Positions 1 through 64,000 of a DNA stretch of 64,000 bases are shown piece by piece. The stretch covers positions 868,001-932,000 of the forward strand of contig CANMFX010000002.1 of NCBI GenBank assembly GCA_947497315.1. Reading direction: 5' to 3'. The translations under genes and the position numbers were made by a program. The stretch's first letter is position 1. Every line of letters begins with the position of its first letter. The DNA is from an uncultured Sphingomonadaceae bacterium (lineage in GTDB: Bacteria; Pseudomonadota; Alphaproteobacteria; Sphingomonadales; Sphingomonadaceae). The notes under the pieces are model-generated. The model did no database searches. It was not told where the DNA came from and saw nothing but the letters and a program-made list of their open reading frames with translations.

Positions 1-812
1 CTGCGGTGACACCGCAATATGTGACCGGTTTCAGCCCGGCGCGCGAACTGCCGATGATCTGGAAGATCGCCAAGGGATCGATCAAGAACAAGCTGTTGTT
101 TTTGCTGCCAGCGGCGGTTCTCCTCGGACAGTTTGCACCGTTTCTGATCCCGATCATCCTGATCCTTGGCGGGCTTTTTCTATGCTATGAAGCGGCTGAA
201 AAGGTGCTTGAGTGGCTTCATATTGATGAAACAACCAAGCATGACAAACCGGCCATTGTTGAAGGCGCTGGCCGCGAAGACGAAATGGTGTCCAGCGCCA
301 TCCGCACGGATTTCATCCTGTCCGCGGAGATAATGGCTATCGCCTTGTCAGAGGTCACGGATGAGGTCTGGTGGCAGCAGGGGATTATCCTTGCGCTTAT
401 AGGTATTGTGATAACAGTGGGCGTCTACGGCGTCGTCGCCTTGATCGTGAAAATGGATGATGTCGGGTTGCATCTGGCAACAGAAAATGAAGGTTTTGTT
501 GCCTCCTTCGGGCGCGGTCTGGTGGCGTTTATGCCGAAATTGCTGACCACTATCTCGATTATCGGGACGCTGGCCATGGCATGGGTTGGCGGTGGCTTGC
601 TGGTGCACAATATCGCAGCGGTAGGCTGGCATGGGCCCGAGCATCTTATCGAAGTTATTTCACATCCGCTGGTTGGCCTATTCCCTGAAACAGCACAGCT
701 ATTTGCCAGCGGAATCAACTTTGCGATATTGTCGGGTATAATGGGCGTTGCCATTGGCGCCGTGATTGCACCGCTGGTCCACAAGATCATTCCGCATGGA
801 AAAGCACATTAA
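1..812 (+). CDS. DUF808 (YedI-like) inner-membrane protein, 5' end off window
   Basis: The frame is open from the first base and reads ...AVTPQYVTGFSPARELP, an internal stretch typical of DUF808 proteins, so the GTG at position 6 is not the real start and about 40-50 residues lie upstream of the window. At least four hydrophobic segments are visible: two in the first third (around LLFLLPAAVLLG and FLIPIILILGGLFL), one near the middle and one near the C-terminus. The family is a bacterial inner-membrane group of unknown function. The downstream 72-aa membrane gene follows after 55 bases on the same strand. Function is not known; only the family call is supported. Confidence 0.85.
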   Translation, partial: AVTPQYVTGFSPARELPMIWKIAKGSIKNKLLFLLPAAVLLGQFAPFLIPIILILGGLFLCYEAAEKVLEWLHIDETTKHDKPAIVEGAGREDEMVSSAIRTDFILSAEIMAIALSEVTDEVWWQQGIILALIGIVITVGVYGVVALIVKMDDVGLHLATENEGFVASFGRGLVAFMPKLLTTISIIGTLAMAWVGGGLLVHNIAAVGWHGPEHLIEVISHPLVGLFPETAQLFASGINFAILSGIMGVAIGAVIAPLVHKIIPHGKAH

Positions 813-867
813 TGGTCAAATATCTGTCATTGTTGCATTCTGCCAGCCTTTTTGCTGAAGAAGTTCG

Positions 868-1086
868 ATGAGCATAAGCGCGGAGACTTTTCCATATTTC
901 TTGTTCGCAGCAGCCTTCATGTTTTGTCTGTCATGGATAAGCAGCCGGCAATCGGGCACAGTGAATATCGAATATGACATTGTCTCCAAGGATGAAGATA
1001 AAGATCTATACGAGTTTGGGCAGTGGTGGAAATTGATCATGGCGGCTATTCTGGTGGCAATAGGAATTTGGAGCGGATTGGACTAG
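868..1086 (+). CDS. Small two-helix membrane protein, unknown function
   Basis: A 72-residue protein with a hydrophobic segment at about residues 8-25 (FPYFLFAAAFMFCLSWI) and a second at the C-terminus (LIMAAILVAIGIW), separated by an acidic loop (about residues 38-50). It ends four bases before the methylmalonyl-CoA epimerase start, so it is probably co-transcribed with that gene. I do not recognise the family. Its position immediately before a metabolic operon is the only functional hint. The even codon use and tight spacing argue that it is a real gene. Confidence 0.6.
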   Translation: MSISAETFPYFLFAAAFMFCLSWISSRQSGTVNIEYDIVSKDEDKDLYEFGQWWKLIMAAILVAIGIWSGLD

Positions 1087-1089
1087 GAT

Positions 1090-1524
1090 ATGAAGCTTGG
1101 CAGATTTAATCATATCGGTGTCGTCACACCGTCCATCCCCGACAGCATCGTCCATTGGCGCGATGTCATGGGCGCGACGAAAATTCATGATCCGTTTGAC
1201 CTGCCAGCGCAGGGCGTGAAGGTTTGCTTCGTTGATACGCCAGCAGACGGGCCGAACAATGGCACCCAGATAGAATTGATAGAGCCACTGGGCGAGGACA
1301 GTCCTATCCATGGGTTCCTCGCGAAAAATCCATTGGGCGGACAGCATCATGTCTGTTTCGAAGTGCCTGACATCCATGCCGCCAAGGCTGAGTTCGAAGC
1401 CATGGGCAAGCGGGTCCTGGGCGAACCGCGTATCGGCGCGCATGGAACACTTATCTTTTTTGTGCATCCCAAGGATATGGGCGGGATGCTAACCGAGATA
1501 ATGGAAACTCCTAAGGATCACTAA
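1090..1524 (+). CDS. mce: Methylmalonyl-CoA epimerase
   Basis: A 144-residue single-domain VOC (glyoxalase/dioxygenase superfamily) protein. It converts (S)- to (R)-methylmalonyl-CoA between propionyl-CoA carboxylase and methylmalonyl-CoA mutase. Family features visible are the N-terminal FNHIGVV metal-ligand histidine, the mid-protein GGQHHVCFEV histidine, and the C-terminal acidic ligand in MLTEIME. Length matches the family (about 135-150). The ATG has AGGA a few bases upstream. The mutase and the carboxylase biotin subunit lie downstream on the same strand, which supports epimerase over other VOC enzymes. Confidence 0.93.
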   Translation: MKLGRFNHIGVVTPSIPDSIVHWRDVMGATKIHDPFDLPAQGVKVCFVDTPADGPNNGTQIELIEPLGEDSPIHGFLAKNPLGGQHHVCFEVPDIHAAKAEFEAMGKRVLGEPRIGAHGTLIFFVHPKDMGGMLTEIMETPKDH

Positions 1525-1594
1525 TCCACCACAGACAATACTATAAAGTTGATCCGGCATCGAACCGGCTTGACGCCACTCAAAGGGACAAAAT

Positions 1595-2380
1595 ATGGAA
1601 TTCGAGAATATCAAACTGGACATTGCCGATCAGGTGGCAATCATCACGCTGAACCAGCCAAGCCGCCTGAACGCTTGTTCTCTGGACATGGCAGATGATT
1701 TGTTACTGGCACTGGACAAGCTGGAGGATGCACGCGCTGTCATCATTACCGGTGAAGGGCGCGCCTTTTGTGCCGGTGCCGATCTGCAGGCCAAAGGCGG
1801 CGACAGCGCTTTGTCAGGTGGGCAGGGCTCCTATGCAGCGCTAAATCAGCACTATAACCCCCTGATGTTGAAACTCGCCAAGCTGGATATTCCGACCATC
1901 ACCGCGGTCAACGGCCCCGCCGCAGGCGTGGGTTGTTCCATTGCGCTGGCCAGTGACTTTGCCATTGCCGGTAAATCCGCCTATTTCTTGCAGGCCTTTG
2001 TCAATATTGGCCTGGTGCCCGATGGCGGCGCAAGCTGGATGCTTACCCGTTTGGTGGGCAAGGCCCGCGCCACCGAGATGATGATGCTCGGCGAAAAAGT
2101 TCCTGGCGAAAAAGCCGCAGATTGGGGATTGGTCTATAAATGTGTCGACGATGCAGCCTTGATGGATGAAGCCAATGTGCTGGCCAAACGGCTTGCCGGC
2201 GGTCCAACTGTCGCGCTGGGTGTCATGCGTCAAAATCTGGCCGCGGCGCTGGAAAGCGACTATGCTTCAGCCTTGTTGAAAGAAGCGGAGGGACAGCGAC
2301 TGGCCGGTGACAGCAACGATGCACGCGAAGGTGCAATAGCTTTCCTTCAGAAACGGAAAGCCGAATTTAAGGGCGAATAA
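1595..2380 (+). CDS. Enoyl-CoA hydratase/isomerase family protein
   Basis: A 261-residue crotonase-fold protein. The oxyanion-hole motifs are present as [11 protein letters not shown] (about residues 57-67) and [19 protein letters not shown] (about residues 107-125). The residue after the second loop region resembles the PaaG-like isomerase/hydratase group, but the substrate cannot be decided from sequence. Its stop codon shares one base with the mutase start (TAATG), so the two are translationally linked. Possible roles are hydration or isomerisation of short-chain acyl-CoA feeding propionyl-CoA metabolism, or a methylmalonyl-CoA-decarboxylase-like reaction. I infer a link to this pathway from position only. 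Confidence 0.85.
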
Positions 2381-4518
2381 TGACTGACAAACCGACGATT
2401 GAAGACTGGAAAGCGCTCGCTGACAAAGAGGTTAAAGGGCGTGACCTGACATGGGAAACGCCAGAAGGCATCGCCGTTAAACCGCTATATACGGCTGACG
2501 ATGCTGGTAATCCGGGTCTCCCTGGCTTTGGGCCTTTTACGCGCGGTGTGAAGGCCAGCATGTACGCCGGTCGCCCGTGGACCATTCGTCAATATGCTGG
2601 CTTCTCTACCGCCGAAGAGTCCAATGCCTTCTATCGTCGTAATCTCGCTGCTGGTCAGAAAGGTCTCTCGGTAGCTTTCGACCTTGCGACCCATCGCGGC
2701 TATGACAGCGACCACCCTCGGGTTGTCGGCGATGTCGGTAAAGCTGGCGTCGCGATTGACAGTATCGAGGATATGAAAATCCTGTTCGACGGAATTCCGC
2801 TCGATACCATGTCGGTTTCGATGACCATGAACGGGGCGGTTATTCCGTGTCTGGCCTTCTATATCGTTGCTGCAGAAGAGCAGGGCGTTTCCCAGAACAA
2901 GCTTGCGGGCACGATCCAGAATGACATTCTCAAAGAATTCATGGTCCGCAACACCTACATCTATCCGCCTGCGCCATCGATGCGGATTATCTCGGATATT
3001 ATAGCCTATACGTCCGAGCATATGCCGAAATTCAACAGCATTTCGATCAGCGGCTATCATATGCATGAAGCCGGTGCGACGGCGGTGCAGGAACTGGCCT
3101 TCACGATTGCGGATGGCCGGGAATATGCGAAACAGGCTATGGCGACGGGGCTCGACATTGACGCATTTGCAGGCCGCCTGAGTTTCTTTTTCGGCATCGG
3201 AATGAACTTCTTCATGGAAGTCGCCAAATTACGTGCAGCCCGGACCTTGTGGCATCGCGTGATGACCGATCTCGGCGCACAATCGGAACGCTCCAAGATG
3301 TTGCGGACCCATTGCCAGACATCAGGCGTTTCGCTGACTGAGCAGGATCCCTATAACAACGTTATTCGCACAACCATCGAAGCTATGGCCGCTACATTGG
3401 GCGGAACCCAATCGCTTCACACCAATGCGCTTGATGAAGCCATTGCGCTACCCACCGACTTTTCCGCCCGTATCGCGCGTAACACGCAGATAGTTTTGCA
3501 AGAAGAAGCGGGCATAACGAAGGTCGTCGATCCACTGGGCGGAAGCTACTATATCGAAGCCCTGACCGATGAGCTGGTCGAAAAGGCCTGGGAGATTATC
3601 GAACGGGTTGAAAGTGAAGGCGGCATGGCCAAAGCCGTGGCCGATGGCTGGCCAAAGGGCATGATCGAGGAAGCCGCTGCCGGTCGGCAGGCCCGGGTAG
3701 ACAAAGGCGATGATGTCATTGTCGGCGTGAACAAATATGTTCTGGAAGACGAGGATCAGCTCGAAACACTCGATATCGACAATGCCAGAGTCCGGCAGGG
3801 CCAAATTGCACGCCTCGACAAGATGCGCAAAGAACGCGATGAAGAGGCATGTCAGGCTGCTCTAAAAGCCATTACCGAAGGCGCCAAGGCCGATGGTAAC
3901 ATGCTCGCTCTTGCGGTCGATGCTGCACGCAAACGCGCTTCTCTCGGAGAAATATCCGATGCCATGGAAGCTGCCTTTGGCCGGTACGCAACCAAGCCGA
4001 CACCGGTAAAAGGCATTTACGGGGCAGCCTATGAAGGCGACCCGCAATATGCGCTGGTGGTCGACGGTGTGGATGCTGTTTCGCAGCGTCTCGGCCGTAA
4101 GCCAAAAATCCTTGTCGCCAAAATGGGACAGGATGGCCATGATCGCGGGGCCAATGTCGTTTCGAGTGCCTTTACCGACATGGGCTTTGATGTGATTTCC
4201 GGACCCTTGTTCCAGACACCGGGCGAAACCCGCGATCTGGCTTTGTCGGAGAATGTTGACGCTGTGGGTGCTTCCAGTCTGGCCGCCGGGCACAAGACGC
4301 TTATTCCTGAACTGGTTCAAATGCTGAAGGATTCCGGGCGCAGCGATATCAAGGTTTTTGCAGGCGGCGTTATCCCTCCACAGGACTATGAATTCCTTCG
4401 CAAATCAGGAGTTGTCGGAATCTATGGACCGGGGAGCAATATTGTGGAATGTGCCGCAGATATCTTGCGCCTACTGGGCCACAATATGCCACCAGAGACT
4501 GAGGAAGCCGCTGAATGA
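2380..4518 (+). CDS. scpA: Methylmalonyl-CoA mutase, single-chain with B12 domain
   Basis: A 712-residue adenosylcobalamin-dependent mutase that interconverts (R)-methylmalonyl-CoA and succinyl-CoA. The N-terminal TIM-barrel part runs to about residue 520, with the typical TIRQYAGF substrate-binding segment and the [10 protein letters not shown] stretch. The C-terminal cobalamin-binding domain carries the DGHDRG motif (DxHxxG, histidine as lower axial ligand, about residues 585-590) and a later GGVIP segment. Both domains are in one chain, as in the ScpA type and unlike two-subunit mutases. It overlaps bioB by four bases (ATGA). No MeaB chaperone gene is in the window. Confidence 0.96.
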
Positions 4519-5546
4519 CCGAAAATAAAACGAGTGACGCAAGCGAGACCGCAGTAAGACAAGACTGGTCGCGCGAAGAAATTGCGGAGCTTTTCGACCT
4601 GCCATTTGATGAACTGGTTTTCCAGGCTGCTACTGTGCACCGGCAACATCACACACCCGGTCAGGTGCAATTGTCCACGTTGCTCTCCATAAAAACCGGT
4701 GGATGCCCGGAAGATTGCGGCTATTGCAACCAGTCCGCCCTGGCCGAAAGCGGCCTGAAGGCAGAAAAGTTGCTCGATGTGCGCTCGGTGCTACAAACAG
4801 CGGCGCAGGCCAAAGATCGCGGTTCATCCCGCTTTTGCATGGGTGCCGCATGGCGCAATCCCAAAGATCGCGACATGCCTGCCATTATAGAAATGGTCAA
4901 AGGTGTGCGTCAGATGGGAATGGAAACCTGCATGACGCTGGGTATGCTGACCAAGAAGCAATCCGAAATGCTGTCGGAAGCCGGTCTGGATTATTATAAT
5001 CACAATATCGATACATCACCTGAATATTATGAAAAGGTGATCACAACGCGCGTCTTTGGCGATCGTTTGGAAACACTAGAGAATGTGCGTGAGAGCGGCA
5101 TAAATGTCTGTTCCGGCGGAATCGTCGGAATGGGCGAAACCCGCGAAGATCGCGTTGGTTTTGTTCACGCGCTGGCGACACTGCCCAAGCATCCGGAAAG
5201 CGTGCCGGTCAACGCGCTGGTTCCTGTGAAGGGCACAGTGCTCGGCGATATGCTGGCCGATACCCCGTTGGCGAAAATCGACGATATTGAATTTGTTCGC
5301 ACAATCGCAGTGGCACGGATTACCATGCCCGCATCGATGGTACGCTTATCCGCTGGACGAGAATCCATGTCGGAAAGCACACAGGCACTTTGCTTTATGG
5401 CAGGGGCTAACAGCATCTTTACCGGTGACAAATTGCTGACGACCGGCAATGCTGGTGACGATGCGGATGAAGCGATGTTTGAGAAATTGGGGCTGGTGCC
5501 GATGGAAGCGGAACAGCGGGATATTGTGCTGGAGGCGGCTGAATGA
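4515..5546 (+). CDS. bioB: Biotin synthase
   Basis: A 343-residue radical SAM enzyme that inserts sulfur into dethiobiotin. The radical SAM cluster motif CPEDCGYC (CxxxCxxC) is at about residues 60-67, followed by the QSA segment typical of BioB. The YYNHNIDTS and [12 protein letters not shown] motifs and the C-terminal region with the arginine (RLSAGRESM) for the [2Fe-2S] cluster are present. It is joined by ATGA overlaps to the mutase before it and the 114-aa gene after it. The other bio genes are absent here, so bioB sits apart from them and next to the biotin-dependent carboxylase gene. Confidence 0.97.
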
Positions 5547-5887
5547 GAGACTTTAAAGTCGTGAATGTGCCCGCGATGTTAGAACAACTTGTCACCGTAA
5601 CTGACGAAGACAGCAATACGTGTATTGATAAAGAGTGGAATCAAGAATCGGCTTTGACACAATACGTATTGGCCGAATTTCTTGCCGATAAAAAATTACT
5701 TTTGGAGCTGCAAGCCATTGTCCGGAAACCTGATCTTGTTATCAATTGGACGGAACTAACGGAAACAGGGCAAAAGTTTATTAAAGATAATTTACACAAA
5801 TGGCTGAATACTGTCGATACTACCGGAATTACAGAATTGAAAATGAGAGAAAAACTAGAGCGTCGATGGAAGAAATTCGGAATTTGA
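5543..5887 (+). CDS. Unknown 114-aa protein in the propionyl-CoA operon
   Basis: A 114-residue protein, rich in Leu, Lys and Glu and apparently all helical, with no membrane segment or signal peptide. It starts inside the bioB stop (ATGA), so translational coupling is likely. Its base composition is more AT-rich than bioB and pccA, which could mean a later arrival. The C-terminal half carries a run of charged helices ending in a basic tail (ERRWKKFGI). I do not recognise the family. Possible roles are an accessory or toxin-like small protein, but nothing in the sequence decides this. Confidence 0.6.
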
Positions 5888-5931
5888 TGGTGTCTCTCTT
5901 TCGATTGGATATTAGAACTACAAAATATAAT

Positions 5932-6012
5932 CGTCATGCTGAACTTGATCCAGCATCCGGAGCGGCAATCGCTGCGTTCAACTCTGGACCCCGGATCAAG
6001 TCCGGGGTGACG
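5932..6012. repeat. Inverted pair of REP-like palindromic units
   Basis: Two units of about 27 bases, at 5932-5958 and 5986-6012, are inverted copies of one pattern. Both share CGTCA...ACTTGATCC...TCC when the second is read on the minus strand. The second forms a strong hairpin, CCCCGGA-TCAAG-TCCGGGG. The pair lies just before the pccA ribosome-binding site. This type of REP doublet between genes is common in alphaproteobacteria; a role in transcript ending or stability is an inference. Confidence 0.75.
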
Positions 6013-6028
6013 ATCTGAGGGGATCGTC

Positions 6029-7999
6029 ATGTTTAAAAAAATTCTAATCGCAAACCGCGGTGAAATTGCTTGCCGGGTCATCCGGACTGCTCAGAAAATG
6101 GGCATCAAGACGGTTACCGTCTATTCCGATGCGGATGCGCGGGCACCGCATGTGCGGATGGCTGATGAGGCCGTGCATATCGGCCCATCTCCGGCGGCTG
6201 AATCCTATTTGATCGCAGACAAGATTATCGCCGCCTGTAAGGAAACCGGCGCGGAAGCCGTCCATCCGGGCTATGGTTTTCTGTCCGAACGCACCAGCTT
6301 TCCGGAACAACTCGCAGAACATGACATCGCCTTTATCGGACCGCCGCCCAATGCCATTGCCGCGATGGGTGACAAGATTGAGTCCAAAAAACTGGCTGAG
6401 GAGGCCGGTGTCAGCGTCGTTCCAGGGCATATCGGTGAAATCGACGACACCGAACATGCTGTAAAAATCTCCGGTGAAATCGGCTATCCCGTGATGATGA
6501 AAGCCAGTGCTGGCGGCGGCGGCAAGGGTATGCGCCTTGCATGGAATGAAAAAGATGTCCGCGAAGGCTTTGAAGCCACCAAGCGCGAAGGCTTAGCGAG
6601 TTTCGGCGATGATCGCGTGTTTATCGAGAAATTTATCGAACAACCACGCCATATCGAAATTCAGGTGCTCGGCGACAAGCATGGCAATGTCCTCTATCTC
6701 GGCGAACGCGAATGTTCTATCCAGCGGCGGCATCAGAAGGTCGTCGAAGAAGCGCCATCTCCCTTTGTTGATCCAGAGATGCGCAAGAAAATGGGTGAAC
6801 AGGCTGTCGCTCTGTCCAAAGCGGTTGATTATCACAGCGCCGGTACGGTTGAACTCATCGTCGGTGCGGACAAGAGCTTCTATTTCCTCGAAATGAACAC
6901 CCGGCTTCAGGTCGAGCATCCGGTGACGGAATATATTACCGGCCTTGATCTGGTGGAGCAGATGATCCGTGTTGCTTATGGCGAAAAACTGCCGCTGACC
7001 CAGGATGAGGTCACACTGACCGGTTGGGCGGTTGAAAACCGCGTCTATGCCGAAGATCCTTATCGTAACTTCCTGCCTTCCACGGGCCGTCTGGTGCGGT
7101 ATAATCCACCAGAAGCCGAGGAAGGCATACGCGTGGATGATGGTGTTGCCGAAGGCGGCGAAGTGTCGATCTTCTACGACCCGATGATTGCCAAGCTTAT
7201 CACCTATGGCGAAACCCGTATCGAAGCGATTGATCGCCAGATTGATGCGCTGAACCGGTTTGAGATTATTGGCCCGGGTCACAATATCGATTTTCTGTCA
7301 GCACTAATGCAGCACGAACGGTTCCGTGATGGCAATATCACCACCAATTTCATTGCCGAGGAATATCCTGATGGTTTTCAGGGCGCTCCGGCATCGGAAG
7401 AATTGCATCGCAATCTTGCCGCCATCGCTGCTTTTGCGGCCACTGCCTATGCCGATCGTGCGCGCCGGATTGACAATCAATTGGGACAGCGTTTGCAGCC
7501 TCCCGCTGATTGGGAGGTCAAAATTGGCGATAGCGTGCAGCAGGTTTCCGTGTCCGAGGATGGTATTTTGGTGGATGACAAGGATGTGGATCTGTCCGTC
7601 GCCTATACGCCAGGTGACAGCCTGATATTGGCGAGTATTGGCGAAGAACCGCTGTCTGTCAAAATCGCAAAAACTGCCAATGGCTTTGCGCTCAACACGC
7701 ATGGCGCGACCCACAAAGTGCAGGTTTTGCCTGCACATATCGCACAACATGCCGTGCATATGATCGAAAAGATTCCGCCCGACCTTTCCAAATATCTGCT
7801 TTGTCCAATGCCGGGCCTGCTAGTGGCGCTGCACGTCAAAGAAGGCGACAAGGTCGAAGAAGGCCAGCCCCTTGCGGTTGTCGAGGCGATGAAAATGGAA
7901 AATATCCTGCGTGCAGAGAAAAATGCAGTCGTGAAATCCGTTGAGGCAGAACAAGGGGATAGCCTTGCCGTCGATGCGGTGATACTCGAACTGGAATAA
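6029..7999 (+). CDS. pccA: Acetyl/propionyl-CoA carboxylase alpha subunit
   Basis: A 656-residue biotin-carboxylase plus biotin-carrier chain. The biotin carboxylase domain begins FKKILIANRGEIACRV and carries the glycine-rich ATP lid (ASAGGGGKGMR, about residues 158-168) and the EMNTRLQVEHPVTE catalytic segment. The C-terminal BCCP domain has the biotinylation motif EAMKMEN at about residues 620-626. With mce and the mutase close by, propionyl-CoA is the most likely substrate. The beta (carboxyltransferase) subunit gene is not in this window. A GAGGGGA ribosome-binding site precedes the ATG and follows directly on a REP doublet. Confidence 0.94.
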   Translation: MFKKILIANRGEIACRVIRTAQKMGIKTVTVYSDADARAPHVRMADEAVHIGPSPAAESYLIADKIIAACKETGAEAVHPGYGFLSERTSFPEQLAEHDIAFIGPPPNAIAAMGDKIESKKLAEEAGVSVVPGHIGEIDDTEHAVKISGEIGYPVMMKASAGGGGKGMRLAWNEKDVREGFEATKREGLASFGDDRVFIEKFIEQPRHIEIQVLGDKHGNVLYLGERECSIQRRHQKVVEEAPSPFVDPEMRKKMGEQAVALSKAVDYHSAGTVELIVGADKSFYFLEMNTRLQVEHPVTEYITGLDLVEQMIRVAYGEKLPLTQDEVTLTGWAVENRVYAEDPYRNFLPSTGRLVRYNPPEAEEGIRVDDGVAEGGEVSIFYDPMIAKLITYGETRIEAIDRQIDALNRFEIIGPGHNIDFLSALMQHERFRDGNITTNFIAEEYPDGFQGAPASEELHRNLAAIAAFAATAYADRARRIDNQLGQRLQPPADWEVKIGDSVQQVSVSEDGILVDDKDVDLSVAYTPGDSLILASIGEEPLSVKIAKTANGFALNTHGATHKVQVLPAHIAQHAVHMIEKIPPDLSKYLLCPMPGLLVALHVKEGDKVEEGQPLAVVEAMKMENILRAEKNAVVKSVEAEQGDSLAVDAVILELE

Positions 8000-8024
8000 T
8001 CAAAACGCCTTGGGGAGGGCAAAT

Positions 8025-9662
8025 ATGGCCAGTGAAGCAGCGGTTGCAATGCAACGCGAACCGACCGACAAAGAAATCAAGCTCGTTATTGGCGCTTCGT
8101 CTGCCGGAACGATTTTCGAATGGTATGATTTCTTTATCTACGGAACGCTCGCTAGCCTTATTGGGGCGGCATTTTTTCCAGCAGGAAACGAAACACTCCA
8201 GATATTGCTTGTTTGGGCGGGTTTTGCGATTGGCTTTGGGTTCCGTCCCCTCGGTGCAATTCTCTTTGGCTATCTGGGTGATCAGCTCGGTCGAAAATAT
8301 ACGTTTATCGCGACAGTCACACTAATGGGAATCGCCACTGCAGGGGTTGGTTTCATTCCTAGCGCTGAAACAATTGGCCTGTGGGCACCCGCAATTGTTA
8401 TCCTACTGAGGATATTACAAGGCCTCGCATTGGGCGGTGAGTATGGCGGCGCTGCTATATATGTTGCCGAACATGCGCCGACTGAAAAGCGTGGCTATTA
8501 TACCAGCTTCATTCAGGCCAGCGTGGTCGGCGGATTCGTTCTTTCGATTGCAGTGGTCTTAGCCTGTCGTTTCCTGATCCCGGAAGAGGCATTCAACGCC
8601 TGGGGATGGCGTGTCCCATTTCTGCTATCGATTATCTTGCTGGCCATTTCGCTGTGGATGCGGTTTAAATTGAACGAAAGTCCTGTGTTTCAGGCCATGA
8701 AGGCTGAAGGAAAAACCTCTAAAAACCCTTTTGTCGAAAGCTTTGTTTATCCGGGCAACAAAAAACGACTTTTCGTAGTTTTGTTCGGGGTCACCGGAAT
8801 TTTGACCACCATCTGGTATACCGCCTTTTTCTCCGGCATGTCTTTCTTGCGGGGGCCAATGAATGTCGATGATTTGACCGTTGAACTGATCCTGTTTTTC
8901 TCTGGTCTTATCTCCATGTCATTTTACCTTCTGGTTGGTAAATGGTCGGACAAGGTGGGGCGAAAAAAGCCGATCATCGTCGGTGCCATCCTGTCTCTTC
9001 TGCTTCTTTTTCCAACCTTTTGGGGCTTGGGACAACTCGCCAATCCTGGCTTAGCAGCGGCTTCGGAAGCGACACCCGTCCGTGTAGAAGGTACCGGCTG
9101 TAGCACTGATCCCTTTGCGGAACTGTTTGACCGTGAGCAGAGCGATTGCGGCAAGATATTGGAAACGTTGACAGCCGCTGGAGTTGCTTATTCTGTTTCG
9201 GATGCATCAGAACTGAAACTTTTTGCAGGCAACGAAGAAATAGCAATCAACATCGCTTGGCTCAACGATGGCACGGCAAGGCGGGATGGCATTCGAGGAG
9301 CGCTTAGTGACTTCGGCTTTGATTTCTCCGAGCAACAACCAGGCTCCATGCGCATATTGGGAATAGTCGCAATATTGCTCGTTTTGGGCGCGCTCAGCGC
9401 GCTGACATATGGGTCAGTAGCGGCCTTGCTGGCTGAGATGTTTCCACCAAAAATTCGCTATAGCTCCATGTCGATACCCTATCATATCGGCGCGGGATAT
9501 CTCGGCGGTTTCTTGCCGCTGATTGCGGGCTACATCGTTGCGCGGTCGGGTGATGTCTATGCTGGGCTCTGGTACACATGGGTCGTCGTTGCATTTGGTG
9601 TTATCGTGGCATGGTGGGGGATTCCCAACGATCCCGAAGCGGCACTCGACGAAGCACATTAA
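8025..9662 (+). CDS. MFS transporter, metabolite:H+ symporter family, with periplasmic insert
   Basis: A 545-residue MFS permease of the MHS type: FEWYDFFIYG in helix 1, the GYLGDQLGRK loop signature, and the second-half loop GKWSDKVGRK. I start it at the ATG at 8025 because GGGGAGGG lies just upstream; the in-frame TTG at 8010 precedes that site. Odd feature: between predicted helices 9 and 10 there is a soluble stretch of about 100 residues containing two cysteines spaced as C-x16-C. By topology this would be periplasmic. The gene follows pccA by 25 bases, suggesting uptake of a carboxylate feeding this pathway, but the substrate is unknown. Confidence 0.88.
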   Translation: MASEAAVAMQREPTDKEIKLVIGASSAGTIFEWYDFFIYGTLASLIGAAFFPAGNETLQILLVWAGFAIGFGFRPLGAILFGYLGDQLGRKYTFIATVTLMGIATAGVGFIPSAETIGLWAPAIVILLRILQGLALGGEYGGAAIYVAEHAPTEKRGYYTSFIQASVVGGFVLSIAVVLACRFLIPEEAFNAWGWRVPFLLSIILLAISLWMRFKLNESPVFQAMKAEGKTSKNPFVESFVYPGNKKRLFVVLFGVTGILTTIWYTAFFSGMSFLRGPMNVDDLTVELILFFSGLISMSFYLLVGKWSDKVGRKKPIIVGAILSLLLLFPTFWGLGQLANPGLAAASEATPVRVEGTGCSTDPFAELFDREQSDCGKILETLTAAGVAYSVSDASELKLFAGNEEIAINIAWLNDGTARRDGIRGALSDFGFDFSEQQPGSMRILGIVAILLVLGALSALTYGSVAALLAEMFPPKIRYSSMSIPYHIGAGYLGGFLPLIAGYIVARSGDVYAGLWYTWVVVAFGVIVAWWGIPNDPEAALDEAH

Positions 9663-9677
9663 ACTGACTATCGCCAC

Positions 9678-10739
9678 ATGATGAGCGATGAGACAATCAA
9701 AATTCCGGCAAACGTACGGCTTCGTCTGGATAGCAATGCGCTAACAGCCAATTGGCGAAACTTGGACGTGATGAGCGGCTCTGCCAGCGCGGGGGCAGCG
9801 ATTAAAGCCAACGGCTATGGCGTGGGTGCCATTGAAGTTGTCGAGCGTTTGCAATCTGCCGGATGCCGCGATTTCTATGTCGCCAACTGGCAAGAAGCTA
9901 AAGAGATTGAGGCTTATATTGATTCCGACAGCAGCGTTTCGGTCCTAAATGGTGTGAGCATAGCCGATATGCCGTTTGCGCGCGCATCTAGAGCCAAACC
10001 GGTACTGAATAGCATTGAACAGGTGCTGAGATGGCAGGAAACCGGACTCCCATGTGACGTCATGATCAATAGCGGCATGAACCGGCTAGGAATCGATGTA
10101 CCGCATCTGGCCCAATTTGACGGAAATTTGCTCGATATCGACATAGTAATGAGCCATCTGGCTTCGGCCGATGAGGATGTTCAACAAAATGCGGACCAGC
10201 TGGAGCAATTTGTTGAAGCTCTGAAGCATGTTTCGGGAAAACGCACCAGTCTCAGCAACAGCGCTGGCATTGCGTTGGGGGATGCCTATCATTTCGACTG
10301 TACGCGCCCGGGTATCTCTCTTTATGGTGGCAAACAAAGGCCCGAATTTTCAGAGCCGATCAAACAGGTTGTTTTTCCCGAAACGCAAATATTGCAGATC
10401 CGCCAGTTAAAAGCGGGTGACAAGGTTGGCTATAACGCCAAATATGTTGCCGACCGTGACCATCCGATTGCGATACTGGCTATGGGCTATGCTGATGGGT
10501 ATTTGCGCGGTTTTTCAAACACTGGCTTGTTTTTTGATGATGGTCAAAAAGAGCTTCCTGTTCTCGGCCGTGTTTCAATGGACTTAATTGCAATCGATAT
10601 CACCGCTGCACCGCATCTTGAAGAATCTGCGTGGGTTTCCGCCCAATATGACCTGCCTATTGCGTCACGCCAGTCCGGGTTGTCACAATATGAACTGATT
10701 ACGGGTCTGGGCAGTCGATATGCTCGGCATTGGGTTTAA
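9678..10739 (+). CDS. alr: Alanine racemase
   Basis: A 353-residue PLP-dependent fold-III racemase making D-alanine for peptidoglycan. The PLP lysine is in the motif AAIKANGYGVG (about residues 35-45). The C-terminal beta-barrel has the MGYADGYLRG and LGRVSMDL motifs that carry the catalytic tyrosine and phosphate contacts. Two adjacent ATG codons (9678 and 9681) are possible starts. Length is slightly short of the usual 360-380 but no core motif is missing. It follows the transporter by 15 bases; I see no metabolic link. Confidence 0.93.
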   Translation: MMSDETIKIPANVRLRLDSNALTANWRNLDVMSGSASAGAAIKANGYGVGAIEVVERLQSAGCRDFYVANWQEAKEIEAYIDSDSSVSVLNGVSIADMPFARASRAKPVLNSIEQVLRWQETGLPCDVMINSGMNRLGIDVPHLAQFDGNLLDIDIVMSHLASADEDVQQNADQLEQFVEALKHVSGKRTSLSNSAGIALGDAYHFDCTRPGISLYGGKQRPEFSEPIKQVVFPETQILQIRQLKAGDKVGYNAKYVADRDHPIAILAMGYADGYLRGFSNTGLFFDDGQKELPVLGRVSMDLIAIDITAAPHLEESAWVSAQYDLPIASRQSGLSQYELITGLGSRYARHWV

Positions 10740-10938
10740 AACTGTGCAGCTGCCATATCGCAATTGCACATAGCAAAAATGGCCTAAAACCGCATCAGTT
10801 GCATAATATTAAACTCCAGACACAGCTTTGGTTGCGGCGATGCACAATTTTGTCTAATGCCGTCATTATATTGGAATTTTAAGAAAGCATATCGTCGCAA
10901 TATTAAAAAATAACGCGATATGGTTCACAGGAGACAAC
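10740..10938. promoter_or_regulatory. phaR upstream region, probable promoter
   Basis: This 199-base AT-rich gap precedes phaR. It holds several TGC/GCA-rich palindromic words, including GCAGCTGC soon after the alr stop and ATGCACAATTTTG further down, and ends in a clear CAGGAGA ribosome-binding site. PhaR proteins are known to repress their own gene and to bind TGC-rich sites, so an operator here is plausible. No exact site can be assigned. Confidence 0.35.
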
Positions 10939-11583
10939 ATGGCGAAGACGAAAAAGGGTGATCCGGACGGCCCGATCATAATAAAAAAATATGCCAACCG
11001 GCGGCTCTATAACACACAGACATCAAACTATATCACACTTGATTTTCTGGCAGAAATGACACGTGATGATGTCGACTTCGTCGTAGTTGATGCGAAAACC
11101 GGTGATGACATTACACATAATGTGCTCACCCAGATTATCGTTGATGAGGAAAGCAGCGGGCAGAACATGCTGCCGGTCAATTTCCTGCGCCAGCTTATCT
11201 CCATGTATGGCAACAGCATGCAGTCGCTAATGCCGTCATATCTTGAAGCGTCAATGGACAATTTTCGCAAAAACCAGAAACAGTTTCAGGAAGCTGTCGA
11301 AGGGGCTCTCAATAAAAACCCCTTGGGACAGATGGCCGTGAAGAACCAGAAGCAGTTTCAGGAAGCCATTGAAAATGCCTTGAAATCCAGCCCTCTGGGC
11401 AACGTCGTCGAAAAAGCTTTAAACCCGCTCGGACTTGGTGACAAAACGGCCTCTAATGATGAAGAGCCGGTGTTAGAACCAGAGCCCGAAGAGGAAGAAA
11501 TGTCTGCCAAAGACAAAGAGATTATGGATCTCAAGCAACAGCTGGCAGATATTCAATCGAAGATCGATAATCTCGACGATTGA
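10939..11583 (+). CDS. phaR: Polyhydroxyalkanoate synthesis repressor PhaR
   Basis: A 214-residue protein with the N-terminal PHB/PHA accumulation regulator DNA-binding domain (IIKKYANRRLYNT, about residues 14-26) followed by the PHB-binding region (about residues 70-115). The C-terminal part contains a near-duplicated segment: KNQKQFQEAVEGALNKNPLG and KNQKQFQEAIENALKSSPLG. It ends in an acidic stretch and a coiled-coil-like tail. The family represses phasin and PHA genes and is released by binding to PHA granules. No pha synthesis genes are present here. The propionyl-CoA genes upstream could be metabolically related to PHA precursor supply, which is an inference. Confidence 0.93.
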   Translation: MAKTKKGDPDGPIIIKKYANRRLYNTQTSNYITLDFLAEMTRDDVDFVVVDAKTGDDITHNVLTQIIVDEESSGQNMLPVNFLRQLISMYGNSMQSLMPSYLEASMDNFRKNQKQFQEAVEGALNKNPLGQMAVKNQKQFQEAIENALKSSPLGNVVEKALNPLGLGDKTASNDEEPVLEPEPEEEEMSAKDKEIMDLKQQLADIQSKIDNLDD

Positions 11584-11638
11584 TTTTACGCCTCCGGGTC
11601 TCAGAATTTTTGAAACTTTTCCGACAGGAACAGAATAC

Positions 11639-13174
11639 GTGAAGAAAAACGCTCTATCCGTAACCAGAGAAGCTGACTTTTCGGCCTGGTATCAACAGCT
11701 TATTGCCGAAGCCGATTTGGCTGAAGAGTCCGGCGTGCGTGGATGCATGGTCATGCGGCCGTGGGGCTATGGTATCTGGGAGCGGGTACAGTTTCTCATG
11801 GACCAGCGGATCAAGGCCACCGGTCATGAAAACTGCTACTTCCCATTGTTCATTCCGCTCAGTTATTTCGCCAAGGAAGCCGAACATGTCGATGGCTTTG
11901 CCAAGGAAATGGCAGTTGTTACGCATCACCGGTTGATGAAAGACGATGCTGACGGCCTTGTAGTTGATCCAGAAGCAAAGCTTGAAGAACCTTTGGTGGT
12001 CCGGCCAACGTCCGAAACCGTCATCGGCACTGCCTTTTCGCGCTGGGTACAAAGCTGGCGCGACCTGCCAGTTATGATCAACCAATGGGCCAATGTTGTG
12101 CGCTGGGAAATGCGGACACGGATGTTCCTGCGAACCAGCGAGTTTCTTTGGCAAGAAGGCCATACCGCCCACGCCACCCGCGACGAAGCGATGGAAGAAA
12201 CGCTCGACATATTGGAAATGTACCGCAGCTTCTCTGAAGATGTGCTGGCGATGCCCGTTGTTGCTGGCGAGAAACCCGAGAATGAGCGTTTTCCCGGCGC
12301 GGACGCCACCTATTCCATCGAGGCAATGATGCAGGATGGCAAGGCATTGCAAGCCGGTACGTCGCATTTTCTTGGCCAGACCTTCTCCAAGGCTCAAAAT
12401 ATCCGCTATCAGGACAAGGAAGGACAGTTTCAATTCGCCTACACGACGAGTTGGGGCACTTCTACGCGGCTCATCGGCGGGGTGATCATGACACATGGTG
12501 ACGATGATGGCCTACGCGTACCTCCGCTTATTGCGCCATATCAAGTGGTGGTCATTCCCATGCTGCGCGACAAGCCAGAGGATGAAGAGGTCCTCGATTT
12601 CTGCACCGCGCTTACGAAACAATTGTCCGGATTGCAGGCTTTTGATGAGAATGTCCGGGTGAAACTCGACAAGAGCGGCGCCAAGGCATCGAACAAGCGT
12701 TGGTCCTGGGTCAAAAAAGGCGCACCGCTTATATTGGAGATTGGGCCGCGAGATGTTGCGGAAGGCAATGTGTCGGCTCTTCGCCGCGACGCGCTTTATA
12801 AAGATAATGGCAAGCTCGATGCCCAGATTTTTGCGAAAGACGCTTTTGCCGATCAGGTTCCTGCCTTGTTGGAAGAAATCCAAACAAAATTGCATGATGA
12901 AGCCAAGCAACGGCTGGATTCCAATATTACACGCGGTTTGACCGATTTTGCTGATGTTCAGAAATTCTACAAAGAGAATACAAAATATCCCGGTTGGCTG
13001 GAAGTCCAATGGTGCCGTGCAACCGGCGAAGAACTTGATGAGATTGAAGAGAGACTGAAAAAGCTGAAACTGACCTTCCGCAATGTGCCGACCGAAGCGG
13101 CAGCGGTGGGCGGCGATTGTATTTTCACAGGTAAGCCAGCGGTCGAACGGATTCTTATCGGCAAAGCCTATTAA
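11639..13174 (+). CDS. proS: Prolyl-tRNA synthetase, archaeal/eukaryal-type
   Basis: A 511-residue class II aminoacyl-tRNA synthetase that charges tRNA-Pro. It lacks the editing insertion of the long bacterial type and has the short form's pattern: motif 2-like RWEMRTRMFLRTSEFLWQEG, then an anticodon-binding domain and a C-terminal zinc-type domain ending in ILIGKAY, the usual terminal tyrosine of this type. The start is a GTG at 11639 with CAGGAA upstream. The stop shares one base with the rnr start. This short type is usual in many alphaproteobacteria. Confidence 0.95.
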   Translation: MKKNALSVTREADFSAWYQQLIAEADLAEESGVRGCMVMRPWGYGIWERVQFLMDQRIKATGHENCYFPLFIPLSYFAKEAEHVDGFAKEMAVVTHHRLMKDDADGLVVDPEAKLEEPLVVRPTSETVIGTAFSRWVQSWRDLPVMINQWANVVRWEMRTRMFLRTSEFLWQEGHTAHATRDEAMEETLDILEMYRSFSEDVLAMPVVAGEKPENERFPGADATYSIEAMMQDGKALQAGTSHFLGQTFSKAQNIRYQDKEGQFQFAYTTSWGTSTRLIGGVIMTHGDDDGLRVPPLIAPYQVVVIPMLRDKPEDEEVLDFCTALTKQLSGLQAFDENVRVKLDKSGAKASNKRWSWVKKGAPLILEIGPRDVAEGNVSALRRDALYKDNGKLDAQIFAKDAFADQVPALLEEIQTKLHDEAKQRLDSNITRGLTDFADVQKFYKENTKYPGWLEVQWCRATGEELDEIEERLKKLKLTFRNVPTEAAAVGGDCIFTGKPAVERILIGKAY

Positions 13175-15459
13175 TGGCGAAATCGTCCAAATCTCATAAG
13201 CCGAGACAGGTTCCCTCGCGCAAACAGATACTGGACTTTATCGAGAAGTCGGACCAACCGGCCGGTAAACGCGAAATCGCCAAAGCCTTTCGCTTGCGCG
13301 GATCCGACAAAATCGCACTCAAGGCTCTGCTGAAAGACATGGCCGACGAAGGGCTGATCGACAGCACACCGGGTCGGGCCTATCACAGAATGGGCGGTAT
13401 TCCCAAAGTCACGGTACTGAAAATCGTCGAAATTGATGGCAATGAAGCGATTGGCATGCCTGAACGCTGGGAAGCGGAGGCACCGGCACCCCGGCTGCGC
13501 ATTAAGGAGCGTGGCCGCCGCGCAGCATTGGCGGTTGGCGATCGCGTTCTCGCCCGAACCGAAGAACGCGGGCAGGGGCATATCGCTTTCATGATGAAGA
13601 AGATTGCTCAAAGCAGCGATATGCTGATGGGCGTTATCGAAAAGGACGAACGGGACCGGTTCTGGCTTAAGCCTGTGGATCGAAAAATTAGACGCAGCAC
13701 AGCTATATCCGATTTGGGTGAAGCGGAAGTAGGGAATCTGGTTCTTGCAGAACCCGTCGGTCGCGGTAGTCAGATCAAGGCGCGCGTTAAGGAGGTTTTG
13801 GGTGATCCCTTTGCACCCAAGTCTTTCAGCCTGATCGCCATCCATAAATACGAAATTCCGCGTGAGTTCCCCAAGGATGTTCTGGATGAGGCGGAGCAAG
13901 CCGTGCAACTGAGACTTAGTAAAAAGGATAGGGAAGACCTCACCAATTTGCCAATCGTCGCCATTGACCCGGCAGACGCCCGTGATCATGACGACGCCAT
14001 CTGGGCAGCGCCAGATGACGATGTCAACAATGCTGGCGGCTTCAAAGCGATTGTCGCGATTGCCGATGTATCTTTCTATGTTCGCAGCGGTAGCAAGCTT
14101 GATCGTGAGGCCTATAAGCGCGGTAACAGTGTCTATTTCCCCGACCGGGTTGTTCCGATGCTGCCGGAAGCCCTGTCGACCGATGTATGCTCGCTTAAGC
14201 AGGATGTCGACCGTGCCGCTTTGGCTTGCCATCTTAAAATCAATGCCAAGGGCAAAGTCATTTCAACTCGCTTCACGCGTGCGATTGTCCGGCTGACTGG
14301 CAATATTGCTTATGAAGACGCGCAGGCCGCGATAGATGGGAAATTGGATCATCCCATGAAAGCAAGAGCCCTTGAACCGCTTTGGGCTTGCTGGAAATTG
14401 CTCGCAAAGGCCAGAGACGGCCGGGAGCCGCTAAACCTGGATTTACCGGAAAAACACGTCGTCCTTAATGATCAGGGCCGGATTGCCGAAATTGCGACGC
14501 GGGAACGCCTCGATGCACACCGCCTGGTCGAGGACTATATGATCGCTGCCAATGTAGCTGCGGCCAAAATGCTAGAATCCAAGAAATCACCGCTCATTTA
14601 CAGGGTTCACGAAGTTCCCTCGCGCGAGAAGCTGATCGCGCTCAAAGACTATCTCAAGAGCTTTGATGTCAGTTTTGCGATGGGGCAGGTGATCAAGCCC
14701 TCAGTTTTCAATCGCCTGATTGAGCAGGTTGGCGAGGCGGAGATTTTACCGTTGGTCATGGAACAGATATTGCGCAGTCAGACGCAGGCCTATTATGGGT
14801 CCACCAACATGGGCCATTTCGGCCTTTCACTGGGCAGCTATGCGCACTTCACCAGCCCGATCCGGCGTTATGCCGATCTGATTGTGCACCGTGCTTTGGT
14901 AAGTGGTTGCAAATTGGAGCAGCCAAAACCGAAGAATGATCTGATCCCTGCGCAAAGCGGGCTGAGCAAGGACATGGCCGACAAGCTGGATCTGGTATCC
15001 GAAAAGATCAGCCAATTGGAACGGCGCGCGATGATGGCCGAACGTGAGACGGTGGATCGCTATATCTCGGCCCATTTATCCGATCATGTTGGTCAGATAC
15101 TGAAATGCCGGATCACCGGTGTCCAGAATTTCGGGTTTTTCGCCACTGTAGAGGAATTGGGCGGGGACGGCCTGGTTCCTGTCCGGACACTGGGTGTGGA
15201 ACGGTTCGACTATGACGAGCAAAAGCAACAACTCGAGGGTGTTGAAACAGGCGTAACCTATAATATCGGGCAAAAGCTCGACCTGCGGCTGGTAGAAGCT
15301 AATGCTGCCACAGGTAGTCTGCTCTTTGAACTTGCGGAAGGAGCCAATCACATGCCGGGTCGCCATGAGCCCCGGCGCGGACGCGGCGGCCCCAAAGGAA
15401 AGCCGCATCGTAAGGGAAAACGCGGCCGTCCGGCAAATATTCGTCATCGCAGCCGATAA
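13174..15459 (+). CDS. rnr: Ribonuclease R
   Basis: A 761-residue 3'-5' exoribonuclease. Order of parts: an N-terminal winged-helix region (about 1-75), cold-shock-type OB domains, and the RNB catalytic domain with the acidic cluster IDPADARDHDDA at about residues 266-277. The FTSPIRRYADLIVHR motif is at about residues 552-566. An S1 domain near 625-700 and a basic Arg/Lys/Gly-rich tail follow. The basic tail is usual for RNase R. It is coupled to proS by a one-base overlap. Confidence 0.96.
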   Translation: MAKSSKSHKPRQVPSRKQILDFIEKSDQPAGKREIAKAFRLRGSDKIALKALLKDMADEGLIDSTPGRAYHRMGGIPKVTVLKIVEIDGNEAIGMPERWEAEAPAPRLRIKERGRRAALAVGDRVLARTEERGQGHIAFMMKKIAQSSDMLMGVIEKDERDRFWLKPVDRKIRRSTAISDLGEAEVGNLVLAEPVGRGSQIKARVKEVLGDPFAPKSFSLIAIHKYEIPREFPKDVLDEAEQAVQLRLSKKDREDLTNLPIVAIDPADARDHDDAIWAAPDDDVNNAGGFKAIVAIADVSFYVRSGSKLDREAYKRGNSVYFPDRVVPMLPEALSTDVCSLKQDVDRAALACHLKINAKGKVISTRFTRAIVRLTGNIAYEDAQAAIDGKLDHPMKARALEPLWACWKLLAKARDGREPLNLDLPEKHVVLNDQGRIAEIATRERLDAHRLVEDYMIAANVAAAKMLESKKSPLIYRVHEVPSREKLIALKDYLKSFDVSFAMGQVIKPSVFNRLIEQVGEAEILPLVMEQILRSQTQAYYGSTNMGHFGLSLGSYAHFTSPIRRYADLIVHRALVSGCKLEQPKPKNDLIPAQSGLSKDMADKLDLVSEKISQLERRAMMAERETVDRYISAHLSDHVGQILKCRITGVQNFGFFATVEELGGDGLVPVRTLGVERFDYDEQKQQLEGVETGVTYNIGQKLDLRLVEANAATGSLLFELAEGANHMPGRHEPRRGRGGPKGKPHRKGKRGRPANIRHRSR

Positions 15460-15517
15460 TGTAACCGGATCAGCGCGGGGAACGAATAAGCAGGCACAAT
15501 CATAAAAGGATATCCTG

Positions 15518-16039
15518 ATGACGACCCTGATACCGACTCAAGCCGTTCCAGATTTCACTATACCGATGACAGATGGCGGGCAGTTTCAACTCAGCCAACG
15601 TGCCGGTGATAATTTTACTCTGTTACTATTTTATCGTGGTCTGCATTGCCCGATCTGCAAAGGGCAATTGCGCGACCTGCAAAGCAAGCTCGGTGATTTC
15701 GCCGAGCGCGGCGTTACTGCTGTCGCCATCAGCATGGATGATCAGGAACGCGCCCAAAAGTCTGCCGAAGACTGGGGTATAGATGAGCTGATGCTTGGCT
15801 ATGGTCTGAGCGAAGCTATGGCTCGTGAACTGGGTCTTTATATCTCTGCCGGACGACCAGATAGCCCGGAACCTTCGGTTTTCTCTGAACCGGCTCTGTT
15901 TCTCGTCCGTCCTGATCAAACACTTTACTTTGCCAGCGTGCAGAGCATGCCATTCACACGGCCGCCTCTTGATCAGTTAATGATGGGTATAGACTACGCG
16001 CTGGCCAATGATTATCCGGCGCGCGGCGAGCTGAGCTGA
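15518..16039 (+). CDS. Peroxiredoxin-like AhpC/TSA protein
   Basis: A 173-residue thioredoxin-fold protein. The motif YRGLHCPICKGQL (about residues 42-54) gives a CxxC active site, where classical 2-Cys peroxiredoxins have a single peroxidatic cysteine at this point. Beyond that it resembles the redoxin-domain proteins that are predicted peroxide or disulfide reductases. A GGATAT ribosome-binding site precedes the ATG. It converges on the universal stress gene with only four bases between stops. The true substrate is unknown. Confidence 0.8.
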   Translation: MTTLIPTQAVPDFTIPMTDGGQFQLSQRAGDNFTLLLFYRGLHCPICKGQLRDLQSKLGDFAERGVTAVAISMDDQERAQKSAEDWGIDELMLGYGLSEAMARELGLYISAGRPDSPEPSVFSEPALFLVRPDQTLYFASVQSMPFTRPPLDQLMMGIDYALANDYPARGELS

Positions 16040-16043
16040 GTTT

Positions 16044-16499
16044 CTAACTTAGGCGGTCAATCTCTTCCTTGCTCAGTGATCCGGGTACAACCATTACCGG
16101 GCAGGGGAGGGTACCCGCTTCCGTTGCGGCAAAGTGAGTCACCAACGGACCGGGCGAGCCATTACCAGCGGCACCGAGAACAAGGGCCGCCAATCCGTCA
16201 ATCTCGTCCATCAATTTGCGGACATCCTTGGCACCCTTGCCTTCCTTGACGGTGATAGAGGGCCTGATACCGGTTTCGTCGAACAAAGTGCCTGCAGCGC
16301 TTGAAACTAAAGCTTCGGCGCGGTTCTTGGCTTCTTCCTCTAGCGTGGCCTGTACGCCGCCCCAGGCAACGAAGCCTTCGCTCTCCACCAACGCCAATAT
16401 GTGCAAAGCACCATTGGTCTTCATCGCACGGCGTGAAGCGAAACGAAGCGCTATGCTTGCTTCCTCGGTTTCGTCAATAACCACCAGGTAAGTACGCAT
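16044..16499 (-). CDS. Universal stress protein UspA family
   Basis: A 151-residue single Usp domain. The N-terminus reads MRTYLVVIDETEEA, where the aspartate is the usual ATP-contact position. The C-terminal part has LVLGAAGNGSPGPLVTH, close to the G-x2-G-x9-G(S/T) nucleotide-binding pattern, so ATP binding is plausible. It reads away from pdhC with a 149-base divergent spacer. Usp proteins of this size respond to stress or growth arrest; the specific role is unknown. Confidence 0.85.
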   Translation of the reverse strand: MRTYLVVIDETEEASIALRFASRRAMKTNGALHILALVESEGFVAWGGVQATLEEEAKNRAEALVSSAAGTLFDETGIRPSITVKEGKGAKDVRKLMDEIDGLAALVLGAAGNGSPGPLVTHFAATEAGTLPCPVMVVPGSLSKEEIDRLS

Positions 16500-16648
16500 G
16501 AAAACTCCCCAACTGACTGCGCATTTCTACTATTAAAACCATGCTTGCGATAAAAGCCTGTGATATGCAAGATTTACACAGCTTGCGCTTTCCTGTGATT
16601 TGCGCATAAACGCCTGCAATGTTGATATAGAATAAGGGTTTCCTCTCC
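16500..16648. promoter_or_regulatory. Divergent promoter spacer between usp and pdhC
   Basis: The 149 bases between two divergent genes must hold both promoters. The stretch is AT-richer than the genes. I could not assign convincing -35/-10 pairs. AAGGG lies about 13 bases before the pdhC ATG. Confidence 0.35.
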
Positions 16649-17947
16649 ATGCCGATCAACCTTCAAATGCCCGCTTTGTCACCGACGATGGAAGAGGGGA
16701 CGCTGGCCAAATGGCTAGTCAAAGAGGGCGATGAGGTCGCTTCGGGCGACCTATTGGCCGAGATTGAGACTGACAAGGCGACGATGGAGTTTGAAGCGGT
16801 TGATGAAGGCACGATTGCGAAGATCGTCGTTGCCGAAGGGACCGATAATGTCAAAGTCGGCGAAGTGATCGCAATTATCGCTGAAGAGGGTGAGGATGTT
16901 GCGGCTGCTTCGAAAGTGGACGAAAGTGCCGCGGGGGGACCCAAGCCGGTTGTCGAAGTTGCTGAAAAGCCTGCAGAACCGGTACAGGAGGTTGCTCCAA
17001 AGGTTACAGATGAGGCACCTAAAGTTACCGCACCGCCATCGTATGGCAATCGCATCAAGGTCAGCCCGCTGGCCCGCCGCCTCGCTGAACAGAAAGGTGT
17101 TGATCTTGGCGCGCTCAGTGGCTCCGGCCCCGGCGGACGGATTATCAAGGCGGATATTGATGCTGCCGAAGGCGGCACCGCACCGGTCAAAAGCGAAGCC
17201 GCTGCGCCCGCGCCAACAACCGCACCCGCTCCGGCACCAGCGGCCAATGAATTCGATATCCCGCACACGTCGGAAAAACTGTCCGGCATGCGCAAGACCA
17301 TTGCCCGTCGCCTGACCGAGGCGAAACAGACCATTCCGCATATCTATCTCACCGTGGATATCCAGCTCGACAAGCTGCTCAAGCTGCGCAGCGAACTGAA
17401 CGCAACGCTGGAACCACGCGGCGTCAAACTGTCGGTCAATGATCTGCTGATCAAGGCGCTGGCCGTCTCGCTGATGCAGGTACCGAAATGCAATGTTTCG
17501 ATTGACGGCGATCAGCTCAAGACATTCGCCCGCGCCGATATCTCGGTCGCGGTCAGCATTCCCGGCGGCCTGATCACGCCGATTATCACCAGCGCCGACA
17601 CCAAGTCGCTCAGCGCCATTTCCACCGAGATGAAAGATCTCGCTGGCCGCGCCAAGGATGGCAAGCTCAAGATGCATGAATATCAGGGCGGTACCGCCAG
17701 CATTTCCAATATGGGCATGTTCGGCATCAAGAATTTCGATGCGGTCATCAACCCGCCGCAAGCGATGATCATGGCCATCGGGGCAGGGCAGAAGCGCCCG
17801 CATGTCATCGATGACAGCCTGCAAATCGCAACGATCATGAGCGCCACCGGCAGCTTCGATCACCGCGCGATTGATGGCGCAGACGGTGCGCAATTGATGC
17901 AGGTGTTTAAGGAGCTGTGCGAGAACCCTTTGGGGATGCTGGCTTGA
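16649..17947 (+). CDS. pdhC: Pyruvate dehydrogenase E2, dihydrolipoamide acetyltransferase
   Basis: A 432-residue E2 subunit. One lipoyl domain occupies about residues 1-76 with the lipoylated lysine in EIETDKATMEFE. An Ala/Pro/Val/Glu-rich linker follows, then an E3/E1-binding peripheral domain (about 132-167, KVSPLARRLAEQKGVDL...GPGGRI). A second Ala/Pro linker precedes the acyltransferase core, ending with the catalytic DHRAIDGADGAQL (His and Asp, about residues 405-417). The start MPINLQMPALSPTMEEG is typical of alphaproteobacterial PdhC. E3 (lpd) follows after a repeat-filled gap; the E1 genes are not in this window. Confidence 0.95.
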   Translation: MPINLQMPALSPTMEEGTLAKWLVKEGDEVASGDLLAEIETDKATMEFEAVDEGTIAKIVVAEGTDNVKVGEVIAIIAEEGEDVAAASKVDESAAGGPKPVVEVAEKPAEPVQEVAPKVTDEAPKVTAPPSYGNRIKVSPLARRLAEQKGVDLGALSGSGPGGRIIKADIDAAEGGTAPVKSEAAAPAPTTAPAPAPAANEFDIPHTSEKLSGMRKTIARRLTEAKQTIPHIYLTVDIQLDKLLKLRSELNATLEPRGVKLSVNDLLIKALAVSLMQVPKCNVSIDGDQLKTFARADISVAVSIPGGLITPIITSADTKSLSAISTEMKDLAGRAKDGKLKMHEYQGGTASISNMGMFGIKNFDAVINPPQAMIMAIGAGQKRPHVIDDSLQIATIMSATGSFDHRAIDGADGAQLMQVFKELCENPLGMLA

Positions 17948-17971
17948 AGGTTAGCGACAAGGTTTTGATTT

Positions 17972-18039
17972 CCTCTCCCCTTGAGGGAGAGGACAGATTT
18001 GCTTGCGAACCTGTTCGTTAGAAAATCTTGGTGAGGGGT
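17972..18039 (+). repeat. Left-end palindromic repeat L1
   Basis: A 68-base unit that begins with the hairpin CCTCTCCC-CTTGA-GGGAGAGG (17972-17992) and ends in CTTGGTGAGGGGT. It is nearly identical to L2 at 19807-19874, including the middle CGTTAGAAAATCTTGGTG. Read on the other strand, its ends match the right-end units (ACCCCTCACCAA ... GGGGAGAGG). It stands 18 bases before the ATG of a deleted DUF559 gene. Confidence 0.9.
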
Positions 18040-18057
18040 AGAGGCGGAACGTAACCG

Positions 18058-18231
18058 ATGTCCAAATATGACTCTATCACCCTCAGACGCGCTAAAAATT
18101 TGCGCCGGGAATTGACCCCGCAAGAACGAGTTTTGTGGAGGCGCCTCCGCAACGAGATAAACAAGAATTTGGAGGGAGTTTTGAGAGCGAATTGGGCGCA
18201 CTTACTCAGACCCCTCACCAACGTCGCCTAA
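18058..18231 (+). pseudogene. Internally deleted DUF559 endonuclease-like gene
   Basis: A 57-codon frame. Its first 31 residues (…LRRELTPQERVLWRRLR) match residues 1-31 of the intact DUF559 protein at 19890. It then continues with NEINKNLEGVL, matching residues 95-105. Residues 32-94, the whole predicted nuclease core, are missing by an in-frame deletion. A further 2-base difference near the end shifts the frame, so the tail reads PLTNVA where the intact copy has the PSPTSPN frame. It lies between repeats L1 and R1 in the pdhC-lpd gap. It cannot be an active nuclease; it looks like a non-autonomous derivative of the neighbouring element. Confidence 0.85.
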
Positions 18232-18278
18232 GCAATAAATTGCTAAGGCTTTGGTATCCTCTCCCTCAAGGGGAGAGG
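18210..18278 (+). repeat. Right-end palindromic repeat R1
   Basis: A 69-base unit starting ACCCCTCACCAACGTCGCCTAA and ending in the hairpin CCTCTCCC-TCAAG-GGGAGAGG. Its first bases form the stop region of the deleted DUF559 frame. It ends 21 bases before the lpd start codon. The middle (AGCAATAAATTGCTAAGGC) differs from R2/R3 but keeps a small inner stem, GCAATAAATTGC. Confidence 0.9.
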
Positions 18279-18298
18279 ACAATAGGCAAAGGAATATA

Positions 18299-19696
18299 AT
18301 GACTAAATCTTACGACCTCATCATCCTCGGCTCCGGTCCCGGCGGCTATGTCGCGGCGATCCGCGCATCGCAACTCGGGCTGAAAACCGCTATCGTCGAA
18401 CGCGAAAATCTTGGTGGCATCTGTCTGAACTGGGGTTGTATACCGACCAAGGCGCTACTGCGTTCCGCCGAAATCTTCCACAATATGAAACATGCTGCGG
18501 ACTATGGTCTGGCGGCGGAGAAAATCAGTGCGGATCTCGATGCGGTGGTCAAACGCTCTCGCGGAGTGGCCAAACAGCTGAACCAGGGCGTCACGCATCT
18601 GATGAAGAAGAATAAGATTGATGTCTTGATGGGCGACGGCAAGATTGTCGAAAAGGGCAAGGTCGCCGTCAAGACCGAGAAGGGCGAAGAAGAGCTCACC
18701 GCCAAGAATATCATCATCGCCACCGGCGCCCGCGCTCGCGATCTGCCCTTTGCCAAGGCGGATGGCAAGCGGATCTGGACCTATCGCCACGCCATGACGC
18801 CGCCGGAAATGCCCAAGAAACTGCTGGTTATCGGCTCCGGCGCGATCGGGATCGAGTTTGCCAGCTTCTACAACGACATGGGCGCGGACGTGACCGTGGT
18901 CGAGATGATGGATCGCGTCGTTCCGGTAGAAGATGAGGAAATCTCGAAATTCCTCGAAAAGTCGCTGAAGAAGCAGGGCATGACCATCATGACCGGCGCT
19001 GGCGTCAAAAGCATCGAGACATCGGCCAAGGGCGTCAAGGCGGAGATTGAGGACAGCAAGGGCAAGAAAGCCAGCCATGACTTCAGTCACGTCATTGTCG
19101 CGGTCGGCATCCAGCCCAATGTCGAAACGGTCGGTCTGGACGAACTGGGAATCGAGCCGGACGAGCGCTTCCATATCAAGACCGATGCGATGTGCCGGAC
19201 CAATGTCGAGGGCATTTATGCCATTGGTGATGTCACCGGCGGACCGTGGCTGGCGCACAAGGCCAGTCATGAAGGCGTCATCGCGGTGGAAGCGATAGCA
19301 GGCGGCCACCCGCATGCCATGGATGTAAACAATATCCCCGGCTGTACCTATTGCCATCCCCAGATTGCCAGCGTCGGTCTGACCGAAGCCAAGGCCAAAG
19401 AAGCGGGTCATGACGTCAAAGTCGGTAATTTCCCGTTTATCGGCAATGGTAAAGCCATCGCTCTGGGCGAAACCGAAGGTTTTGTGAAAACCGTATTTGA
19501 CGCGAAAACCGGAGAATTACTGGGCGCGCATATGATCGGGGCCGAGGTCACAGAGCTGATTCAAGGCTATACCGTCGGCAAGACGCTGGAAACGACCGAA
19601 GCGGAACTGATGAACACGGTCTTCCCGCATCCGACACTCAGCGAAATGATGCATGAAAGCGTGCTCGACGCCTATGAGCGGGTTTTGCATATGTGA
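18299..19696 (+). CDS. lpdA: Dihydrolipoamide dehydrogenase (E3)
   Basis: A 465-residue FAD/NAD disulfide oxidoreductase that reoxidises the lipoyl groups of the pyruvate dehydrogenase complex. FAD-binding GSGPGGY is near residue 11, the redox motif GGICLNWGCIPTK is at about residues 37-49, NAD-binding GSGAIGIE is mid-protein, and the dimer-interface catalytic HPHPTLSE-like motif is present as FPHPTLSEMMHE near the C-terminus. I start it at ATG 18299, which has AAAGGA upstream; the frame is open earlier but only through repeat R1. Repeats flank the gene on both sides. Confidence 0.96.
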   Translation: MTKSYDLIILGSGPGGYVAAIRASQLGLKTAIVERENLGGICLNWGCIPTKALLRSAEIFHNMKHAADYGLAAEKISADLDAVVKRSRGVAKQLNQGVTHLMKKNKIDVLMGDGKIVEKGKVAVKTEKGEEELTAKNIIIATGARARDLPFAKADGKRIWTYRHAMTPPEMPKKLLVIGSGAIGIEFASFYNDMGADVTVVEMMDRVVPVEDEEISKFLEKSLKKQGMTIMTGAGVKSIETSAKGVKAEIEDSKGKKASHDFSHVIVAVGIQPNVETVGLDELGIEPDERFHIKTDAMCRTNVEGIYAIGDVTGGPWLAHKASHEGVIAVEAIAGGHPHAMDVNNIPGCTYCHPQIASVGLTEAKAKEAGHDVKVGNFPFIGNGKAIALGETEGFVKTVFDAKTGELLGAHMIGAEVTELIQGYTVGKTLETTEAELMNTVFPHPTLSEMMHESVLDAYERVLHM

Positions 19697-19705
19697 TCAG
19701 ACGTT

Positions 19706-19775
19706 ACCCCCTCACCAACGTCGCCTAACCGCCTAGGGCGCTGAGGCTTTGGTTTCCTCTCCCTCAAGGGAGAGG
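19706..19775 (+). repeat. Right-end palindromic repeat R2 (unpaired)
   Basis: A 70-base right-end unit nine bases after the lpd stop. It begins ACCCCCTCACCAACGTCGCC and ends in CCTCTCCC-TCAA-GGGAGAGG. Its centre CCGCCTAGGGCGCTGAGGC parallels R3. No left-end partner lies immediately upstream, so it is either a remnant or one side of an inverted R2-L2 pair with a 31-base spacer. Confidence 0.85.
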
Positions 19776-19806
19776 AGGGTTGTTCTTTGCAGTTTCGGCC
19801 ACTTTT

Positions 19807-19874
19807 CCTCTCCCCTTGAGGGAGAGGACAGATTTACTTACGAACTTGTTCGTTAGAAAATCTTGGTGAGGGGT
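19807..19874 (+). repeat. Left-end palindromic repeat L2
   Basis: A 68-base unit almost identical to L1: hairpin CCTCTCCC-CTTGA-GGGAGAGG, then a middle with CGTTAGAAAATCTTGGTG, ending GAGGGGT. It stops 15 bases before the DUF559 ATG, so it probably contains or overlaps that gene's leader. Confidence 0.9.
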
Positions 19875-19889
19875 GGAGGTCAAGCGCCA

Positions 19890-20270
19890 ATGGCCGGATA
19901 TAAACCGCAAACTCTAAAACATGCCAAACAACTGCGTCGCGACATGACACCGCAGGAACGCTTGCTTTGGAACCGGTTAAGAGACCGGCAAGTGGGTGGA
20001 TACAAGTTTCGAAAACAACAGCCAATAGGTCCTTATATTGTTGATTTCATATGCCACGAAAAGAAATTGATTGTGGAAGCAGATGGATCGCAGCATTATG
20101 ATAGTGATCATGATCTGGCGCGCGATCAATGGTTGAAAAAGCAAGACTACTCTGTTCTTAGATATAGGAATAATGAGATAAACGAGAATTTGGAGGGCGT
20201 TTTGGAAGCTATTTTGATTGCGCTTTCCCAAAACCCCTCACCAACGTCGCCTAACCGCCTTCGGCGCTAA
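19890..20270 (+). CDS. DUF559 endonuclease-like protein (Vsr-related fold)
   Basis: A 126-residue protein of the DUF559 group, which is related to very-short-patch-repair (Vsr) and PD-(D/E)xK nucleases. Visible family marks are DMTPQERLLWNRLR (about 18-31), GYKFRKQQPIGPYIVDF (about 37-53) with the likely catalytic Asp, IVEADGSQH (about 61-69) with Glu/Asp and His, and the C-terminal LRYRNNEINENLEGVL. I start it at ATG 19890; an in-frame upstream start would lie in repeat L2. The last residues (PSPTSPNRLRR) and the stop are encoded within repeat R3. Its biochemical function is unproven; nicking of the flanking hairpins is an inference. Confidence 0.85.
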   Translation: MAGYKPQTLKHAKQLRRDMTPQERLLWNRLRDRQVGGYKFRKQQPIGPYIVDFICHEKKLIVEADGSQHYDSDHDLARDQWLKKQDYSVLRYRNNEINENLEGVLEAILIALSQNPSPTSPNRLRR

Positions 20271-20302
20271 GGCTTTGGTTTCCTCTCCCTCAAGGGGAGA
20301 GG
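20233..20302 (+). repeat. Right-end palindromic repeat R3
   Basis: A 70-base unit beginning ACCCCTCACCAACGTCGCC and ending CCTCTCCC-TCAAG-GGGAGAGG, with inner stem CGCCTTCGGCG. It provides the 3' coding end and stop of the DUF559 gene, so gene and repeat have evolved as one unit. Confidence 0.9.
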
Positions 20303-20362
20303 AAAAGAAGATAATATCGTGAATCCCATCATATTGGCGCAGATTGGGAGTAGGGATTTTAC

Positions 20363-20433
20363 TTCTCTCCCCTTGAGGGAGAGAAAAGACTTGGCTTGGC
20401 AATTTATTGCCTTAGCAAGTCTTAGTGAGGGGT
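20363..20433 (+). repeat. Left-end palindromic repeat L3 (diverged)
   Basis: A 71-base left-end unit with hairpin TTCTCTCC-CCTTGAG-GGAGAGAA and the end CTTAGTGAGGGGT. The middle (GGCAATTTATTGCC) is an inner palindrome similar in place to that of R1. It has drifted from L1/L2, suggesting an older copy. Confidence 0.8.
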
Positions 20434-20467
20434 GGGCGGCAAACACTGGCTTTGTGTTTAGACGCTG

Positions 20468-20538
20468 CCCCCTTACCGACTGCGACTAAGCACCTGCGGC
20501 GCTAAGTCTTCGTTGTCCTCTCCCTCAAAGGGGAGAGG
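20468..20538 (+). repeat. Right-end palindromic repeat R4 (diverged)
   Basis: A 71-base right-end unit starting CCCCCTTACCGACTGCGAC and ending CCTCTCCC-TCAAAG-GGGAGAGG. With L3 it encloses only 34 bases and no gene, so L3-R4 is an empty form. Its end abuts the ribosome-binding site of the next gene. Confidence 0.8.
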
Positions 20539-20558
20539 AATGAAAGAGGGAACAATCG

Positions 20559-21830
20559 ATGAATCGGATCAAAGGCTTACTGGCACTATCTCTTACCATC
20601 TCCACGACTGCCAATGCGGAGACCATCGTCTATACGGCTGACCGGATGCTGGATGTGGACAGTGGCCGGATGATCGAGAATCCCGTCATCATCGTCACGG
20701 ATGGCAAGGTTGCCCGGGTCACGGATCAGAATGACCCGGTCGAGCCAGCAGATGCCAAAACCGTGGCACTAGGCGATGTCACCATCCTCCCCGGCCTGAT
20801 CGATATGCATGTCCATCTTGATGCCAATCCGCTTTATGGCGGTTATAGCAGTCTGCAGTTCACCGATCAGTTCTTCACGGTGCAAGGTGTCGCCAATGCG
20901 CGCGCTATGCTGGAGGCAGGGTTTACCAGCGTTCGGAATATTGGTTCCGACAATTACTCGGACATCGCATACAAGCAGGCGATTGATGAAGGATTGATCG
21001 CCGGACCGCGTATCATCCCGGCGGGCTTTGCCCTTGGCGCAACGGGCGGCCATTGCGACCAGACTTTCTTACCACCTTCGTTCAAGGCCAAATCGCCTGC
21101 CGTCGGCGACGGCCCTGCGGAATTGCGCAAAAAGGTGCGCGAACAGCGCAAATATGGCGCTGAGGTTATCAAGGTTTGCGCCACGGGCGGTGTATTCTCG
21201 CGCAATACAGAACCGGGACAGCAGCAATTGTCGCTGGAGGAACTCAGCGCGATTGTCGATGAGGCGAAGCTCTGGGGTCTGAAAGCAGCGGCCCATGCCC
21301 ATGGTGCTGCCGGAATCAAAACAGCGATCCGTGCTGGCTTCACCACCATTGAGCATGCCAGCCTGGTCGATAAAGAGGGTATCGATCTAGCGAAAAAGAA
21401 CGGCACCTATTTCGGGATGGATATTTTCAACACCGAATATACCCAGTCGGAAGGCAAGAAAAACGGGGTGTTGGAGGAAAATCTTCTCAAAGACCGGCAA
21501 ATTGCACAGCTGCAACGCGACAATTTCCGCGCTGCTCATGCGGCAGGCGTGAAAATGGTGTTCAGCTCTGACGCGGGCGTCATGCCGCACGGTATCGCGG
21601 GCGGGCAGTTCAAGATCATGGTCGAGTACGGCATGACGCCGCTGGAAGCCATTCGTGCCGCCACAATCAATGCCGCCGATGCGCTTGGCAAAGCCGATCA
21701 GGTTGGACGGATAAAAGCTGGATATCATGCCGATTTCATCGCCGTTGACGGTGATCCGCTTGCCAATGTGCAGGAATTGGAAGATGTCGATGTGGTGGTG
21801 AAGGGCGGTGCGCTCGTAAAGGGACAATGA
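20559..21830 (+). CDS. Secreted metal-dependent amidohydrolase
   Basis: A 423-residue amidohydrolase-superfamily protein with an N-terminal signal peptide (about residues 1-20, cleavage near ANA-ET). The metal-site HxH is in DMHVHLDAN (about residues 82-90). Later histidines are in AAHAHGAAG and TTIEHASLVD, and the final metal Asp is in FSSDAGVMPHG. The C-terminal region ends with the usual IKAGYHADFIAVDGDPL. It resembles imidazolonepropionase-like and Xaa-Pro dipeptidase (prolidase)-type amidohydrolases; the substrate is not determined. AGAGGGAA precedes the ATG, directly after repeat R4. Confidence 0.88.
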   Translation: MNRIKGLLALSLTISTTANAETIVYTADRMLDVDSGRMIENPVIIVTDGKVARVTDQNDPVEPADAKTVALGDVTILPGLIDMHVHLDANPLYGGYSSLQFTDQFFTVQGVANARAMLEAGFTSVRNIGSDNYSDIAYKQAIDEGLIAGPRIIPAGFALGATGGHCDQTFLPPSFKAKSPAVGDGPAELRKKVREQRKYGAEVIKVCATGGVFSRNTEPGQQQLSLEELSAIVDEAKLWGLKAAAHAHGAAGIKTAIRAGFTTIEHASLVDKEGIDLAKKNGTYFGMDIFNTEYTQSEGKKNGVLEENLLKDRQIAQLQRDNFRAAHAAGVKMVFSSDAGVMPHGIAGGQFKIMVEYGMTPLEAIRAATINAADALGKADQVGRIKAGYHADFIAVDGDPLANVQELEDVDVVVKGGALVKGQ

Positions 21831-21831
21831 A

Positions 21832-22740
21832 ATGGCAAAAGGCACGCATGATTATGTCGAGGACCCGCGCAACGAAACCATCCTGATCAACGTCAATGGC
21901 GTGATAACGCCGCGGGCCGAGGCCATGGTGTCGGTGTTTGACAGCGGTTTCATGCTGGGCGACGGGGTCTGGGAAGGCTTGCGGGTCCATAAGGGCCGTA
22001 TTGCCTTTCTGGACGCGCATATGGACCGCCTGCTCGAAGGCGCCAAGGCGATTGCCATGGATATTGGTATCAGCCGGGAAGATCTGGTTGCGCGGCTTTA
22101 TGAAACCATAGAAGCCAATGGCATGACCGGTTGCCATATCCGCTTGATGGTGACGCGCGGTATCCGTTCCACACCTTATCAGGATCCCAGGGTTGTTATC
22201 TCGCCCGCGACTATTGTTATCATTCCCGAATATAAGGAAGCCCTGCCGAGCACCGTCGAGAATGGCATCCGGCTGTTTACCGTGCATGTCCGGCGCGGTG
22301 ATCCGGCGGTGCAGGACCCCAAACTGAACTCGCACAGCAAGCTGAACTGCATAACCGCCTGTATTCAAGCCACACAGGCGGGGGCGGATGAAGCGCTGAT
22401 GCTGGATCCACAGGGCTTTGTGGCGACCTGCAACAGCACGCATTTCTTCATTGTCCGCAAAGGCGAAGTGTGGACATCCAGCGGTGACTATTGCCTGGGC
22501 GGAATTACCCGGAGCAATGTCATCCAGCTGTGCCGCGAAAATGATATTCCGGTGTTCGAAAAGAATTTCTCTCTGACCGATGTTTATGGTGCCGATGAAG
22601 CCTTTGTGACCGGGACTTTTGCTGGTGTTGTGCCCGCAACAGAGGTCGATGGACGTGTGTTAAGCAAGGGCAGGGGTCCGATGGTCGAACGACTGCAGGG
22701 GCTGTATAAAGACCTGATTGAACGCGACACGGCAGCATGA
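21832..22740 (+). CDS. Class IV aminotransferase (BCAT/D-amino-acid transaminase type)
   Basis: A 302-residue PLP fold-IV aminotransferase. The start region is NVNGVITPRAEAMVSVFDSGFMLGDGVWEGLRV, with the typical phosphate and substrate loop residues. The PLP lysine is most likely in HSKLNC (about residues 165-170). The C-terminal EAFVTGTFAGVVPATEVDGR matches the family's substrate-specificity loop. Substrate choice between branched-chain amino acids and D-amino acids cannot be read safely. It starts two bases after the amidohydrolase stop and overlaps the next gene by four bases (ATGA). Confidence 0.88.
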   Translation: MAKGTHDYVEDPRNETILINVNGVITPRAEAMVSVFDSGFMLGDGVWEGLRVHKGRIAFLDAHMDRLLEGAKAIAMDIGISREDLVARLYETIEANGMTGCHIRLMVTRGIRSTPYQDPRVVISPATIVIIPEYKEALPSTVENGIRLFTVHVRRGDPAVQDPKLNSHSKLNCITACIQATQAGADEALMLDPQGFVATCNSTHFFIVRKGEVWTSSGDYCLGGITRSNVIQLCRENDIPVFEKNFSLTDVYGADEAFVTGTFAGVVPATEVDGRVLSKGRGPMVERLQGLYKDLIERDTAA

Positions 22741-23477
22741 CGTCACAGCCTGTTCGTATTGCCATGTGGTCGGGCCCGCGCAATATTTCGACCGCTATGA
22801 TGCGCAGCTTTGGTAGTAGAGCCGATTGTGCGGTTACCGATGAGCCCTTTTACGGTGCTTTCCTGAAAAAGACCGGATTTCAGCAACCCATGGCTGATCA
22901 GATCATCGCATCAATGGACTGCGATTGGACCTCTGTGAAGGACGCTATGCTTGGACCGGTGCCAGAGGGGCGGGCCGTCTGGTATCAGAAACATATGCCG
23001 CACCATATGGTGGACAATGTTTCTATCGCAGACTTTCCGGAGCATCGGCACGCCTTCCTGATCCGTGATCCGGAACAGGTCGTCGCCAGCTATGCCGCCA
23101 AGCGGGTCGAAGTCACGCCCGATGATCTGGGCTATGAAAGGCAGCTAAGCTATGTTGACCATGCCGCCCAGATATCGGGCTCTGCGCCGATCGTGATGGA
23201 CAGCGCGGATATGTTGCACAATCCCGAAAGCCATTTGAAGGCGCTTTGCGGGGCGCTTGATATTCCGTGGGACGCGGCGATGCTGCGCTGGAACACAGGG
23301 ACACGGGATACGGATGGGATATGGGCGTCCCACTGGTATAACCGGGTCATAGATACCACAACATTCGCGCCGCCAAACGACAGCAAACCCGTGCTTTCCG
23401 ATGCCCAGCGACAAGTAGCGGATGCGTGCCGGCCATTTTATGATGAACTGTCAGGCTATCGACTCAAGATTCTCTAA
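22737..23477 (+). CDS. Sulfotransferase-like P-loop protein paired with aminotransferase
   Basis: A 246-residue protein whose start (RIAMWSGPRNISTAMMRSFG) fits the PAPS-type sulfotransferase 5'-phosphosulfate loop (xxGxRxxST). A later HAFLIRDPEQVVASY segment matches the 3'-phosphate loop (RDP...S). It overlaps the aminotransferase by ATGA. From memory, plants and some other eukaryotes carry proteins in which a domain like this is fused to a branched-chain-aminotransferase-like domain, so the two bacterial genes look like the split form. True sulfotransfer activity is not proven. Confidence 0.8.
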   Translation: MTSQPVRIAMWSGPRNISTAMMRSFGSRADCAVTDEPFYGAFLKKTGFQQPMADQIIASMDCDWTSVKDAMLGPVPEGRAVWYQKHMPHHMVDNVSIADFPEHRHAFLIRDPEQVVASYAAKRVEVTPDDLGYERQLSYVDHAAQISGSAPIVMDSADMLHNPESHLKALCGALDIPWDAAMLRWNTGTRDTDGIWASHWYNRVIDTTTFAPPNDSKPVLSDAQRQVADACRPFYDELSGYRLKIL

Positions 23478-23543
23478 TATTTGACAAAAAAGGCCAGTTT
23501 TTGTGATTGAGAAAAATGCACTGTCTTTGCTCCAGATACGCTT

Positions 23544-23572
23544 TTCATAGTATTATACCGGCATGTTATGAT
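23544..23572 (+). promoter_or_regulatory. Possible promoter of the small secreted gene
   Basis: TTCATA (23544) and TATGAT (23567) are spaced 17 bases and lie 32 bases before the ATG at 23604. The match to -35/-10 is partial, so this is weak. Confidence 0.25.
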
Positions 23573-23603
23573 ATAGCTCCGTCATAGCTTTTAGGAGGAT
23601 TTT

Positions 23604-23948
23604 ATGTTCATATTAACAACTGCTGCCCTCTTAAGTGCCGCTACTGCCGGTATGGTCGATGCGGAAACGAGCAGGGTCAATTACTCGAACTGCCTAACCG
23701 ATTTCACCGTCACCCATCTTACCCAGAAAACCGCGCGCGGCCCGTTTAAAAAAGCCGTCAAGGACGCTTGCACAGATGAACGCAGCGCCATGATAGCAGC
23801 GATGAAAAAGGATGAACTGGAATTTGGCAGTACAGAACAGGAAGCCACAGATTATGCCACTGAAGAAGCGGACGGCGTCCTGTTTTCCTTCACTGACGGT
23901 TATGCGGGTTACATGAGTTCGGGTACCATGCCGGTGAAAGAAGAATAG
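23604..23948 (+). CDS. Small secreted protein, unknown
   Basis: A 114-residue protein with a signal peptide (about residues 1-20, ALLSAATAGMVDAE). The mature part has two cysteines (in NYSNCLTDF and VKDACTDER), likely a disulfide pair, and an acidic tail. A strong AGGAGG stands before the ATG. I do not recognise the family. The DNA before it is AT-rich and promoter-like, so it is probably its own transcription unit. Confidence 0.65.
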   Translation: MFILTTAALLSAATAGMVDAETSRVNYSNCLTDFTVTHLTQKTARGPFKKAVKDACTDERSAMIAAMKKDELEFGSTEQEATDYATEEADGVLFSFTDGYAGYMSSGTMPVKEE

Positions 23949-24158
23949 AGAACTTCGTTCTTCGGCAAAGACTAAATTATAGCCGGGGCGTGCGGCCCCA
24001 AGTGGAACAGTGTGTCCCGGCGACAAGTACTGCCATGGCAGAAAATGGCGCAAATCTCAGTTATTGCTCACGACGTCGCATAGTGTTCGCATCGCGCGTT
24101 CGCTCTTTTATGCATGACTTTCCTAAAAGCAGGCGGGACCCGCAATAAGGAAAAAATC

Positions 24159-24371
24159 ATGTATAAGTTAATCGTTTCAGGCGCCGCACTCCTGCTGGTC
24201 AGTGCGTGCGTTTCATCAAGTGAAGATGTCGAATCATCGTCGGACGAATTTATCCCGGAAGGTTATGATCCCGACGCCGGCCCAGCAGCGCCAAGCGATG
24301 AGCCGGAAGATGATCCCTATGTTCCTGAAAGAAGCGAGGAAGGCCCCAGAGGCGGTCCCTCAAACCACTAA
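24159..24371 (+). CDS. Small acidic lipoprotein
   Basis: A 70-residue protein with a lipoprotein signal (MYKLIVSGAALLLVSAC, lipobox LVSAC, Cys17) and a very acidic, Ser/Pro/Glu/Asp-rich, disordered mature part. I start at ATG 24159 with AAGGA upstream; the open frame upstream lacks such a site. It is the last chromosomal gene before the tRNA-Ser mini-island, and its stop is 23 bases from the island boundary. Function is unknown. Confidence 0.7.
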   Translation: MYKLIVSGAALLLVSACVSSSEDVESSSDEFIPEGYDPDAGPAAPSDEPEDDPYVPERSEEGPRGGPSNH

Positions 24372-24393
24372 AGACGCGCAAATATAAGGTGAA

Positions 24394-24413
24394 ATGGCTG
24401 GCGGACAGGGTGT
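24394..24413. other. Attachment-site copy (left end of island)
   Basis: An exact 20-base copy of 26971-26990, the end of the tRNA-Ser gene. It is orphaned here: the tRNA sequence does not continue past it (GTGTCTGCC versus GTGGGATTC at the intact gene). Confidence 0.8.
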
Positions 24414-24510
24414 CTGCCTGAATTGAGTTCAATCTAGTTCCATTTTATCTTAGAAGCTCACCTTTACCTCGGATTGGATCGGCCGCTCGAATGCGGCCCA
24501 AACGAATTAT

Positions 24511-25371
24511 TTATGTAAACGTACCATCTACTTCAACTGTCGTGGTGGAATTGCTGCTTGGGACTGTTAAGGATGACGGCTTGTAAACCAAATCCAAACC
24601 GGGAACTTTGACTTGAATTGCTCGCAGATCGATCAGGACTGGGCGTTGACTGCTCAAGGCACGGTTGACTATTGAAGTGACCCCAATCTTGATTTTCCAT
24701 GTCCATTTCAAAATACGAATTTTGATCACAATATCAATGTCATGTGCTTTGGCTCGCGCTCGAAGTTTAGGGCCGTCCGCTTCTAGGTGTATCTCCGCAC
24801 GTTTTCCTTCTAACCGGACCCAGGGACTGGTCACCTTGACACAATATTTCTTTCCAAACACCTTGATACACCCTTTTCCCTTAGCGCGAATAGCCATTCG
24901 CATGTTCGATAATGCTATGGGATTGCCTAAGTTAGAGTCAGGTTGACGGGAGAGTTCGCCTTCAACCCATTCCACTGAAAACTCTAACACTTTTCTGAGA
25001 AATGATTCCAGCTCCTCGTCAAAATTTGGCTCGGCTTCCATCGTACGACAAATTGTGGAAACGTCCTCTTCATCTGCGCCGGTCAAGTAAGGCTCAACGA
25101 GGTCGGCTAGGGCATGCTCTGTTTCTCCTCGCTCTTGTTGAGATCGATTATCTAGGAACAGTTCAACCAAATCCTCAATCAGATCATCCGTTTCCCCTGC
25201 GAGATCATCATTGTCTTCTGAAAGACCGATGAGTTCAGATTGAACCGATCTAGGATCGCCATCCTCGGTGAGCAATCGGTCCATATCAAACCGCTTGCGC
25301 CAAGGGTATCCAATAGCCCCAAACAATTCATTTGAAAGAGAGCTCTCAGCGGCCAAAGAAAAGTCGGTCAT
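24511..25371 (-). CDS. Orphan 286-aa island protein, acidic N-half, beta-rich C-half
   Basis: A 286-residue cytoplasmic protein with no signal peptide or membrane helix. The first half (to about residue 140) is very acidic and helical-looking (EDNDDLAGETDDLIEDLVELFLD). The second half is basic and alternates hydrophobic residues as in beta strands (CIKVFGKKYCVKV, IDIVIKIRILKWTWKIKI). GGGGGAT precedes its ATG. It is read opposite to the KilA-N gene and shares a 365-base spacer with it. I do not recognise the family. Island position suggests a role in element maintenance or conflict with phages, but that is only inference. Confidence 0.65.
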   Translation of the reverse strand: MTDFSLAAESSLSNELFGAIGYPWRKRFDMDRLLTEDGDPRSVQSELIGLSEDNDDLAGETDDLIEDLVELFLDNRSQQERGETEHALADLVEPYLTGADEEDVSTICRTMEAEPNFDEELESFLRKVLEFSVEWVEGELSRQPDSNLGNPIALSNMRMAIRAKGKGCIKVFGKKYCVKVTSPWVRLEGKRAEIHLEADGPKLRARAKAHDIDIVIKIRILKWTWKIKIGVTSIVNRALSSQRPVLIDLRAIQVKVPGLDLVYKPSSLTVPSSNSTTTVEVDGTFT

Positions 25372-25736
25372 TTTTTATCCCCCAAGTAATTTGAAGCAAT
25401 ACTTCAAAAAATCAAGGCTTTCGATATTTACAGCCGTCTGGGGAGTCTAGAGCCGATGCCACCAAAATGGTTGTTTCTACTTCAGTTTTTCCAAACTGAT
25501 AGCTTTAGCTAGCGACACTAAAGGACCTAAAGACATTGGACTTTGCCTATGATCGATTGACGTGAAACTGCCGTTTCTTGAGGCAAAATAGGTTCTGTCG
25601 GTAGTGCCGAATATGATTTCTGGCTGGCATCTGCTTCTAATCCTGAAGCATAGCAAGAATAAATCCATGTTGGATGTTATCTAATTGGACTCTGTGCCAG
25701 CAAATGATACGAACTTGATTTTGTTAGGGGGTACTA
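25372..25736. promoter_or_regulatory. Divergent spacer within the island
   Basis: A 365-base AT-rich gap between the divergent orphan gene and the KilA-N gene. It must contain both promoters and ends in AGGGGGT before the KilA-N ATG. A 63-codon minus-strand open frame (25477-25668) lacks supporting features and I do not call it a gene. No strong repeats were seen. Confidence 0.4.
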
Positions 25737-26537
25737 ATGTCGAGTAGTGATTTTCAACTTCCGCTTCCATTAGTCCAGTATGAGCTGGAAACTGAGGTTA
25801 TCCATCAGCGCGTCCGGGACGGCTATGTTAATGCCACAGCGATGTGCAAGGCGGCGGACAAACAATTTAATGACTATTCCAGATTGAAAACCACTACCCC
25901 GTTTCTAATCGAGCTTTCTGCCGAAACGGGAATCTCCGTTTCGGAACTTGTCCAATCCATCAAGGGAGGCGTCCCCACTATGCAGGGTACATGGGTTCAC
26001 CCACAGGTTGCGATACATCTAGCCCAATGGCTATCGCCGCAATTTGCAGTTAAGGTCACGCAATGGATATTCGATTGGATGTCCGGCAAAATACCGGGTG
26101 GAAACCTTCCATATCACCTGCGTCGATACATGGCCAACTTCACAAACGTCCCCGCTGGGCATTTTTCCATACTAAATGAAATGACATTGTCGTTAATCGC
26201 TCCATTGGAGCAAATGGGCTACGTTCTGCCGGACAATATGGTTCCAGACATTTCGGAAGGAAAAATGTTCTCTAAGTGGCTGCGAGAAAATGGATTTGAT
26301 CCTGATAGCATGCCGTCATATCAGCACAGCTACGAAGATGGACGCGTGGTAAATGCTCGCGCATATCCCAACTCCAATCTACAACATTTTAGACAGCACT
26401 TTATCGAAGTTTGGATGCCTGAGCGCGCTATCCAATATTTCGGAGAGAGAGATCCCGAATCTGTTCCATATCTGGAGAATCTGTTGGCTCTGCCTAACTA
26501 CAATGATATTGCGGGCTACATTGAAGATCAATCTTAG
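25737..26537 (+). CDS. KilA-N domain protein, candidate phage-exclusion factor
   Basis: A 266-residue protein. Residues about 12-120 form a KilA-N domain: DGYVNATAMCKAADKQFNDY, then GTWVHPQVAIHLAQWLSPQF and VTQWIFDWMSG. This domain is a DNA-binding module of phage and large-DNA-virus proteins. The C-terminal half (about 125-266: PYHLRRYMANFTNVPAGHFS, LIAPLEQMGY, ISEGKMFSKWLRENG, FGERDPESVPYLENLLAL) forms a separate domain. It reminds me of prophage-borne KilA-N abortive-infection proteins of the BstA group, but I cannot confirm this. A strong AGGGGG precedes the ATG. It lies inside the tRNA-Ser mini-island. Confidence 0.8.
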   Translation: MSSSDFQLPLPLVQYELETEVIHQRVRDGYVNATAMCKAADKQFNDYSRLKTTTPFLIELSAETGISVSELVQSIKGGVPTMQGTWVHPQVAIHLAQWLSPQFAVKVTQWIFDWMSGKIPGGNLPYHLRRYMANFTNVPAGHFSILNEMTLSLIAPLEQMGYVLPDNMVPDISEGKMFSKWLRENGFDPDSMPSYQHSYEDGRVVNARAYPNSNLQHFRQHFIEVWMPERAIQYFGERDPESVPYLENLLALPNYNDIAGYIEDQS

Positions 26538-26711
26538 ATAATCGAATCAGATCGGTTGACGGGCGCGCAGATCCCAAACTGTCAAAGATAAGGTCATCCG
26601 AATCAATCCATTCAGATTATCGAACCATTTTCGAGGTGTGGTGACGATCCTCTGGCGTTTGTTATTTCGACAAACCTGCACCGCAGGCATTTATCGGAGA
26701 GCCAACGGGCA
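26538..26711. other. Gene-free island segment
   Basis: This stretch after the KilA-N gene shows no convincing open frame. Near its end, frames overlap text resembling the upstream part of the ParB-like remnant. It is probably decayed coding DNA. Confidence 0.35.
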
Positions 26712-26888
26712 ATGGTCGCTGGGCGAATCGCGAACCTCGGTCATGGGCAGCGCCAAGACAGATCAATTGATCCATCTACGACTGTTGAAGATGCGGCTAC
26801 CGCACTGAATGTATCCGAGCCATCAGCGAAGCGAGCCAGGGCTTATCGAGCAGGTGGATTCAGGGTCTATTTCTGTATCTACCCATGA
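26712..26888 (+). pseudogene. Remnant of a ParB-like/phage partition-type gene
   Basis: A 58-codon frame reads MVAGRIANLGHG...TTVEDAATALNVSEPSAKRARA. This resembles the tail of the ParB-like nuclease/helix-turn-helix proteins common in prophages (ANL...DAA..LNVS..SVKRAR). After RARA the matching text moves to another frame (IEQVDSGSISVST, from about 26850), so a frameshift has broken it. Only this short C-terminal piece survives; the N-terminal ParB domain is missing. It shows that the island once carried more phage- or plasmid-type genes. Confidence 0.6.
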
Positions 26889-26943
26889 AGTCCGTCAAAA
26901 TGTGTAATTATTGTGGGAATAACGGAACGAAAAATTTATTTTG

Positions 26944-26960
26944 TACATGTAAATCATGTA
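26944..26960. other. Inverted repeat next to the right attachment site
   Basis: TACATG-TAAAT-CATGTA lies 10-27 bases inside the island from the tRNA-Ser copy of the repeat. It could be an arm or core-proximal recombinase site or a weak terminator for the tRNA. No partner was seen at the left end. Confidence 0.3.
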
Positions 26961-26976
26961 TTTAATACATAATGGC

Positions 26977-27066
26977 TGGCGGACAGGGTGGGATTCGAAC
27001 CCACGGTACGCTTGCACGCACGCCGGTTTTCAAGACCGGTGCATTCAACCACTCTGCCACCTGTCC
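26977..27066 (-). tRNA. tRNA-Ser(TGA)
   Basis: On the minus strand this reads GGACAGGTGGCAGAG… with acceptor stem GGACAGG/CCTGTCC, discriminator G and encoded CCA. The anticodon stem-loop is CCGGTCTTGAAAACCGG with anticodon TGA. A long variable arm (GTGCGTGCAAGCGTAC) is present, as expected for a serine tRNA, and the T-loop is GGTTCGAATCC. It is 90 bases with CCA. Its 3' end is the integration target of the mini-island to its left. Confidence 0.95.
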
Positions 27067-27253
27067 GCTCTAGCCGACAGCCTCCTAGCGCCCTCTTTTT
27101 AAAAGCGCAAAGATTATTATGGCAATTGCGTGTCCCGGCGAAAAAAGCCGTGATATAAACGCTTATCCGGCGGGTTGTTGCTTGCGTACGATATTTAGGG
27201 ATTCCCCTGAGAGTCAGTTTGTGCGACAACATGCTGAAGAAGGGAAGTTTTCC

Positions 27254-28294
27254 ATGCGTTTCACCTCTGCGATTGCCCTCAGCGCGCTTGCATTTTTCAG
27301 TTTACCCTATTCTCATAGCGACAATGCTGCGGTTGCGCAGTCCACGAGCGGCTTTGATAGCTATATGCAGCAAGTCGGCCGCAAGGCTTTGCAACAAGGT
27401 GTCAGCCAGCGAACCCTGGACCGGGTCTTGCCCAGTCTGACCTATAATCCTCGCGTCATTCAGCTTGACCAGTCGCAACCTGGCGGTCGGCCCAATAGCG
27501 CTATTCCGCCCTTCGCGCCGTATAAACGGCGGCATGTCGATGCCGCACGGATTAACGGCGGGAAAGCAAAATACCGGCAACTTATTTCCAAACTGGCCGA
27601 TGTCGAACGTGAATATGGCGTGCCGGGACCAATGATCATGGCGATTTACGGGCATGAGACCAATTACGGCCGGATTACCGGTAATTTCGACATTCCAAGA
27701 GCCCTAGCGACGCTAGCCTATGAAGGTCGTCGGCGCGCCTTGTTTGAAGCAGAGTTTCTCGCGGTTCTGAAGATGATCGATAACGGCGTGCCGCAGTCCG
27801 CCATGAAGGGCAGCTGGGCAGGAGCCATGGGCAAACCGCAATTCCTGCCGTCGGTTTATCTCCGACTTGCCAAGGACGGCAGCGGAGACGGTTATGCGGA
27901 CATCTGGAACAGCGAAGCCGATGCGGTTGCGTCAATCGCCAACTATTTCGTGAACGCCGGCTGGCGGCGCGGTGAGCCGTGGGGTATTGCCGTTCGGGTT
28001 CCTGCGTCACTCAACCGGGACGCGATCAAGAACAAAACCAAAGCTGTGCGTTGCCCCAGGGTACATGAACGACACAGCCAGTGGAAAAGCATGGCCGAAT
28101 GGCGCGCGCTGGGTGTCGCGCCAGTAACGGGACGGCGTTTGAGCAACGACACCATGGCAACACTGCTGGAGCCCGACGGGCAAGGAAAGACCGCATATTT
28201 ACTAACCGGCAATTATCGTGTGATATTGGACTATAATTGTTCAAATTTTTACGCGTTATCAGTGGGGCTATTGGCAGATGAAATTCGCAGTTAG
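27254..28294 (+). CDS. mltB: Lytic murein transglycosylase, MltB family
   Basis: A 346-residue periplasmic peptidoglycan lytic transglycosylase (GH103-like). I start at ATG 27254 with AGGGAAG upstream; this gives a signal peptide at about residues 1-27. The catalytic Glu is in IMAIYGHETNYGRITG (about residues 133-148), and GSWAGAMGKPQFLPSVYL, DGYADIWN and ASIANYF are family motifs. The C-terminal part (from about residue 270) is a peptidoglycan-binding-type tail. The end overlaps rlpA by 17 bases, so the two cell-wall genes are coupled. Confidence 0.92.
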   Translation: MRFTSAIALSALAFFSLPYSHSDNAAVAQSTSGFDSYMQQVGRKALQQGVSQRTLDRVLPSLTYNPRVIQLDQSQPGGRPNSAIPPFAPYKRRHVDAARINGGKAKYRQLISKLADVEREYGVPGPMIMAIYGHETNYGRITGNFDIPRALATLAYEGRRRALFEAEFLAVLKMIDNGVPQSAMKGSWAGAMGKPQFLPSVYLRLAKDGSGDGYADIWNSEADAVASIANYFVNAGWRRGEPWGIAVRVPASLNRDAIKNKTKAVRCPRVHERHSQWKSMAEWRALGVAPVTGRRLSNDTMATLLEPDGQGKTAYLLTGNYRVILDYNCSNFYALSVGLLADEIRS

Positions 28295-29336
28295 AATATT
28301 GAGTGCCAGCGCGCTTGCCGCTTTGCTTGGCAGTTGCGGCACGATTGATGGTGTGAATGACAATGCCGATGTCCGCGTTCCGACCCCGTCTTCCGGTTCC
28401 GCGTCAAGCGAGATAACCGATTATCCGATCAAGATAGGCAAACCCTATCAGGTCCGCGGCAAAACCTATACGCCGGAAGATGTCTCTAGCTATGACAATG
28501 TTGGCTACGCTAGCTGGTATGGTGACGAACTCGCCGGCAATCCGACCGCTAATGGAGAGCGGTTTAACCCGAACGGCATCAGTGCTGCCCATAAAACGCT
28601 GCCGCTGCCGAGTTATGTCGAAGTCACCGCTCTGGATACCGGACGGACAATATTGGTCAGGGTGAATGATCGCGGACCGTTTGCGAATGATCGACTGATT
28701 GATCTCTCCCATGGTGCCGCCAAACAGCTGGGTATCGATCAACAGGGCGTTGCAGGTGTACGGGTGCGCAAAGTCAATCCGAATGAGCAGGAACGTGTCG
28801 TCCTGCGCAACGGCGGAGCCGCCACCGAACGGATAGCGACGCCAGATTCCCTGTTGACCATTCTACGCAAAAATCTCGCAAAATTGCCAACACCAGATGC
28901 TGTGGTCCAACGCGCGAGTGCTCCGGCACCAAGCAGGGCAGTCAATAATAGCGGTATCGGTGCTTCTTATGTCCCGACATCAGGCTCCCCACCAGTGCAA
29001 GCTGGTTCCCGGGATGGAAAATTCATTATCGAAGGCGCGGGACAGCAAGCTAATCCACCAAAAACCGCAAAGAAACGCACCGTGAAGCAGGCGGCGAAAA
29101 GCAAAACCCCGATAGCAACTGGCGGTTACACTGTTCAGGTGGCGGCATTCGGTAACAAGAATCGTGCCGATGCCATGGCGCGCAAAATCGGCGCAAAGGT
29201 GATGTCCGATGGCAGCGGTGGGATCTGGCGGGTGCGTTATGGCCCCTATGCCACCGAAAATGATGCCAAAGCCGGGCTGGCACAGGCGCGAAAGCGCGGC
29301 TATAACGAAGCAAGAATCCTGCGTCCCGGAAAATAA
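28278..29336 (+). CDS. rlpA: RlpA-like septal lytic transglycosylase with SPOR domain
   Basis: A 352-residue protein with an N-terminal lipoprotein-like signal (LAALLGSC, Cys20). The double-psi beta-barrel domain follows (about residues 72-165), with ASWYGDELAGNPTANGE carrying the catalytic region, VRVNDRGPF, and IDLSHGAAKQLG. A low-complexity linker leads to a C-terminal SPOR domain (about 275-350, YTVQVAAFGNK...VRYGPYATENDAKAG) that binds denuded septal glycan. RlpA trims peptidoglycan at division sites. It starts inside the end of mltB and lies 52 bases before dacC. Confidence 0.92.
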   Translation: MKFAVRILSASALAALLGSCGTIDGVNDNADVRVPTPSSGSASSEITDYPIKIGKPYQVRGKTYTPEDVSSYDNVGYASWYGDELAGNPTANGERFNPNGISAAHKTLPLPSYVEVTALDTGRTILVRVNDRGPFANDRLIDLSHGAAKQLGIDQQGVAGVRVRKVNPNEQERVVLRNGGAATERIATPDSLLTILRKNLAKLPTPDAVVQRASAPAPSRAVNNSGIGASYVPTSGSPPVQAGSRDGKFIIEGAGQQANPPKTAKKRTVKQAAKSKTPIATGGYTVQVAAFGNKNRADAMARKIGAKVMSDGSGGIWRVRYGPYATENDAKAGLAQARKRGYNEARILRPGK

Positions 29337-29388
29337 AATCCGGTGTGCAGGTCCAATTGCTAACATCTGATCTGGAACCGGGAATTTA

Positions 29389-30549
29389 ATGAACAGGACT
29401 TTTTGGGCGTCACTGCCGCTACTCGCCATTTCCTCTGCTGTCCTTGCGGCACCAGTCTATGAAACCGACGCACCGATTGCCTATATGACAGACCTGTCAT
29501 CCGGCGCTATCCTGTTTGAAAAAAACGCGGACAAGCAAATTCCGCCCGCATCAATGGCCAAGATGATGACCGTCTATGTTGCTTTTGACCAGATTGAAAA
29601 GGGCAAGCTGACCCTCGACCAGAAAGTGAAAATCCAGCGGGCAACCTGGCAAAAATGGACCGGGCAGGGCTCCACCATGTTTCTCGGCGTCAATGACGAA
29701 CCAACGGTCAAAGACCTGTTGCACGGTATTGTCACACTATCCGGTAATGATGCCAGTGTCGTTTTGGCCGAAGCCATTGGCGGCACGGAAGAAAATTTCG
29801 CGGATCTGATGACCAAAACCGCCAAGCGCATTGGCATGAAAAACAGCCGCTTTGGGAATAGCACGGGATGGCCGGACGAAGGCAAGACCCTGGTAACGGC
29901 ACGTGATCTTGGCATTTTGGGCGCGCAGCTTTCTGCTGATTTTCCAAAGCTCTATAAGGATTTCTTCGGACTGACCGAGTTTACTTGGGGCAAAACCAAT
30001 AGCGGTGAACCGATTACCCAGCCCAATCGCAATCCTCTGCTCGGCAAAATCGACGGTGCGGATGGTTTGAAAACCGGACATACTGAAGAGGCTGGCTTTG
30101 GTTTTACGGGCTCTGCCGAACAAAAGGGCCGCCGCATAATCTCTGTGCTGGCCGGACTGGACAGCTATAGCGGTCGCAGCAATGAATCGGTGAAATTCAT
30201 GAACTGGGGTTTCAACGCCTGGGAAACCAAAAACCTGTTCAAAAAGGGCACAAAGGTTCAAACGGCGGAAGTCCAGCTGGGTGATAGCTCTTCTGTTGAT
30301 CTGGTTGCGCCCAAAGACTTGTTTGCCACACTGCCAAAGGGTTCTGACGGACAGCTCTCCATGAAAGTGCGCTATAATGGCCCAATCAAGGCACCAATCG
30401 CAGCGGGTCAGCAAATAGCAACCCTGCTTGTGTCCACTGATGATGCAGGTACCCAGTCTATGCCTTTGGTCGCAGCAGAGGCGGTTGAGGAAGCTGGTTT
30501 CTTTGACCGGGTCTGGGCTGGACTTAAATCCCTGCTAGGTTTGGCGTGA
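29389..30549 (+). CDS. dacC: D-alanyl-D-alanine carboxypeptidase (PBP5/6 type)
   Basis: A 386-residue S11-family penicillin-binding protein with a signal peptide (about residues 1-21). The active-site motifs are all present: SxxK as PPASMAKMMT (about residues 53-62), SxN as TLSGNDASV (about 115-123), and KTG as LKTGHTEEAG (about 227-236). A beta-rich C-terminal domain and a hydrophobic end (AGLKSLLGLA) that can anchor the protein in the inner membrane complete it. It removes the terminal D-Ala of stem peptides. It overlaps tmk by four bases (GTGA). Confidence 0.94.
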   Translation: MNRTFWASLPLLAISSAVLAAPVYETDAPIAYMTDLSSGAILFEKNADKQIPPASMAKMMTVYVAFDQIEKGKLTLDQKVKIQRATWQKWTGQGSTMFLGVNDEPTVKDLLHGIVTLSGNDASVVLAEAIGGTEENFADLMTKTAKRIGMKNSRFGNSTGWPDEGKTLVTARDLGILGAQLSADFPKLYKDFFGLTEFTWGKTNSGEPITQPNRNPLLGKIDGADGLKTGHTEEAGFGFTGSAEQKGRRIISVLAGLDSYSGRSNESVKFMNWGFNAWETKNLFKKGTKVQTAEVQLGDSSSVDLVAPKDLFATLPKGSDGQLSMKVRYNGPIKAPIAAGQQIATLLVSTDDAGTQSMPLVAAEAVEEAGFFDRVWAGLKSLLGLA

Positions 30550-31172
30550 CCGGACGCTTTATCAGTCTGGAAGGCGGGGAGGGGACTGGTAAGTCCACAC
30601 AGGCCAAAGCATTGGCTACCGCTCTTGAAGGCCGGGGACTTAAAGTCCATCTGACTCGCGAACCAGGTGGTACGCCGGGTGCAGAGGTCATTCGCGAGCT
30701 TCTGCTAAGCGGCCATGATGAAAAATGGAATATGCGGACCGAGGCGCTGCTATTTGCTGCCGCAAGGTCTGAACATTGCGGTTCGCTGATCAAACCAGCA
30801 CTGGAGCGCGGTGAATGGGTTATCAGCGACCGGTTTGTCGACAGCAGCCGCGCCTACCAGAGCGTCAGCGGACTATTGAGCGATGAAGATATCATGGCTT
30901 TGCACAGTGTCGGCAGCGAAAACCTGATGCCTGATCGCACTTTCATCCTCGATTTACCGGAAGAAGTCGCCGCACGCCGTGCCGACGCCCGGGACCGCGG
31001 GGACAGCGATCGCATAGGTGGCCGTGACAGCGACTATCATCGATCGGTCATGGCCAAATTCCGGCAATATGCCGACGAAGAACCAGATCGGGTTAAATTG
31101 GTCGATGCATCTCAATCACCAGAGGATGTGACAGCAAATTTGCTGCAAAACCTGACCGACCTGATAGGTTGA
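30546..31172 (+). CDS. tmk: Thymidylate kinase
   Basis: A 208-residue P-loop kinase making dTDP from dTMP. The P-loop is GGEGTGKST (about residues 9-17). The DRFVDSS motif (DRY/H class) is near residue 97, and the LID region contains RRADARDRGDSDRIG. The start is GTG at 30546, inside the dacC stop, which supports coupled translation. holB follows after four bases, a common neighbour of tmk. Confidence 0.95.
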   Translation: MTGRFISLEGGEGTGKSTQAKALATALEGRGLKVHLTREPGGTPGAEVIRELLLSGHDEKWNMRTEALLFAAARSEHCGSLIKPALERGEWVISDRFVDSSRAYQSVSGLLSDEDIMALHSVGSENLMPDRTFILDLPEEVAARRADARDRGDSDRIGGRDSDYHRSVMAKFRQYADEEPDRVKLVDASQSPEDVTANLLQNLTDLIG

Positions 31173-31176
31173 CGGC

Positions 31177-32205
31177 ATGACGTCATTTATCGGGCATGAC
31201 AAAGCACAGCGTATTTTTCGGCAGTCTTTCGACAAGGGCACCCTGCATCACGCATGGATATTGGCCGGGCCTAAAGGTTTGGGCAAAGCAGGGTTTGCCA
31301 AACGGGCAGCGCAGTTTTTGCTGGATTCAGACATCCGGCGGTCGGCACAGGGCGCCGGATTTGATCTGGATGATGAGAGCCAGGGTGCGAAACTGCTTGC
31401 CGCCCGAAGTCATCCGGACTTCCGGCTTGTCCAGCGGGGCGGCAAAACCGACAAGGAAGAGAAAAAAGCTCGGGAAGAAGGTGTGGATTCGCTGGAAGAG
31501 CATGAACTCAAGCGCAATATCTCGATCGCGCAAATCCGGGACCTGCAGTCATTATTCGCCACGCAGGCTTCGATATCGACCTATCGGGTAGTCGTAATTG
31601 ACGCGATTGATGATCTCGAAAGCGGCGGCGCCAACGCGCTGCTCAAGAATCTTGAAGAACCGCCCAAGGATACAGTTTTCCTGCTGGTGAGCCATGCTCC
31701 GGAACGGCTGTTGCCGACCATCCGGTCGCGCTGCCAGATATTGCGCTTTGATCCATTGGATGATGATCAGATGCGGCAAGTGCTCTCCAGCACAGCACCC
31801 GAGCTGGACGAGGCGGAATTAAACGCACTGGTCGCAGCAGGGGAGGGATCGCCGGGACGGTCTTTGCAATATGTGGATGCCGGGCTGGCCGAACTCGAAA
31901 ATCTCGCCCGCGATATCATGCGCACCGGGGACAAAAGCAACCAGATCAAGAATGATCTGGCACGCAAATTATCGCTAAAGGCCGCAACACCGCGATATCA
32001 GGCCTTTCTGGCCCGTGCGCCCAGCCTGATGGCCCAGCATATAAAATCCACCGGTAACAAGCCCAGTGGCAATGCGATCGAGCTTTGGCGCGAAGCCAGC
32101 GATCTCGCCGCCATGGCCTCTCCCAAGGCGCTGGATAATCAGGCGGTTATATTTCGCCTCGGCAGCCTGATGGGATCGCTTGCCCAACGCGATGAGCGCG
32201 CATAA
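31177..32205 (+). CDS. holB: DNA polymerase III delta' subunit
   Basis: A 342-residue clamp-loader subunit. The N-terminal AAA+ domain has the P-loop-like AGPKGLGKAGFAKRAA (about residues 28-43), degraded at the last positions as usual for delta'. The SNALLKNLEEPP-like segment is present as GANALLKNLEEPPKDTVFLLVSH, followed by the sensor-type SRCQ (IRSRCQILRF). A charged Lys/Glu insertion (about residues 88-103) precedes it. It is coupled to tmk and followed by metG. Confidence 0.9.
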   Translation: MTSFIGHDKAQRIFRQSFDKGTLHHAWILAGPKGLGKAGFAKRAAQFLLDSDIRRSAQGAGFDLDDESQGAKLLAARSHPDFRLVQRGGKTDKEEKKAREEGVDSLEEHELKRNISIAQIRDLQSLFATQASISTYRVVVIDAIDDLESGGANALLKNLEEPPKDTVFLLVSHAPERLLPTIRSRCQILRFDPLDDDQMRQVLSSTAPELDEAELNALVAAGEGSPGRSLQYVDAGLAELENLARDIMRTGDKSNQIKNDLARKLSLKAATPRYQAFLARAPSLMAQHIKSTGNKPSGNAIELWREASDLAAMASPKALDNQAVIFRLGSLMGSLAQRDERA

Positions 32206-32276
32206 AGAGAAGCGATAGACGTCAGGCCCTGTCAGGATTCGAGCCGAATTTTGAGAGGGATACAGGAAAGCAATTC

Positions 32277-33851
32277 ATGTCCGATCCATTTTATATCACA
32301 ACGGCGATCAGCTATCCCAATGGGCCGCCGCATATTGGCCATGCCTATGAAGCCATTGCGACCGATGCCATTGCCCGCTTTCAGCGTCTGTGGGGCCGCG
32401 ACGTCCGCTTTCAGACTGGTACGGACGAACATGGCCTGAAAATGGCACAGGCGGCTGCCGCAAAAGGCGTCGCTCCCCAAGAGCTTGCTGATGAAATGAC
32501 GAATCAATTCATAGCGATGTGCAATAAACTTAATATTTCCTATGATCGTTTTGTTCGCACCACAGAGGCAGATAATCACAAAGCCACTCAGGCGATTTGG
32601 CAGGCGATGGAAGCCAATGGCGATCTATATTTGGACAAATATGAAGGCTGGTATTCGGTTCGTGACGAAGCTTATTATGACGAAGACGAGCTGATTGAAG
32701 CCGAAGGTGAGGGCGGCACAAAGGAAAAGCTGTCGCCACAAGGCACGCCGGTGGAATGGACGGTTGAGGAAAGCTGGTTTTTCCGTCTGTCCAGATATCA
32801 GGAACCGTTGTTAAAACTCTTCAACGAAAATCCGGGATTTCTGAAACCGGACAGCCGCCGCAACGAGATGATCAAATTTGTCGAAGGCGGCCTCAACGAC
32901 CTGTCCATTTCACGCACCAGTTTTGACTGGGGTGTGAAAGTTCCAGGCAGTGAAAATCATGTGATGTATGTATGGGTCGACGCCCTGACCAACTATCTCA
33001 CCGGCCTGGGATATCCTGAGAAAACAGACCTTTATCCAAAATACTGGACCGAAGGCGGAGATATTGCGCATATTATCGGCAAGGATATCGTGCGCTTCCA
33101 CACCATTTACTGGCCCGCCTTTCTGATGAGCGCAAATTTGCCGCTTCCCAAGCAGGTCTTCGGCCATGGTTTCCTGCTCAATCGCGGGCAGAAAATGTCA
33201 AAATCGGTTGGCAATGTGGTCGATCCGATTGCCTTGGCCGATGCATTTGGTGTCGATCAACTGCGCTATTTTCTGCTGTCCGAGGTTATTTTCGGCAAGG
33301 ACGGTAGCTATTCCGCAGAGATGATCGTGACCAAGACCAATGCCGATCTTGCGAATAATTTTGGCAACCTCGCCCAGCGCAGCTTGTCCATGATAGCAAA
33401 AAATTGTGATGGCAAGGTTCCTGAAGCGGGACCAAAAACTCAAGCAGAAGAGCGGCTTATCGGCGATTTGAAAGCCTGTTTCACCGATATGACCGCGCTG
33501 ATGGAGAATGGCGAATTTCCCATCCATGCGGCCATTGATCTGCTGCGGGAGCGGTTGAGTGCGACCAATCAGTATTTTGCTGATCAGGCGCCCTGGGCCT
33601 TGCGCAAGACTGATCCCACGCGGGCTGATACTGTGCTTTATTATACCGCAGAATCCATTCGCCAACTGGCAATCATGCTGCGCTGGGTCATCCCCGAAAG
33701 TTGCGACAAAATGCTCGACCTTCTGGCCCAAAACGATGATGAGCGGGCGTTTGAACATCTGACAAACGCCATCAACCCTGGCCTGACGCTACCGCAACCC
33801 AGCGGCATTTTCCCGCGTCTGGACACGCCCGCGGCCGATGGAGAAGGGTAA
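32277..33851 (+). CDS. metG: Methionyl-tRNA synthetase
   Basis: A 524-residue class I synthetase. The HIGH motif is in NGPPHIGHAYEA (about residues 14-25) and KMSKS is in GQKMSKSVGNV (about residues 304-314). The protein ends after the anticodon-binding helical domain and lacks the C-terminal tRNA-binding (EMAP-like) extension; this short form is usual in alphaproteobacteria. The zinc-knuckle cysteines of the longer form are absent. tatD follows two bases after the stop. Confidence 0.96.
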   Translation: MSDPFYITTAISYPNGPPHIGHAYEAIATDAIARFQRLWGRDVRFQTGTDEHGLKMAQAAAAKGVAPQELADEMTNQFIAMCNKLNISYDRFVRTTEADNHKATQAIWQAMEANGDLYLDKYEGWYSVRDEAYYDEDELIEAEGEGGTKEKLSPQGTPVEWTVEESWFFRLSRYQEPLLKLFNENPGFLKPDSRRNEMIKFVEGGLNDLSISRTSFDWGVKVPGSENHVMYVWVDALTNYLTGLGYPEKTDLYPKYWTEGGDIAHIIGKDIVRFHTIYWPAFLMSANLPLPKQVFGHGFLLNRGQKMSKSVGNVVDPIALADAFGVDQLRYFLLSEVIFGKDGSYSAEMIVTKTNADLANNFGNLAQRSLSMIAKNCDGKVPEAGPKTQAEERLIGDLKACFTDMTALMENGEFPIHAAIDLLRERLSATNQYFADQAPWALRKTDPTRADTVLYYTAESIRQLAIMLRWVIPESCDKMLDLLAQNDDERAFEHLTNAINPGLTLPQPSGIFPRLDTPAADGEG

Positions 33852-33853
33852 TC

Positions 33854-34630
33854 ATGCTCGTCGATAGCCACTGTCATCTAAACTATAAGGGTCTGATCGA
33901 AGAGCAGGGCGCGGTGCTGGATCGCGCCCGCGAAAGCGGCGTTACCGCGATGCTGAACATCTCGACACGGGAAAGCGAATGGCGCGATATTGTAGCGACG
34001 GCAGAGCGCGAGAGCGACGTCTGGTCCAGCATTGGCATTCATCCACATGAAGCCGACGCCCATCCCGATATTGACCTAGCGAAACTGGTCAAAGAAGCAG
34101 AGCATGAGCGCGTCATAGCCATCGGTGAAACCGGCCTTGATTATTATTACGACCATAGCGACCGCGATCGCCAGCGACAGAGCTTTCGCACCCATATTCA
34201 CGCAGCACGCGAAACTGGGTTGCCAATAATCGTGCATACTCGCGATGCCGAGGACGATACCGCTACAATCATGGCCGAAGAAATGGAGCAGGGCGCTTAT
34301 ACGGGCGTCATCCACTGCTTCACCGCCAGCGAAGATTTCGCTCATAAAGCTTTGGATTTAGGTCTTTATATTTCCATTTCAGGTATCGTCACCTTCAAGA
34401 ATGCCAAGGATTTGCAAGCAACAGCGGCAAAATTGCCGATCGACCGACTGTTGGTCGAAACCGACGCCCCGTTTCTTGCCCCCGTACCGCATCGTGGAAA
34501 GACCGGAGAACCGGCTTTTGTGGCCGATACAGCCAAGTTTCTTGCTGAGTTGCGTGGTGAGGATTATTCTGAACTTTGCGAGACAACAGCAGAAAATTTC
34601 TACCGTCTGTTCAACAAAGCGCGCCCCTGA
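33854..34630 (+). CDS. TatD-family metal-dependent hydrolase
   Basis: A 258-residue TIM-barrel hydrolase. Metal ligands are visible as DSHCHLNY (HxH, about residues 4-11), IGETGLDYYYD (Glu, about 90-100), IVHTRDAEDD and VIHCFTASE (His), and VETDAPFLAP (Asp, about 202-211). The family is mostly Mg-dependent 3'-5' DNase-like (YcfH/YchF-type TatD). It sits in the common order tmk-holB-metG-tatD-MBL. Confidence 0.93.
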   Translation: MLVDSHCHLNYKGLIEEQGAVLDRARESGVTAMLNISTRESEWRDIVATAERESDVWSSIGIHPHEADAHPDIDLAKLVKEAEHERVIAIGETGLDYYYDHSDRDRQRQSFRTHIHAARETGLPIIVHTRDAEDDTATIMAEEMEQGAYTGVIHCFTASEDFAHKALDLGLYISISGIVTFKNAKDLQATAAKLPIDRLLVETDAPFLAPVPHRGKTGEPAFVADTAKFLAELRGEDYSELCETTAENFYRLFNKARP

Positions 34631-34650
34631 TTTTGACTCAGAAACCCGCA

Positions 34651-35415
34651 ATGAAACTCACTATTCTGGGTTGCGGTACATCCTCTGGAGTTCCCAGAAT
34701 CGGAAATGATTGGGGTGATTGCGATCCGAATGAGCCCAAAAACCGGCGGAGTAGGGTATCGATCATTGTCGAAAGCCCGACCACGCGGATATTGGTCGAC
34801 ACATCACCGGATCTCCGCGCGCAGTTTTTGGCATGTGACATTGACTATATCGACAACGTCATCTGGACCCATGATCATGCAGATCATTGCCATGGTATTG
34901 ATGACTTGCGGCAGGTCTTTCACAGAAAACGGGAGCCGATACCCGCCTATGCACGGCCTTTTGCGCTGGAAAGCCTGAAACAGCGTTTCGCTTACGCTTT
35001 TGATGGCCATAAATATTATCCGTCAATCTGCGACGCTCGATCACTCGTAACAGACATGGAAATTGGCGATATAACCGTCAAATGCGTAGATCAGCCTCAT
35101 GGCGGCATTACGTCTGCCGGACTGCGTTTTGAATATGGTGGAAAGGCGATATGCTATGCTACGGACTTCGGTGAAGTTACTGAAGATATGAAGAAATTAT
35201 TCAAAGCCTGCGATTTATTCGTAGTTGATGCGCTGCGTGAAAAGCCGCATCCGACCCACGCCCATCTCGACATGACGCGGGACCTGATAAAGGCCGTAAC
35301 GCCGCGGTTAAGCCTGCTGACGCATATGGACAAATCGATGGATTATAACCATCTCTGCGCTACATTACCGAAAGATATCCAGCCCGCCTATGATGGATTT
35401 GTGATAGAGATTTAG
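34651..35415 (+). CDS. Metallo-beta-lactamase-fold hydrolase (PhnP-like)
   Basis: A 254-residue MBL-fold protein, start chosen at ATG 34651 because the family begins MKLTILGCGTSSGVPRIG. The metal motif is WTHDHADHCHGIDDL (HxHxDH, about residues 69-83). Later ligands are in DQPHGGITSAG, CYATDFGE and HLDMTRD. This group is related to PhnP phosphodiesterases and is found right after tatD in many alphaproteobacteria. The substrate is unknown. Confidence 0.88.
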   Translation: MKLTILGCGTSSGVPRIGNDWGDCDPNEPKNRRSRVSIIVESPTTRILVDTSPDLRAQFLACDIDYIDNVIWTHDHADHCHGIDDLRQVFHRKREPIPAYARPFALESLKQRFAYAFDGHKYYPSICDARSLVTDMEIGDITVKCVDQPHGGITSAGLRFEYGGKAICYATDFGEVTEDMKKLFKACDLFVVDALREKPHPTHAHLDMTRDLIKAVTPRLSLLTHMDKSMDYNHLCATLPKDIQPAYDGFVIEI

Positions 35416-35417
35416 AC

Positions 35418-36038
35418 GTGACCGAAGATCAGAATATCAATCTTGTTTTTGCGATTGGCGCTTTGGTGCTGGTTGCCAGCGCGCTTTTTTCGCGCCGTAT
35501 CGGCCTGGGCGAGATTGTCCGAACGGCTTTGAGCTGGGTCGCGATATTCGCGATATTCATTGTCGCATTTTCTTATCAGAGTGAAATAGTCGGTGTGTGG
35601 AACAAAGTAACCGGTGAGCTGACCGGCGCGAACGAACAGCAAGTGGTCGGCGGGACTCTAAAAATAAGGCGATCAGTAGATGGTCACTACTGGGCTGATG
35701 CTGAGGTAAACGGCATGCCAGTCCGGTTTTTGATCGACAGCGGCGCCACGACGACCGCTATGACACTCAAAACGGCTCGGGCGGCCAATATCGATATTAA
35801 TGAAGGTGGTTTTCCAACATATCTGAACACCGCTAATGGAACTGTTGAGGCACAGCGCGGATCCATCCAGTCACTGAAGGTTGGACCAATGACCGCATTA
35901 GACCTTCCAGTGGTTGTTGCGGAAGCATTTGGCGATTCCAACGTTCTGGGAATGAATTTTCTGTCAGAAATGAAAAGTTGGCGGGTAGAGGGGCGTGAGA
36001 TGATCCTGGAACCGCATAACGCAACGCCTGCTCAATAA
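35418..36038 (+). CDS. Membrane-anchored clan AA aspartic protease
   Basis: A 206-residue protein starting with GTG at 35418. Two N-terminal membrane helices (about residues 9-27 and 37-54) are followed by a retropepsin-like domain with the active-site motif RFLIDSGATTTAM (about residues 103-115) and the hydrophobic partner segment VLGMNFLSEMKSW near the C-terminus. This fits the TIGR02281-type bacterial retroviral-like aspartyl proteases. The catalytic domain should face the periplasm. It follows the MBL gene by two bases. Confidence 0.85.
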   Translation: MTEDQNINLVFAIGALVLVASALFSRRIGLGEIVRTALSWVAIFAIFIVAFSYQSEIVGVWNKVTGELTGANEQQVVGGTLKIRRSVDGHYWADAEVNGMPVRFLIDSGATTTAMTLKTARAANIDINEGGFPTYLNTANGTVEAQRGSIQSLKVGPMTALDLPVVVAEAFGDSNVLGMNFLSEMKSWRVEGREMILEPHNATPAQ

Positions 36039-36113
36039 TTTAACATAATATATATTATCAACCAATTATTGAAAGATCTAGGAACGCGGATTTTTCTTTA
36101 GCCACGCCCTCTT

Positions 36114-36569
36114 CTAGCGGTTTGTTGAATCCAATGGTCTAAGTTTGAATGCTACTTCGGAGATTGCGTTGGTTATCAAGAGCAAATCATCCACGCCTTT
36201 TGCGGCCAAAGAAACCTCTGGGATTCCGGCATTCGCATTCACAGTGATCAATCCATGCTTTTCGGCAATGGCCAGATATCGTTGGAGAACCTTTGGTGGC
36301 ATCACCAACTCGGTTGCCATCGACTCAATTGAGACGGTCCGCAGATCCGAAACCTGCAAGGCCAAAAGCATATCGCAAACAGGATAAGCCGGGATACCAT
36401 AATTCTTCTGGAAATGGCGTTCGACAAACTGACGGCAGGCAGCCAGCTTGGAAACATAGCTCTCGTGCGCTTGGTCAGATAGTTTTTCGCCGATATCCCG
36501 ATCAAATATTTCCGGTAACCTTACGATCGAGTTCAGCTCTTGCTGCTTTTGGTGATTGCTGTTTTTCAT
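36114..36569 (-). CDS. Probable winged-helix regulator, unknown
   Basis: A 151-residue soluble protein. The C-terminal two thirds (from about residue 55) look like a winged helix: VSDLRTVSIESMATELVMPPKVLQRYLAIAEKHGLITV, then a beta wing and a helix. This resembles MarR- or IclR-like DNA-binding domains, but I cannot place a family. The N-terminal part is charged. It stands alone between convergent and same-strand neighbours. Its target is unknown. Confidence 0.55.
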   Translation of the reverse strand: MKNSNHQKQQELNSIVRLPEIFDRDIGEKLSDQAHESYVSKLAACRQFVERHFQKNYGIPAYPVCDMLLALQVSDLRTVSIESMATELVMPPKVLQRYLAIAEKHGLITVNANAGIPEVSLAAKGVDDLLLITNAISEVAFKLRPLDSTNR

Positions 36570-36637
36570 ATCCTGTTGCCGGTATGTTAACCGTAGATTG
36601 AATCGTCTTTCAACCCTGATAGTCGCGATCAGAGAAA

Positions 36638-36677
36638 TTAAGTGGAACTCGGTATCTCATTCATCGAGTCCAATTAA
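36638..36677 (-). terminator. Terminator-like hairpin after the small minus-strand gene
   Basis: The arms CGAGTCCAATTAA (36665-36677) and TTAAGTGGAACTCG (36638-36651) are nearly perfect inverted copies. The hairpin overlaps the stop of the 36674 gene and, read on the minus strand, is followed by a T-rich run. Either it ends that gene's transcript or it separates it from the 36114 gene. Confidence 0.5.
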
Positions 36678-36853
36678 GAGCTGGATATGTCCCCTGCACC
36701 TTTGATTTTCATCAAAATGTCACGCGCTTCGGCGATTTTTACTGCGGCAAGGTGGAGGCTTGCATCGTCCAACTCCCGCAATATTCCGTCGAGTGCACGG
36801 ATGATCAATTGGCAGTTTTCCAGCTCTGTGGTGCATTCTCTCATTTGAAACAT
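36674..36853 (-). CDS. Possible small protein of 59 aa
   Basis: From ATG 36853 a 59-residue helical protein (MFQMRECTTELENCQL…) runs to a stop within a terminator-like hairpin. An in-frame TTG at 36886 would add 11 residues. It has no membrane segment or recognised family. The gene is plausible because its stop coincides with the hairpin, but codon evidence is thin. Confidence 0.4.
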   Translation of the reverse strand: MFQMRECTTELENCQLIIRALDGILRELDDASLHLAAVKIAEARDILMKIKGAGDISSS

Positions 36854-37005
36854 ATGGACGATGGCGCGCGGTTGTGAAACCGGCAAAAACGGGGTGATAC
36901 GAGTAATTACAATTGTGAAAAGATTGTTGAGAAACAGCCGTAATCGGGGTTCCCATTCTCGTTATTCTACGCTAGCCAGCAGCGATATTTCTTACGGAGC
37001 CAGCA

Positions 37006-37683
37006 ATGCAGTTTGACGAAGTTGTCCTCGGACGCCGAAGCATCCGGGGATATAAGCCCGATCCCGTTTCTCAGGAACTGATAGAAGAAATCATTGGCTT
37101 GGCGATGCGCGCGCCATCTTCCATGAATACGCAACCCTGGAATTTCTATGTGATTACCGGTGAGCCCCTGGAACGGATTCGCAACGGTAATACCGAACGG
37201 ATGCTGGCGGGCGTGCCACAATCACGCGAGTTTCGAACGGGAGAGGCCTTTGCCGGCCCTCATCGCGAAAGACAAATCGGCGTCGCCAAGCAATTATTTT
37301 CCGCAATGAAAATCGAACGCGATGACAAGGATGCGCGGCAGGATTGGGTTATGCGCGGGTTCCGTCAATTCGATGCCCCCGTGTGTGTTATCATCACTTA
37401 TGACCGCGTTCTGAATGGAAGCGACGACACGCCTTTCGACTGTGGAGCAGTGGCCACTGCACTGGTGAACGCAGCTTGGTCACGCGGTCTTGGGACAGTC
37501 ATCAACAGTCAGGGAATCATGCAATCGCCAGTTGTACGTGAGCATGCCGGGATCGCTGATGATCAGGTTATAATGAAAAGCATAGCACTTGGCTGGCCAG
37601 ACGAGAGCTTTCCGGCGAACGGCGTGGTTTCAACCCGAAAGTCGGTTGATGAGGCAGCTACCTTTGTCGGATTCGACAGCTAA
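37006..37683 (+). CDS. Nitroreductase family flavoprotein
   Basis: A 225-residue FMN enzyme. RRSIRGYKPDPVSQE (about residues 10-24) and APSSMNTQPWNFYVI (about residues 43-57) are typical FMN-binding and dimer segments. The C-terminal GLGTVINSQGI and IALGWPDESFPAN match the family end. NAD(P)H-dependent reduction of quinones or nitro compounds is the usual activity; the true substrate is unknown. It is separate from the minus-strand genes around it. Confidence 0.88.
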   Translation: MQFDEVVLGRRSIRGYKPDPVSQELIEEIIGLAMRAPSSMNTQPWNFYVITGEPLERIRNGNTERMLAGVPQSREFRTGEAFAGPHRERQIGVAKQLFSAMKIERDDKDARQDWVMRGFRQFDAPVCVIITYDRVLNGSDDTPFDCGAVATALVNAAWSRGLGTVINSQGIMQSPVVREHAGIADDQVIMKSIALGWPDESFPANGVVSTRKSVDEAATFVGFDS

Positions 37684-37695
37684 CCTGGTAGATCG

Positions 37696-38826
37696 CTAAG
37701 TTTGGAGCGAAGCATACATGGCGGCTGCCAGTCCAAATCCACGTGGATCACCCAAAAGCCCAGTTTCCATCTTGTTCATTACATAGGAAAAGCATAGCCG
37801 GGCATCCTGATCGATTATTACGGATGACCCGCCATAGCCGCCCCAGAAGCAGGTATTTGGATTTGGGCTGATGGGCAAAAGGGCGCTGTTCAGACCATAG
37901 CCCATGCCAAAGACCAGCGGAACGCCCAGCACCAAGTCCAATCCCTCCGACTGTTTTTCGAAAATACGCTTGGTCCCTGCTTCCGACATAATTGTTTTAC
38001 CAAATGCTGTACCGCCATTTGCCATCGCTGTTTGCGCGCGAACTATGCTCCTTGCATTTCCCTGACCATTGGCCGCGGGTATTTCGGCTGCGCGCCATTC
38101 TCTTTTTCTAGGCTCAGTGGCATCAACCGCCGGATTGGCAAACGTTCGCCCGGCGATAGTTTCCGGATCGGGAGAAACTGTACTTTCAGGCGGAACCAGA
38201 TTGCCAATCCGCTCATCCAATTCTTCACCTGCCCCTATATGAAAATCTGCATTTGTTGGTTCTGCAATTTCCTGCCGAAAGAAGTTACCAATTGATTGGC
38301 CGGTCACCCTTCTCACGATCTCGCCAATAAGATGCCCCTGGGTCAGCGCATGGTAACCGGACTGGGTGCCCGGTTCCCACCATGGTTTCTGACGTGCGAG
38401 CGCACTGGTCATCCACTCCCAATCATAAAGCCTGTCGCCTTCAACCGGTTCCGTCATACCGGACAGGCCCGCCACATGGCTCAGAAAATACCGGACTTCG
38501 ACTGTCTCCTTGCCGCCTTGCGAAAATTCCGGCCAATATTTTGCAGCGGGCGCGTGGAGATCAACCTCCCCTCGATCCGCCAGCAGCAGCAGTGACATTG
38601 CCGCCATCGTTTTGGTACTGGACCACACATTGACAAGCGTATCTTTCTGCCAAGGCTTTGTCTGCTCTTCATCCAGATGACCACCCCACAGATCGACGAC
38701 GAAGTCACCGTCAAGCGTGATCGCAACAGAAGCACCAATATCGCCATGTTCACGAAAGTTGGTTTCGAAAGCCGCCTTGACTGCTTCAAAGCGGGGATCG
38801 CAATATCCGTTTATGGGGGCTGTCAT
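37696..38826 (-). CDS. Serine hydrolase of the beta-lactamase (class C/EstB) family
   Basis: A 376-residue protein. I start at ATG 38826, with GGAG upstream, because the extension to 38964 reads non-family sequence. The SxxK motif is in VWSSTKTMAAM, and a tyrosine motif YHALTQG follows. The C-terminal GYGGSSVIIDQ gives a GGS in place of KTG. No signal peptide is visible, which points to an esterase rather than a periplasmic beta-lactamase. The substrate is unknown. Confidence 0.85.
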   Translation of the reverse strand: MTAPINGYCDPRFEAVKAAFETNFREHGDIGASVAITLDGDFVVDLWGGHLDEEQTKPWQKDTLVNVWSSTKTMAAMSLLLLADRGEVDLHAPAAKYWPEFSQGGKETVEVRYFLSHVAGLSGMTEPVEGDRLYDWEWMTSALARQKPWWEPGTQSGYHALTQGHLIGEIVRRVTGQSIGNFFRQEIAEPTNADFHIGAGEELDERIGNLVPPESTVSPDPETIAGRTFANPAVDATEPRKREWRAAEIPAANGQGNARSIVRAQTAMANGGTAFGKTIMSEAGTKRIFEKQSEGLDLVLGVPLVFGMGYGLNSALLPISPNPNTCFWGGYGGSSVIIDQDARLCFSYVMNKMETGLLGDPRGFGLAAAMYASLQT

Positions 38827-39056
38827 TGAAACTCCGTTTGTTTTGTTAGTCTGAAACCTCGCCAAGTTGTTGAACACAAACTGACAAATCATGCAATGAA
38901 CAGCTTTGCTAACGCTCCCTTTTCTGGATACCAATCGTTTCAGATCCAGCATTGGCAGAGTCAAAGATAGCCGATAAGAGAGGTTTCTCGCTGCCCTGCC
39001 CCAACCGCAGGCAGCTTGCTAGATCATCTCAATATTCGTGTGAGGATAGATAATCA
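38827..39056. other. Divergent spacer between serine hydrolase and mazG
   Basis: A 230-base gap with divergent genes on both sides, so it should contain both promoters. I see nothing else in it. Confidence 0.3.
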
Positions 39057-39791
39057 GTGATTGAACCCCTTCTTGATGTCATGCGGCGGCTACGTGATCC
39101 AGAAACAGGATGCGAATGGGACACCGTCCAGACATTTGAAACCATAGCGCCTTACACAATCGAAGAAGCTTATGAAGTTGCAGATGCCATTCAGCGTGAG
39201 GATATGGATGGGCTAAAAGATGAGCTGGGCGATCTTTTGTTGCAGGTCGTATTTCACAGCCAGATTGCATCCGATGAGGGCCATTTCTCTTTCGGTGATG
39301 TGGTCAATGTTATTTGCGAAAAGATGATTCGGCGCCACCCGCATATTTTTGGTGAAGCGGACAACAGTCCCGGCTGGGAACAGATAAAGGCCGAAGAACG
39401 GGCGGAGACTGGTAAATCCAGTGCACTCGATGGCGTTGCGCTGGCCCTCCCCGCCTTGCTGCGCGCTCAAAAGATACAAAAGCGGGCCGCGCGGGTCGGT
39501 TTTGACTGGCCCGAAAAAGCACCTGTCAAAGCAAAATTGCTCGAAGAACTTGAGGAAGTGGAACAAGCCAAAACCCCGGAGGATATCCATGAGGAGATGG
39601 GCGATCTGCTCTTTTCGGCCGTAAATCTGTCACGTCACTACGGAGTGGATGCAGAGCAGGCGCTGGCCGATGCCACGCGAAAATTCTCTATACGTTTCAA
39701 CAAGGTAGAAAGCACTGCTCCGCGCGATATGAAAGACATGTCGATCGACGAGCTTGAGGAAGAATGGCAGAAAGCGAAAGCCGCTTCCTAA
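39057..39791 (+). CDS. mazG: Nucleoside triphosphate pyrophosphohydrolase MazG
   Basis: A 244-residue tandem MazG-domain enzyme with a GTG start. N-domain: DPETGCEWDTVQTF and EEAYEVADAI...LKDELGDLLLQVVFH (ExxE-x12-ExxD metal sites). C-domain: KLLEELEEVEQA…HEEMGDLLFSAVNLSRH. It degrades non-canonical NTPs. It is convergent with hflX, their ends overlapping by four bases. Confidence 0.95.
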   Translation: MIEPLLDVMRRLRDPETGCEWDTVQTFETIAPYTIEEAYEVADAIQREDMDGLKDELGDLLLQVVFHSQIASDEGHFSFGDVVNVICEKMIRRHPHIFGEADNSPGWEQIKAEERAETGKSSALDGVALALPALLRAQKIQKRAARVGFDWPEKAPVKAKLLEELEEVEQAKTPEDIHEEMGDLLFSAVNLSRHYGVDAEQALADATRKFSIRFNKVESTAPRDMKDMSIDELEEEWQKAKAAS

Positions 39792-41083
39792 AGCGCATGA
39801 AATCGTCCCCAGTTGCGATTTGACATCTGGACAGCCAATATCAGGGCATCATTTTGCTGTTCGGATTCCAGAACGCGGCCATTCTCATGCAACCACGCCA
39901 GACGCTTGCCGTCTGATAAAGGTAATTTCACGGTTTCAATATTATGATTGCGCGACAAATTTGTTGTCACCATCTCCACGAGCGCGTCAACGCCCTGCCC
40001 GGTTGCGGCAGATATCGGACAGACATTGTCGGGAATATGCTCCGGCAACTTTATGCTATCCGGATCATCGGAATCGATCAGATCAATCTTGTTCCAGGCT
40101 TCAATGATGGGAGCCCCCTCCCCGTCTTCCAGATCGACACCCAGTTCCGACAGAATCTGTTCGACATCGTGGGCCTGTCCATCACTGGAAGCATGAGAGA
40201 TGTCCCTGACATGGATTATCACGTCCGCCGCGGTCACTTCTTCCAATGTCGCGCGAAAGGCGGCGACCAACTGTGTCGGCAAGTCAGACACGAAGCCAAC
40301 GGTGTCCGAGATGATCGCCTTGTCATATCCAGGCAGCGGAAATTGCCGCATGGTGGGATCAAGCGTTGCAAACAACAGGTCTTCTGCGAACACCTCGGCA
40401 CCCGTCAGGCGATTAAAAAGCGTTGATTTGCCAGCATTTGTATAACCAACTAGCGCGATTACCGGCCAGGGAGCCTTTTGACGGCGCGAACGGTGTAGCG
40501 TCCGGGTTTTCCGGAGATGCGAAAGTTCCTTGCGCAGTTTCGCCATGCGGTCGCGGATCATCCGGCGATCCGATTCAATCTGCGTCTCGCCTGGCCCGCC
40601 TAGGAAGCCAAAACCACCGCGCTGCCGCTCAAGGTGAGTCCAGCTGCGAACCAAACGCCCCGCCTGATAGTCGAGATGCGCCAGTTCCACCTGCAATCGT
40701 CCCTCGGCTGTCGCAGCTCTCGCACCGAAAATCTCAAGAATCAGGCCTGTCCGGTCGATGACCTTGACCTTCAGTTCTTCTTCCAGGTTACGCTGCTGGA
40801 TAGCGCTCAACGTGCCGTCAACAATCAGGATATTGGCATCGTCCTGTGCCAATATGGTCTTGATCTGATCGACTTGACCCGAGCCGAATAAAGTCCCCGG
40901 CTTTGGCGCACGAACGCCAAAATACTGTGCAGAAGTTGTTTCCAACCCGATTGCCAGAGCGAGGCCGATCGCCTCTTCCAGCCTATATTCCAGTGCATTT
41001 TGACCAAGCGATCCCAGGTCGGGGTGAACAATGACGGCTTTGTCTTCACCGCCGTCCAGTTCCTTTTTTTCAAATGGGATCAA
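39788..41083 (-). CDS. hflX: GTPase HflX
   Basis: A 431-residue ribosome-associated GTPase. The N-terminal HflX domain has the [17 protein letters not shown] segment (about residues 88-104). The G domain has G1 GYTNAGKST (about residues 213-221), G3 DTVGF, and G4 NKID. It splits or rescues stalled ribosomes in known bacteria. It overlaps hfq by four bases and is the last gene of the dusB-ntr-hfq-hflX block. Confidence 0.95.
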
Positions 41084-41583
41084 TGGGAGCCTTCATCTGC
41101 ATTATTATAGTCGGCGAGATTTATCGCACCGTTCGGCTGAATGGTCGAAATTGCATGCTTGTAGACAAGCTGCGCCAAGCCTTCACGCTCCAGCAAAATA
41201 CAGAACAGATCATAAGCCGCCACTTCGCCTTGCAGCATCACACCGTTTACCAGAAACATGGTGACGGGATCGTTGCTGTCACGCACAGCGGTCAGGAACA
41301 CTTCCTGCAATACGCCATTGCGGCCTTTCGCCCGTTCCATGAGATCAGAAAATGGCTGCATATCAAGGCTTTGCGATGGCATGATCGTCGAGATTGCATG
41401 TTTGTAAACCAGTTGTGACTGGCCATCTCGCCGCAACAATACGGAGAAATTGTCGAACCAGGTCACAATACCCTGCAACTTTACGCCTTTGACCAGAAAC
41501 ATGGTCACGGGCATTTTCGATTTGCGGAGAGAGTTTAGGAAGAGGTCCTGCAAATTATTTGATTTATCGGTCATTTTTGACAT
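41080..41583 (-). CDS. hfq: Tandem two-domain Hfq RNA chaperone
   Basis: A 167-residue protein with two Hfq/Sm domains, where ordinary Hfq has one in about 80-100 residues. Domain 1, about 10-71: [28 protein letters not shown]. Domain 2, about 90-150: [26 protein letters not shown]. Both keep the Sm2 YKH motif. Domain 2 has lost the K of NGIKLQG and the Asp of LQD. A trimer of such chains could make the usual six-domain ring (inference). An alternative start is Met4 (41574). Neighbours ntrX and hflX confirm identity. Confidence 0.95.
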
Positions 41584-41707
41584 CCGGTTTTTGGCGACAC
41601 AATGGCCGCAGAGAGGGTTTTTAGTTGCGACTATAGCTATTGGGGGAGCCGCGCTTTCGACATATATGGATTCAATAGCGAAGCTACAACTGGAAACGCT
41701 TCATTGT

Positions 41708-43090
41708 TTACTCGGCGGCTTGCTTCTTTTTCGCCGCAAGGCCCAGAATTTTAAGCTTTCTGTGCAATGCAGAACGTTCCATTCCAATAAAATTGGCCGT
41801 TTTTGAAATATTGCCTGAAAATCTTCGAATCTGCACTTTGAGATATTCACGTTCAAAGCTTTCCCGCGCCTCGCGCAATGGGGAACCCATCAAAGAGGCC
41901 ACGCCCTGATCCAGATCATCGTCATTGCCCAGTATCTCAGGAGGCAACATCTCTATCTCAATTTTCGAAAAATTATCCTTCGGTGCGAGAATTATAGTTC
42001 GCTCAATCACATTCCGCAATTGACGGACATTGCCAGGCCAATCGCATGCTTGGAGAGCAGCCATGGCTTCTGCCGAAATTTCTGGCGGATTCAGCCTCTG
42101 GTCAGCGGCAAAACGCGCGGAATAATGTTCGACAAGGGTCGGGATATCTTCGCGGCGTTGGTTTAGTGGCGGCAACTCTACCGGCACAACATTGAGCCGA
42201 TAGAACAGATCTTCACGGAAACGCTTTTCCTGTATTTCTTCATCAAGATTGCGGGACGTCGCCGAAACGACCCTTACATCAACTTTAACACGTTGATTGC
42301 CGCCTAAACGAGTAAAGCTTTGTTCGGTTAAAACACGCAGTATTTTACCTTGCGTATCAAGCGGCATGTCCGCCACTTCATCAATGAACAAAGTACCGCC
42401 ATGGGCTTCTTCCAGCAGGCCGATTTTCTCTACAGCTCCGTTTTTCTCGGTTCCAAAAAGCTCTTCCTCAACACTTTCCGGAGATAAACGGGCTGCGCTT
42501 ATCGTAACAAATGGGGCGTTTGCCCGTGTGCTCCAGTTGTGCATCAGCCGCGCGGCGACTTCCTTTCCTACACCTGCTGGACCGGAAATAAGCAAACGAC
42601 TGCCCGTCCCGGCAACACGCTTTAAAGTCGCGCGCACGGAGTTAACCGACGCGCTGTTACCCGTTAACTCATCGGCAAAACCGACCCGGGCTTTCAATGC
42701 CTCATTCTCGCGGCGCAGACTTTCTGTTTCAGTAGCCCTAGCCACCAGATGCATAAGATGCTCGGCTTCGAAGGGTTTTTCGATAAAGTCTACCGCACCC
42801 TGCGATATTGCGGCGACAGCCGTATCGATATTACCATGCCCGGAAATCACGATTACTGGCAGCTTTGGATCGATATTTTTAATCTCCGTCAAAAGCTCCA
42901 GTCCGTCCAGTCGGGACCCTCTCAACCAAACGTCCAGCAAGACAAGGGACGGTTTCCGTTCTTTAACAGCGGCAAGGGCTGAATCACTGTCGGCTGCCAC
43001 TCTTGTCTCATAACCATCATCTTCCAGAACACCGGAAATCAGTTCCCGGATATCGGGTTCATCATCAACAATCAGGATATCTAATGCCAT
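41708..43090 (-). CDS. ntrX: Nitrogen-regulation response regulator NtrX
   Basis: A 460-residue protein: receiver domain (about 1-120, phospho-Asp in LLDVWLRG), AAA+ domain (about 138-370) and Fis-type helix-turn-helix at the C-terminus (ISKTANFIGMERSALHRKLK). Walker A is GPAGVGKE. The GAFTGA sigma54-contact motif is not present: the place reads EKNGAVEKIGLL. This suggests it does not use sigma54, as in other alphaproteobacterial NtrX. NtrY, 12 bases upstream, is its kinase. Confidence 0.94.
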   Translation of the reverse strand: MALDILIVDDEPDIRELISGVLEDDGYETRVAADSDSALAAVKERKPSLVLLDVWLRGSRLDGLELLTEIKNIDPKLPVIVISGHGNIDTAVAAISQGAVDFIEKPFEAEHLMHLVARATETESLRRENEALKARVGFADELTGNSASVNSVRATLKRVAGTGSRLLISGPAGVGKEVAARLMHNWSTRANAPFVTISAARLSPESVEEELFGTEKNGAVEKIGLLEEAHGGTLFIDEVADMPLDTQGKILRVLTEQSFTRLGGNQRVKVDVRVVSATSRNLDEEIQEKRFREDLFYRLNVVPVELPPLNQRREDIPTLVEHYSARFAADQRLNPPEISAEAMAALQACDWPGNVRQLRNVIERTIILAPKDNFSKIEIEMLPPEILGNDDDLDQGVASLMGSPLREARESFEREYLKVQIRRFSGNISKTANFIGMERSALHRKLKILGLAAKKKQAAE

Positions 43091-43102
43091 TGTTTCGACC
43101 TT

Positions 43103-45439
43103 TTAAATTGGGGGTAGTTTATCAGTTTGTGGTAGACGTTTGCCATCAGGGTTGGTGCGTTTTTTCCCAAAGCTATCCGGTATTTCCGTCTCTGCGCTTC
43201 GTGCGGTAAAGCTCTCACTCAGGCGTGCCAGCTTTGTCGGATTCAGGTTTATGGTCACACGGGTACCGCTTCCCTGTTCCGCGGCGCATGAATCGGTAAA
43301 GGCGATACTGCCGAAATGTTCCTCGATTATCTTTTTGACAATGGCCAGCCCCAACCCGGTGCCCTTTTCCCTTGTCGTCATATACGGTTCGACGATGCGT
43401 TCGCGTTCTGCCGGTAGTCCGATACCATTGTCGTCCAGTTGAACTTCTACATCATCGTCTTTTCGATGAACGCTTACGCATATTTGGCCATCTTCAAACG
43501 AGAAGTCCTCCGCAGTATCCGCTTTTTGTTCAATCGCCTCTACGGCATTTTTGACGATGTTGGTCAGAGCTTGCCCCAGTTGTCTGCGATCACAAACCAA
43601 AGGCAAGTTCTGGTCATCCGATTCAAAATGGAATTTGATCGCGGAATGGGCAACTTCCTGCAAAAACACTGCTTGCTTGACGATATCAATCAGATTTTCC
43701 TCACGGAAAACTGGTTTCGGCATTCGTGCGAAAGAGGAAAATTCATCAACAATCTTACGTAAATCGCCAACCTGGCGAACAATTGTCCCGGTCAATTGCG
43801 AAAATATTGATCCGCCTTCAGTAACGTTTTTACCAAAGCGCCGCTGTAGCCGCTCTGCCGCCAATTGGATCGGTGTCAGGGGGTTTTTGATTTCATGGGC
43901 AATCCTGCGAGCCACGTCGGACCATGCAGCACGGCGCTGGTCCAGCAACCGTTGCGTTATATCTTCAAAAGTAATGACATGGCCTGACTGCCCACCAACT
44001 ATTTTCACTTCCAGGGTGCGGATTTCATTACCGGACGAAAACTGGATAATGGTATTTTCAATCCCCTCGCCAATTAGGTCAGCGAATTCGGGCGCGACGT
44101 CCGATATTTGTTTATCCAGCAAATCTTGACTTTCCTTGGCCAGCAGTGCCTGCGCGCGGGAATTGATGAGCTGAACCTGTCCGGTCTGATCCAGACTGAT
44201 AATTCCTGCGGTAACCGATTCCAGAACTGTTTCGATAAAAGCCCGCCGACTGCCCAGCTGTTCATTGGCAGTTAGTAACGCCGTAGTCTGTGTTTCTAAG
44301 CGCTCTGTCATGCGGTTAAAGGCTCTGCCCAACGTACCGATTTCATCTTTTTCAAAAGGTGCTGGTACTCGGGATGCCAAATCCCCCTCGGTAATCCGCT
44401 TGGCGGCATGAACCAGCTCGCCAACCGGCCTCACCATGCGATCTGCCACTGCGAGCGCGATCCAGAGTGCGAGACCAACAATGAAAAGGGATACGACAAA
44501 CAGGGCGATGTTGAATTGTAGTTGAAGGCTGCGGGATCGGGTAAACAGATTATCATAATCTGCCAGAACAGATTGTGCCCTCTCCCACTGACTAAGGGCC
44601 AGCATGTCTGAGTCACGGGCAGCATATAAAAATACCTGAGAGTCCAGATCAAGAAGGGTTACAGCCTCGATCTTGTTGGCTTTCGCGGTAACCACATAAT
44701 TCTCGCCAGCCATCAGTTGATTGATGACTTGTTCGGTTATCTTGATGTTTTCGTCGCTATTATCGGGATTAACTGCGGCTGCTGTGCGTGCAACTCCATC
44801 CTCTCCAAATTGAATTATGGCTGATTCATTCAGTTTGCGAGTCAGGACCTGGAACGAATAATTTTCTGCAAATTCAGGGTGATTAATCCCCTTTTCTGCC
44901 AAAAAACTGCGCAGATCGCTGGCCATTGTGATCGTTTCCGCACCAACATCCCGGCGGTTTTGATCATAATATCCACGCGCCAGACTATTGGCATTTTCCA
45001 ACATCCCACGGGCGCGATCAGAAAACCAGAACTCCACACCATATTGGAAAAGCAGTGACGCAAAGATCACCACCAGCAACATTGGCACACTGGCTACCAG
45101 CGAAAATAATGCGACCAGACGAACATGCAGACGACCACTCGTACCTGTTGCTGATTTTGCTGCCCTGCCCTTTGCGATGCGACGGCCGAGTAAGACCAGC
45201 AACGTAATGGCCGGGATAAGATTGGCCACCAGCAATGCCGCCGTAAGTGGGGGTGAGATGAAATCAGTCCGACCTGATTGGGAACTCAACAGAAAGTAGC
45301 TGCCGCCTGCGGTAATCAGAAACAGAAAAATGGCAGCCCATTCTACACGCTTCATCGCTTTATCATCTTCTGAGAGAAGCGATAAACGGCGCAACCAGAC
45401 AGGTGTTCGCTTTTCAATAGGGGCCTGCGGAGCGTTCAT
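43103..45439 (-). CDS. ntrY: Sensor histidine kinase NtrY
   Basis: A 778-residue membrane kinase. I start at ATG 45439, since an upstream in-frame ATG adds only 13 residues without a ribosome-binding site. Three or four membrane helices (within about 25-115 and near 300-320) flank a periplasmic region. HAMP (about 320-375), PAS, HisKA with phospho-His in RRIAHEIKNPLTPIQLAAERL, and an HATPase end (DNGIGLP, GTGLGLAIVKKI) follow. It pairs with NtrX and is known to sense redox or nitrogen-related cues in relatives. Confidence 0.94.
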   Translation of the reverse strand: MNAPQAPIEKRTPVWLRRLSLLSEDDKAMKRVEWAAIFLFLITAGGSYFLLSSQSGRTDFISPPLTAALLVANLIPAITLLVLLGRRIAKGRAAKSATGTSGRLHVRLVALFSLVASVPMLLVVIFASLLFQYGVEFWFSDRARGMLENANSLARGYYDQNRRDVGAETITMASDLRSFLAEKGINHPEFAENYSFQVLTRKLNESAIIQFGEDGVARTAAAVNPDNSDENIKITEQVINQLMAGENYVVTAKANKIEAVTLLDLDSQVFLYAARDSDMLALSQWERAQSVLADYDNLFTRSRSLQLQFNIALFVVSLFIVGLALWIALAVADRMVRPVGELVHAAKRITEGDLASRVPAPFEKDEIGTLGRAFNRMTERLETQTTALLTANEQLGSRRAFIETVLESVTAGIISLDQTGQVQLINSRAQALLAKESQDLLDKQISDVAPEFADLIGEGIENTIIQFSSGNEIRTLEVKIVGGQSGHVITFEDITQRLLDQRRAAWSDVARRIAHEIKNPLTPIQLAAERLQRRFGKNVTEGGSIFSQLTGTIVRQVGDLRKIVDEFSSFARMPKPVFREENLIDIVKQAVFLQEVAHSAIKFHFESDDQNLPLVCDRRQLGQALTNIVKNAVEAIEQKADTAEDFSFEDGQICVSVHRKDDDVEVQLDDNGIGLPAERERIVEPYMTTREKGTGLGLAIVKKIIEEHFGSIAFTDSCAAEQGSGTRVTINLNPTKLARLSESFTARSAETEIPDSFGKKRTNPDGKRLPQTDKLPPI

Positions 45440-45522
45440 TGTGCCTCTGATACAACAGTTTCGTTGTAAAAACAGCACTAATGATACAAATATGTCACGA
45501 TTTGACGTGTAGTCCGATCATT

Positions 45523-46941
45523 CTACCGCGATTGCGCAGGGTCAATCTCATATTCCGTCAATTTTTTCCGCAACGTGTTGCGATTTATGCCCAGTATATT
45601 GGCAGCTTTTATCTGATTGCCATTGGCCTTACGCAATATTTCCTCAAGCATCGGTCGCTCGAATTTTTCCAGGGCCTTGGTGTAAAGAGAATTGCCATCT
45701 TCTTTATCAAGCAACAGATCACCGACAATTGATTTCACCTGGTCTGCAAAACTATGTTCAAGGGACTGGCTATGCTCCTCTCCCTGCTGTGACTGAAGAA
45801 TCTGCCGTATCGCCGTTTCCGATAATTCTTCCTCGCGCGCTGTTACAACAAGCCGATAGATAAGATTTTTTAGCTCCCGGACATTACCGCGCCAACCGTG
45901 ACGGGAGAGCAGCTCCAAACCATCGTCTGTCAGCACCTTTTTTGGCAGTCCTTCGGATGCTGCCAGATTAAGAAAATGATTGGCCAGTGCCGGAACGTCG
46001 CTGGCACGATCTCTTAAAGGCGGCAACTCAATTGGAACAACATTGATCCGGTAGTAGAGATCTTCGCGGAATTTACCTTCCTCAATCAGATTTACAAAAT
46101 CCTGATTCGTTGCCGCGACAATGCGAACATCCAGCTTAATCAACCCTTTGCCGCCGACGCGGTTGATTTCACCGGATTGCAGGGCGCGCAACAGTCGTGT
46201 CTGTGCGTGCATCGGCATATCGCCAATTTCATCGAGAAATAACGTACCGCCCTGTGCCTGCTCAAACTTGCCGGCTGCGCTGCTTACCGCGCCGGTAAAA
46301 GCGCCTTTTTCATGACCGAACAGTTCGGCTTCAATCAGATCAGTGGGGATCGCTGCCATATTGACGGCTATGAAAGGCCCTGCCTTGCGATGACCCAGAT
46401 TGTGGATCGCTTCGGCGACCAGTTCTTTGCCGGTGCCGGATTCTCCAAGTATCAAAACGGACAAGTCATTGCGTAACAAGCGCGCAATCATCCGGTATAC
46501 TTCCTGCATCGCCTGGCTGCGCCCGACCAGGGGAAGGTTGTCCTCCTCCATGGTGTCGACAAGACGTCCCTCGCTGGGTGGCTTCATTGCCTGCTGCACC
46601 ACTTCGACCAGTTCATCGAGATCGAACGGTTTAGGGAAATACTCAAATGCACCGGTTTCCGAGGCCCTGACCGCCGTATTTAGCGTATTCTGTGCAGAGA
46701 TAACAATGACCGGCAAGTCGGGATCACGGGCGCTGACTGCGTCCAGAGTAGCGATACCGTCTTCTTCACCCAAACCGACGTCGGTTATAAGCAGATCATA
46801 TTTGCCACTAGCCAACAGTGCATCACGGTCGGACACAGTCTTGCAGCTATCGACAGCCATACCTTCCGCCTTTAGTGCGGTTGAAATAATGTGACTGACG
46901 GAAGGGTCATCTTCAACGAGTAATACGGTTTGCTTGACCAT
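45523..46941 (-). CDS. ntrC: Nitrogen-regulation response regulator NtrC
   Basis: A 472-residue sigma54 activator. Receiver domain about 1-120 (LLITDVGLGEEDG), AAA+ domain with Walker A GESGTGKE and the GAFTGA loop (EKGAFTGAVSSAAG) intact, and Fis-type helix-turn-helix at the end (NQIKAANILGINRNTLRKKL). It activates nitrogen-assimilation promoters after phosphorylation by NtrB, encoded three bases upstream. Confidence 0.96.
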   Translation of the reverse strand: MVKQTVLLVEDDPSVSHIISTALKAEGMAVDSCKTVSDRDALLASGKYDLLITDVGLGEEDGIATLDAVSARDPDLPVIVISAQNTLNTAVRASETGAFEYFPKPFDLDELVEVVQQAMKPPSEGRLVDTMEEDNLPLVGRSQAMQEVYRMIARLLRNDLSVLILGESGTGKELVAEAIHNLGHRKAGPFIAVNMAAIPTDLIEAELFGHEKGAFTGAVSSAAGKFEQAQGGTLFLDEIGDMPMHAQTRLLRALQSGEINRVGGKGLIKLDVRIVAATNQDFVNLIEEGKFREDLYYRINVVPIELPPLRDRASDVPALANHFLNLAASEGLPKKVLTDDGLELLSRHGWRGNVRELKNLIYRLVVTAREEELSETAIRQILQSQQGEEHSQSLEHSFADQVKSIVGDLLLDKEDGNSLYTKALEKFERPMLEEILRKANGNQIKAANILGINRNTLRKKLTEYEIDPAQSR

Positions 46942-46944
46942 CAG

Positions 46945-48018
46945 TTATCCTTCGGTGGCTATAGGCAAAAACAGAACGAATTGTGTATGCTGTGCGCTAC
47001 CCGAGCGCTCATATCTAACACGCCCGTTCATATCGTTGATCAATTTGCGAACAAGAGCCAGGCCAAGTCCCTGCCCTTCCTTTTTTGTCGATACAAATGG
47101 TGAGAAAATATCGCGCTCCAATTCTGGTGGAACGCCGACCCCGTTATCCCGTACGATAATTTCTACAGGAAGACGCACCATCTGATTGGAGCCATGGACC
47201 GAGAGCGATGCGCCAAAGCTATAGCGTGTAATAACCCGGATATCGGGCTGTTCGAGATCTTTGGTAGCATCTACTGCATTGGCCAGAAGATTGGTTAGAA
47301 TCTGCATCAATGCGTCCGGATCAACCAACACCTCCGGCAGCGAGGGATCAAACTGGTCGCCAATTTTCAGATCGCCATTCCGCGCGGTCTCAATGGACTG
47401 ACGAGCACGATCAATCAGCGAATGGACGTTCACCGGCTTCAGCTTGGCGGGTTGGTTCGTCGAGAGGCTTTGCATCCGATCCAAAAGCTTGGCGATCCGT
47501 TCAACTTCGCCCTTTATCATGTGGGTTAGTGACCTCTGATCCTGATCAATTGAACGATCGAGCAGTTGCGCAGCACCTTTAATGGCAGCCAGAGGGTTTT
47601 TGATCTCATGCCCCAATATATCTGGCGCTCGCACCGAGAATTGATCTTGCTCGCCCTGTTGCTGTTCTATCACCGGTCCATCGGTCGGCAGCGGCGCGAT
47701 GGAAACGATTCGCCAACGCTGGTCAGCAGGTATGGTATGAATATCAAAATTCACCAGCCCCGCCTGCCGTCCCTTCAGGGTAACAGCAACACGACGGGCC
47801 GCGACATTGGCATCCTTGTCCGTCAGGGCGCTGACCAAACGGTCATCTTCAAATTGAAGCTGATTGGAAATATGATCGCCGATGAGATGCTTCGCACTTT
47901 GCCCGAAAAAATGCTCTGCGACCGGGTTTACCTTCGCAATTTCATGGTTTTCGTCAATGATCAGCAAGGCGTCCGGCAGTGCGGCAAAAATCTGTTCTGC
48001 CGACGGCAATCCAGTCAT
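46945..48018 (-). CDS. ntrB: Nitrogen-regulation sensor kinase NtrB
   Basis: A 357-residue cytoplasmic kinase: PAS domain about 8-125, HisKA with phospho-His in ILGHEIKNPLAAIKGAAQLL, and HATPase with DNGVGVP and GQGLGLALVRKL. No membrane helix, as expected. It shares one base with the dusB stop (TGATG), the conserved nifR3-ntrB order. Confidence 0.95.
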   Translation of the reverse strand: MTGLPSAEQIFAALPDALLIIDENHEIAKVNPVAEHFFGQSAKHLIGDHISNQLQFEDDRLVSALTDKDANVAARRVAVTLKGRQAGLVNFDIHTIPADQRWRIVSIAPLPTDGPVIEQQQGEQDQFSVRAPDILGHEIKNPLAAIKGAAQLLDRSIDQDQRSLTHMIKGEVERIAKLLDRMQSLSTNQPAKLKPVNVHSLIDRARQSIETARNGDLKIGDQFDPSLPEVLVDPDALMQILTNLLANAVDATKDLEQPDIRVITRYSFGASLSVHGSNQMVRLPVEIIVRDNGVGVPPELERDIFSPFVSTKKEGQGLGLALVRKLINDMNGRVRYERSGSAQHTQFVLFLPIATEG

Positions 48019-49013
48019 CAGGCCGCCGCTTTGTCGAGCCAGGGTGCATAGAAATCCTGCAGCATCGCAAGCACTTTTGATGCATCCATTTCCTTGTTCG
48101 CCTGGTTCCGGAATTCAGCCGATCCGGGCAGGCCCTTGGTGTACCACCCAATATGCTTGCGCGCGACTTTGACACCAATGTCTTCCCCGTAAAGGTCCAG
48201 CATGGCGCGGTAATGTTCCTCAAGGACCGCATATTGGGCTTGCAGGTCGGGATCAGGCAGCGTTGTGCCATGCTCAAACCAGTGCATTACTTGCCCCAGC
48301 AGCCATGGCTTACCATAGGCACCGCGGCCGATCATCAAGCCATCAGCGCCGCTTTGTGCGAGAGCTTGTTCGCAATCGTCAATGGTACAGATATCACCGT
48401 TGACGATTACCGGGACCGACACAGCCTCTTTAACCTGCCTGACAAAAGTCCAGTCCGCGCTGCCTTTGTACATCTGGCATCGCGTCCGGCCATGAACTGT
48501 AATCATCTTCGCACCAAGATCTTCGGCAATATGAGCCAGTTCCGGTGCATTCAGGCTGTTATGGTCCCAGCCCATCCGCATTTTGACCGTGACCGGTACA
48601 TTCACAGCTTTCACCGTGGCCTTAATCAGTGCAGCTGCAAGCGGCAGGTCCCTCATCAACGCAGAACCGGCATCTCCATTCACGACCTTTTTGACCGGGC
48701 AGCCCATGTTAATGTCGATAATCTGCGCGCCTCGATCTTCATTAAGCTTGGCCGCTTCAGCCATCGCGTCGGGTGAGCAGCCTGCTAACTGCATAGACAC
48801 TGGCTCTTCGGTCGGGTCCCACGCACATTTCTGCAAAGACTGACGCGTTTCGCGGATCATCGCCTGGCTGGCGATCATTTCGGTCACGTTCAAACCAGAC
48901 CCGAAACGTCGCACCAGCTTACGGAACGGCAAGTCGGTCACGCCTGTCATCGGCGCCAGCAATACCGGGCTGTCAATCGTGATTTTATCAATCGAGATGG
49001 GTTTCAATGTCAT
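48018..49013 (-). CDS. dusB: tRNA-dihydrouridine synthase
   Basis: A 331-residue FMN enzyme. The N-terminus has [15 protein letters not shown] (about residues 19-33). The catalytic cysteine is in [20 protein letters not shown] (about residues 99-118), followed by [16 protein letters not shown] and IVNGDICT. It is the first gene of the ntr operon, where it is often called nifR3. Confidence 0.95.
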
Positions 49014-49086
49014 GTCATATGCCTAAAATTTAAGCAGCCTTTATCGTCAAAGCGGCTGGCAGGCAAGAAAGGACTGGGCTAGATCA

Positions 49087-50262
49087 ATGGCAATGAGTGA
49101 TTCTAGTGTCTCCAGCCAACAGAACCATGCCCTGATTGTTGCAGCCGGCCAAGGCGCTCGATCAGGATTGGGGCTACCCAAGCAATATGCGCGGATCAAC
49201 GGACAACCGATGATCCGTTACAGTATAGCCAGCTTTCTCGATCATCCGGATATCAGCAAGATATGGATCGTAATCGGCTCCGGCCAGGAACAACAACTGG
49301 ATGAAGTAATGGCCGGCCTGTCCGGTTATGAAGTCGTTATTGGCGGTGCAACACGTCAAGACAGCGTCCGCAACGGCTTGTCGGCCATCGCAGAATCGGG
49401 TGGCGCAAAAAAAGTGCTGATACACGACGCCGCCAGACCGTTTTTACCCGATACCATAATAGACCGGCTACTGATGTCGTTAACAGTTGAAGCTGCTGCA
49501 ATCCCAGTACTTCCCACTATTGACACAACGATAAGCCTGGACGGTGAACATGCGGGAGATACTCTTGATCGCAGCCAGCTTTGGCGGGTGCAAACTCCGC
49601 AAGCGTTTGATTTTGATAAATTGGTGAAGGCTCACACAATATGGCCCGCTGGAAAAGAAGCGACCGACGATGCCCAGGTTTTTAGGGCTGCCGGCCATAA
49701 AATAGCCGTTGTCGAGGGTGACGAAGCGCTGAAAAAATATACCACAGCATCTGACTTTGCTGCTTCATCGGAAGAAAATATGGCACAAATTCGTACGGGA
49801 ATGGGCTTTGACGTTCATCAATTGGCTTCCGGCGAAGAGCTTTGGCTTGGTGGTCTCAAAATCGATCATGATAAAGGCCTAGCCGGACATAGCGATGCAG
49901 ATGTTCTTCTCCATGCCTTAACCGATGCACTTTTGGGCGCGACTGGAATGGGTGACATTGGCGATCACTTTCCGCCCTCTGATCCGCAATGGCGCGGCGC
50001 ATCTTCTGACAAATTCGTCGAATTTGCAGCATCGGTCATCAAACAGAAAGGTGGTCACATCAATAATGTGGACATGACTGTGATCTGTGAAGCACCTAAA
50101 ATCAAACCCCACCGGGAAGCCATGCGTAAAAATATTGCCAAAATGCTTGATGTTTCTGTTGATCAGGTCAGCGTCAAGGCGACGACAACAGAACGCCTGG
50201 GCTTTACCGGTCGCGGGGAAGGCATTGCGGCACAGGCGATAGCTACAATAACGATGGAGTAA
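49087..50262 (+). CDS. ispDF: Bifunctional IspD/IspF isoprenoid enzyme
   Basis: A 391-residue fusion. IspD part (about 1-225): LIVAAGQGARSGLGLPKQY, IHDAARPF, and RVQTPQAF. IspF part (about 233-391): GMGFDVHQL, GHSDADVLLHALTDALLGA, GDIGDHFP and TTTERLGFTGRGEG. It performs two steps of the MEP pathway. The fusion is common in alphaproteobacteria. It diverges from the dusB operon by 73 bases. Confidence 0.96.
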   Translation: MAMSDSSVSSQQNHALIVAAGQGARSGLGLPKQYARINGQPMIRYSIASFLDHPDISKIWIVIGSGQEQQLDEVMAGLSGYEVVIGGATRQDSVRNGLSAIAESGGAKKVLIHDAARPFLPDTIIDRLLMSLTVEAAAIPVLPTIDTTISLDGEHAGDTLDRSQLWRVQTPQAFDFDKLVKAHTIWPAGKEATDDAQVFRAAGHKIAVVEGDEALKKYTTASDFAASSEENMAQIRTGMGFDVHQLASGEELWLGGLKIDHDKGLAGHSDADVLLHALTDALLGATGMGDIGDHFPPSDPQWRGASSDKFVEFAASVIKQKGGHINNVDMTVICEAPKIKPHREAMRKNIAKMLDVSVDQVSVKATTTERLGFTGRGEGIAAQAIATITME

Positions 50263-50267
50263 GAGTT

Positions 50268-50798
50268 ATGTTCAGAAAAATATCAGCCGCATCGGCCGCA
50301 ATCGCGCTATTAAGTGCAACCTCGGCACAGGCTGCAGAAACAAAACAGTGTATGCCAGCGGAAACGGCAAAGTCTCTCATAACCTACATATTGCCCGGTG
50401 CCTTGGGTGCGGTCAGAACCAAATGTGCAAGCACCCTTCCCGCTTCTGCCGCGTTGCTTCAGGTCGATTCTGAACAGATGCAGAGATATGAAGCAGCTTC
50501 GCAAGAAGCTTGGCCCGAAGCCAGCGCAGCCATTGGGTTGATAGCGGGTCAGGATTTACCGGAAAATATCGAAATAGACGCCATGCGTCCTTTTGTAGAT
50601 GCTATGATTCCCGCAATGCTGGCACAGGAAGTCAAATCCAAAGACTGCGCCACAATCGACAAAGTTTATGGGCTACTGGAACCTATGCCAGCCGCAAATC
50701 TAGCCAGTTTGACCGTGATGTTGGCGCAGCTGGGCAGCAATGATAACAAGGAAGGTAGAAAAGACCCCTTCAACATTTGCAAAGCACCTGTGGAATAG
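50268..50798 (+). CDS. Secreted protein of unknown function
   Basis: A 176-residue protein with a signal peptide ending in TSAQAAET (about residue 22). The mature part is helical with four cysteines (ETKQCMPAE, VRTKCAST, SKDCATID, FNICKAP), probably two disulfides. It begins five bases after ispDF and ends 14 bases before pncC, so it is a member of that operon. Family not recognised. Confidence 0.7.
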   Translation: MFRKISAASAAIALLSATSAQAAETKQCMPAETAKSLITYILPGALGAVRTKCASTLPASAALLQVDSEQMQRYEAASQEAWPEASAAIGLIAGQDLPENIEIDAMRPFVDAMIPAMLAQEVKSKDCATIDKVYGLLEPMPAANLASLTVMLAQLGSNDNKEGRKDPFNICKAPVE

Positions 50799-50812
50799 GC
50801 TAGCGGAACGCC

Positions 50813-51328
50813 ATGCAAAATCTATTGCCAGAAGAACTCGTCACTTTGGCGAACCGGGTCGTTGATGCCAATCGCAAAGCTGGCCGGCGTATCGCCGTTG
50901 CGGAAAGCTGCACAGGCGGCCTTGTTGCGGCGGCACTAACCGAAATTGCCGGGAGCAGCGACGTTTTTGACTGTGGTTTCAATACATATTCAAACCAAGC
51001 AAAACAGAGTCTACTGGATGTCAGTGATGATTTGCTGGAGACATTTGGTGCGGTATCAATTGCCGTGGCGTGGGGCATGGCTAGAGGTGCTCTGGAAAAA
51101 TCCGGTTGTGATGTCGCTGTGGCGATAACAGGAGTAGCCGGTCCGGGCGGTGGAACAGAGAAAAAGCCGGTTGGAACGGTTGTCTTTGCCAAAGCGGAAA
51201 AGGGTAAAAGCATTGATGATGTCGTGGCCGATCGCCACGATTTCGGTGCCGACAAAAGCCGTGCAGATATCCGCCTTCAAGCCGTGCTGGTTGCGCTGGA
51301 ACTGTTGTTGCCGGACACGTCTGAATAG
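50813..51328 (+). CDS. pncC: Nicotinamide-nucleotide amidase (CinA C-terminal type)
   Basis: A 171-residue stand-alone CinA C-terminal domain. Visible marks are VAESCTGGLVAAALTEIAGSSDVF (catalytic Ser, about residues 29-52), the NTYSNQAKQSLL segment, and ITGVAGPGGGTEKKPVGTV. It converts NMN to NaMN in pyridine-nucleotide salvage. Its last 52 bases overlap the end of the convergent COQ10-like gene. Confidence 0.92.
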   Translation: MQNLLPEELVTLANRVVDANRKAGRRIAVAESCTGGLVAAALTEIAGSSDVFDCGFNTYSNQAKQSLLDVSDDLLETFGAVSIAVAWGMARGALEKSGCDVAVAITGVAGPGGGTEKKPVGTVVFAKAEKGKSIDDVVADRHDFGADKSRADIRLQAVLVALELLLPDTSE

Positions 51329-51765
51329 TTACTGCCATAAACCTCTTCAGCACGCTCGACAAAAGCACTGGTCATCTTGTGCAAGGCTTTGGCAAACATC
51401 TGTCCGGCTAGCTTTTCGAACATCCTGTTTTTGAAAGTGAAGGCGACATAAAAGTCGACATAGCTTCCGCCACCGTCCCGTTCGCGAAAAACCCATTCAT
51501 TGTGGAGCTGTTTCAGCGGCCCATCGAGATAATCCACTTCAATTGTCCGGTCAGTAGCGCTTTTGACCACGCGGGATGTAAATTGCTCGCGCAATCCTTT
51601 GAAACCGACAATCACATCAGCAACCATTTCGGTATCGCTATCTGAACGTACCCGCGTGCCCACAACCCAAGGCAGAAATTCTTCATAACGCCCAACATCC
51701 GCCACCAGCGCGTACATCTGTGCGGCGCTGTGAGGGAGTTCGCGGGTCTCCCTATGCGCCGGCAC
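51277..51765 (-). CDS. COQ10/RatA-like START-domain protein
   Basis: A 162-residue SRPBCC protein: [33 protein letters not shown] is the typical start of the coenzyme-Q-binding COQ10/RatA family. In mitochondria and bacteria the family helps ubiquinone function; RatA in E. coli was described as an inhibitor of ribosome assembly. A low-complexity Ser/Asn tail overlaps pncC on the other strand. It starts within the lipA end (14-base overlap), so it is co-transcribed with lipA. Confidence 0.9.
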
Positions 51766-52690
51766 GGGCTAGCTTTTCCTCACGCGCCTGACGCATTTTG
51801 GCAAAATCATCACCAGCGTGATAGCTGGAGCGGGTCAGCGGGCTGGAAGCGACCAGCAAGAAGCCCTTGGCCCGAGCAATGGACGCATAGGCGTCAAAGG
51901 CCTGCGGTTTGATAAATTCGTCCACCTTCACGTGCTTGGGTGTCGGCTGCAGATATTGCCCCATGGTCAGAAAATCGATGTCCGCAGAACGCATATCATC
52001 CATTACCTGATGCACTTCCAGCCTTTGTTCACTCAACCCCAGCATGATGCCGGATTTGGTGAAGATCGAAGGATCCAGACGCTTGACCTGTTCAAGCAGC
52101 CGCAGCGAGGCATAATAGCGCGCGCCGGGACGGATATTGGGATAAAGCCGGGGCACTGTTTCCAGATTGTGGTTGTAGACATCAGGCCGCGCCGCGACAA
52201 TGGCTTCAACGGCAGCATCCGCCTTGTTCCGGAAATCCGGTGTCAAAATCTCTATCGTGGTATCCGGCGTTGTCCGGCGGAGCGCCTCTATGACTTTGAC
52301 AAACTGGCTGGCACCACCATCGGGCAGATCATCGCGATCGACCGACGTAATCACAATATGCTCAAGGCCCAGTTTCGCTGCAGCATCTGCCGTATGTTGG
52401 GGTTCCAAGGGATCAACCGGCATCGGCATACCAGTCTTCACGTTACAAAACGCACAGGCCCGCGTACACACATCACCCAGGATCATCACTGTCGCATGCT
52501 TCTTCGTCCAACATTCGCCGATATTCGGACAAGCGGCCTCTTCACAAACGGTATTCAGCTTATGCTCTCGCATCAGTTTTCGGGTTTCTTCAAAACCCTT
52601 ACCCATTGGTGCCTTAACGCGAATCCAGTCCGGCTTGCGCTGGCGAATGGGCTTCCCTGATGAAGGCGGTATCTTCGTAATTTCGTTCAT
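51752..52690 (-). CDS. lipA: Lipoyl synthase
   Basis: A 312-residue radical SAM enzyme that inserts sulfurs into octanoyl-E2. The auxiliary cluster motif is [12 protein letters not shown] and the radical SAM cluster is CTRACAFC. The C-terminal [14 protein letters not shown] carries the conserved RSSYHA. I start at ATG 52690; an in-frame ATG at 52732 would add 14 residues. Its targets include the lipoyl domain of PdhC encoded at 16.6 kb. Confidence 0.95.
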
Positions 52691-52776
52691 TTCTATCAGA
52701 TAGCGATGACGGACGCGCTTGCCAACAGCCATAAGACTGCTAATCGGTTAACAACTCAATTTGATAGTGAGCTGCA

Positions 52777-53751
52777 ATGATTATCGAAACGCTGACCTCC
52801 CCGGTTATCCTGTTCTTCATTCTCGGCTTTTTTGCAGCTTTCATCCGATCCGACCTTTCCATTCCCGAAGCCTTCGCCAAAGCCATGTCCATTTATCTCA
52901 TGGCGGCCATTGGTCTGAAAGGCGGGGTCGAGGTGGCTTCTACCGGCTTCTCTGTTGACCTTGCCGCAGCTGCTGTTTCCGGCGTTCTGCTTGGTTTCAC
53001 GCTTCCTGTCCTTGCTTTTATTTTGCTCCGGTCTTTCGCGAAACTCGGAGCGATTGATGCTGGCGCCGTCGCTGCCCACTATGGGTCGGTTAGCGTGGTG
53101 ACCTTTGTGACCGCAGTAGAGCTGCTCACCGCCACCGGTTTGCGGCCGGATGGCTTCATGGTCGGTGTCATGGCCCTGATGGAAATCCCGGCGATCATTA
53201 CCGGTCTGCTGTTGGCCCGGGCCTATTCGAAAAGGCTACAAGACACTGACAACCCAGCCAATGATACCAGCTCGAACCTGATGCATGAAGTTTTGACCAA
53301 CGGATCAGTTATCTTGCTGCTCGGTGCTTTTGTAATCGGTTTTGTCGCCGGTGCAGAAGGATTTGCACCGATTGAGCCATTATTTGCTGTTGGCTTTAAA
53401 GGAGTTCTCTGCCTTTTCCTCCTGGACATGGGATTGATAGCTGCCCGCAGACTGCTGGAAACACGCAAAATTACGATACCTCTGGCGACTTTGGGAATAT
53501 TGCTGCCGATCATTAACGGAACGATCGGAACGATCATCGGAACCCTGGTTGGTCTTGACCCGGGATCAGCCGCCATATTGGGCGTATTGTGCGCCAGCGC
53601 ATCCTATATCGCGGTGCCAGCGGCCATGCGCCTTGCCCTACCTCAAGCCGATCCGGGCATTTATCTGGCCATGTCTCTTGGTATAACCTTCCCATTCAAC
53701 ATCCTGTTCGGTATCTCTCTATTTGCCGCAATCGCAAAATTTCTGGGGTAA
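52777..53751 (+). CDS. sbtA: SbtA-type sodium/bicarbonate permease
   Basis: A 324-residue membrane protein with about ten helices in two inverted halves, as in the SbtA/DUF897 family. N-terminal FFILGFFAAFIRSDLSIPEAFAK is a clear family mark, and YGSVSVVTFVTAVELL and ASYIAVPAAMRLALP correspond to the two substrate-site helices. Known members import HCO3- with Na+. A PII-like gene and a carbonic anhydrase follow directly. Confidence 0.9.
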   Translation: MIIETLTSPVILFFILGFFAAFIRSDLSIPEAFAKAMSIYLMAAIGLKGGVEVASTGFSVDLAAAAVSGVLLGFTLPVLAFILLRSFAKLGAIDAGAVAAHYGSVSVVTFVTAVELLTATGLRPDGFMVGVMALMEIPAIITGLLLARAYSKRLQDTDNPANDTSSNLMHEVLTNGSVILLLGAFVIGFVAGAEGFAPIEPLFAVGFKGVLCLFLLDMGLIAARRLLETRKITIPLATLGILLPIINGTIGTIIGTLVGLDPGSAAILGVLCASASYIAVPAAMRLALPQADPGIYLAMSLGITFPFNILFGISLFAAIAKFLG

Positions 53752-53754
53752 GAC

Positions 53755-54066
53755 ATGGTCGCTACAGTGCAACGCAAACGGATAGAGATATTGGTGGATA
53801 ATCCACTGATTCCGAAAATCATCAACTATGTGAAACAGGTTGATATTTCGGGCTGGAGCGTGATCAAAATCGCATCTGGCGGCGGCCGGGATGGTCGCTG
53901 GCAACAGGACGAGGTGAGCGGGGCGGCTGCGAAATCTCTCATACTTATGATATCGAACCAAGAAAAAGCTGCACAGTTGACGGATGCGCTGGCGCCGCTA
54001 CTGGATAGTCACAGTTTATTATTGACCATCGCAAATGTGGAGGTGGTCCGGGGGGATCGTTTCTAA
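53755..54066 (+). CDS. sbtB: SbtB-like PII-type regulator
   Basis: A 103-residue PII-fold protein: RIEILVDNPLIPKIINYVKQVDISGWSVIKIASGGG..., with the short beta-alpha-beta repeat and a T-loop region at about 44-58 (GGGRDGRWQQDEVSG). The C-terminal redox R-loop of cyanobacterial SbtB (CGPxGC) is absent; it ends EVVRGDRF. In cyanobacteria SbtB binds adenine nucleotides and controls SbtA. It lies between the permease and the carbonic anhydrase, with three bases and one base of spacing or overlap. Confidence 0.82.
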   Translation: MVATVQRKRIEILVDNPLIPKIINYVKQVDISGWSVIKIASGGGRDGRWQQDEVSGAAAKSLILMISNQEKAAQLTDALAPLLDSHSLLLTIANVEVVRGDRF

Positions 54067-54692
54067 TGCCAGAATTTCGTGCTTTACTGGAAGGATATAA
54101 ACGCTTTCGCGAAGGTGCCTATCCAAAGCAGCGCGCCCGCTATGACGCCCTTTCCAAAGAGGGGCAGGCCCCACCTATCATGGTCATTTCCTGCTGCGAT
54201 AGCAGGGTCGATCCGGCAACAATTTTTGATACCGGACCGGGTCAGATGTTCGCGCTGCGCAATGTCGCCAATCTGGTTCCGCCCTATGATGACAGCGGCG
54301 GAATGCACGGGGCATCTGCGGCGATAGAATTTGGCGTTACCGGACTGAACGTGAAGCATATAGTGGTGCTTGGCCACGGCCAATGCGGGGGTATTAGTGC
54401 CGCGCTGAAGGGCCGTGAATTGGGCGAACATGGTCACACGTTTGTTGATGAGTGGATGTCAATTATCACTGATGCTCGTGACGAAGTCATAACCGCTGAC
54501 CCACCTGATCCACAAAGGGAGCTGGAACTAGAAGCCATTAAGATCAGCCTGAAAAACCTGCGCAGCTTTCCATTCATCGCTGAACGCGAACAGCGGGGAG
54601 AATTAAAGCTGCACGGCGCATGGTATGCTATCGGAGAGGCAACACTCTTTAATCTCGATGAGGCTAGCGGTCTGTTTGAAGCGGTAGAGTAA
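54066..54692 (+). CDS. Beta-carbonic anhydrase
   Basis: A 208-residue beta-class enzyme that interconverts CO2 and HCO3-. Zinc and catalytic residues are seen in SCCDSRVDP (Cys, Asp, Arg; about residues 42-50) and GHGQCGG (His, Cys; about residues 102-108). Length is normal. It shares one base with the sbtB stop, so uptake, control and hydration are one operon. Confidence 0.94.
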   Translation: MPEFRALLEGYKRFREGAYPKQRARYDALSKEGQAPPIMVISCCDSRVDPATIFDTGPGQMFALRNVANLVPPYDDSGGMHGASAAIEFGVTGLNVKHIVVLGHGQCGGISAALKGRELGEHGHTFVDEWMSIITDARDEVITADPPDPQRELELEAIKISLKNLRSFPFIAEREQRGELKLHGAWYAIGEATLFNLDEASGLFEAVE

Positions 54693-54700
54693 CTGGCCAA

Positions 54701-55315
54701 ATGAACCAGCCTTTTCTGGACGATATAGCGCTCTCTCTGGAAGAAGCTTGGCGATTGTTGGTCGACGGATCACGCAATCGCAAATCACCTTTGCATACTC
54801 CTGCTGTTGCGACGGTCAGGGACAACGGTCGACCAAGCCAGCGAATCATGGTGTTGCGGGAAGCGGTTCGTGAAGATCGCATACTGCGATTCAACACCGA
54901 CTATCGCGCCTCCAAGGTCGCTGATATTGGCAACAAAGGCATGATTTCCATCCTCGGCTATCACCCTGAAGCAAAAGTACAATTGCGCCTGTCCGGCGAA
55001 GGACACATCGAGCAAGACAGTCCCGCCTACGAAGCGGCCTGGAATGACGCGACACTCTATGGCAAACGCTGTTATCTTGCGGATCCTGCGCCGGGCAGCG
55101 CAGTAAACTTGCCAACGTCAGGCCTTGATCCAGACATTGAAGGCCGAAAACCCGAAGGCTTTGAAGTAGCCCCTGCCCGTGAAAATTTCGCGATTTTGCT
55201 GGTAGAAATTGACCGCATAGAGTGGCTCTATCTGGCCCATACCGGTCACCGGCGCGCGATGTTCGACTGGGATTCTGAAAATAATAGCTGGGACGGTCAT
55301 TGGCTTGTCCCTTGA
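54701..55315 (+). CDS. Pyridoxamine-5'-phosphate-oxidase-like flavoprotein
   Basis: A 204-residue split-barrel protein. The N-terminal region TPAVATVRDNGRPSQRIMVLRE matches the PNPOx/Alr4036 flavin-binding start. The segment LGYHPEAKVQLRLSGEGHIE is the usual second strand pair. It lacks the C-terminal catalytic arm of genuine PdxH. The substrate is unknown. It follows the carbonic anhydrase by nine bases. Confidence 0.82.
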   Translation: MNQPFLDDIALSLEEAWRLLVDGSRNRKSPLHTPAVATVRDNGRPSQRIMVLREAVREDRILRFNTDYRASKVADIGNKGMISILGYHPEAKVQLRLSGEGHIEQDSPAYEAAWNDATLYGKRCYLADPAPGSAVNLPTSGLDPDIEGRKPEGFEVAPARENFAILLVEIDRIEWLYLAHTGHRRAMFDWDSENNSWDGHWLVP

Positions 55316-55372
55316 TGGCTTCAAAGGCTTTTTTCCTTGAAGGCGCGTCCTGCCGAGTTCATCAAGCTGGCC

Positions 55373-56068
55373 ATGACAAAATCACATAATGACAATATCG
55401 CCCTGCTAATCGACGCCGACAATGCCAGCCACGCCGGTATTGATCCGATACTGACCGCACTGGCCGAACTCGGTACCGTCAATATCCGCCGCGCCTATGG
55501 CAATTGGCGCAAACAGTCGCTCAAAGGCTGGGTCGATATCCTGCACAAATATGGCATCGAACCGCAGCAGCAATTTGACATGACCAAGGGCAAGAACGCG
55601 ACCGACATGAAAATGACGATCGACGCGATGGACCTTTTGTTCCGCGGCAAAATCGGCGGATTCGGTATTATGAGCAGCGATAGCGACTTCATGCCGCTGG
55701 CCATGCGCATCCGCCAGGAAGGCATTGATGTCTATGGCTTTGGCAGCAGCAAGACGCCCGAAGCGTTCAAGCAGGCTTGCAGCCGGTTCATTGATGTTGA
55801 TGCCCTGATCAAGGCGGACAAGGCCGATGAACATGTCACCGCTGATGATGACCTGCTCAAGCTGCTGATCGACGCCTATCAGGCCAGCAAACGTGATGCA
55901 GAAGGCTATGCGAGTTTGAGCGAAGTCGGCAAGATAGCCGGAAACCGCTCCAGCTTTGACGTGCGCAATTACGGCTTTTCACGCCTGTCCGATATGTTCG
56001 AAGAGGTCCCGAACTTTCAGACCAAACGGGATGATAATGGGCAGTTATTTGTGAAGCGATTGCGATAA
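55373..56068 (+). CDS. NYN-domain putative ribonuclease with LOTUS (OST-HTH) domain
   Basis: A 231-residue protein, start at ATG 55373. The NYN (PIN-like) domain spans about 5-150, with the acidic residues in LLIDADNAS, GKNATDMKMTIDAMDLL and MSSDSDFMPLAMRI. The C-terminal part (about 165-231: LLIDAYQASKRDAEG…RNYGFSRLSDMFEEV…LFVKRLR) has the LOTUS/OST-HTH pattern. In known proteins NYN domains cut RNA and LOTUS domains bind RNA. The role in bacteria is largely unknown. An in-frame TTG at 55337 is an alternative start. Confidence 0.88.
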   Translation: MTKSHNDNIALLIDADNASHAGIDPILTALAELGTVNIRRAYGNWRKQSLKGWVDILHKYGIEPQQQFDMTKGKNATDMKMTIDAMDLLFRGKIGGFGIMSSDSDFMPLAMRIRQEGIDVYGFGSSKTPEAFKQACSRFIDVDALIKADKADEHVTADDDLLKLLIDAYQASKRDAEGYASLSEVGKIAGNRSSFDVRNYGFSRLSDMFEEVPNFQTKRDDNGQLFVKRLR

Positions 56069-56156
56069 ACCCTAGTCGCAGCTTTGGGCGCAAAAGCGGA
56101 CATTGGACAATACAGGCTAAACCCAATCAAAATCCCGCTCCGATTGACACTGTACT

Positions 56157-57329
56157 ATGGTAACGATACACCTCTGTCAGAGGAGAACGACGATATCCTA
56201 TTTCAAATTCCTACTGATTACTGCTGCCACGACCACCTTTGTCGGAACAGGGTCGCTTGTTGCTCAGGAAGCCGTTTCCGAATTTCGTCAACATCCCTTC
56301 CTTGAATTTGACATCGAAGGGAATCGAACAGCAGATGTTTCATTAGCCGATGTCGATAGCGACGGTGATCTGGATGCGATTGTTGCAAACGGACGTCACT
56401 GGGCCCAGCAAGATTTTGTTTATCTAAATATTGGAAATGGCAAACTGCTTGAAGCTTTGCCCTTAGGACGTCAAAAATCAGCCAGCTACACTGTACAAAC
56501 AGGCGATTTGGATGGTGACGGCGATCTGGATGCAGTGGTAACAAGAGACATGCTCCCAACGCTATCCTTCGCCAATGATGGATATGGTCGTTACAGCTTG
56601 GTAGGCGAAGTGCCACAAAGTGCTGGACCTGCTCGATCTGCAGCCCTTATCGATGCAGATGGCGACGGTGGCTTGGATCTGGCGGTGGTAACTCGTCGAG
56701 CACCCGACCGGCTCTATAGGGGTGATGGAAAAGGCGGTTTTTACGAAGGAACTGACCTGCCCGACAAAGGGTATGGATCGACAGGTATTGCTAGTGGGGA
56801 CCTAGACTCTGATGGAGACGTTGATTTGGTCATCGCTCGCCGCGATGGTGCTGCGAGTGTGATAATGCAGAATGACGGCAAAGGCACTTTTCATTCGATC
56901 CCGCTAACCGGCAGCGAAGGAGATCACCGTAAAGCGGCGCTCGCTGATATGAATGGCGATGGCAAGCTCGATATTGTTCTGGTCTCCACTGACAAGCTGC
57001 ACTTAATTTATCAACAAGATAGCAATAGCACATTTCAAAAACCACGTTCGTTCGGACAAAAAGATGAGGGTGTTCAAGCACTTGCCGCAGGCGACATTGA
57101 CCAAGATGGCGACAACGATTTGGTGGCAGGCGCAGATGGCCCAAACATACTTTACGTTAATGACGGTACTGGGCAATTCGCGCGGCAAATCATACCCAGC
57201 AAAGCCGACACATATGGTGTTGCGTTGGGTGATATGAACGGAGATGGCCTTCTGGATATAGTGTTTGCCAATTCCGGAGCTGCAAACGAAGTAGTGCTCT
57301 CGCGAAAACCATCGCAATCTAAACCTTAG
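56157..57329 (+). CDS. Secreted FG-GAP (VCBS) beta-propeller protein
   Basis: A 390-residue protein with an N-terminal export signal (hydrophobic FLLITAATTTFVGTGSLVAQ, about residues 18-37). Seven calcium-binding blades are visible: DVDSDGDLD, DLDGDGDLD, DADGDGGLD, DLDSDGDVD, DMNGDGKLD, DIDQDGDND, DMNGDGLLD, so a seven-bladed propeller is likely. The signal starts unusually far in: a strong AGAGGAG lies inside the frame, before codon 13 (ATA), so the start is uncertain. A role in adhesion or protein contact is an inference. Confidence 0.82.
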   Translation: MVTIHLCQRRTTISYFKFLLITAATTTFVGTGSLVAQEAVSEFRQHPFLEFDIEGNRTADVSLADVDSDGDLDAIVANGRHWAQQDFVYLNIGNGKLLEALPLGRQKSASYTVQTGDLDGDGDLDAVVTRDMLPTLSFANDGYGRYSLVGEVPQSAGPARSAALIDADGDGGLDLAVVTRRAPDRLYRGDGKGGFYEGTDLPDKGYGSTGIASGDLDSDGDVDLVIARRDGAASVIMQNDGKGTFHSIPLTGSEGDHRKAALADMNGDGKLDIVLVSTDKLHLIYQQDSNSTFQKPRSFGQKDEGVQALAAGDIDQDGDNDLVAGADGPNILYVNDGTGQFARQIIPSKADTYGVALGDMNGDGLLDIVFANSGAANEVVLSRKPSQSKP

Positions 57330-57391
57330 GGGCTGATCCTAATGTCCGCTTTCCGAATTTGGCGGACAAAACCAACCAATGTCGGCAACCA

Positions 57392-59071
57392 TCACCGCGT
57401 CAATTTCTTGTAAGCCACCCGTGTCGGCCGATCCGCTGCATCGCCCAGACGGCGGCGTTTGTCTTCCTCATAGCTTTCAAAATTGCCTTCAAACCATTCG
57501 ACATGGCTGTCTCCTTCAAAAGCGAGAATATGGGTCGCCAAACGGTCCAGGAAGAAGCGGTCATGCGAGATGACCACGGCGCAGCCGGCATAGCTTTCCA
57601 GCGCGTCTTCAAGTGCACGTAGCGTTTCGACATCAAGATCGTTGGTCGGTTCATCGAGCAATAGCACGTTGCCGCCTTCCTTGAGCATCTTGGCAAGATG
57701 CACGCGATTGCGTTCACCGCCGGAAAGCTGACCGACTTTCTTTTGCTGATCAGTGCCTTTGAAATTAAACGCACCGACATAGGCGCGTGTCTGCACTTCA
57801 TTCTTACCGAACTGGAAATAATCCAGCCCGTCAGAGACTTCTTCCCAGATATTCTTGCTCGCGTCGAGATGATCGCGGCTTTGGTCAACATAGCCAAGCT
57901 TGACCGTATCTCCCAGTTCGATGGTACCGCCATCGGGTTCTTCCTGTCCGGTAATCATTTTGAAAAGTGTGGTTTTACCCGCACCGTTGGGTCCGATAAT
58001 ACCGACAATACCACCTGGTGGCAGTGTAAAGCTCAAATCTTCAAACAGCAGCTTGTCGCCAAAGGCTTTGCTCAGATTTTTCGCCTCAATCACTTTGCTG
58101 CCCAAACGCTCCGGCGTCTGGATGAGTATCTGCGCCTTGCCAATTGTGCGATTTTCCTGTGCTTCGACCAGATCATCAAAAGCCTTGATACGCGCCTTGG
58201 ACTTTGTCTGACGCGCCTTGGGAGACTGTCGCATCCATTGCAGCTCATGCTCAATGGCCTTCTGACGACTTTTATCTTCGCGCTCTTCCTGAGCCATACG
58301 CTTGGCTTTCGCGTCGAGCCAGTTGGAATAATTCCCTTCAAACGGGATGCCTTTACCGCGATCAATTTCGAGGACCCAACCCACGACATTGTCCAGGAAA
58401 TAGCGGTCATGGGTGACCAGGATAACATTGCCGGCATAATCGATAAGATGCTTTTCAAGCCATGCGACACTTTCTGCATCGAGATGGTTCGTGGGCTCAT
58501 CGAGCATCAATATGTCGGGTTTGTCGAGTAGCAGCCGACATAGAGCCACACGGCGCTTTTCACCGCCCGACAGGTCGGTCACAGGACTGTCACCGGGCGG
58601 GCAACGCAAGGCCTCCATCGCTATTTCCAGCTGGTTGTCGAGCGTCCAGCCATCCACAGCATCAATTTTTTCCTGCAGCGTGCCCATTTCCTCCATCAAC
58701 GCATCAAAATCAGCGTCTTCCGGCGGGTCACCCATGATGGTTGAAATTTCGTTGAAGCGATCCACGAGATCGGCCACGGGACGGACGCCGTCCATAACAT
58801 TTTCCTTGACGGTCTTGCTGTCGTCCAGCTCAGGTTCCTGCGCGAGATAGCCGACACGAATCCCCTCCCCTGCCCAGGCTTCCCCCTGAAATTCGGTATC
58901 CTGTCCCGCCATGATTTTCATCAGGGTCGATTTACCAGCGCCGTTCTTACCAATGATGGCGATTTTGGTGCCAGGCAAAAACTGTAAGTGGATGTTATCC
59001 AGCACTGGCTTTGCAGCACCGGGGAAGGTCTTGGTCAGACCTTTCATGACATAGCTATATTGGACGGCCAT
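57392..59071 (-). CDS. ettA: Energy-dependent translational throttle EttA (ABC-F)
   Basis: A 559-residue ABC-F ATPase with two ABC domains: Walker A GKNGAGKST (about 41-49) and GPNGAGKTT (about 360-368), signatures LSGGEKRR and LSGGERNR, and Walker B LMLDEPTNHLD and LLLDEPTNDLD. The linker holds the P-site tRNA interaction region (about 245-310). Start at ATG 59071 gives the family N-terminus (MAVQYSYVMKGL). It controls entry into elongation when ATP is low. Confidence 0.95.
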   Translation of the reverse strand: MAVQYSYVMKGLTKTFPGAAKPVLDNIHLQFLPGTKIAIIGKNGAGKSTLMKIMAGQDTEFQGEAWAGEGIRVGYLAQEPELDDSKTVKENVMDGVRPVADLVDRFNEISTIMGDPPEDADFDALMEEMGTLQEKIDAVDGWTLDNQLEIAMEALRCPPGDSPVTDLSGGEKRRVALCRLLLDKPDILMLDEPTNHLDAESVAWLEKHLIDYAGNVILVTHDRYFLDNVVGWVLEIDRGKGIPFEGNYSNWLDAKAKRMAQEEREDKSRQKAIEHELQWMRQSPKARQTKSKARIKAFDDLVEAQENRTIGKAQILIQTPERLGSKVIEAKNLSKAFGDKLLFEDLSFTLPPGGIVGIIGPNGAGKTTLFKMITGQEEPDGGTIELGDTVKLGYVDQSRDHLDASKNIWEEVSDGLDYFQFGKNEVQTRAYVGAFNFKGTDQQKKVGQLSGGERNRVHLAKMLKEGGNVLLLDEPTNDLDVETLRALEDALESYAGCAVVISHDRFFLDRLATHILAFEGDSHVEWFEGNFESYEEDKRRRLGDAADRPTRVAYKKLTR

Positions 59072-59185
59072 CTGGCGGTATCCTTCGATTTCAATGAGGT
59101 TAGATTTGCGCACCGCCTAGCGAAATGAACGCCAACTCGCAAGAGAGCATTGGCAAACGGCAAAAGGCAAGTTAGGCAGTGGGTC

Positions 59186-60574
59186 ATGATAAAAACCTCC
59201 TCATTGTTCACCCCTCTTGGAACCGCGGCAACGGCGCTCCTCTTTTCTACTGCAGCTTTGGCGGATTCGCATGATCCGGCGGACATTCAGGGCAAGGCGC
59301 TGAAGGATAGCCTTGCCTATGAAATAACCGAAGGATTAACCACCGAAGTGGGCCCGCGTCAGGCCGGAACCGAGGCAGAAGCGCGGGCACGCGACTGGTC
59401 GGTGAAAAAACTGAAAGCGCTGGGCTTTCAAAATGTCCGCAACGAACCGTTCATGATGCCGACCTGGGTACGCGGCGCGGAAACCGCAGAAGTGACAGCC
59501 CCCTACCCTCAAAAATTTCACGTCACCGCACTGGGAAATAGCGCGAGCACGGGCGAGAATGGCATCGAAGCCGAAGTGGCTTATTTTGACTCCCTCGCCG
59601 CGATGCAGGCCGTGCCGGATGGCAGCCTTGCCGGTAAAATTGCTTTTGTGACGCATGATATGCATCGCACACAGGATGGTTCCAGCTATGGCACCTATGG
59701 GCCAGTGCGCTGGATCGGTCCCAGTATCGCCTCGCAAAAAGGCGCTTTGGCCTATGTAATAAAATCCATCGGCACCGATTATCATCGCAATCCGCACACG
59801 GGTAATATGAATTTTCGGGAAGGTGTGAAGCCTATACCCGCAGGCGCGCTATCGCTGCCGGATGCCGATAATCTGGAGCGGATGATCAAACTCGGCAAGC
59901 CTGTTACCATGAAACTCCTGATGACACCGCAAAATATCGGACAGCAGGAATCCGGCAATGTCATCGCGGAAGTGCCAGGCCGCGATCCTTCCAAGGGCAT
60001 GATTCTGGTAGCATGTCACCTCGACAGCTGGGATCTTTCGACCGGCGCTTTTGACGATGCCGCCGGCTGCGGTATCGTGACCGCTGCCGCCAAGCATATT
60101 ATGGATCACGGTAAACCGCTGCGCACGATCCGAATCTTGTGGGCCGGAGCGGAAGAGGTCGGCCTTTGGGGTGGAAAAGCCTATGCCAAAGCCCACACCG
60201 GCAGCAAACATGCTATCGCAATGGAGTCAGATTTCGGCGCTGACAATATATGGCGCGTAGAGTTCAATCTCCCGGACGCCGCAGAAGAGTTGGAAAAGAA
60301 AATCGCGCAAGCGCTCCTGCCACTAGGTATTGGTGCACTCGGCCCTCCGGCCACTGGCGGTGCGGACATACGTGACATAATCGCCAACAACAATCTCGCG
60401 GTGATTGATCTTCAGCAAAATGGTACACGCTATTTCGATCTGCACCACACGCCTGATGATACGCTGGACAAGATTGACCCCGAACAACTGCGTCAAAATG
60501 TTGCAGCCTGGAGCACCGTGCTGTCAATCATCGCCAATAGCGATGTCGATTTCACCATGCCGCCCAAAGAATAA
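59186..60574 (+). CDS. Secreted M28-family aminopeptidase
   Basis: A 462-residue zinc peptidase. I start at ATG 59186 to give a signal peptide (TAATALLFSTAALADS). Metal ligands are in ACHLDSWDLSTGAFDDAAGC (His, Asp), GAEEVGLWG (catalytic Glu), AMESDFG (Asp) and DLHHTPDDT (His). A PA domain insertion lies at about 120-230. The neighbouring lipoprotein starts in its stop codon. Specificity is not known. Confidence 0.88.
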   Translation: MIKTSSLFTPLGTAATALLFSTAALADSHDPADIQGKALKDSLAYEITEGLTTEVGPRQAGTEAEARARDWSVKKLKALGFQNVRNEPFMMPTWVRGAETAEVTAPYPQKFHVTALGNSASTGENGIEAEVAYFDSLAAMQAVPDGSLAGKIAFVTHDMHRTQDGSSYGTYGPVRWIGPSIASQKGALAYVIKSIGTDYHRNPHTGNMNFREGVKPIPAGALSLPDADNLERMIKLGKPVTMKLLMTPQNIGQQESGNVIAEVPGRDPSKGMILVACHLDSWDLSTGAFDDAAGCGIVTAAAKHIMDHGKPLRTIRILWAGAEEVGLWGGKAYAKAHTGSKHAIAMESDFGADNIWRVEFNLPDAAEELEKKIAQALLPLGIGALGPPATGGADIRDIIANNNLAVIDLQQNGTRYFDLHHTPDDTLDKIDPEQLRQNVAAWSTVLSIIANSDVDFTMPPKE

Positions 60575-60828
60575 TGATGCGCAGACTGCCGCTCCTGGTT
60601 GCGATTTCCATCCTAACGGCTTGTTCAGAAGCGCCGCTTGAGGATCAGAGCGAAGAGGCCGCTGCGGAAATCGAAAAGCAGATCCAAGGCGACGCCAAAT
60701 CGCTGGAAGAAGCGGCGGATGAAGCCGTCAGAGTCCTGGAATCGGAAATTGAGGAAGAATTGACAGCGGACGGATTTGCTCGTCCCGTTCCAACATCACC
60801 GCGGGTTTCCGACGATCAAGAACAGTAA
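60574..60828 (+). CDS. Small acidic lipoprotein
   Basis: An 84-residue protein with a lipobox (LTAC, Cys17) followed by a Glu-rich, coiled-coil-like helical part (about 25-70, EDQSEEAAAEIEKQI). Its ATG overlaps the M28 stop by one base, so the two are coupled. It could partner the peptidase at the outer or inner membrane; function unknown. Confidence 0.65.
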   Translation: MMRRLPLLVAISILTACSEAPLEDQSEEAAAEIEKQIQGDAKSLEEAADEAVRVLESEIEEELTADGFARPVPTSPRVSDDQEQ

Positions 60829-60991
60829 CGGAGCATCTCTCTATCGGGTTGTTAATGGTTAAAATCCGGTCGACCATATTAACTATATCCCGATAGCCGA
60901 CTTTAGGTCGCATTCCGTATCTCCTGAATATCGGTCAAAGTGCCGGTACCAATCGCATGCCCCGAAATTTGCGATGATTGGAGAACAGGAT

Positions 60992-61288
60992 ATGATTTAC
61001 GGCGATTCACTGCACATTGATGCACAGGTCAGACAGAGCAATTCGGGCAATATGCCCTGCGTGGTCAAAACCATATCGGACACCATCATAAAGATCGAAT
61101 GCGCTGCACAGCTCAATCCCGATATCGCATTGACGCTCAAAATACCGAGCATGAACATATTGACCGCCAACCTTCTGTGGAAGAAGGATGAGGAATATGG
61201 CTGCCAGATAGATTATACGTTTCATCCTGCAGTCATCAAAAGCATGATGGAACGGCTCGATCGCAAACGGGCAACTGCTTTGGTTTAA
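60992..61288 (+). CDS. PilZ-like small domain protein
   Basis: A 98-residue beta-rich protein. The end (LLWKKDEEYGCQIDYTFHPAVIKSMM) has the WxxxxxxGxxF-like C-terminal pattern of PilZ domains. The c-di-GMP-binding RxxxR and (D/N)xSxxG motifs are not visible, so nucleotide binding is doubtful. I start at ATG 60992 with GGAGAACAGGA upstream; ATG 60974 is an alternative. Low confidence in the family. Confidence 0.45.
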   Translation: MIYGDSLHIDAQVRQSNSGNMPCVVKTISDTIIKIECAAQLNPDIALTLKIPSMNILTANLLWKKDEEYGCQIDYTFHPAVIKSMMERLDRKRATALV

Positions 61289-61426
61289 TTTGATTGTCGA
61301 CAAGGCCCAGACTGCCTTGACTTACAGACAGTGCCACTGACAATGTTCAGGATTGTGCCCAGGGAGCTATAACTGTTTTGAATAGACGTTCCTGTGGCGC
61401 CAGGTCACCCTTTGCTTGCGCTCGGG

Positions 61427-61549
<123 letters not shown>

Positions 61550-61654
61550 ACGCGCGCTTCCCCTAGCGATGATTCAGGGAAAAGCAAAGAGTTTTTACGT
61601 CTATTTCAAACCTAGCGTAAAAAGGACGACCTGTCGCCCTGTTTCACAAGAGGT

Positions 61655-61670
61655 TGGTGGGCCCGGAGGG
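61655..61670 (-). other. Possible attachment site, tRNA-Met 3'-end-like fragment
   Basis: TGGTGGGCCCGGAGGG is, on the minus strand, CCCTCCGGGCCCACCA. This looks like the 3' part of a tRNA ending in CCA, most like the alphaproteobacterial tRNA-Met(CAT) type that I remember as GGGCCC... . The rest of the tRNA is absent. The phage-like genes lie on its right, as in the tRNA-Ser island arrangement. The call is an inference. Confidence 0.4.
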
Positions 61671-61680
61671 GAAATCACAA

Positions 61681-61765
61681 TCTAACCAAAACAAGCGGTT
61701 AGACAATTTCACCGCCCCGCAGTCCGGAACGACACCCTGCGGCACCCCGCCAAAAATGTCTAACC
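61681..61765. promoter_or_regulatory. Possible operator repeats before the phage-like genes
   Basis: TCTAACC at 61681 and GGTTAGA at 61697 form a perfect inverted repeat, and GTCTAACC recurs at 61758. Such spaced repeats ahead of a phage operon often bind a repressor; no repressor gene is in view. Confidence 0.3.
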
Positions 61766-61817
61766 TAAATAGTGTCGCCCCATCCCCCAACAGCATAGCG
61801 TGCGGCGGGGAAGTGTC

Positions 61818-62462
61818 GTGAGCAAGGTTGCTGCTCTTTTTGTCCGCACAGACGGACATTACTACAGCGATCCTGACATTGACCCTTGGGATGAAGAACG
61901 GGACGCAAGGCAATATGAAGGCCCTTATCCGGTTATTGCACATCCGCCCTGCCAGCGATGGGGTAAGATGTGGGCTGGCCAACCTCTTACGATAGCCAAA
62001 ACTGGTGTACGCAAGATAAAGGGCGATGATGGAGGGTGTTTTAAATCTGCGCTTGCCTCTGTCCGGAAATGGGGCGGTGTTCTGGAGCATCCTTGGGGCA
62101 GTCATGCCTGGCCGCATTTCGGGCTGAACGTGCCGCCAAGAACCGGAGGGTGGATCACTGCCGACTTTGAAGGCGGTTGGACGTGCTGCGTCGAACAGGG
62201 GCGTTATGGCCACTATGCGCGAAAGCCTACTCTACTGCTGGCTTACAATATCGAATTGCCGGAACTTGAATGGGGCATTGGACCGCACCGCATACCGGAT
62301 TGGGCTATTGAAAAATACGGCGAGAAAAGAGCGAAGCGCGCTGGAGAGATGGCTTTTCAGGGCGGCGGTACGGACGCCAAGTCACGCATTGATACACCTA
62401 AACCGTTCCGCGACATTTTGCTGTCGATGGCACGTTCAGCCACCCCACAACCCCATAGCTAG
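61818..62462 (+). CDS. Phage-type protein with PPCQ motif, unknown
   Basis: A 214-residue protein common in alphaproteobacterial prophages, with VIAHPPCQRWGKM (about 38-50), GGCFKSALASVRKWGGVLEHP and CCVEQGRYGHYARKPTLLL. The PPC motif recalls DNA cytosine methyltransferases but other motifs for SAM binding are not clear, so I do not call a methyltransferase. Start GTG 61818 has GGGGAA upstream. Confidence 0.7.
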   Translation: MSKVAALFVRTDGHYYSDPDIDPWDEERDARQYEGPYPVIAHPPCQRWGKMWAGQPLTIAKTGVRKIKGDDGGCFKSALASVRKWGGVLEHPWGSHAWPHFGLNVPPRTGGWITADFEGGWTCCVEQGRYGHYARKPTLLLAYNIELPELEWGIGPHRIPDWAIEKYGEKRAKRAGEMAFQGGGTDAKSRIDTPKPFRDILLSMARSATPQPHS

Positions 62463-62473
62463 AGGAAGATATT

Positions 62474-62842
62474 ATGCGTGAGGAATGCCAATGCCTAGCG
62501 AACTGGATTGATACGGCAGAGTGTATCTGCATTGAGCCAGAGGGAACGCCAATGCCCCTCGATACTAAGGCGTTAGCTCGGGCTAACAAGATAATCGAAG
62601 AGATCTCAAGACTTGATAGGGCCATCCCAAAAATTGATCGATGTGATTTCAGCGGCGGAAGATCAAAAGTAAATATCGCACTTGAAACTTCTGGGAATTA
62701 TCCCTCGCACATAGAGATTTACCTCCCAAAGGAATTTTCAAAAGCTCTCGTGTTTTTTGCACGAGCGCAGAAATACGACGAACTCCGACAGACAGGCATT
62801 GTTTCAACAAACGACCAGTCTGTTCGCCAAGTTGTTTCGTGA
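62474..62842 (+). CDS. Phage-region protein, unknown (122 aa)
   Basis: A 122-residue soluble protein with three cysteines in the first 20 residues (REECQCLA…ECICIE) and a mixed helix-sheet remainder. AGAGGAAGA precedes the ATG. It is 11 bases from the previous gene. No family recognised. Confidence 0.55.
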   Translation: MREECQCLANWIDTAECICIEPEGTPMPLDTKALARANKIIEEISRLDRAIPKIDRCDFSGGRSKVNIALETSGNYPSHIEIYLPKEFSKALVFFARAQKYDELRQTGIVSTNDQSVRQVVS

Positions 62843-62880
62843 CGCCGCCTAACCCCCGCAACCCAACATGGGAGAGAAAC

Positions 62881-63048
62881 ATGAGTGAGAAGATATTGAT
62901 CGAAGACGAGAGCTTTGAAGACGTATCGGTTGTCAAAGGTAATCTAATTTATATCCAGCAAGGACCGCACCAGATTGTTTGTGGTTATGCCACTGCTGAG
63001 AAAATAGCCGAGGCCCTCCAACCCCCTCACCAGCACGGAGATGGATAA
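62881..63048 (+). CDS. Phage-region small protein, unknown (55 aa)
   Basis: Start ATG 62881 with GGGAGAG upstream; a 55-residue acidic protein ending in a His-rich tail (PPHQHGDG). Its stop shares one base with the next start. No family recognised. Confidence 0.5.
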   Translation: MSEKILIEDESFEDVSVVKGNLIYIQQGPHQIVCGYATAEKIAEALQPPHQHGDG

Positions 63049-63236
63049 TGCTGACACTTGATCTTTCGCACGTCCACCCAAAGCTGTCGCGCGGCCAAGT
63101 CTGGTGCCGTGAATGTGGCTCAACCCGCAAAGGCATCAACGGTATGCGTGACGGTTGGCCAAAATGCTGTGGCTACACAATGACTATCGACAGCCCTGTA
63201 GAGCAGCGAAAACTGGTCAAGGAGCAAAAGCTATGA
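63048..63236 (+). CDS. Zinc-ribbon-like phage-region protein (62 aa)
   Basis: A 62-residue protein with WCRECGS (CxxC, about 19-25) and PKCCGY (about 38-43), which fits a small zinc ribbon. It overlaps its neighbours by one and four bases. Unknown function; the cysteine pattern is the only clue. Confidence 0.55.
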   Translation: MLTLDLSHVHPKLSRGQVWCRECGSTRKGINGMRDGWPKCCGYTMTIDSPVEQRKLVKEQKL

Positions 63237-63487
63237 GTGTCTGCGCTAGTACAGCAGCCGAAAACACCTTGGAACGGCTTTCAGTCGCTGACAATCAAAA
63301 TGCTCAGCGGAACAAGTACGGGGAAGGCGTGCCACACGCCGTTTGGATGCTGATCGGCGTCGCCCAGGGCTATATTCAGAATGACAAGGCGCAACGGTGG
63401 CTCGGCTACGCTCAGGGCCTTCTGAAACCAAAAGGCCATATCACGCTTGAGGGCTGTAAGACTGCAAACAAGGAGGCATCTTTATGA
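63233..63487 (+). CDS. Phage-region protein, unknown (84 aa)
   Basis: An 84-residue protein starting at ATG 63233, overlapping the previous gene by ATGA. Helical, no signal peptide (HAVWMLIGVAQGYIQNDKAQRWLGYAQG). Not recognised; the pattern is typical of small phage early genes. Confidence 0.5.
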   Translation: MSVCASTAAENTLERLSVADNQNAQRNKYGEGVPHAVWMLIGVAQGYIQNDKAQRWLGYAQGLLKPKGHITLEGCKTANKEASL

Positions 63488-63987
63488 CCACGACCCCAAA
63501 AGAAACCGCCGTGACCGAACAGGTTGAGTTGGATAATTGCAAGCTTTGTGGCGGCAAGGCTGAACTCATAATTCCTCACGATGGCAGCAAGCCTTATGTA
63601 ATGTGCACGGTAAACTATTGCACACAGCCAAAAGATACCGCTCAACTAGCCATTGCAGCATGGAACACCCGCCCAGCCACCGATCCTGCGAAGGATGTTG
63701 AGGTAAGCGAACTTGCTGACAGCATCGCAACACTGATTGAATGGCGCGAAAGACAGCCTGATTACCAAGGCGAGGATGCAAAAGCCCATCATTACCGAAA
63801 AAACAGGCTGGCGCTTGATACGGCGATCCAAGCGATGGAATCCACCGCCGCCCAGAGCCAGTTGATCGAAGCTGCAGACAATTATGTTGCTGGAATAGAG
63901 GCTTTTGAAAATGGCGAGGTTGTTGACGCAATGCCGCTGAAAACGAAACTCTATGAAGCTGTAAAAGCATGGCGGGAGGGGAAATAG
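63484..63987 (+). CDS. Lar-like restriction-alleviation zinc-ribbon protein
   Basis: A 167-residue protein. The N-terminal part LDNCKLCGGKAELI...YVMCTVNYCTQPKDTAQLAIAAWNTR (about 17-60) is the Lar family pattern (CxxCGG...C...C...AxxxWNxR). Lar proteins of phages reduce host type I restriction. The C-terminal part is an extra helical region of about 100 residues, longer than classic Lar. Overlaps the previous gene by ATGA. Confidence 0.7.
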   Translation: MTTTPKETAVTEQVELDNCKLCGGKAELIIPHDGSKPYVMCTVNYCTQPKDTAQLAIAAWNTRPATDPAKDVEVSELADSIATLIEWRERQPDYQGEDAKAHHYRKNRLALDTAIQAMESTAAQSQLIEAADNYVAGIEAFENGEVVDAMPLKTKLYEAVKAWREGK

Positions 63988-63988
63988 G

Positions 63989-64000
63989 ATGTCAGATGAG
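63989..64000 (+). CDS. Start of next phage-region gene, truncated by the window
   Basis: ATG at 63989 reads MSDE to the window edge and follows the Lar-like stop by one base, with AGG just upstream. Nothing more can be said. Confidence 0.4.

Follow-up and report, generated by a model that had tools for sequence, protein, structure and literature searches.

An array of inverted hairpin units around a DUF559 nuclease gene, a candidate mobile element family with a triplex code in its ends

We analysed a 64,000-nucleotide stretch of DNA from an uncultured Sphingomonadaceae bacterium (the window). At positions 17971-20539 it holds seven units of about 70 bp, in the order L1, R1, R2, L2, R3, L3, R4, among which are an intact, a deleted and an empty pair, as the preliminary description had stated. 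The array consists of these features:

17971..18039, forward strand: unit L1, with tip hairpin, middle stem-loop and gene-facing G-rich segment
18060..18209, forward strand: internally deleted DUF559 remnant, start and end kept, middle absent
18210..18279, reverse strand: unit R1
19707..19776, reverse strand: unit R2, single, upstream of the intact element
19806..19874, forward strand: unit L2, left end of the intact element
19890..20270, forward strand: intact DUF559 (Vsr-like PD-(D/E)XK) gene, its last codons and stop within unit R3
20233..20303, reverse strand: unit R3, right end of the intact element, encoding the protein's C-terminal tail
20363..20433, forward strand: unit L3, left half of the empty pair
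20467..20539, reverse strand: unit R4, right half of the empty pair

Three parts make up each unit: a hairpin at the tip, a stem-loop in the middle and a G-rich segment. The tip is common to the L and R types and so, apart from small changes in R2, L3 and R4, is the G-rich segment; the middle distinguishes the two types. The intact DUF559 gene lies within the L2-R3 pair, and L3-R4 is empty. Between L1 and R1, only the start and the end of a DUF559 gene remain: residues 1-32 of the intact protein are matched at 59% identity (tblastn), and 43 nt match the 3′ portion of the intact copy. Chance does not account for these repeats: of 17 occurrences of the tip pattern in the genome, 7 are in the array, and the reversed pattern occurs once; ACCCCTCACCAA occurs 7 times versus 1 for its control. 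In an Rfam scan, the only matches were to microRNA precursors and fell below threshold; we took them as chance and rejected a known RNA family as the identity of the units.

DUF559 is the sole gene in the window's element. Its product matches Pfam PF04480 with an E-value of 4.3e-40 (136.4 bits, cut-off 20.6), and catalytic-type D, E, D, Q and H positions are invariant across 40 DUF559 sequences, the window's included. The gene is under constraint, with dN/dS of 0.10-0.32 where computable. The putative endonuclease NGO0050 (PDB 3hrl) is 47% identical over the aligned part, and the second-best solved match in a fold comparison is the homing endonuclease I-Bth0305I (PDB 3r3p; Foldseek E-value 3.2e-4). 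Weak matches to unrelated proteins in a sequence search of the PDB (E-values 0.025-0.07) were treated as chance.

The arrangement of the intact element recurs widely. Units on both sides of the gene, hairpin outermost, occur at 131 of 234 DUF559 loci versus 1 of 263 displaced control positions; the full two-sided architecture is missing at the other 103. Loci without any unit number 8 of 234, versus 245 of 263 for the control positions. An inverted repeat linking the flanks (score at least 18) is present at 98 of 154 loci, compared with 4 when the flanks are reversed and 19 when partners are swapped. For the named loci, the corresponding counts are 58 of 79, one of which is a run of N, against 4 and 15. 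Comparing the flanks on the same strand also scores high (64/154) and was rejected as a control because the tips are palindromes. The window's element spans 19806-20303, approximately 500 bp. Elements elsewhere fall in a tight size range with a median of 449 bp (131 elements), and gene-less pairs measure about 158-186 bp.

The G-rich, gene-facing segment mirrors the purine arm of the hairpin and covaries with this arm across 43 arm types. Both the mirroring in the window's units and a G-to-A change in the tip arm of L3, matched at the mirrored G-rich position, were read by eye. As a sequence feature, such a mirrored, covarying segment is the code of an intrastrand DNA triplex, and the ends presumably fold as a triplex in the cell. 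An unmirrored (“direct”) third strand scores 0.832 versus 0.795 for permutations, with 2 of 5000 permutations reaching 0.832; this slight excess is expected because the arms are nearly symmetric.

The preliminary description had read the array as a mobile element family, and comparisons between sites and species support this. Copies at unrelated sites match mostly from hairpin to hairpin (~450 bp) and then stop; in one genome, two copies have in common the stretch between and including the hairpins, but nothing beyond it. Where element-only alignments run beyond the gene, the outer edge of the hairpin is no more than 10 bp away for 90 left ends out of 127 and 170 right ends out of 223, and most of the remainder (37 and 53, respectively) stop short inside the element. 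At the window's own L2 hairpin, alignments with copies in two other genomes (loci L013 in G009 and L014 in G023) begin within 6 bp of the edge. Gene-less pairs are equally well delimited: of 56 matches to one whole pair, 55 begin and 50 finish no more than 3 bp from the edge of a hairpin. Forms with an intact gene, with a deleted one and with none coexist, and presence varies between related species. The preliminary description had set uniform occupation of orthologous sites against mobility, and these sites do not all carry the same units. One site in 12 related species holds a gene-less pair in 4, a single hairpin in 2 and nothing in 6, the empty-site flanks coming from a partly diverged lineage in which the target position is not exact. 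We found no target-site duplication above control, with direct repeats of at least 6 within 15 bp at 4 of 131 elements versus an expectation of 3.0 based on swapped flanks. Overall, the sequence comparisons lend good support to mobility of the unit.

Our preferred reading, to which we assign a probability of roughly 60%, is that the units in the window form a small array belonging to a mobile element family, which has a Vsr-like nuclease gene as its sole gene and many gene-less copies. We infer that the nuclease does the moving. The full form would consist of one DUF559 gene between two inverted terminal units. In each, the hairpin marks the outer edge, and the G-rich segment on the gene side could lie back on it as a third strand. 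Gene-less pairs and single hairpins would be non-autonomous and collapsed derivatives. When an end becomes single-stranded, for example during replication, tip and third strand may fold together; the nuclease would recognise the folded structure and cut at the hairpin's outer edge. Host repair or replication enzymes would probably then place the freed element at a new site, by joining or by copying, and no target bases would be duplicated. A point against this reading is that a mobile element with a lone nuclease lacking known joining activity is unusual.

The repeats might instead be moved by another enzyme, such as a RAYT/HUH transposase acting in trans, with DUF559 a passenger in one composite unit. 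We consider this unlikely. Hairpin ends without target duplication do bring to mind the biology of IS200/IS605 and REP sequences, and some genomes are rich in tips without DUF559. The preliminary description had named widespread occurrence of the repeats without the gene as evidence against its hypothesis, and the outcome is mixed. At least 5 tips and a DUF559 match at E ≤ 1e-10 coincide in 83 genomes, 42 have only the match, 14 only the tips and 258 neither (odds ratio 36; 29.7 within 17 families). The association is therefore strong overall and within families, yet 14 of 97 tip-rich genomes have no such match. Nine of these 14 do have some match at E ≤ 10, usually a weak one. The clearest remnant match, in genome G293, covers 29 residues (E-value 8e-7) and is accompanied by a weak match with three stops (E-value 0.48); in a simple pattern scan, neither lies between tips. 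Conversely, 42 of 125 DUF559 genomes have fewer than 5 tips, counting only one tip class. Several results argue against another enzyme. Our transposase search, which covered the Y1_Tnp family (PF01797), found no member in the window's genome or in 18 other genomes of the genus, thus none in 19 of 32, among them G006 (37 tips) and G047 (33 tips); the other 13 have one. A RAYT, absent from the window's genome, was rejected as the mover. DUF559 lies inside 131 two-sided elements of tight size, among loci chosen by DUF559, and the hairpin class follows the nuclease tree, with 27 changes versus 37-46 when shuffled.

It is similarly improbable, in our estimation, that the gene homes into pre-existing hairpin pairs. 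The nuclease would cut empty pairs and its gene would be copied in as the common L and R units recombine, while the pairs themselves spread otherwise. The fold similarity to a homing endonuclease fits this idea, as does the excess of empty over gene-bearing pairs in the window's genome (6 versus 1). However, the interior of the window's empty pair is, by eye, unlike the edges of the gene segment. Moreover, the gene-less pair has sharp, repeated boundaries at the hairpins, so that pairs seem to move as units.

Far less probable is a history without mobility, in which replication slippage and recombination make palindromic repeats contract, expand and invert. This would agree with triplex repeats being regarded as a cause of instability. 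In addition, a pair has collapsed to one hybrid hairpin both in the genus and in an E. coli allele, and the G006 array holds a spacer that is, by eye, inverted relative to the window. Slippage accounts for loss and inversion, but not for a same-edged unit at dozens of sites. Finally, we dismiss the idea that the units are transcription terminators or RNA-stability hairpins flanking small genes: they are intergenic and form hairpins, but a third-strand segment with mirrored covariation is unnecessary for a terminator, the units flank DUF559 in mirror orientation, and an excerpt of PMC4666352 gives the related PIT motif neither promoter nor terminator activity.

The preliminary description had considered the family undescribed. 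This does not hold for the repeat architecture, which is known as the intrastrand triplex motif TM_ECO or PIT of E. coli and 262 proteobacterial genomes (PMC4666352). The link to DUF559 does appear to be new, in that we found none in the literature searched, and the terms DUF and ycjD are absent from the main text of PMC4666352. In that study, the motif has a hairpin, CCCTCNCCC..GGGNGAGGG, and after it a G-rich third strand; the stem measures 9 bp and the second loop 3 bases. The motif is intergenic in K-12, varies between strains and occurs as single copies and inverted pairs, each of five K-12 pairs combining an A type and a B type; no association with transposons, phages or plasmids was reported, and its origin was termed unclear (PMC4666352). 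The window's units have the same architecture, a hairpin plus a G-rich strand mirroring the purine arm, but a slightly different tip sequence and an insert of 35-40 bases with a second stem-loop. With this long second loop they do not fit the strict consensus CCCTCNCCC N3-6 GGGNGAGGG N3 GGGNGAGGG, which some other DUF559 loci do (e.g., L011 and L235).

E. coli itself carries a DUF559 gene, ycjD. In strain KE47, a right unit overlaps its stop codon, and the locus has no recognisable left unit. We rejected ycjD as a clean empty/filled site because the three strains without it that we examined carry an efflux operon beside sapF in its place (PMC12817139). At five loci with paired motifs, several of ten other alleles have no pair or a collapsed one, the junctions being too diverged to define a target. 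The DUF559 element may explain the PIT/TM_ECO repeat of E. coli. The idea can be tested directly in laboratory K-12 because it carries both the gene and the repeats.

We would put even odds on a broader proposal, namely that a new, very widespread class of bacterial transposable elements owes its mobility to DUF559/Vsr-like nucleases and has ends that are recognised as three-stranded DNA, and that the PIT/TM_ECO repeats of E. coli and other Proteobacteria, and perhaps rhizobial RIME elements, are its gene-less progeny. If true, this would supply an origin and a mover for a triplex-forming repeat tied to genome instability in E. coli, and a role for a large nuclease family still named as a domain of unknown function. 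It would also be the first mobile element, as far as we know, whose ends covary for a DNA triplex.

RIME elements are intergenic paired palindromes of Rhizobiaceae. A GGGAGAAGG/GGATGAGGG hairpin class present among DUF559 loci may resemble them; we know of no link between RIME and DUF559. The end hairpins and the lack of target duplication are shared with IS200/IS605 elements, whose TnpA HUH transposase is absent here. Classical MITEs and DDE transposons differ in their target-site duplication. I-Bth0305I has the same Vsr-like nuclease fold but is labelled a mobile intron protein, whereas the window's gene lies between inverted hairpin units with gene-less relatives; NGO0050 and E. coli YcjD share the DUF559 family. 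A parallel in organization is the REP/REPIN-RAYT system, in which one gene-bearing unit is accompanied by many dispersed gene-less palindromes that form hairpins, often in inverted pairs. Here, too, dispersed palindromes are related to the ends of the gene-bearing unit. By contrast, a RAYT is an HUH tyrosine transposase, whereas the enzyme here is a Vsr-like PD-(D/E)XK nuclease, the ends carry a triplex code and the gene-bearing form is multicopy in many genomes.

We found the seven units arranged as intact, deleted and empty L-R pairs, as the preliminary description had said:

Seven-unit array: between pdhC, lpd and an amidohydrolase gene; unit length 69-73 bp
L2-R3: pair holding the intact DUF559 gene
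L1-R1: pair holding a DUF559 copy without its middle
L3-R4: empty pair

Every unit carries a tip hairpin on its outer side, with the sequence TCCTCTCCC-loop-GGGAGAGGA in most, and a stem-loop in the middle. The side of each unit that faces its partner is a G-rich segment, which is TTGGTGAGGGGT in four of the seven and slightly changed in R2, L3 and R4. The L and R types differ in their middle part, and the final codons and stop of the DUF559 gene lie within R3. A tip-pattern search of the whole 3.42-Mb genome, proposed earlier, recovered 17 tips, versus one for the reversed pattern. Seven are in the window; the rest occur in five more pairs (about 158-186 bp each) and two singles, where two of the five pairs have a tip with one mismatch and hence count once each. 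The genome has one DUF559 match at E ≤ 0.001. Close to a gene-less pair lies another repeat, about 115 bp long and seemingly unrelated (L310:1353-1466, G000:C1), which matches many places across the genus among the matches listed.

The purine arm of the hairpin is mirrored, not complemented, by the G-rich segment, often with T in place of A. Examples of arm and segment are GGGAGAGGG/GGGTGAGGG, GGGAGAAGG/GGATGAGGG, GGGAGGGG/GGGGTGGG, GGGGGAAGG/GGATGGGGG and AGAGGAGGGG/GGGGTGGTGG. A mirrored purine arm with A replaced by T is the pairing rule of the antiparallel purine-motif triplex. Among units with stems of at least 8, 241 of 334 match the mirrored arm at all positions or all but one. Agreement with a unit's own arm is 0.890, versus 0.795 (sd 0.0097) for permuted arms, a level reached by none of 5000 permutations (43 distinct arms); for the 41 asymmetric arms, the mirrored reading had 28 wins and 6 losses. 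In L3 of the window, the tip arm ends in GAGAGAA, not GAGAGGA, and the third strand is TTAGTGAGG, not TTGGTGAGG. Such covariation supports triplex-coded ends. The same pairing rule appears in PMC4666352.

DUF559 loci came from four sources: relatives, 397 genomes of the phylum, E. coli K-12 ycjD, and a named collection (best 80 matches listed). The phylum loci (30 automatic and 80 among the matches listed) were taken strongest first, so this sample favours typical family members. Leaving out duplicates, matches below 240 bases and short flanks gave 154 loci from relatives, phylum and K-12. A flank-to-flank inverted repeat of score ≥18 occurs in 98 of them. As controls, reversed flanks gave 4, swapped partners 19, shuffled means 0 and same-strand comparison 64, the last being high because palindromes inflate the score. 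The named set gave 58 of 79 versus 4 reversed and 15 swapped. A stretch of N accounts for one of the 58, another locus had been skipped, and L253 appears to duplicate L009 from the first set. Units were then scored explicitly at 234 loci (157 + 77), excluding N, skipped and double loci and retaining five with a flank below 150 bp. Two-sided units with hairpins outward flank 131 of these, and 8 have none; among 263 displaced control positions, the corresponding numbers are 1 and 245. Median element size, hairpin to hairpin, is 449 bp (quartiles 428 and 484). Flanked named loci include Sphingopyxis, Bradyrhizobium, Rhizobium, Xanthomonas, Pseudoxanthomonas and Thiocapsa, as well as metagenome bins labelled Chloroflexi, Desulfobacterales, Nitrospirae and Gastranaerophilales, although such bins can be contaminated. 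The element family is real and very widespread. The top score of the named set belongs to a Legionella anisa locus (L287), whose DUF559 gene lies between inverted repeats of about 147 bp.

Sequence comparison strongly supports mobility of the element, and with it the earlier reading of a mobile-element family. BLAST comparison of the DUF559 loci with one another yielded 1230 element-only pairs and 144 with homologous flanks; the pairs are not independent. Where an element-only alignment continued far beyond the gene in the direction of a recognised unit, its end fell no more than 10 bp from the outer hairpin edge in 90 of 127 cases on the left (68 within 3 bp) and 170 of 223 on the right (129 within 3 bp); 13 left and 15 right ends run past the edge, and 24 and 38 stop short. 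One genome (G219) has two copies 5.7 kb apart that are alike from hairpin to hairpin, not outside. In these copies (L104, L125) the terminal units are more similar than the enclosed genes, as if the ends were homogenised.

The gene-less pair at G000:C3:230382 has at least 56 whole-unit matches in 17 genomes among the matches listed. Two of these come from a single place matched on both strands, and some are orthologs of one another. The match starts no more than 3 bp from the hairpin edge in 55 cases and ends equally close to it in 50. Its closest relative among the matches listed is 96% identical, at another site in G040. Pure vertical inheritance, the alternative considered earlier, would leave the same units at all orthologous sites; among 12 related species, this site holds the pair in four, a single hairpin in two and neither in six. 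The single hairpins (L350 and L351, in G017 and G040) are apparently collapsed pairs, as is one in an E. coli allele (L208). Pair collapse may be a source of single tips.

Of 29 genus genomes, 11 have DUF559 matches in one or both spacers flanking lpd (1.5 kb examined). The upstream copy in G006, G017 and G047 shares only 52.7% identity with the window's protein. In G045 and G046 the upstream spacer is 67 bp, lacks the element and holds at most a tip remnant. The downstream spacers of G017, G047 and G011 are 117-128 bp, without the element; they (L039, L046, L048) hold a different palindromic repeat with arms CCCCTGCG..CAGGGG and CTCCTGCC..GCAGGAG. Unit arrays seem to rearrange through inverted repeats, because the inter-unit spacer in G006 (L043) is inverted relative to window positions 19777-19805. 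No target duplication was seen at DUF559 elements.

A Y1_Tnp transposase, a possible alternative mover of the repeats, was not found in the window's genome. The proposed tie to DUF559 holds as an association, with exceptions: of 397 genomes, 83 have both at least five tips and a gene at E ≤ 1e-10, 42 the gene only, 258 neither, and 14 tips only, so that in these 14 the repeats do occur without a DUF559 match of that strength. With one tip class counted throughout, the odds ratio is 36, and 29.7 (p 2e-11) when stratified over 223 genomes of 17 families holding both states. Hairpin class also tracks the nuclease tree (27 changes versus 37-46 in 200 shuffles; 125 elements), and the two ends share their class in 110 of 119 elements. 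One genome (G293; L299, L307) has 151 tips, but DUF559 only as a 29-residue fragment and a weak match containing three stops. The best inference is a putative role of the DUF559 enzyme in the element.

The DUF559 gene is under purifying selection, with dN/dS of 0.10-0.32 where computable (computed with the upstream copy in G006 and from a shortened start in G046). The predicted structure of the window's protein (pLDDT 80.7) matches the DUF559 structure 3hrl (E 7.8e-9), the homing endonuclease I-Bth0305I (E 3.2e-4) and, weakly, Vsr itself (E 0.2). At 20166-20168 the window's copy encodes Arg where at least 90% of 40 relatives have Trp; judged from its sequence, this copy may be weakened.

Within the literature searched, which left most subscription papers and preprints outside reach, we did not find these repeats described as mobile elements tied to DUF559. 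Among papers that mention DUF559, PMC12907096 links a Caulobacter Vsr-like protein to DNA damage; PMC1189080 assigns YcjD to the PD-(D/E)XK superfamily.

The known counterpart is the triplex motif TM_ECO. According to PMC4666352, it has 3610 copies in 262 proteobacterial genomes, and 23 in K-12, including five inverted pairs that each combine an A type with a B type; that paper reports no link to transposons, phages or plasmids and calls the origin unclear. TM_ECO no. 9 in its Table 1 lies about 170 bp from ycjD, whose left unit is not recognisable. The ycjD region is at least 80% covered in 3334 of 5426 genomes. In three strains without ycjD that we examined, an efflux operon adjoins sapF instead, in agreement with PMC12817139. 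Strain KE47 has a unit that overlaps the stop codon of ycjD, much as R3 overlaps the DUF559 stop in the window, but the overlap lies in the tip's loop in KE47 and in the middle stem-loop in R3.
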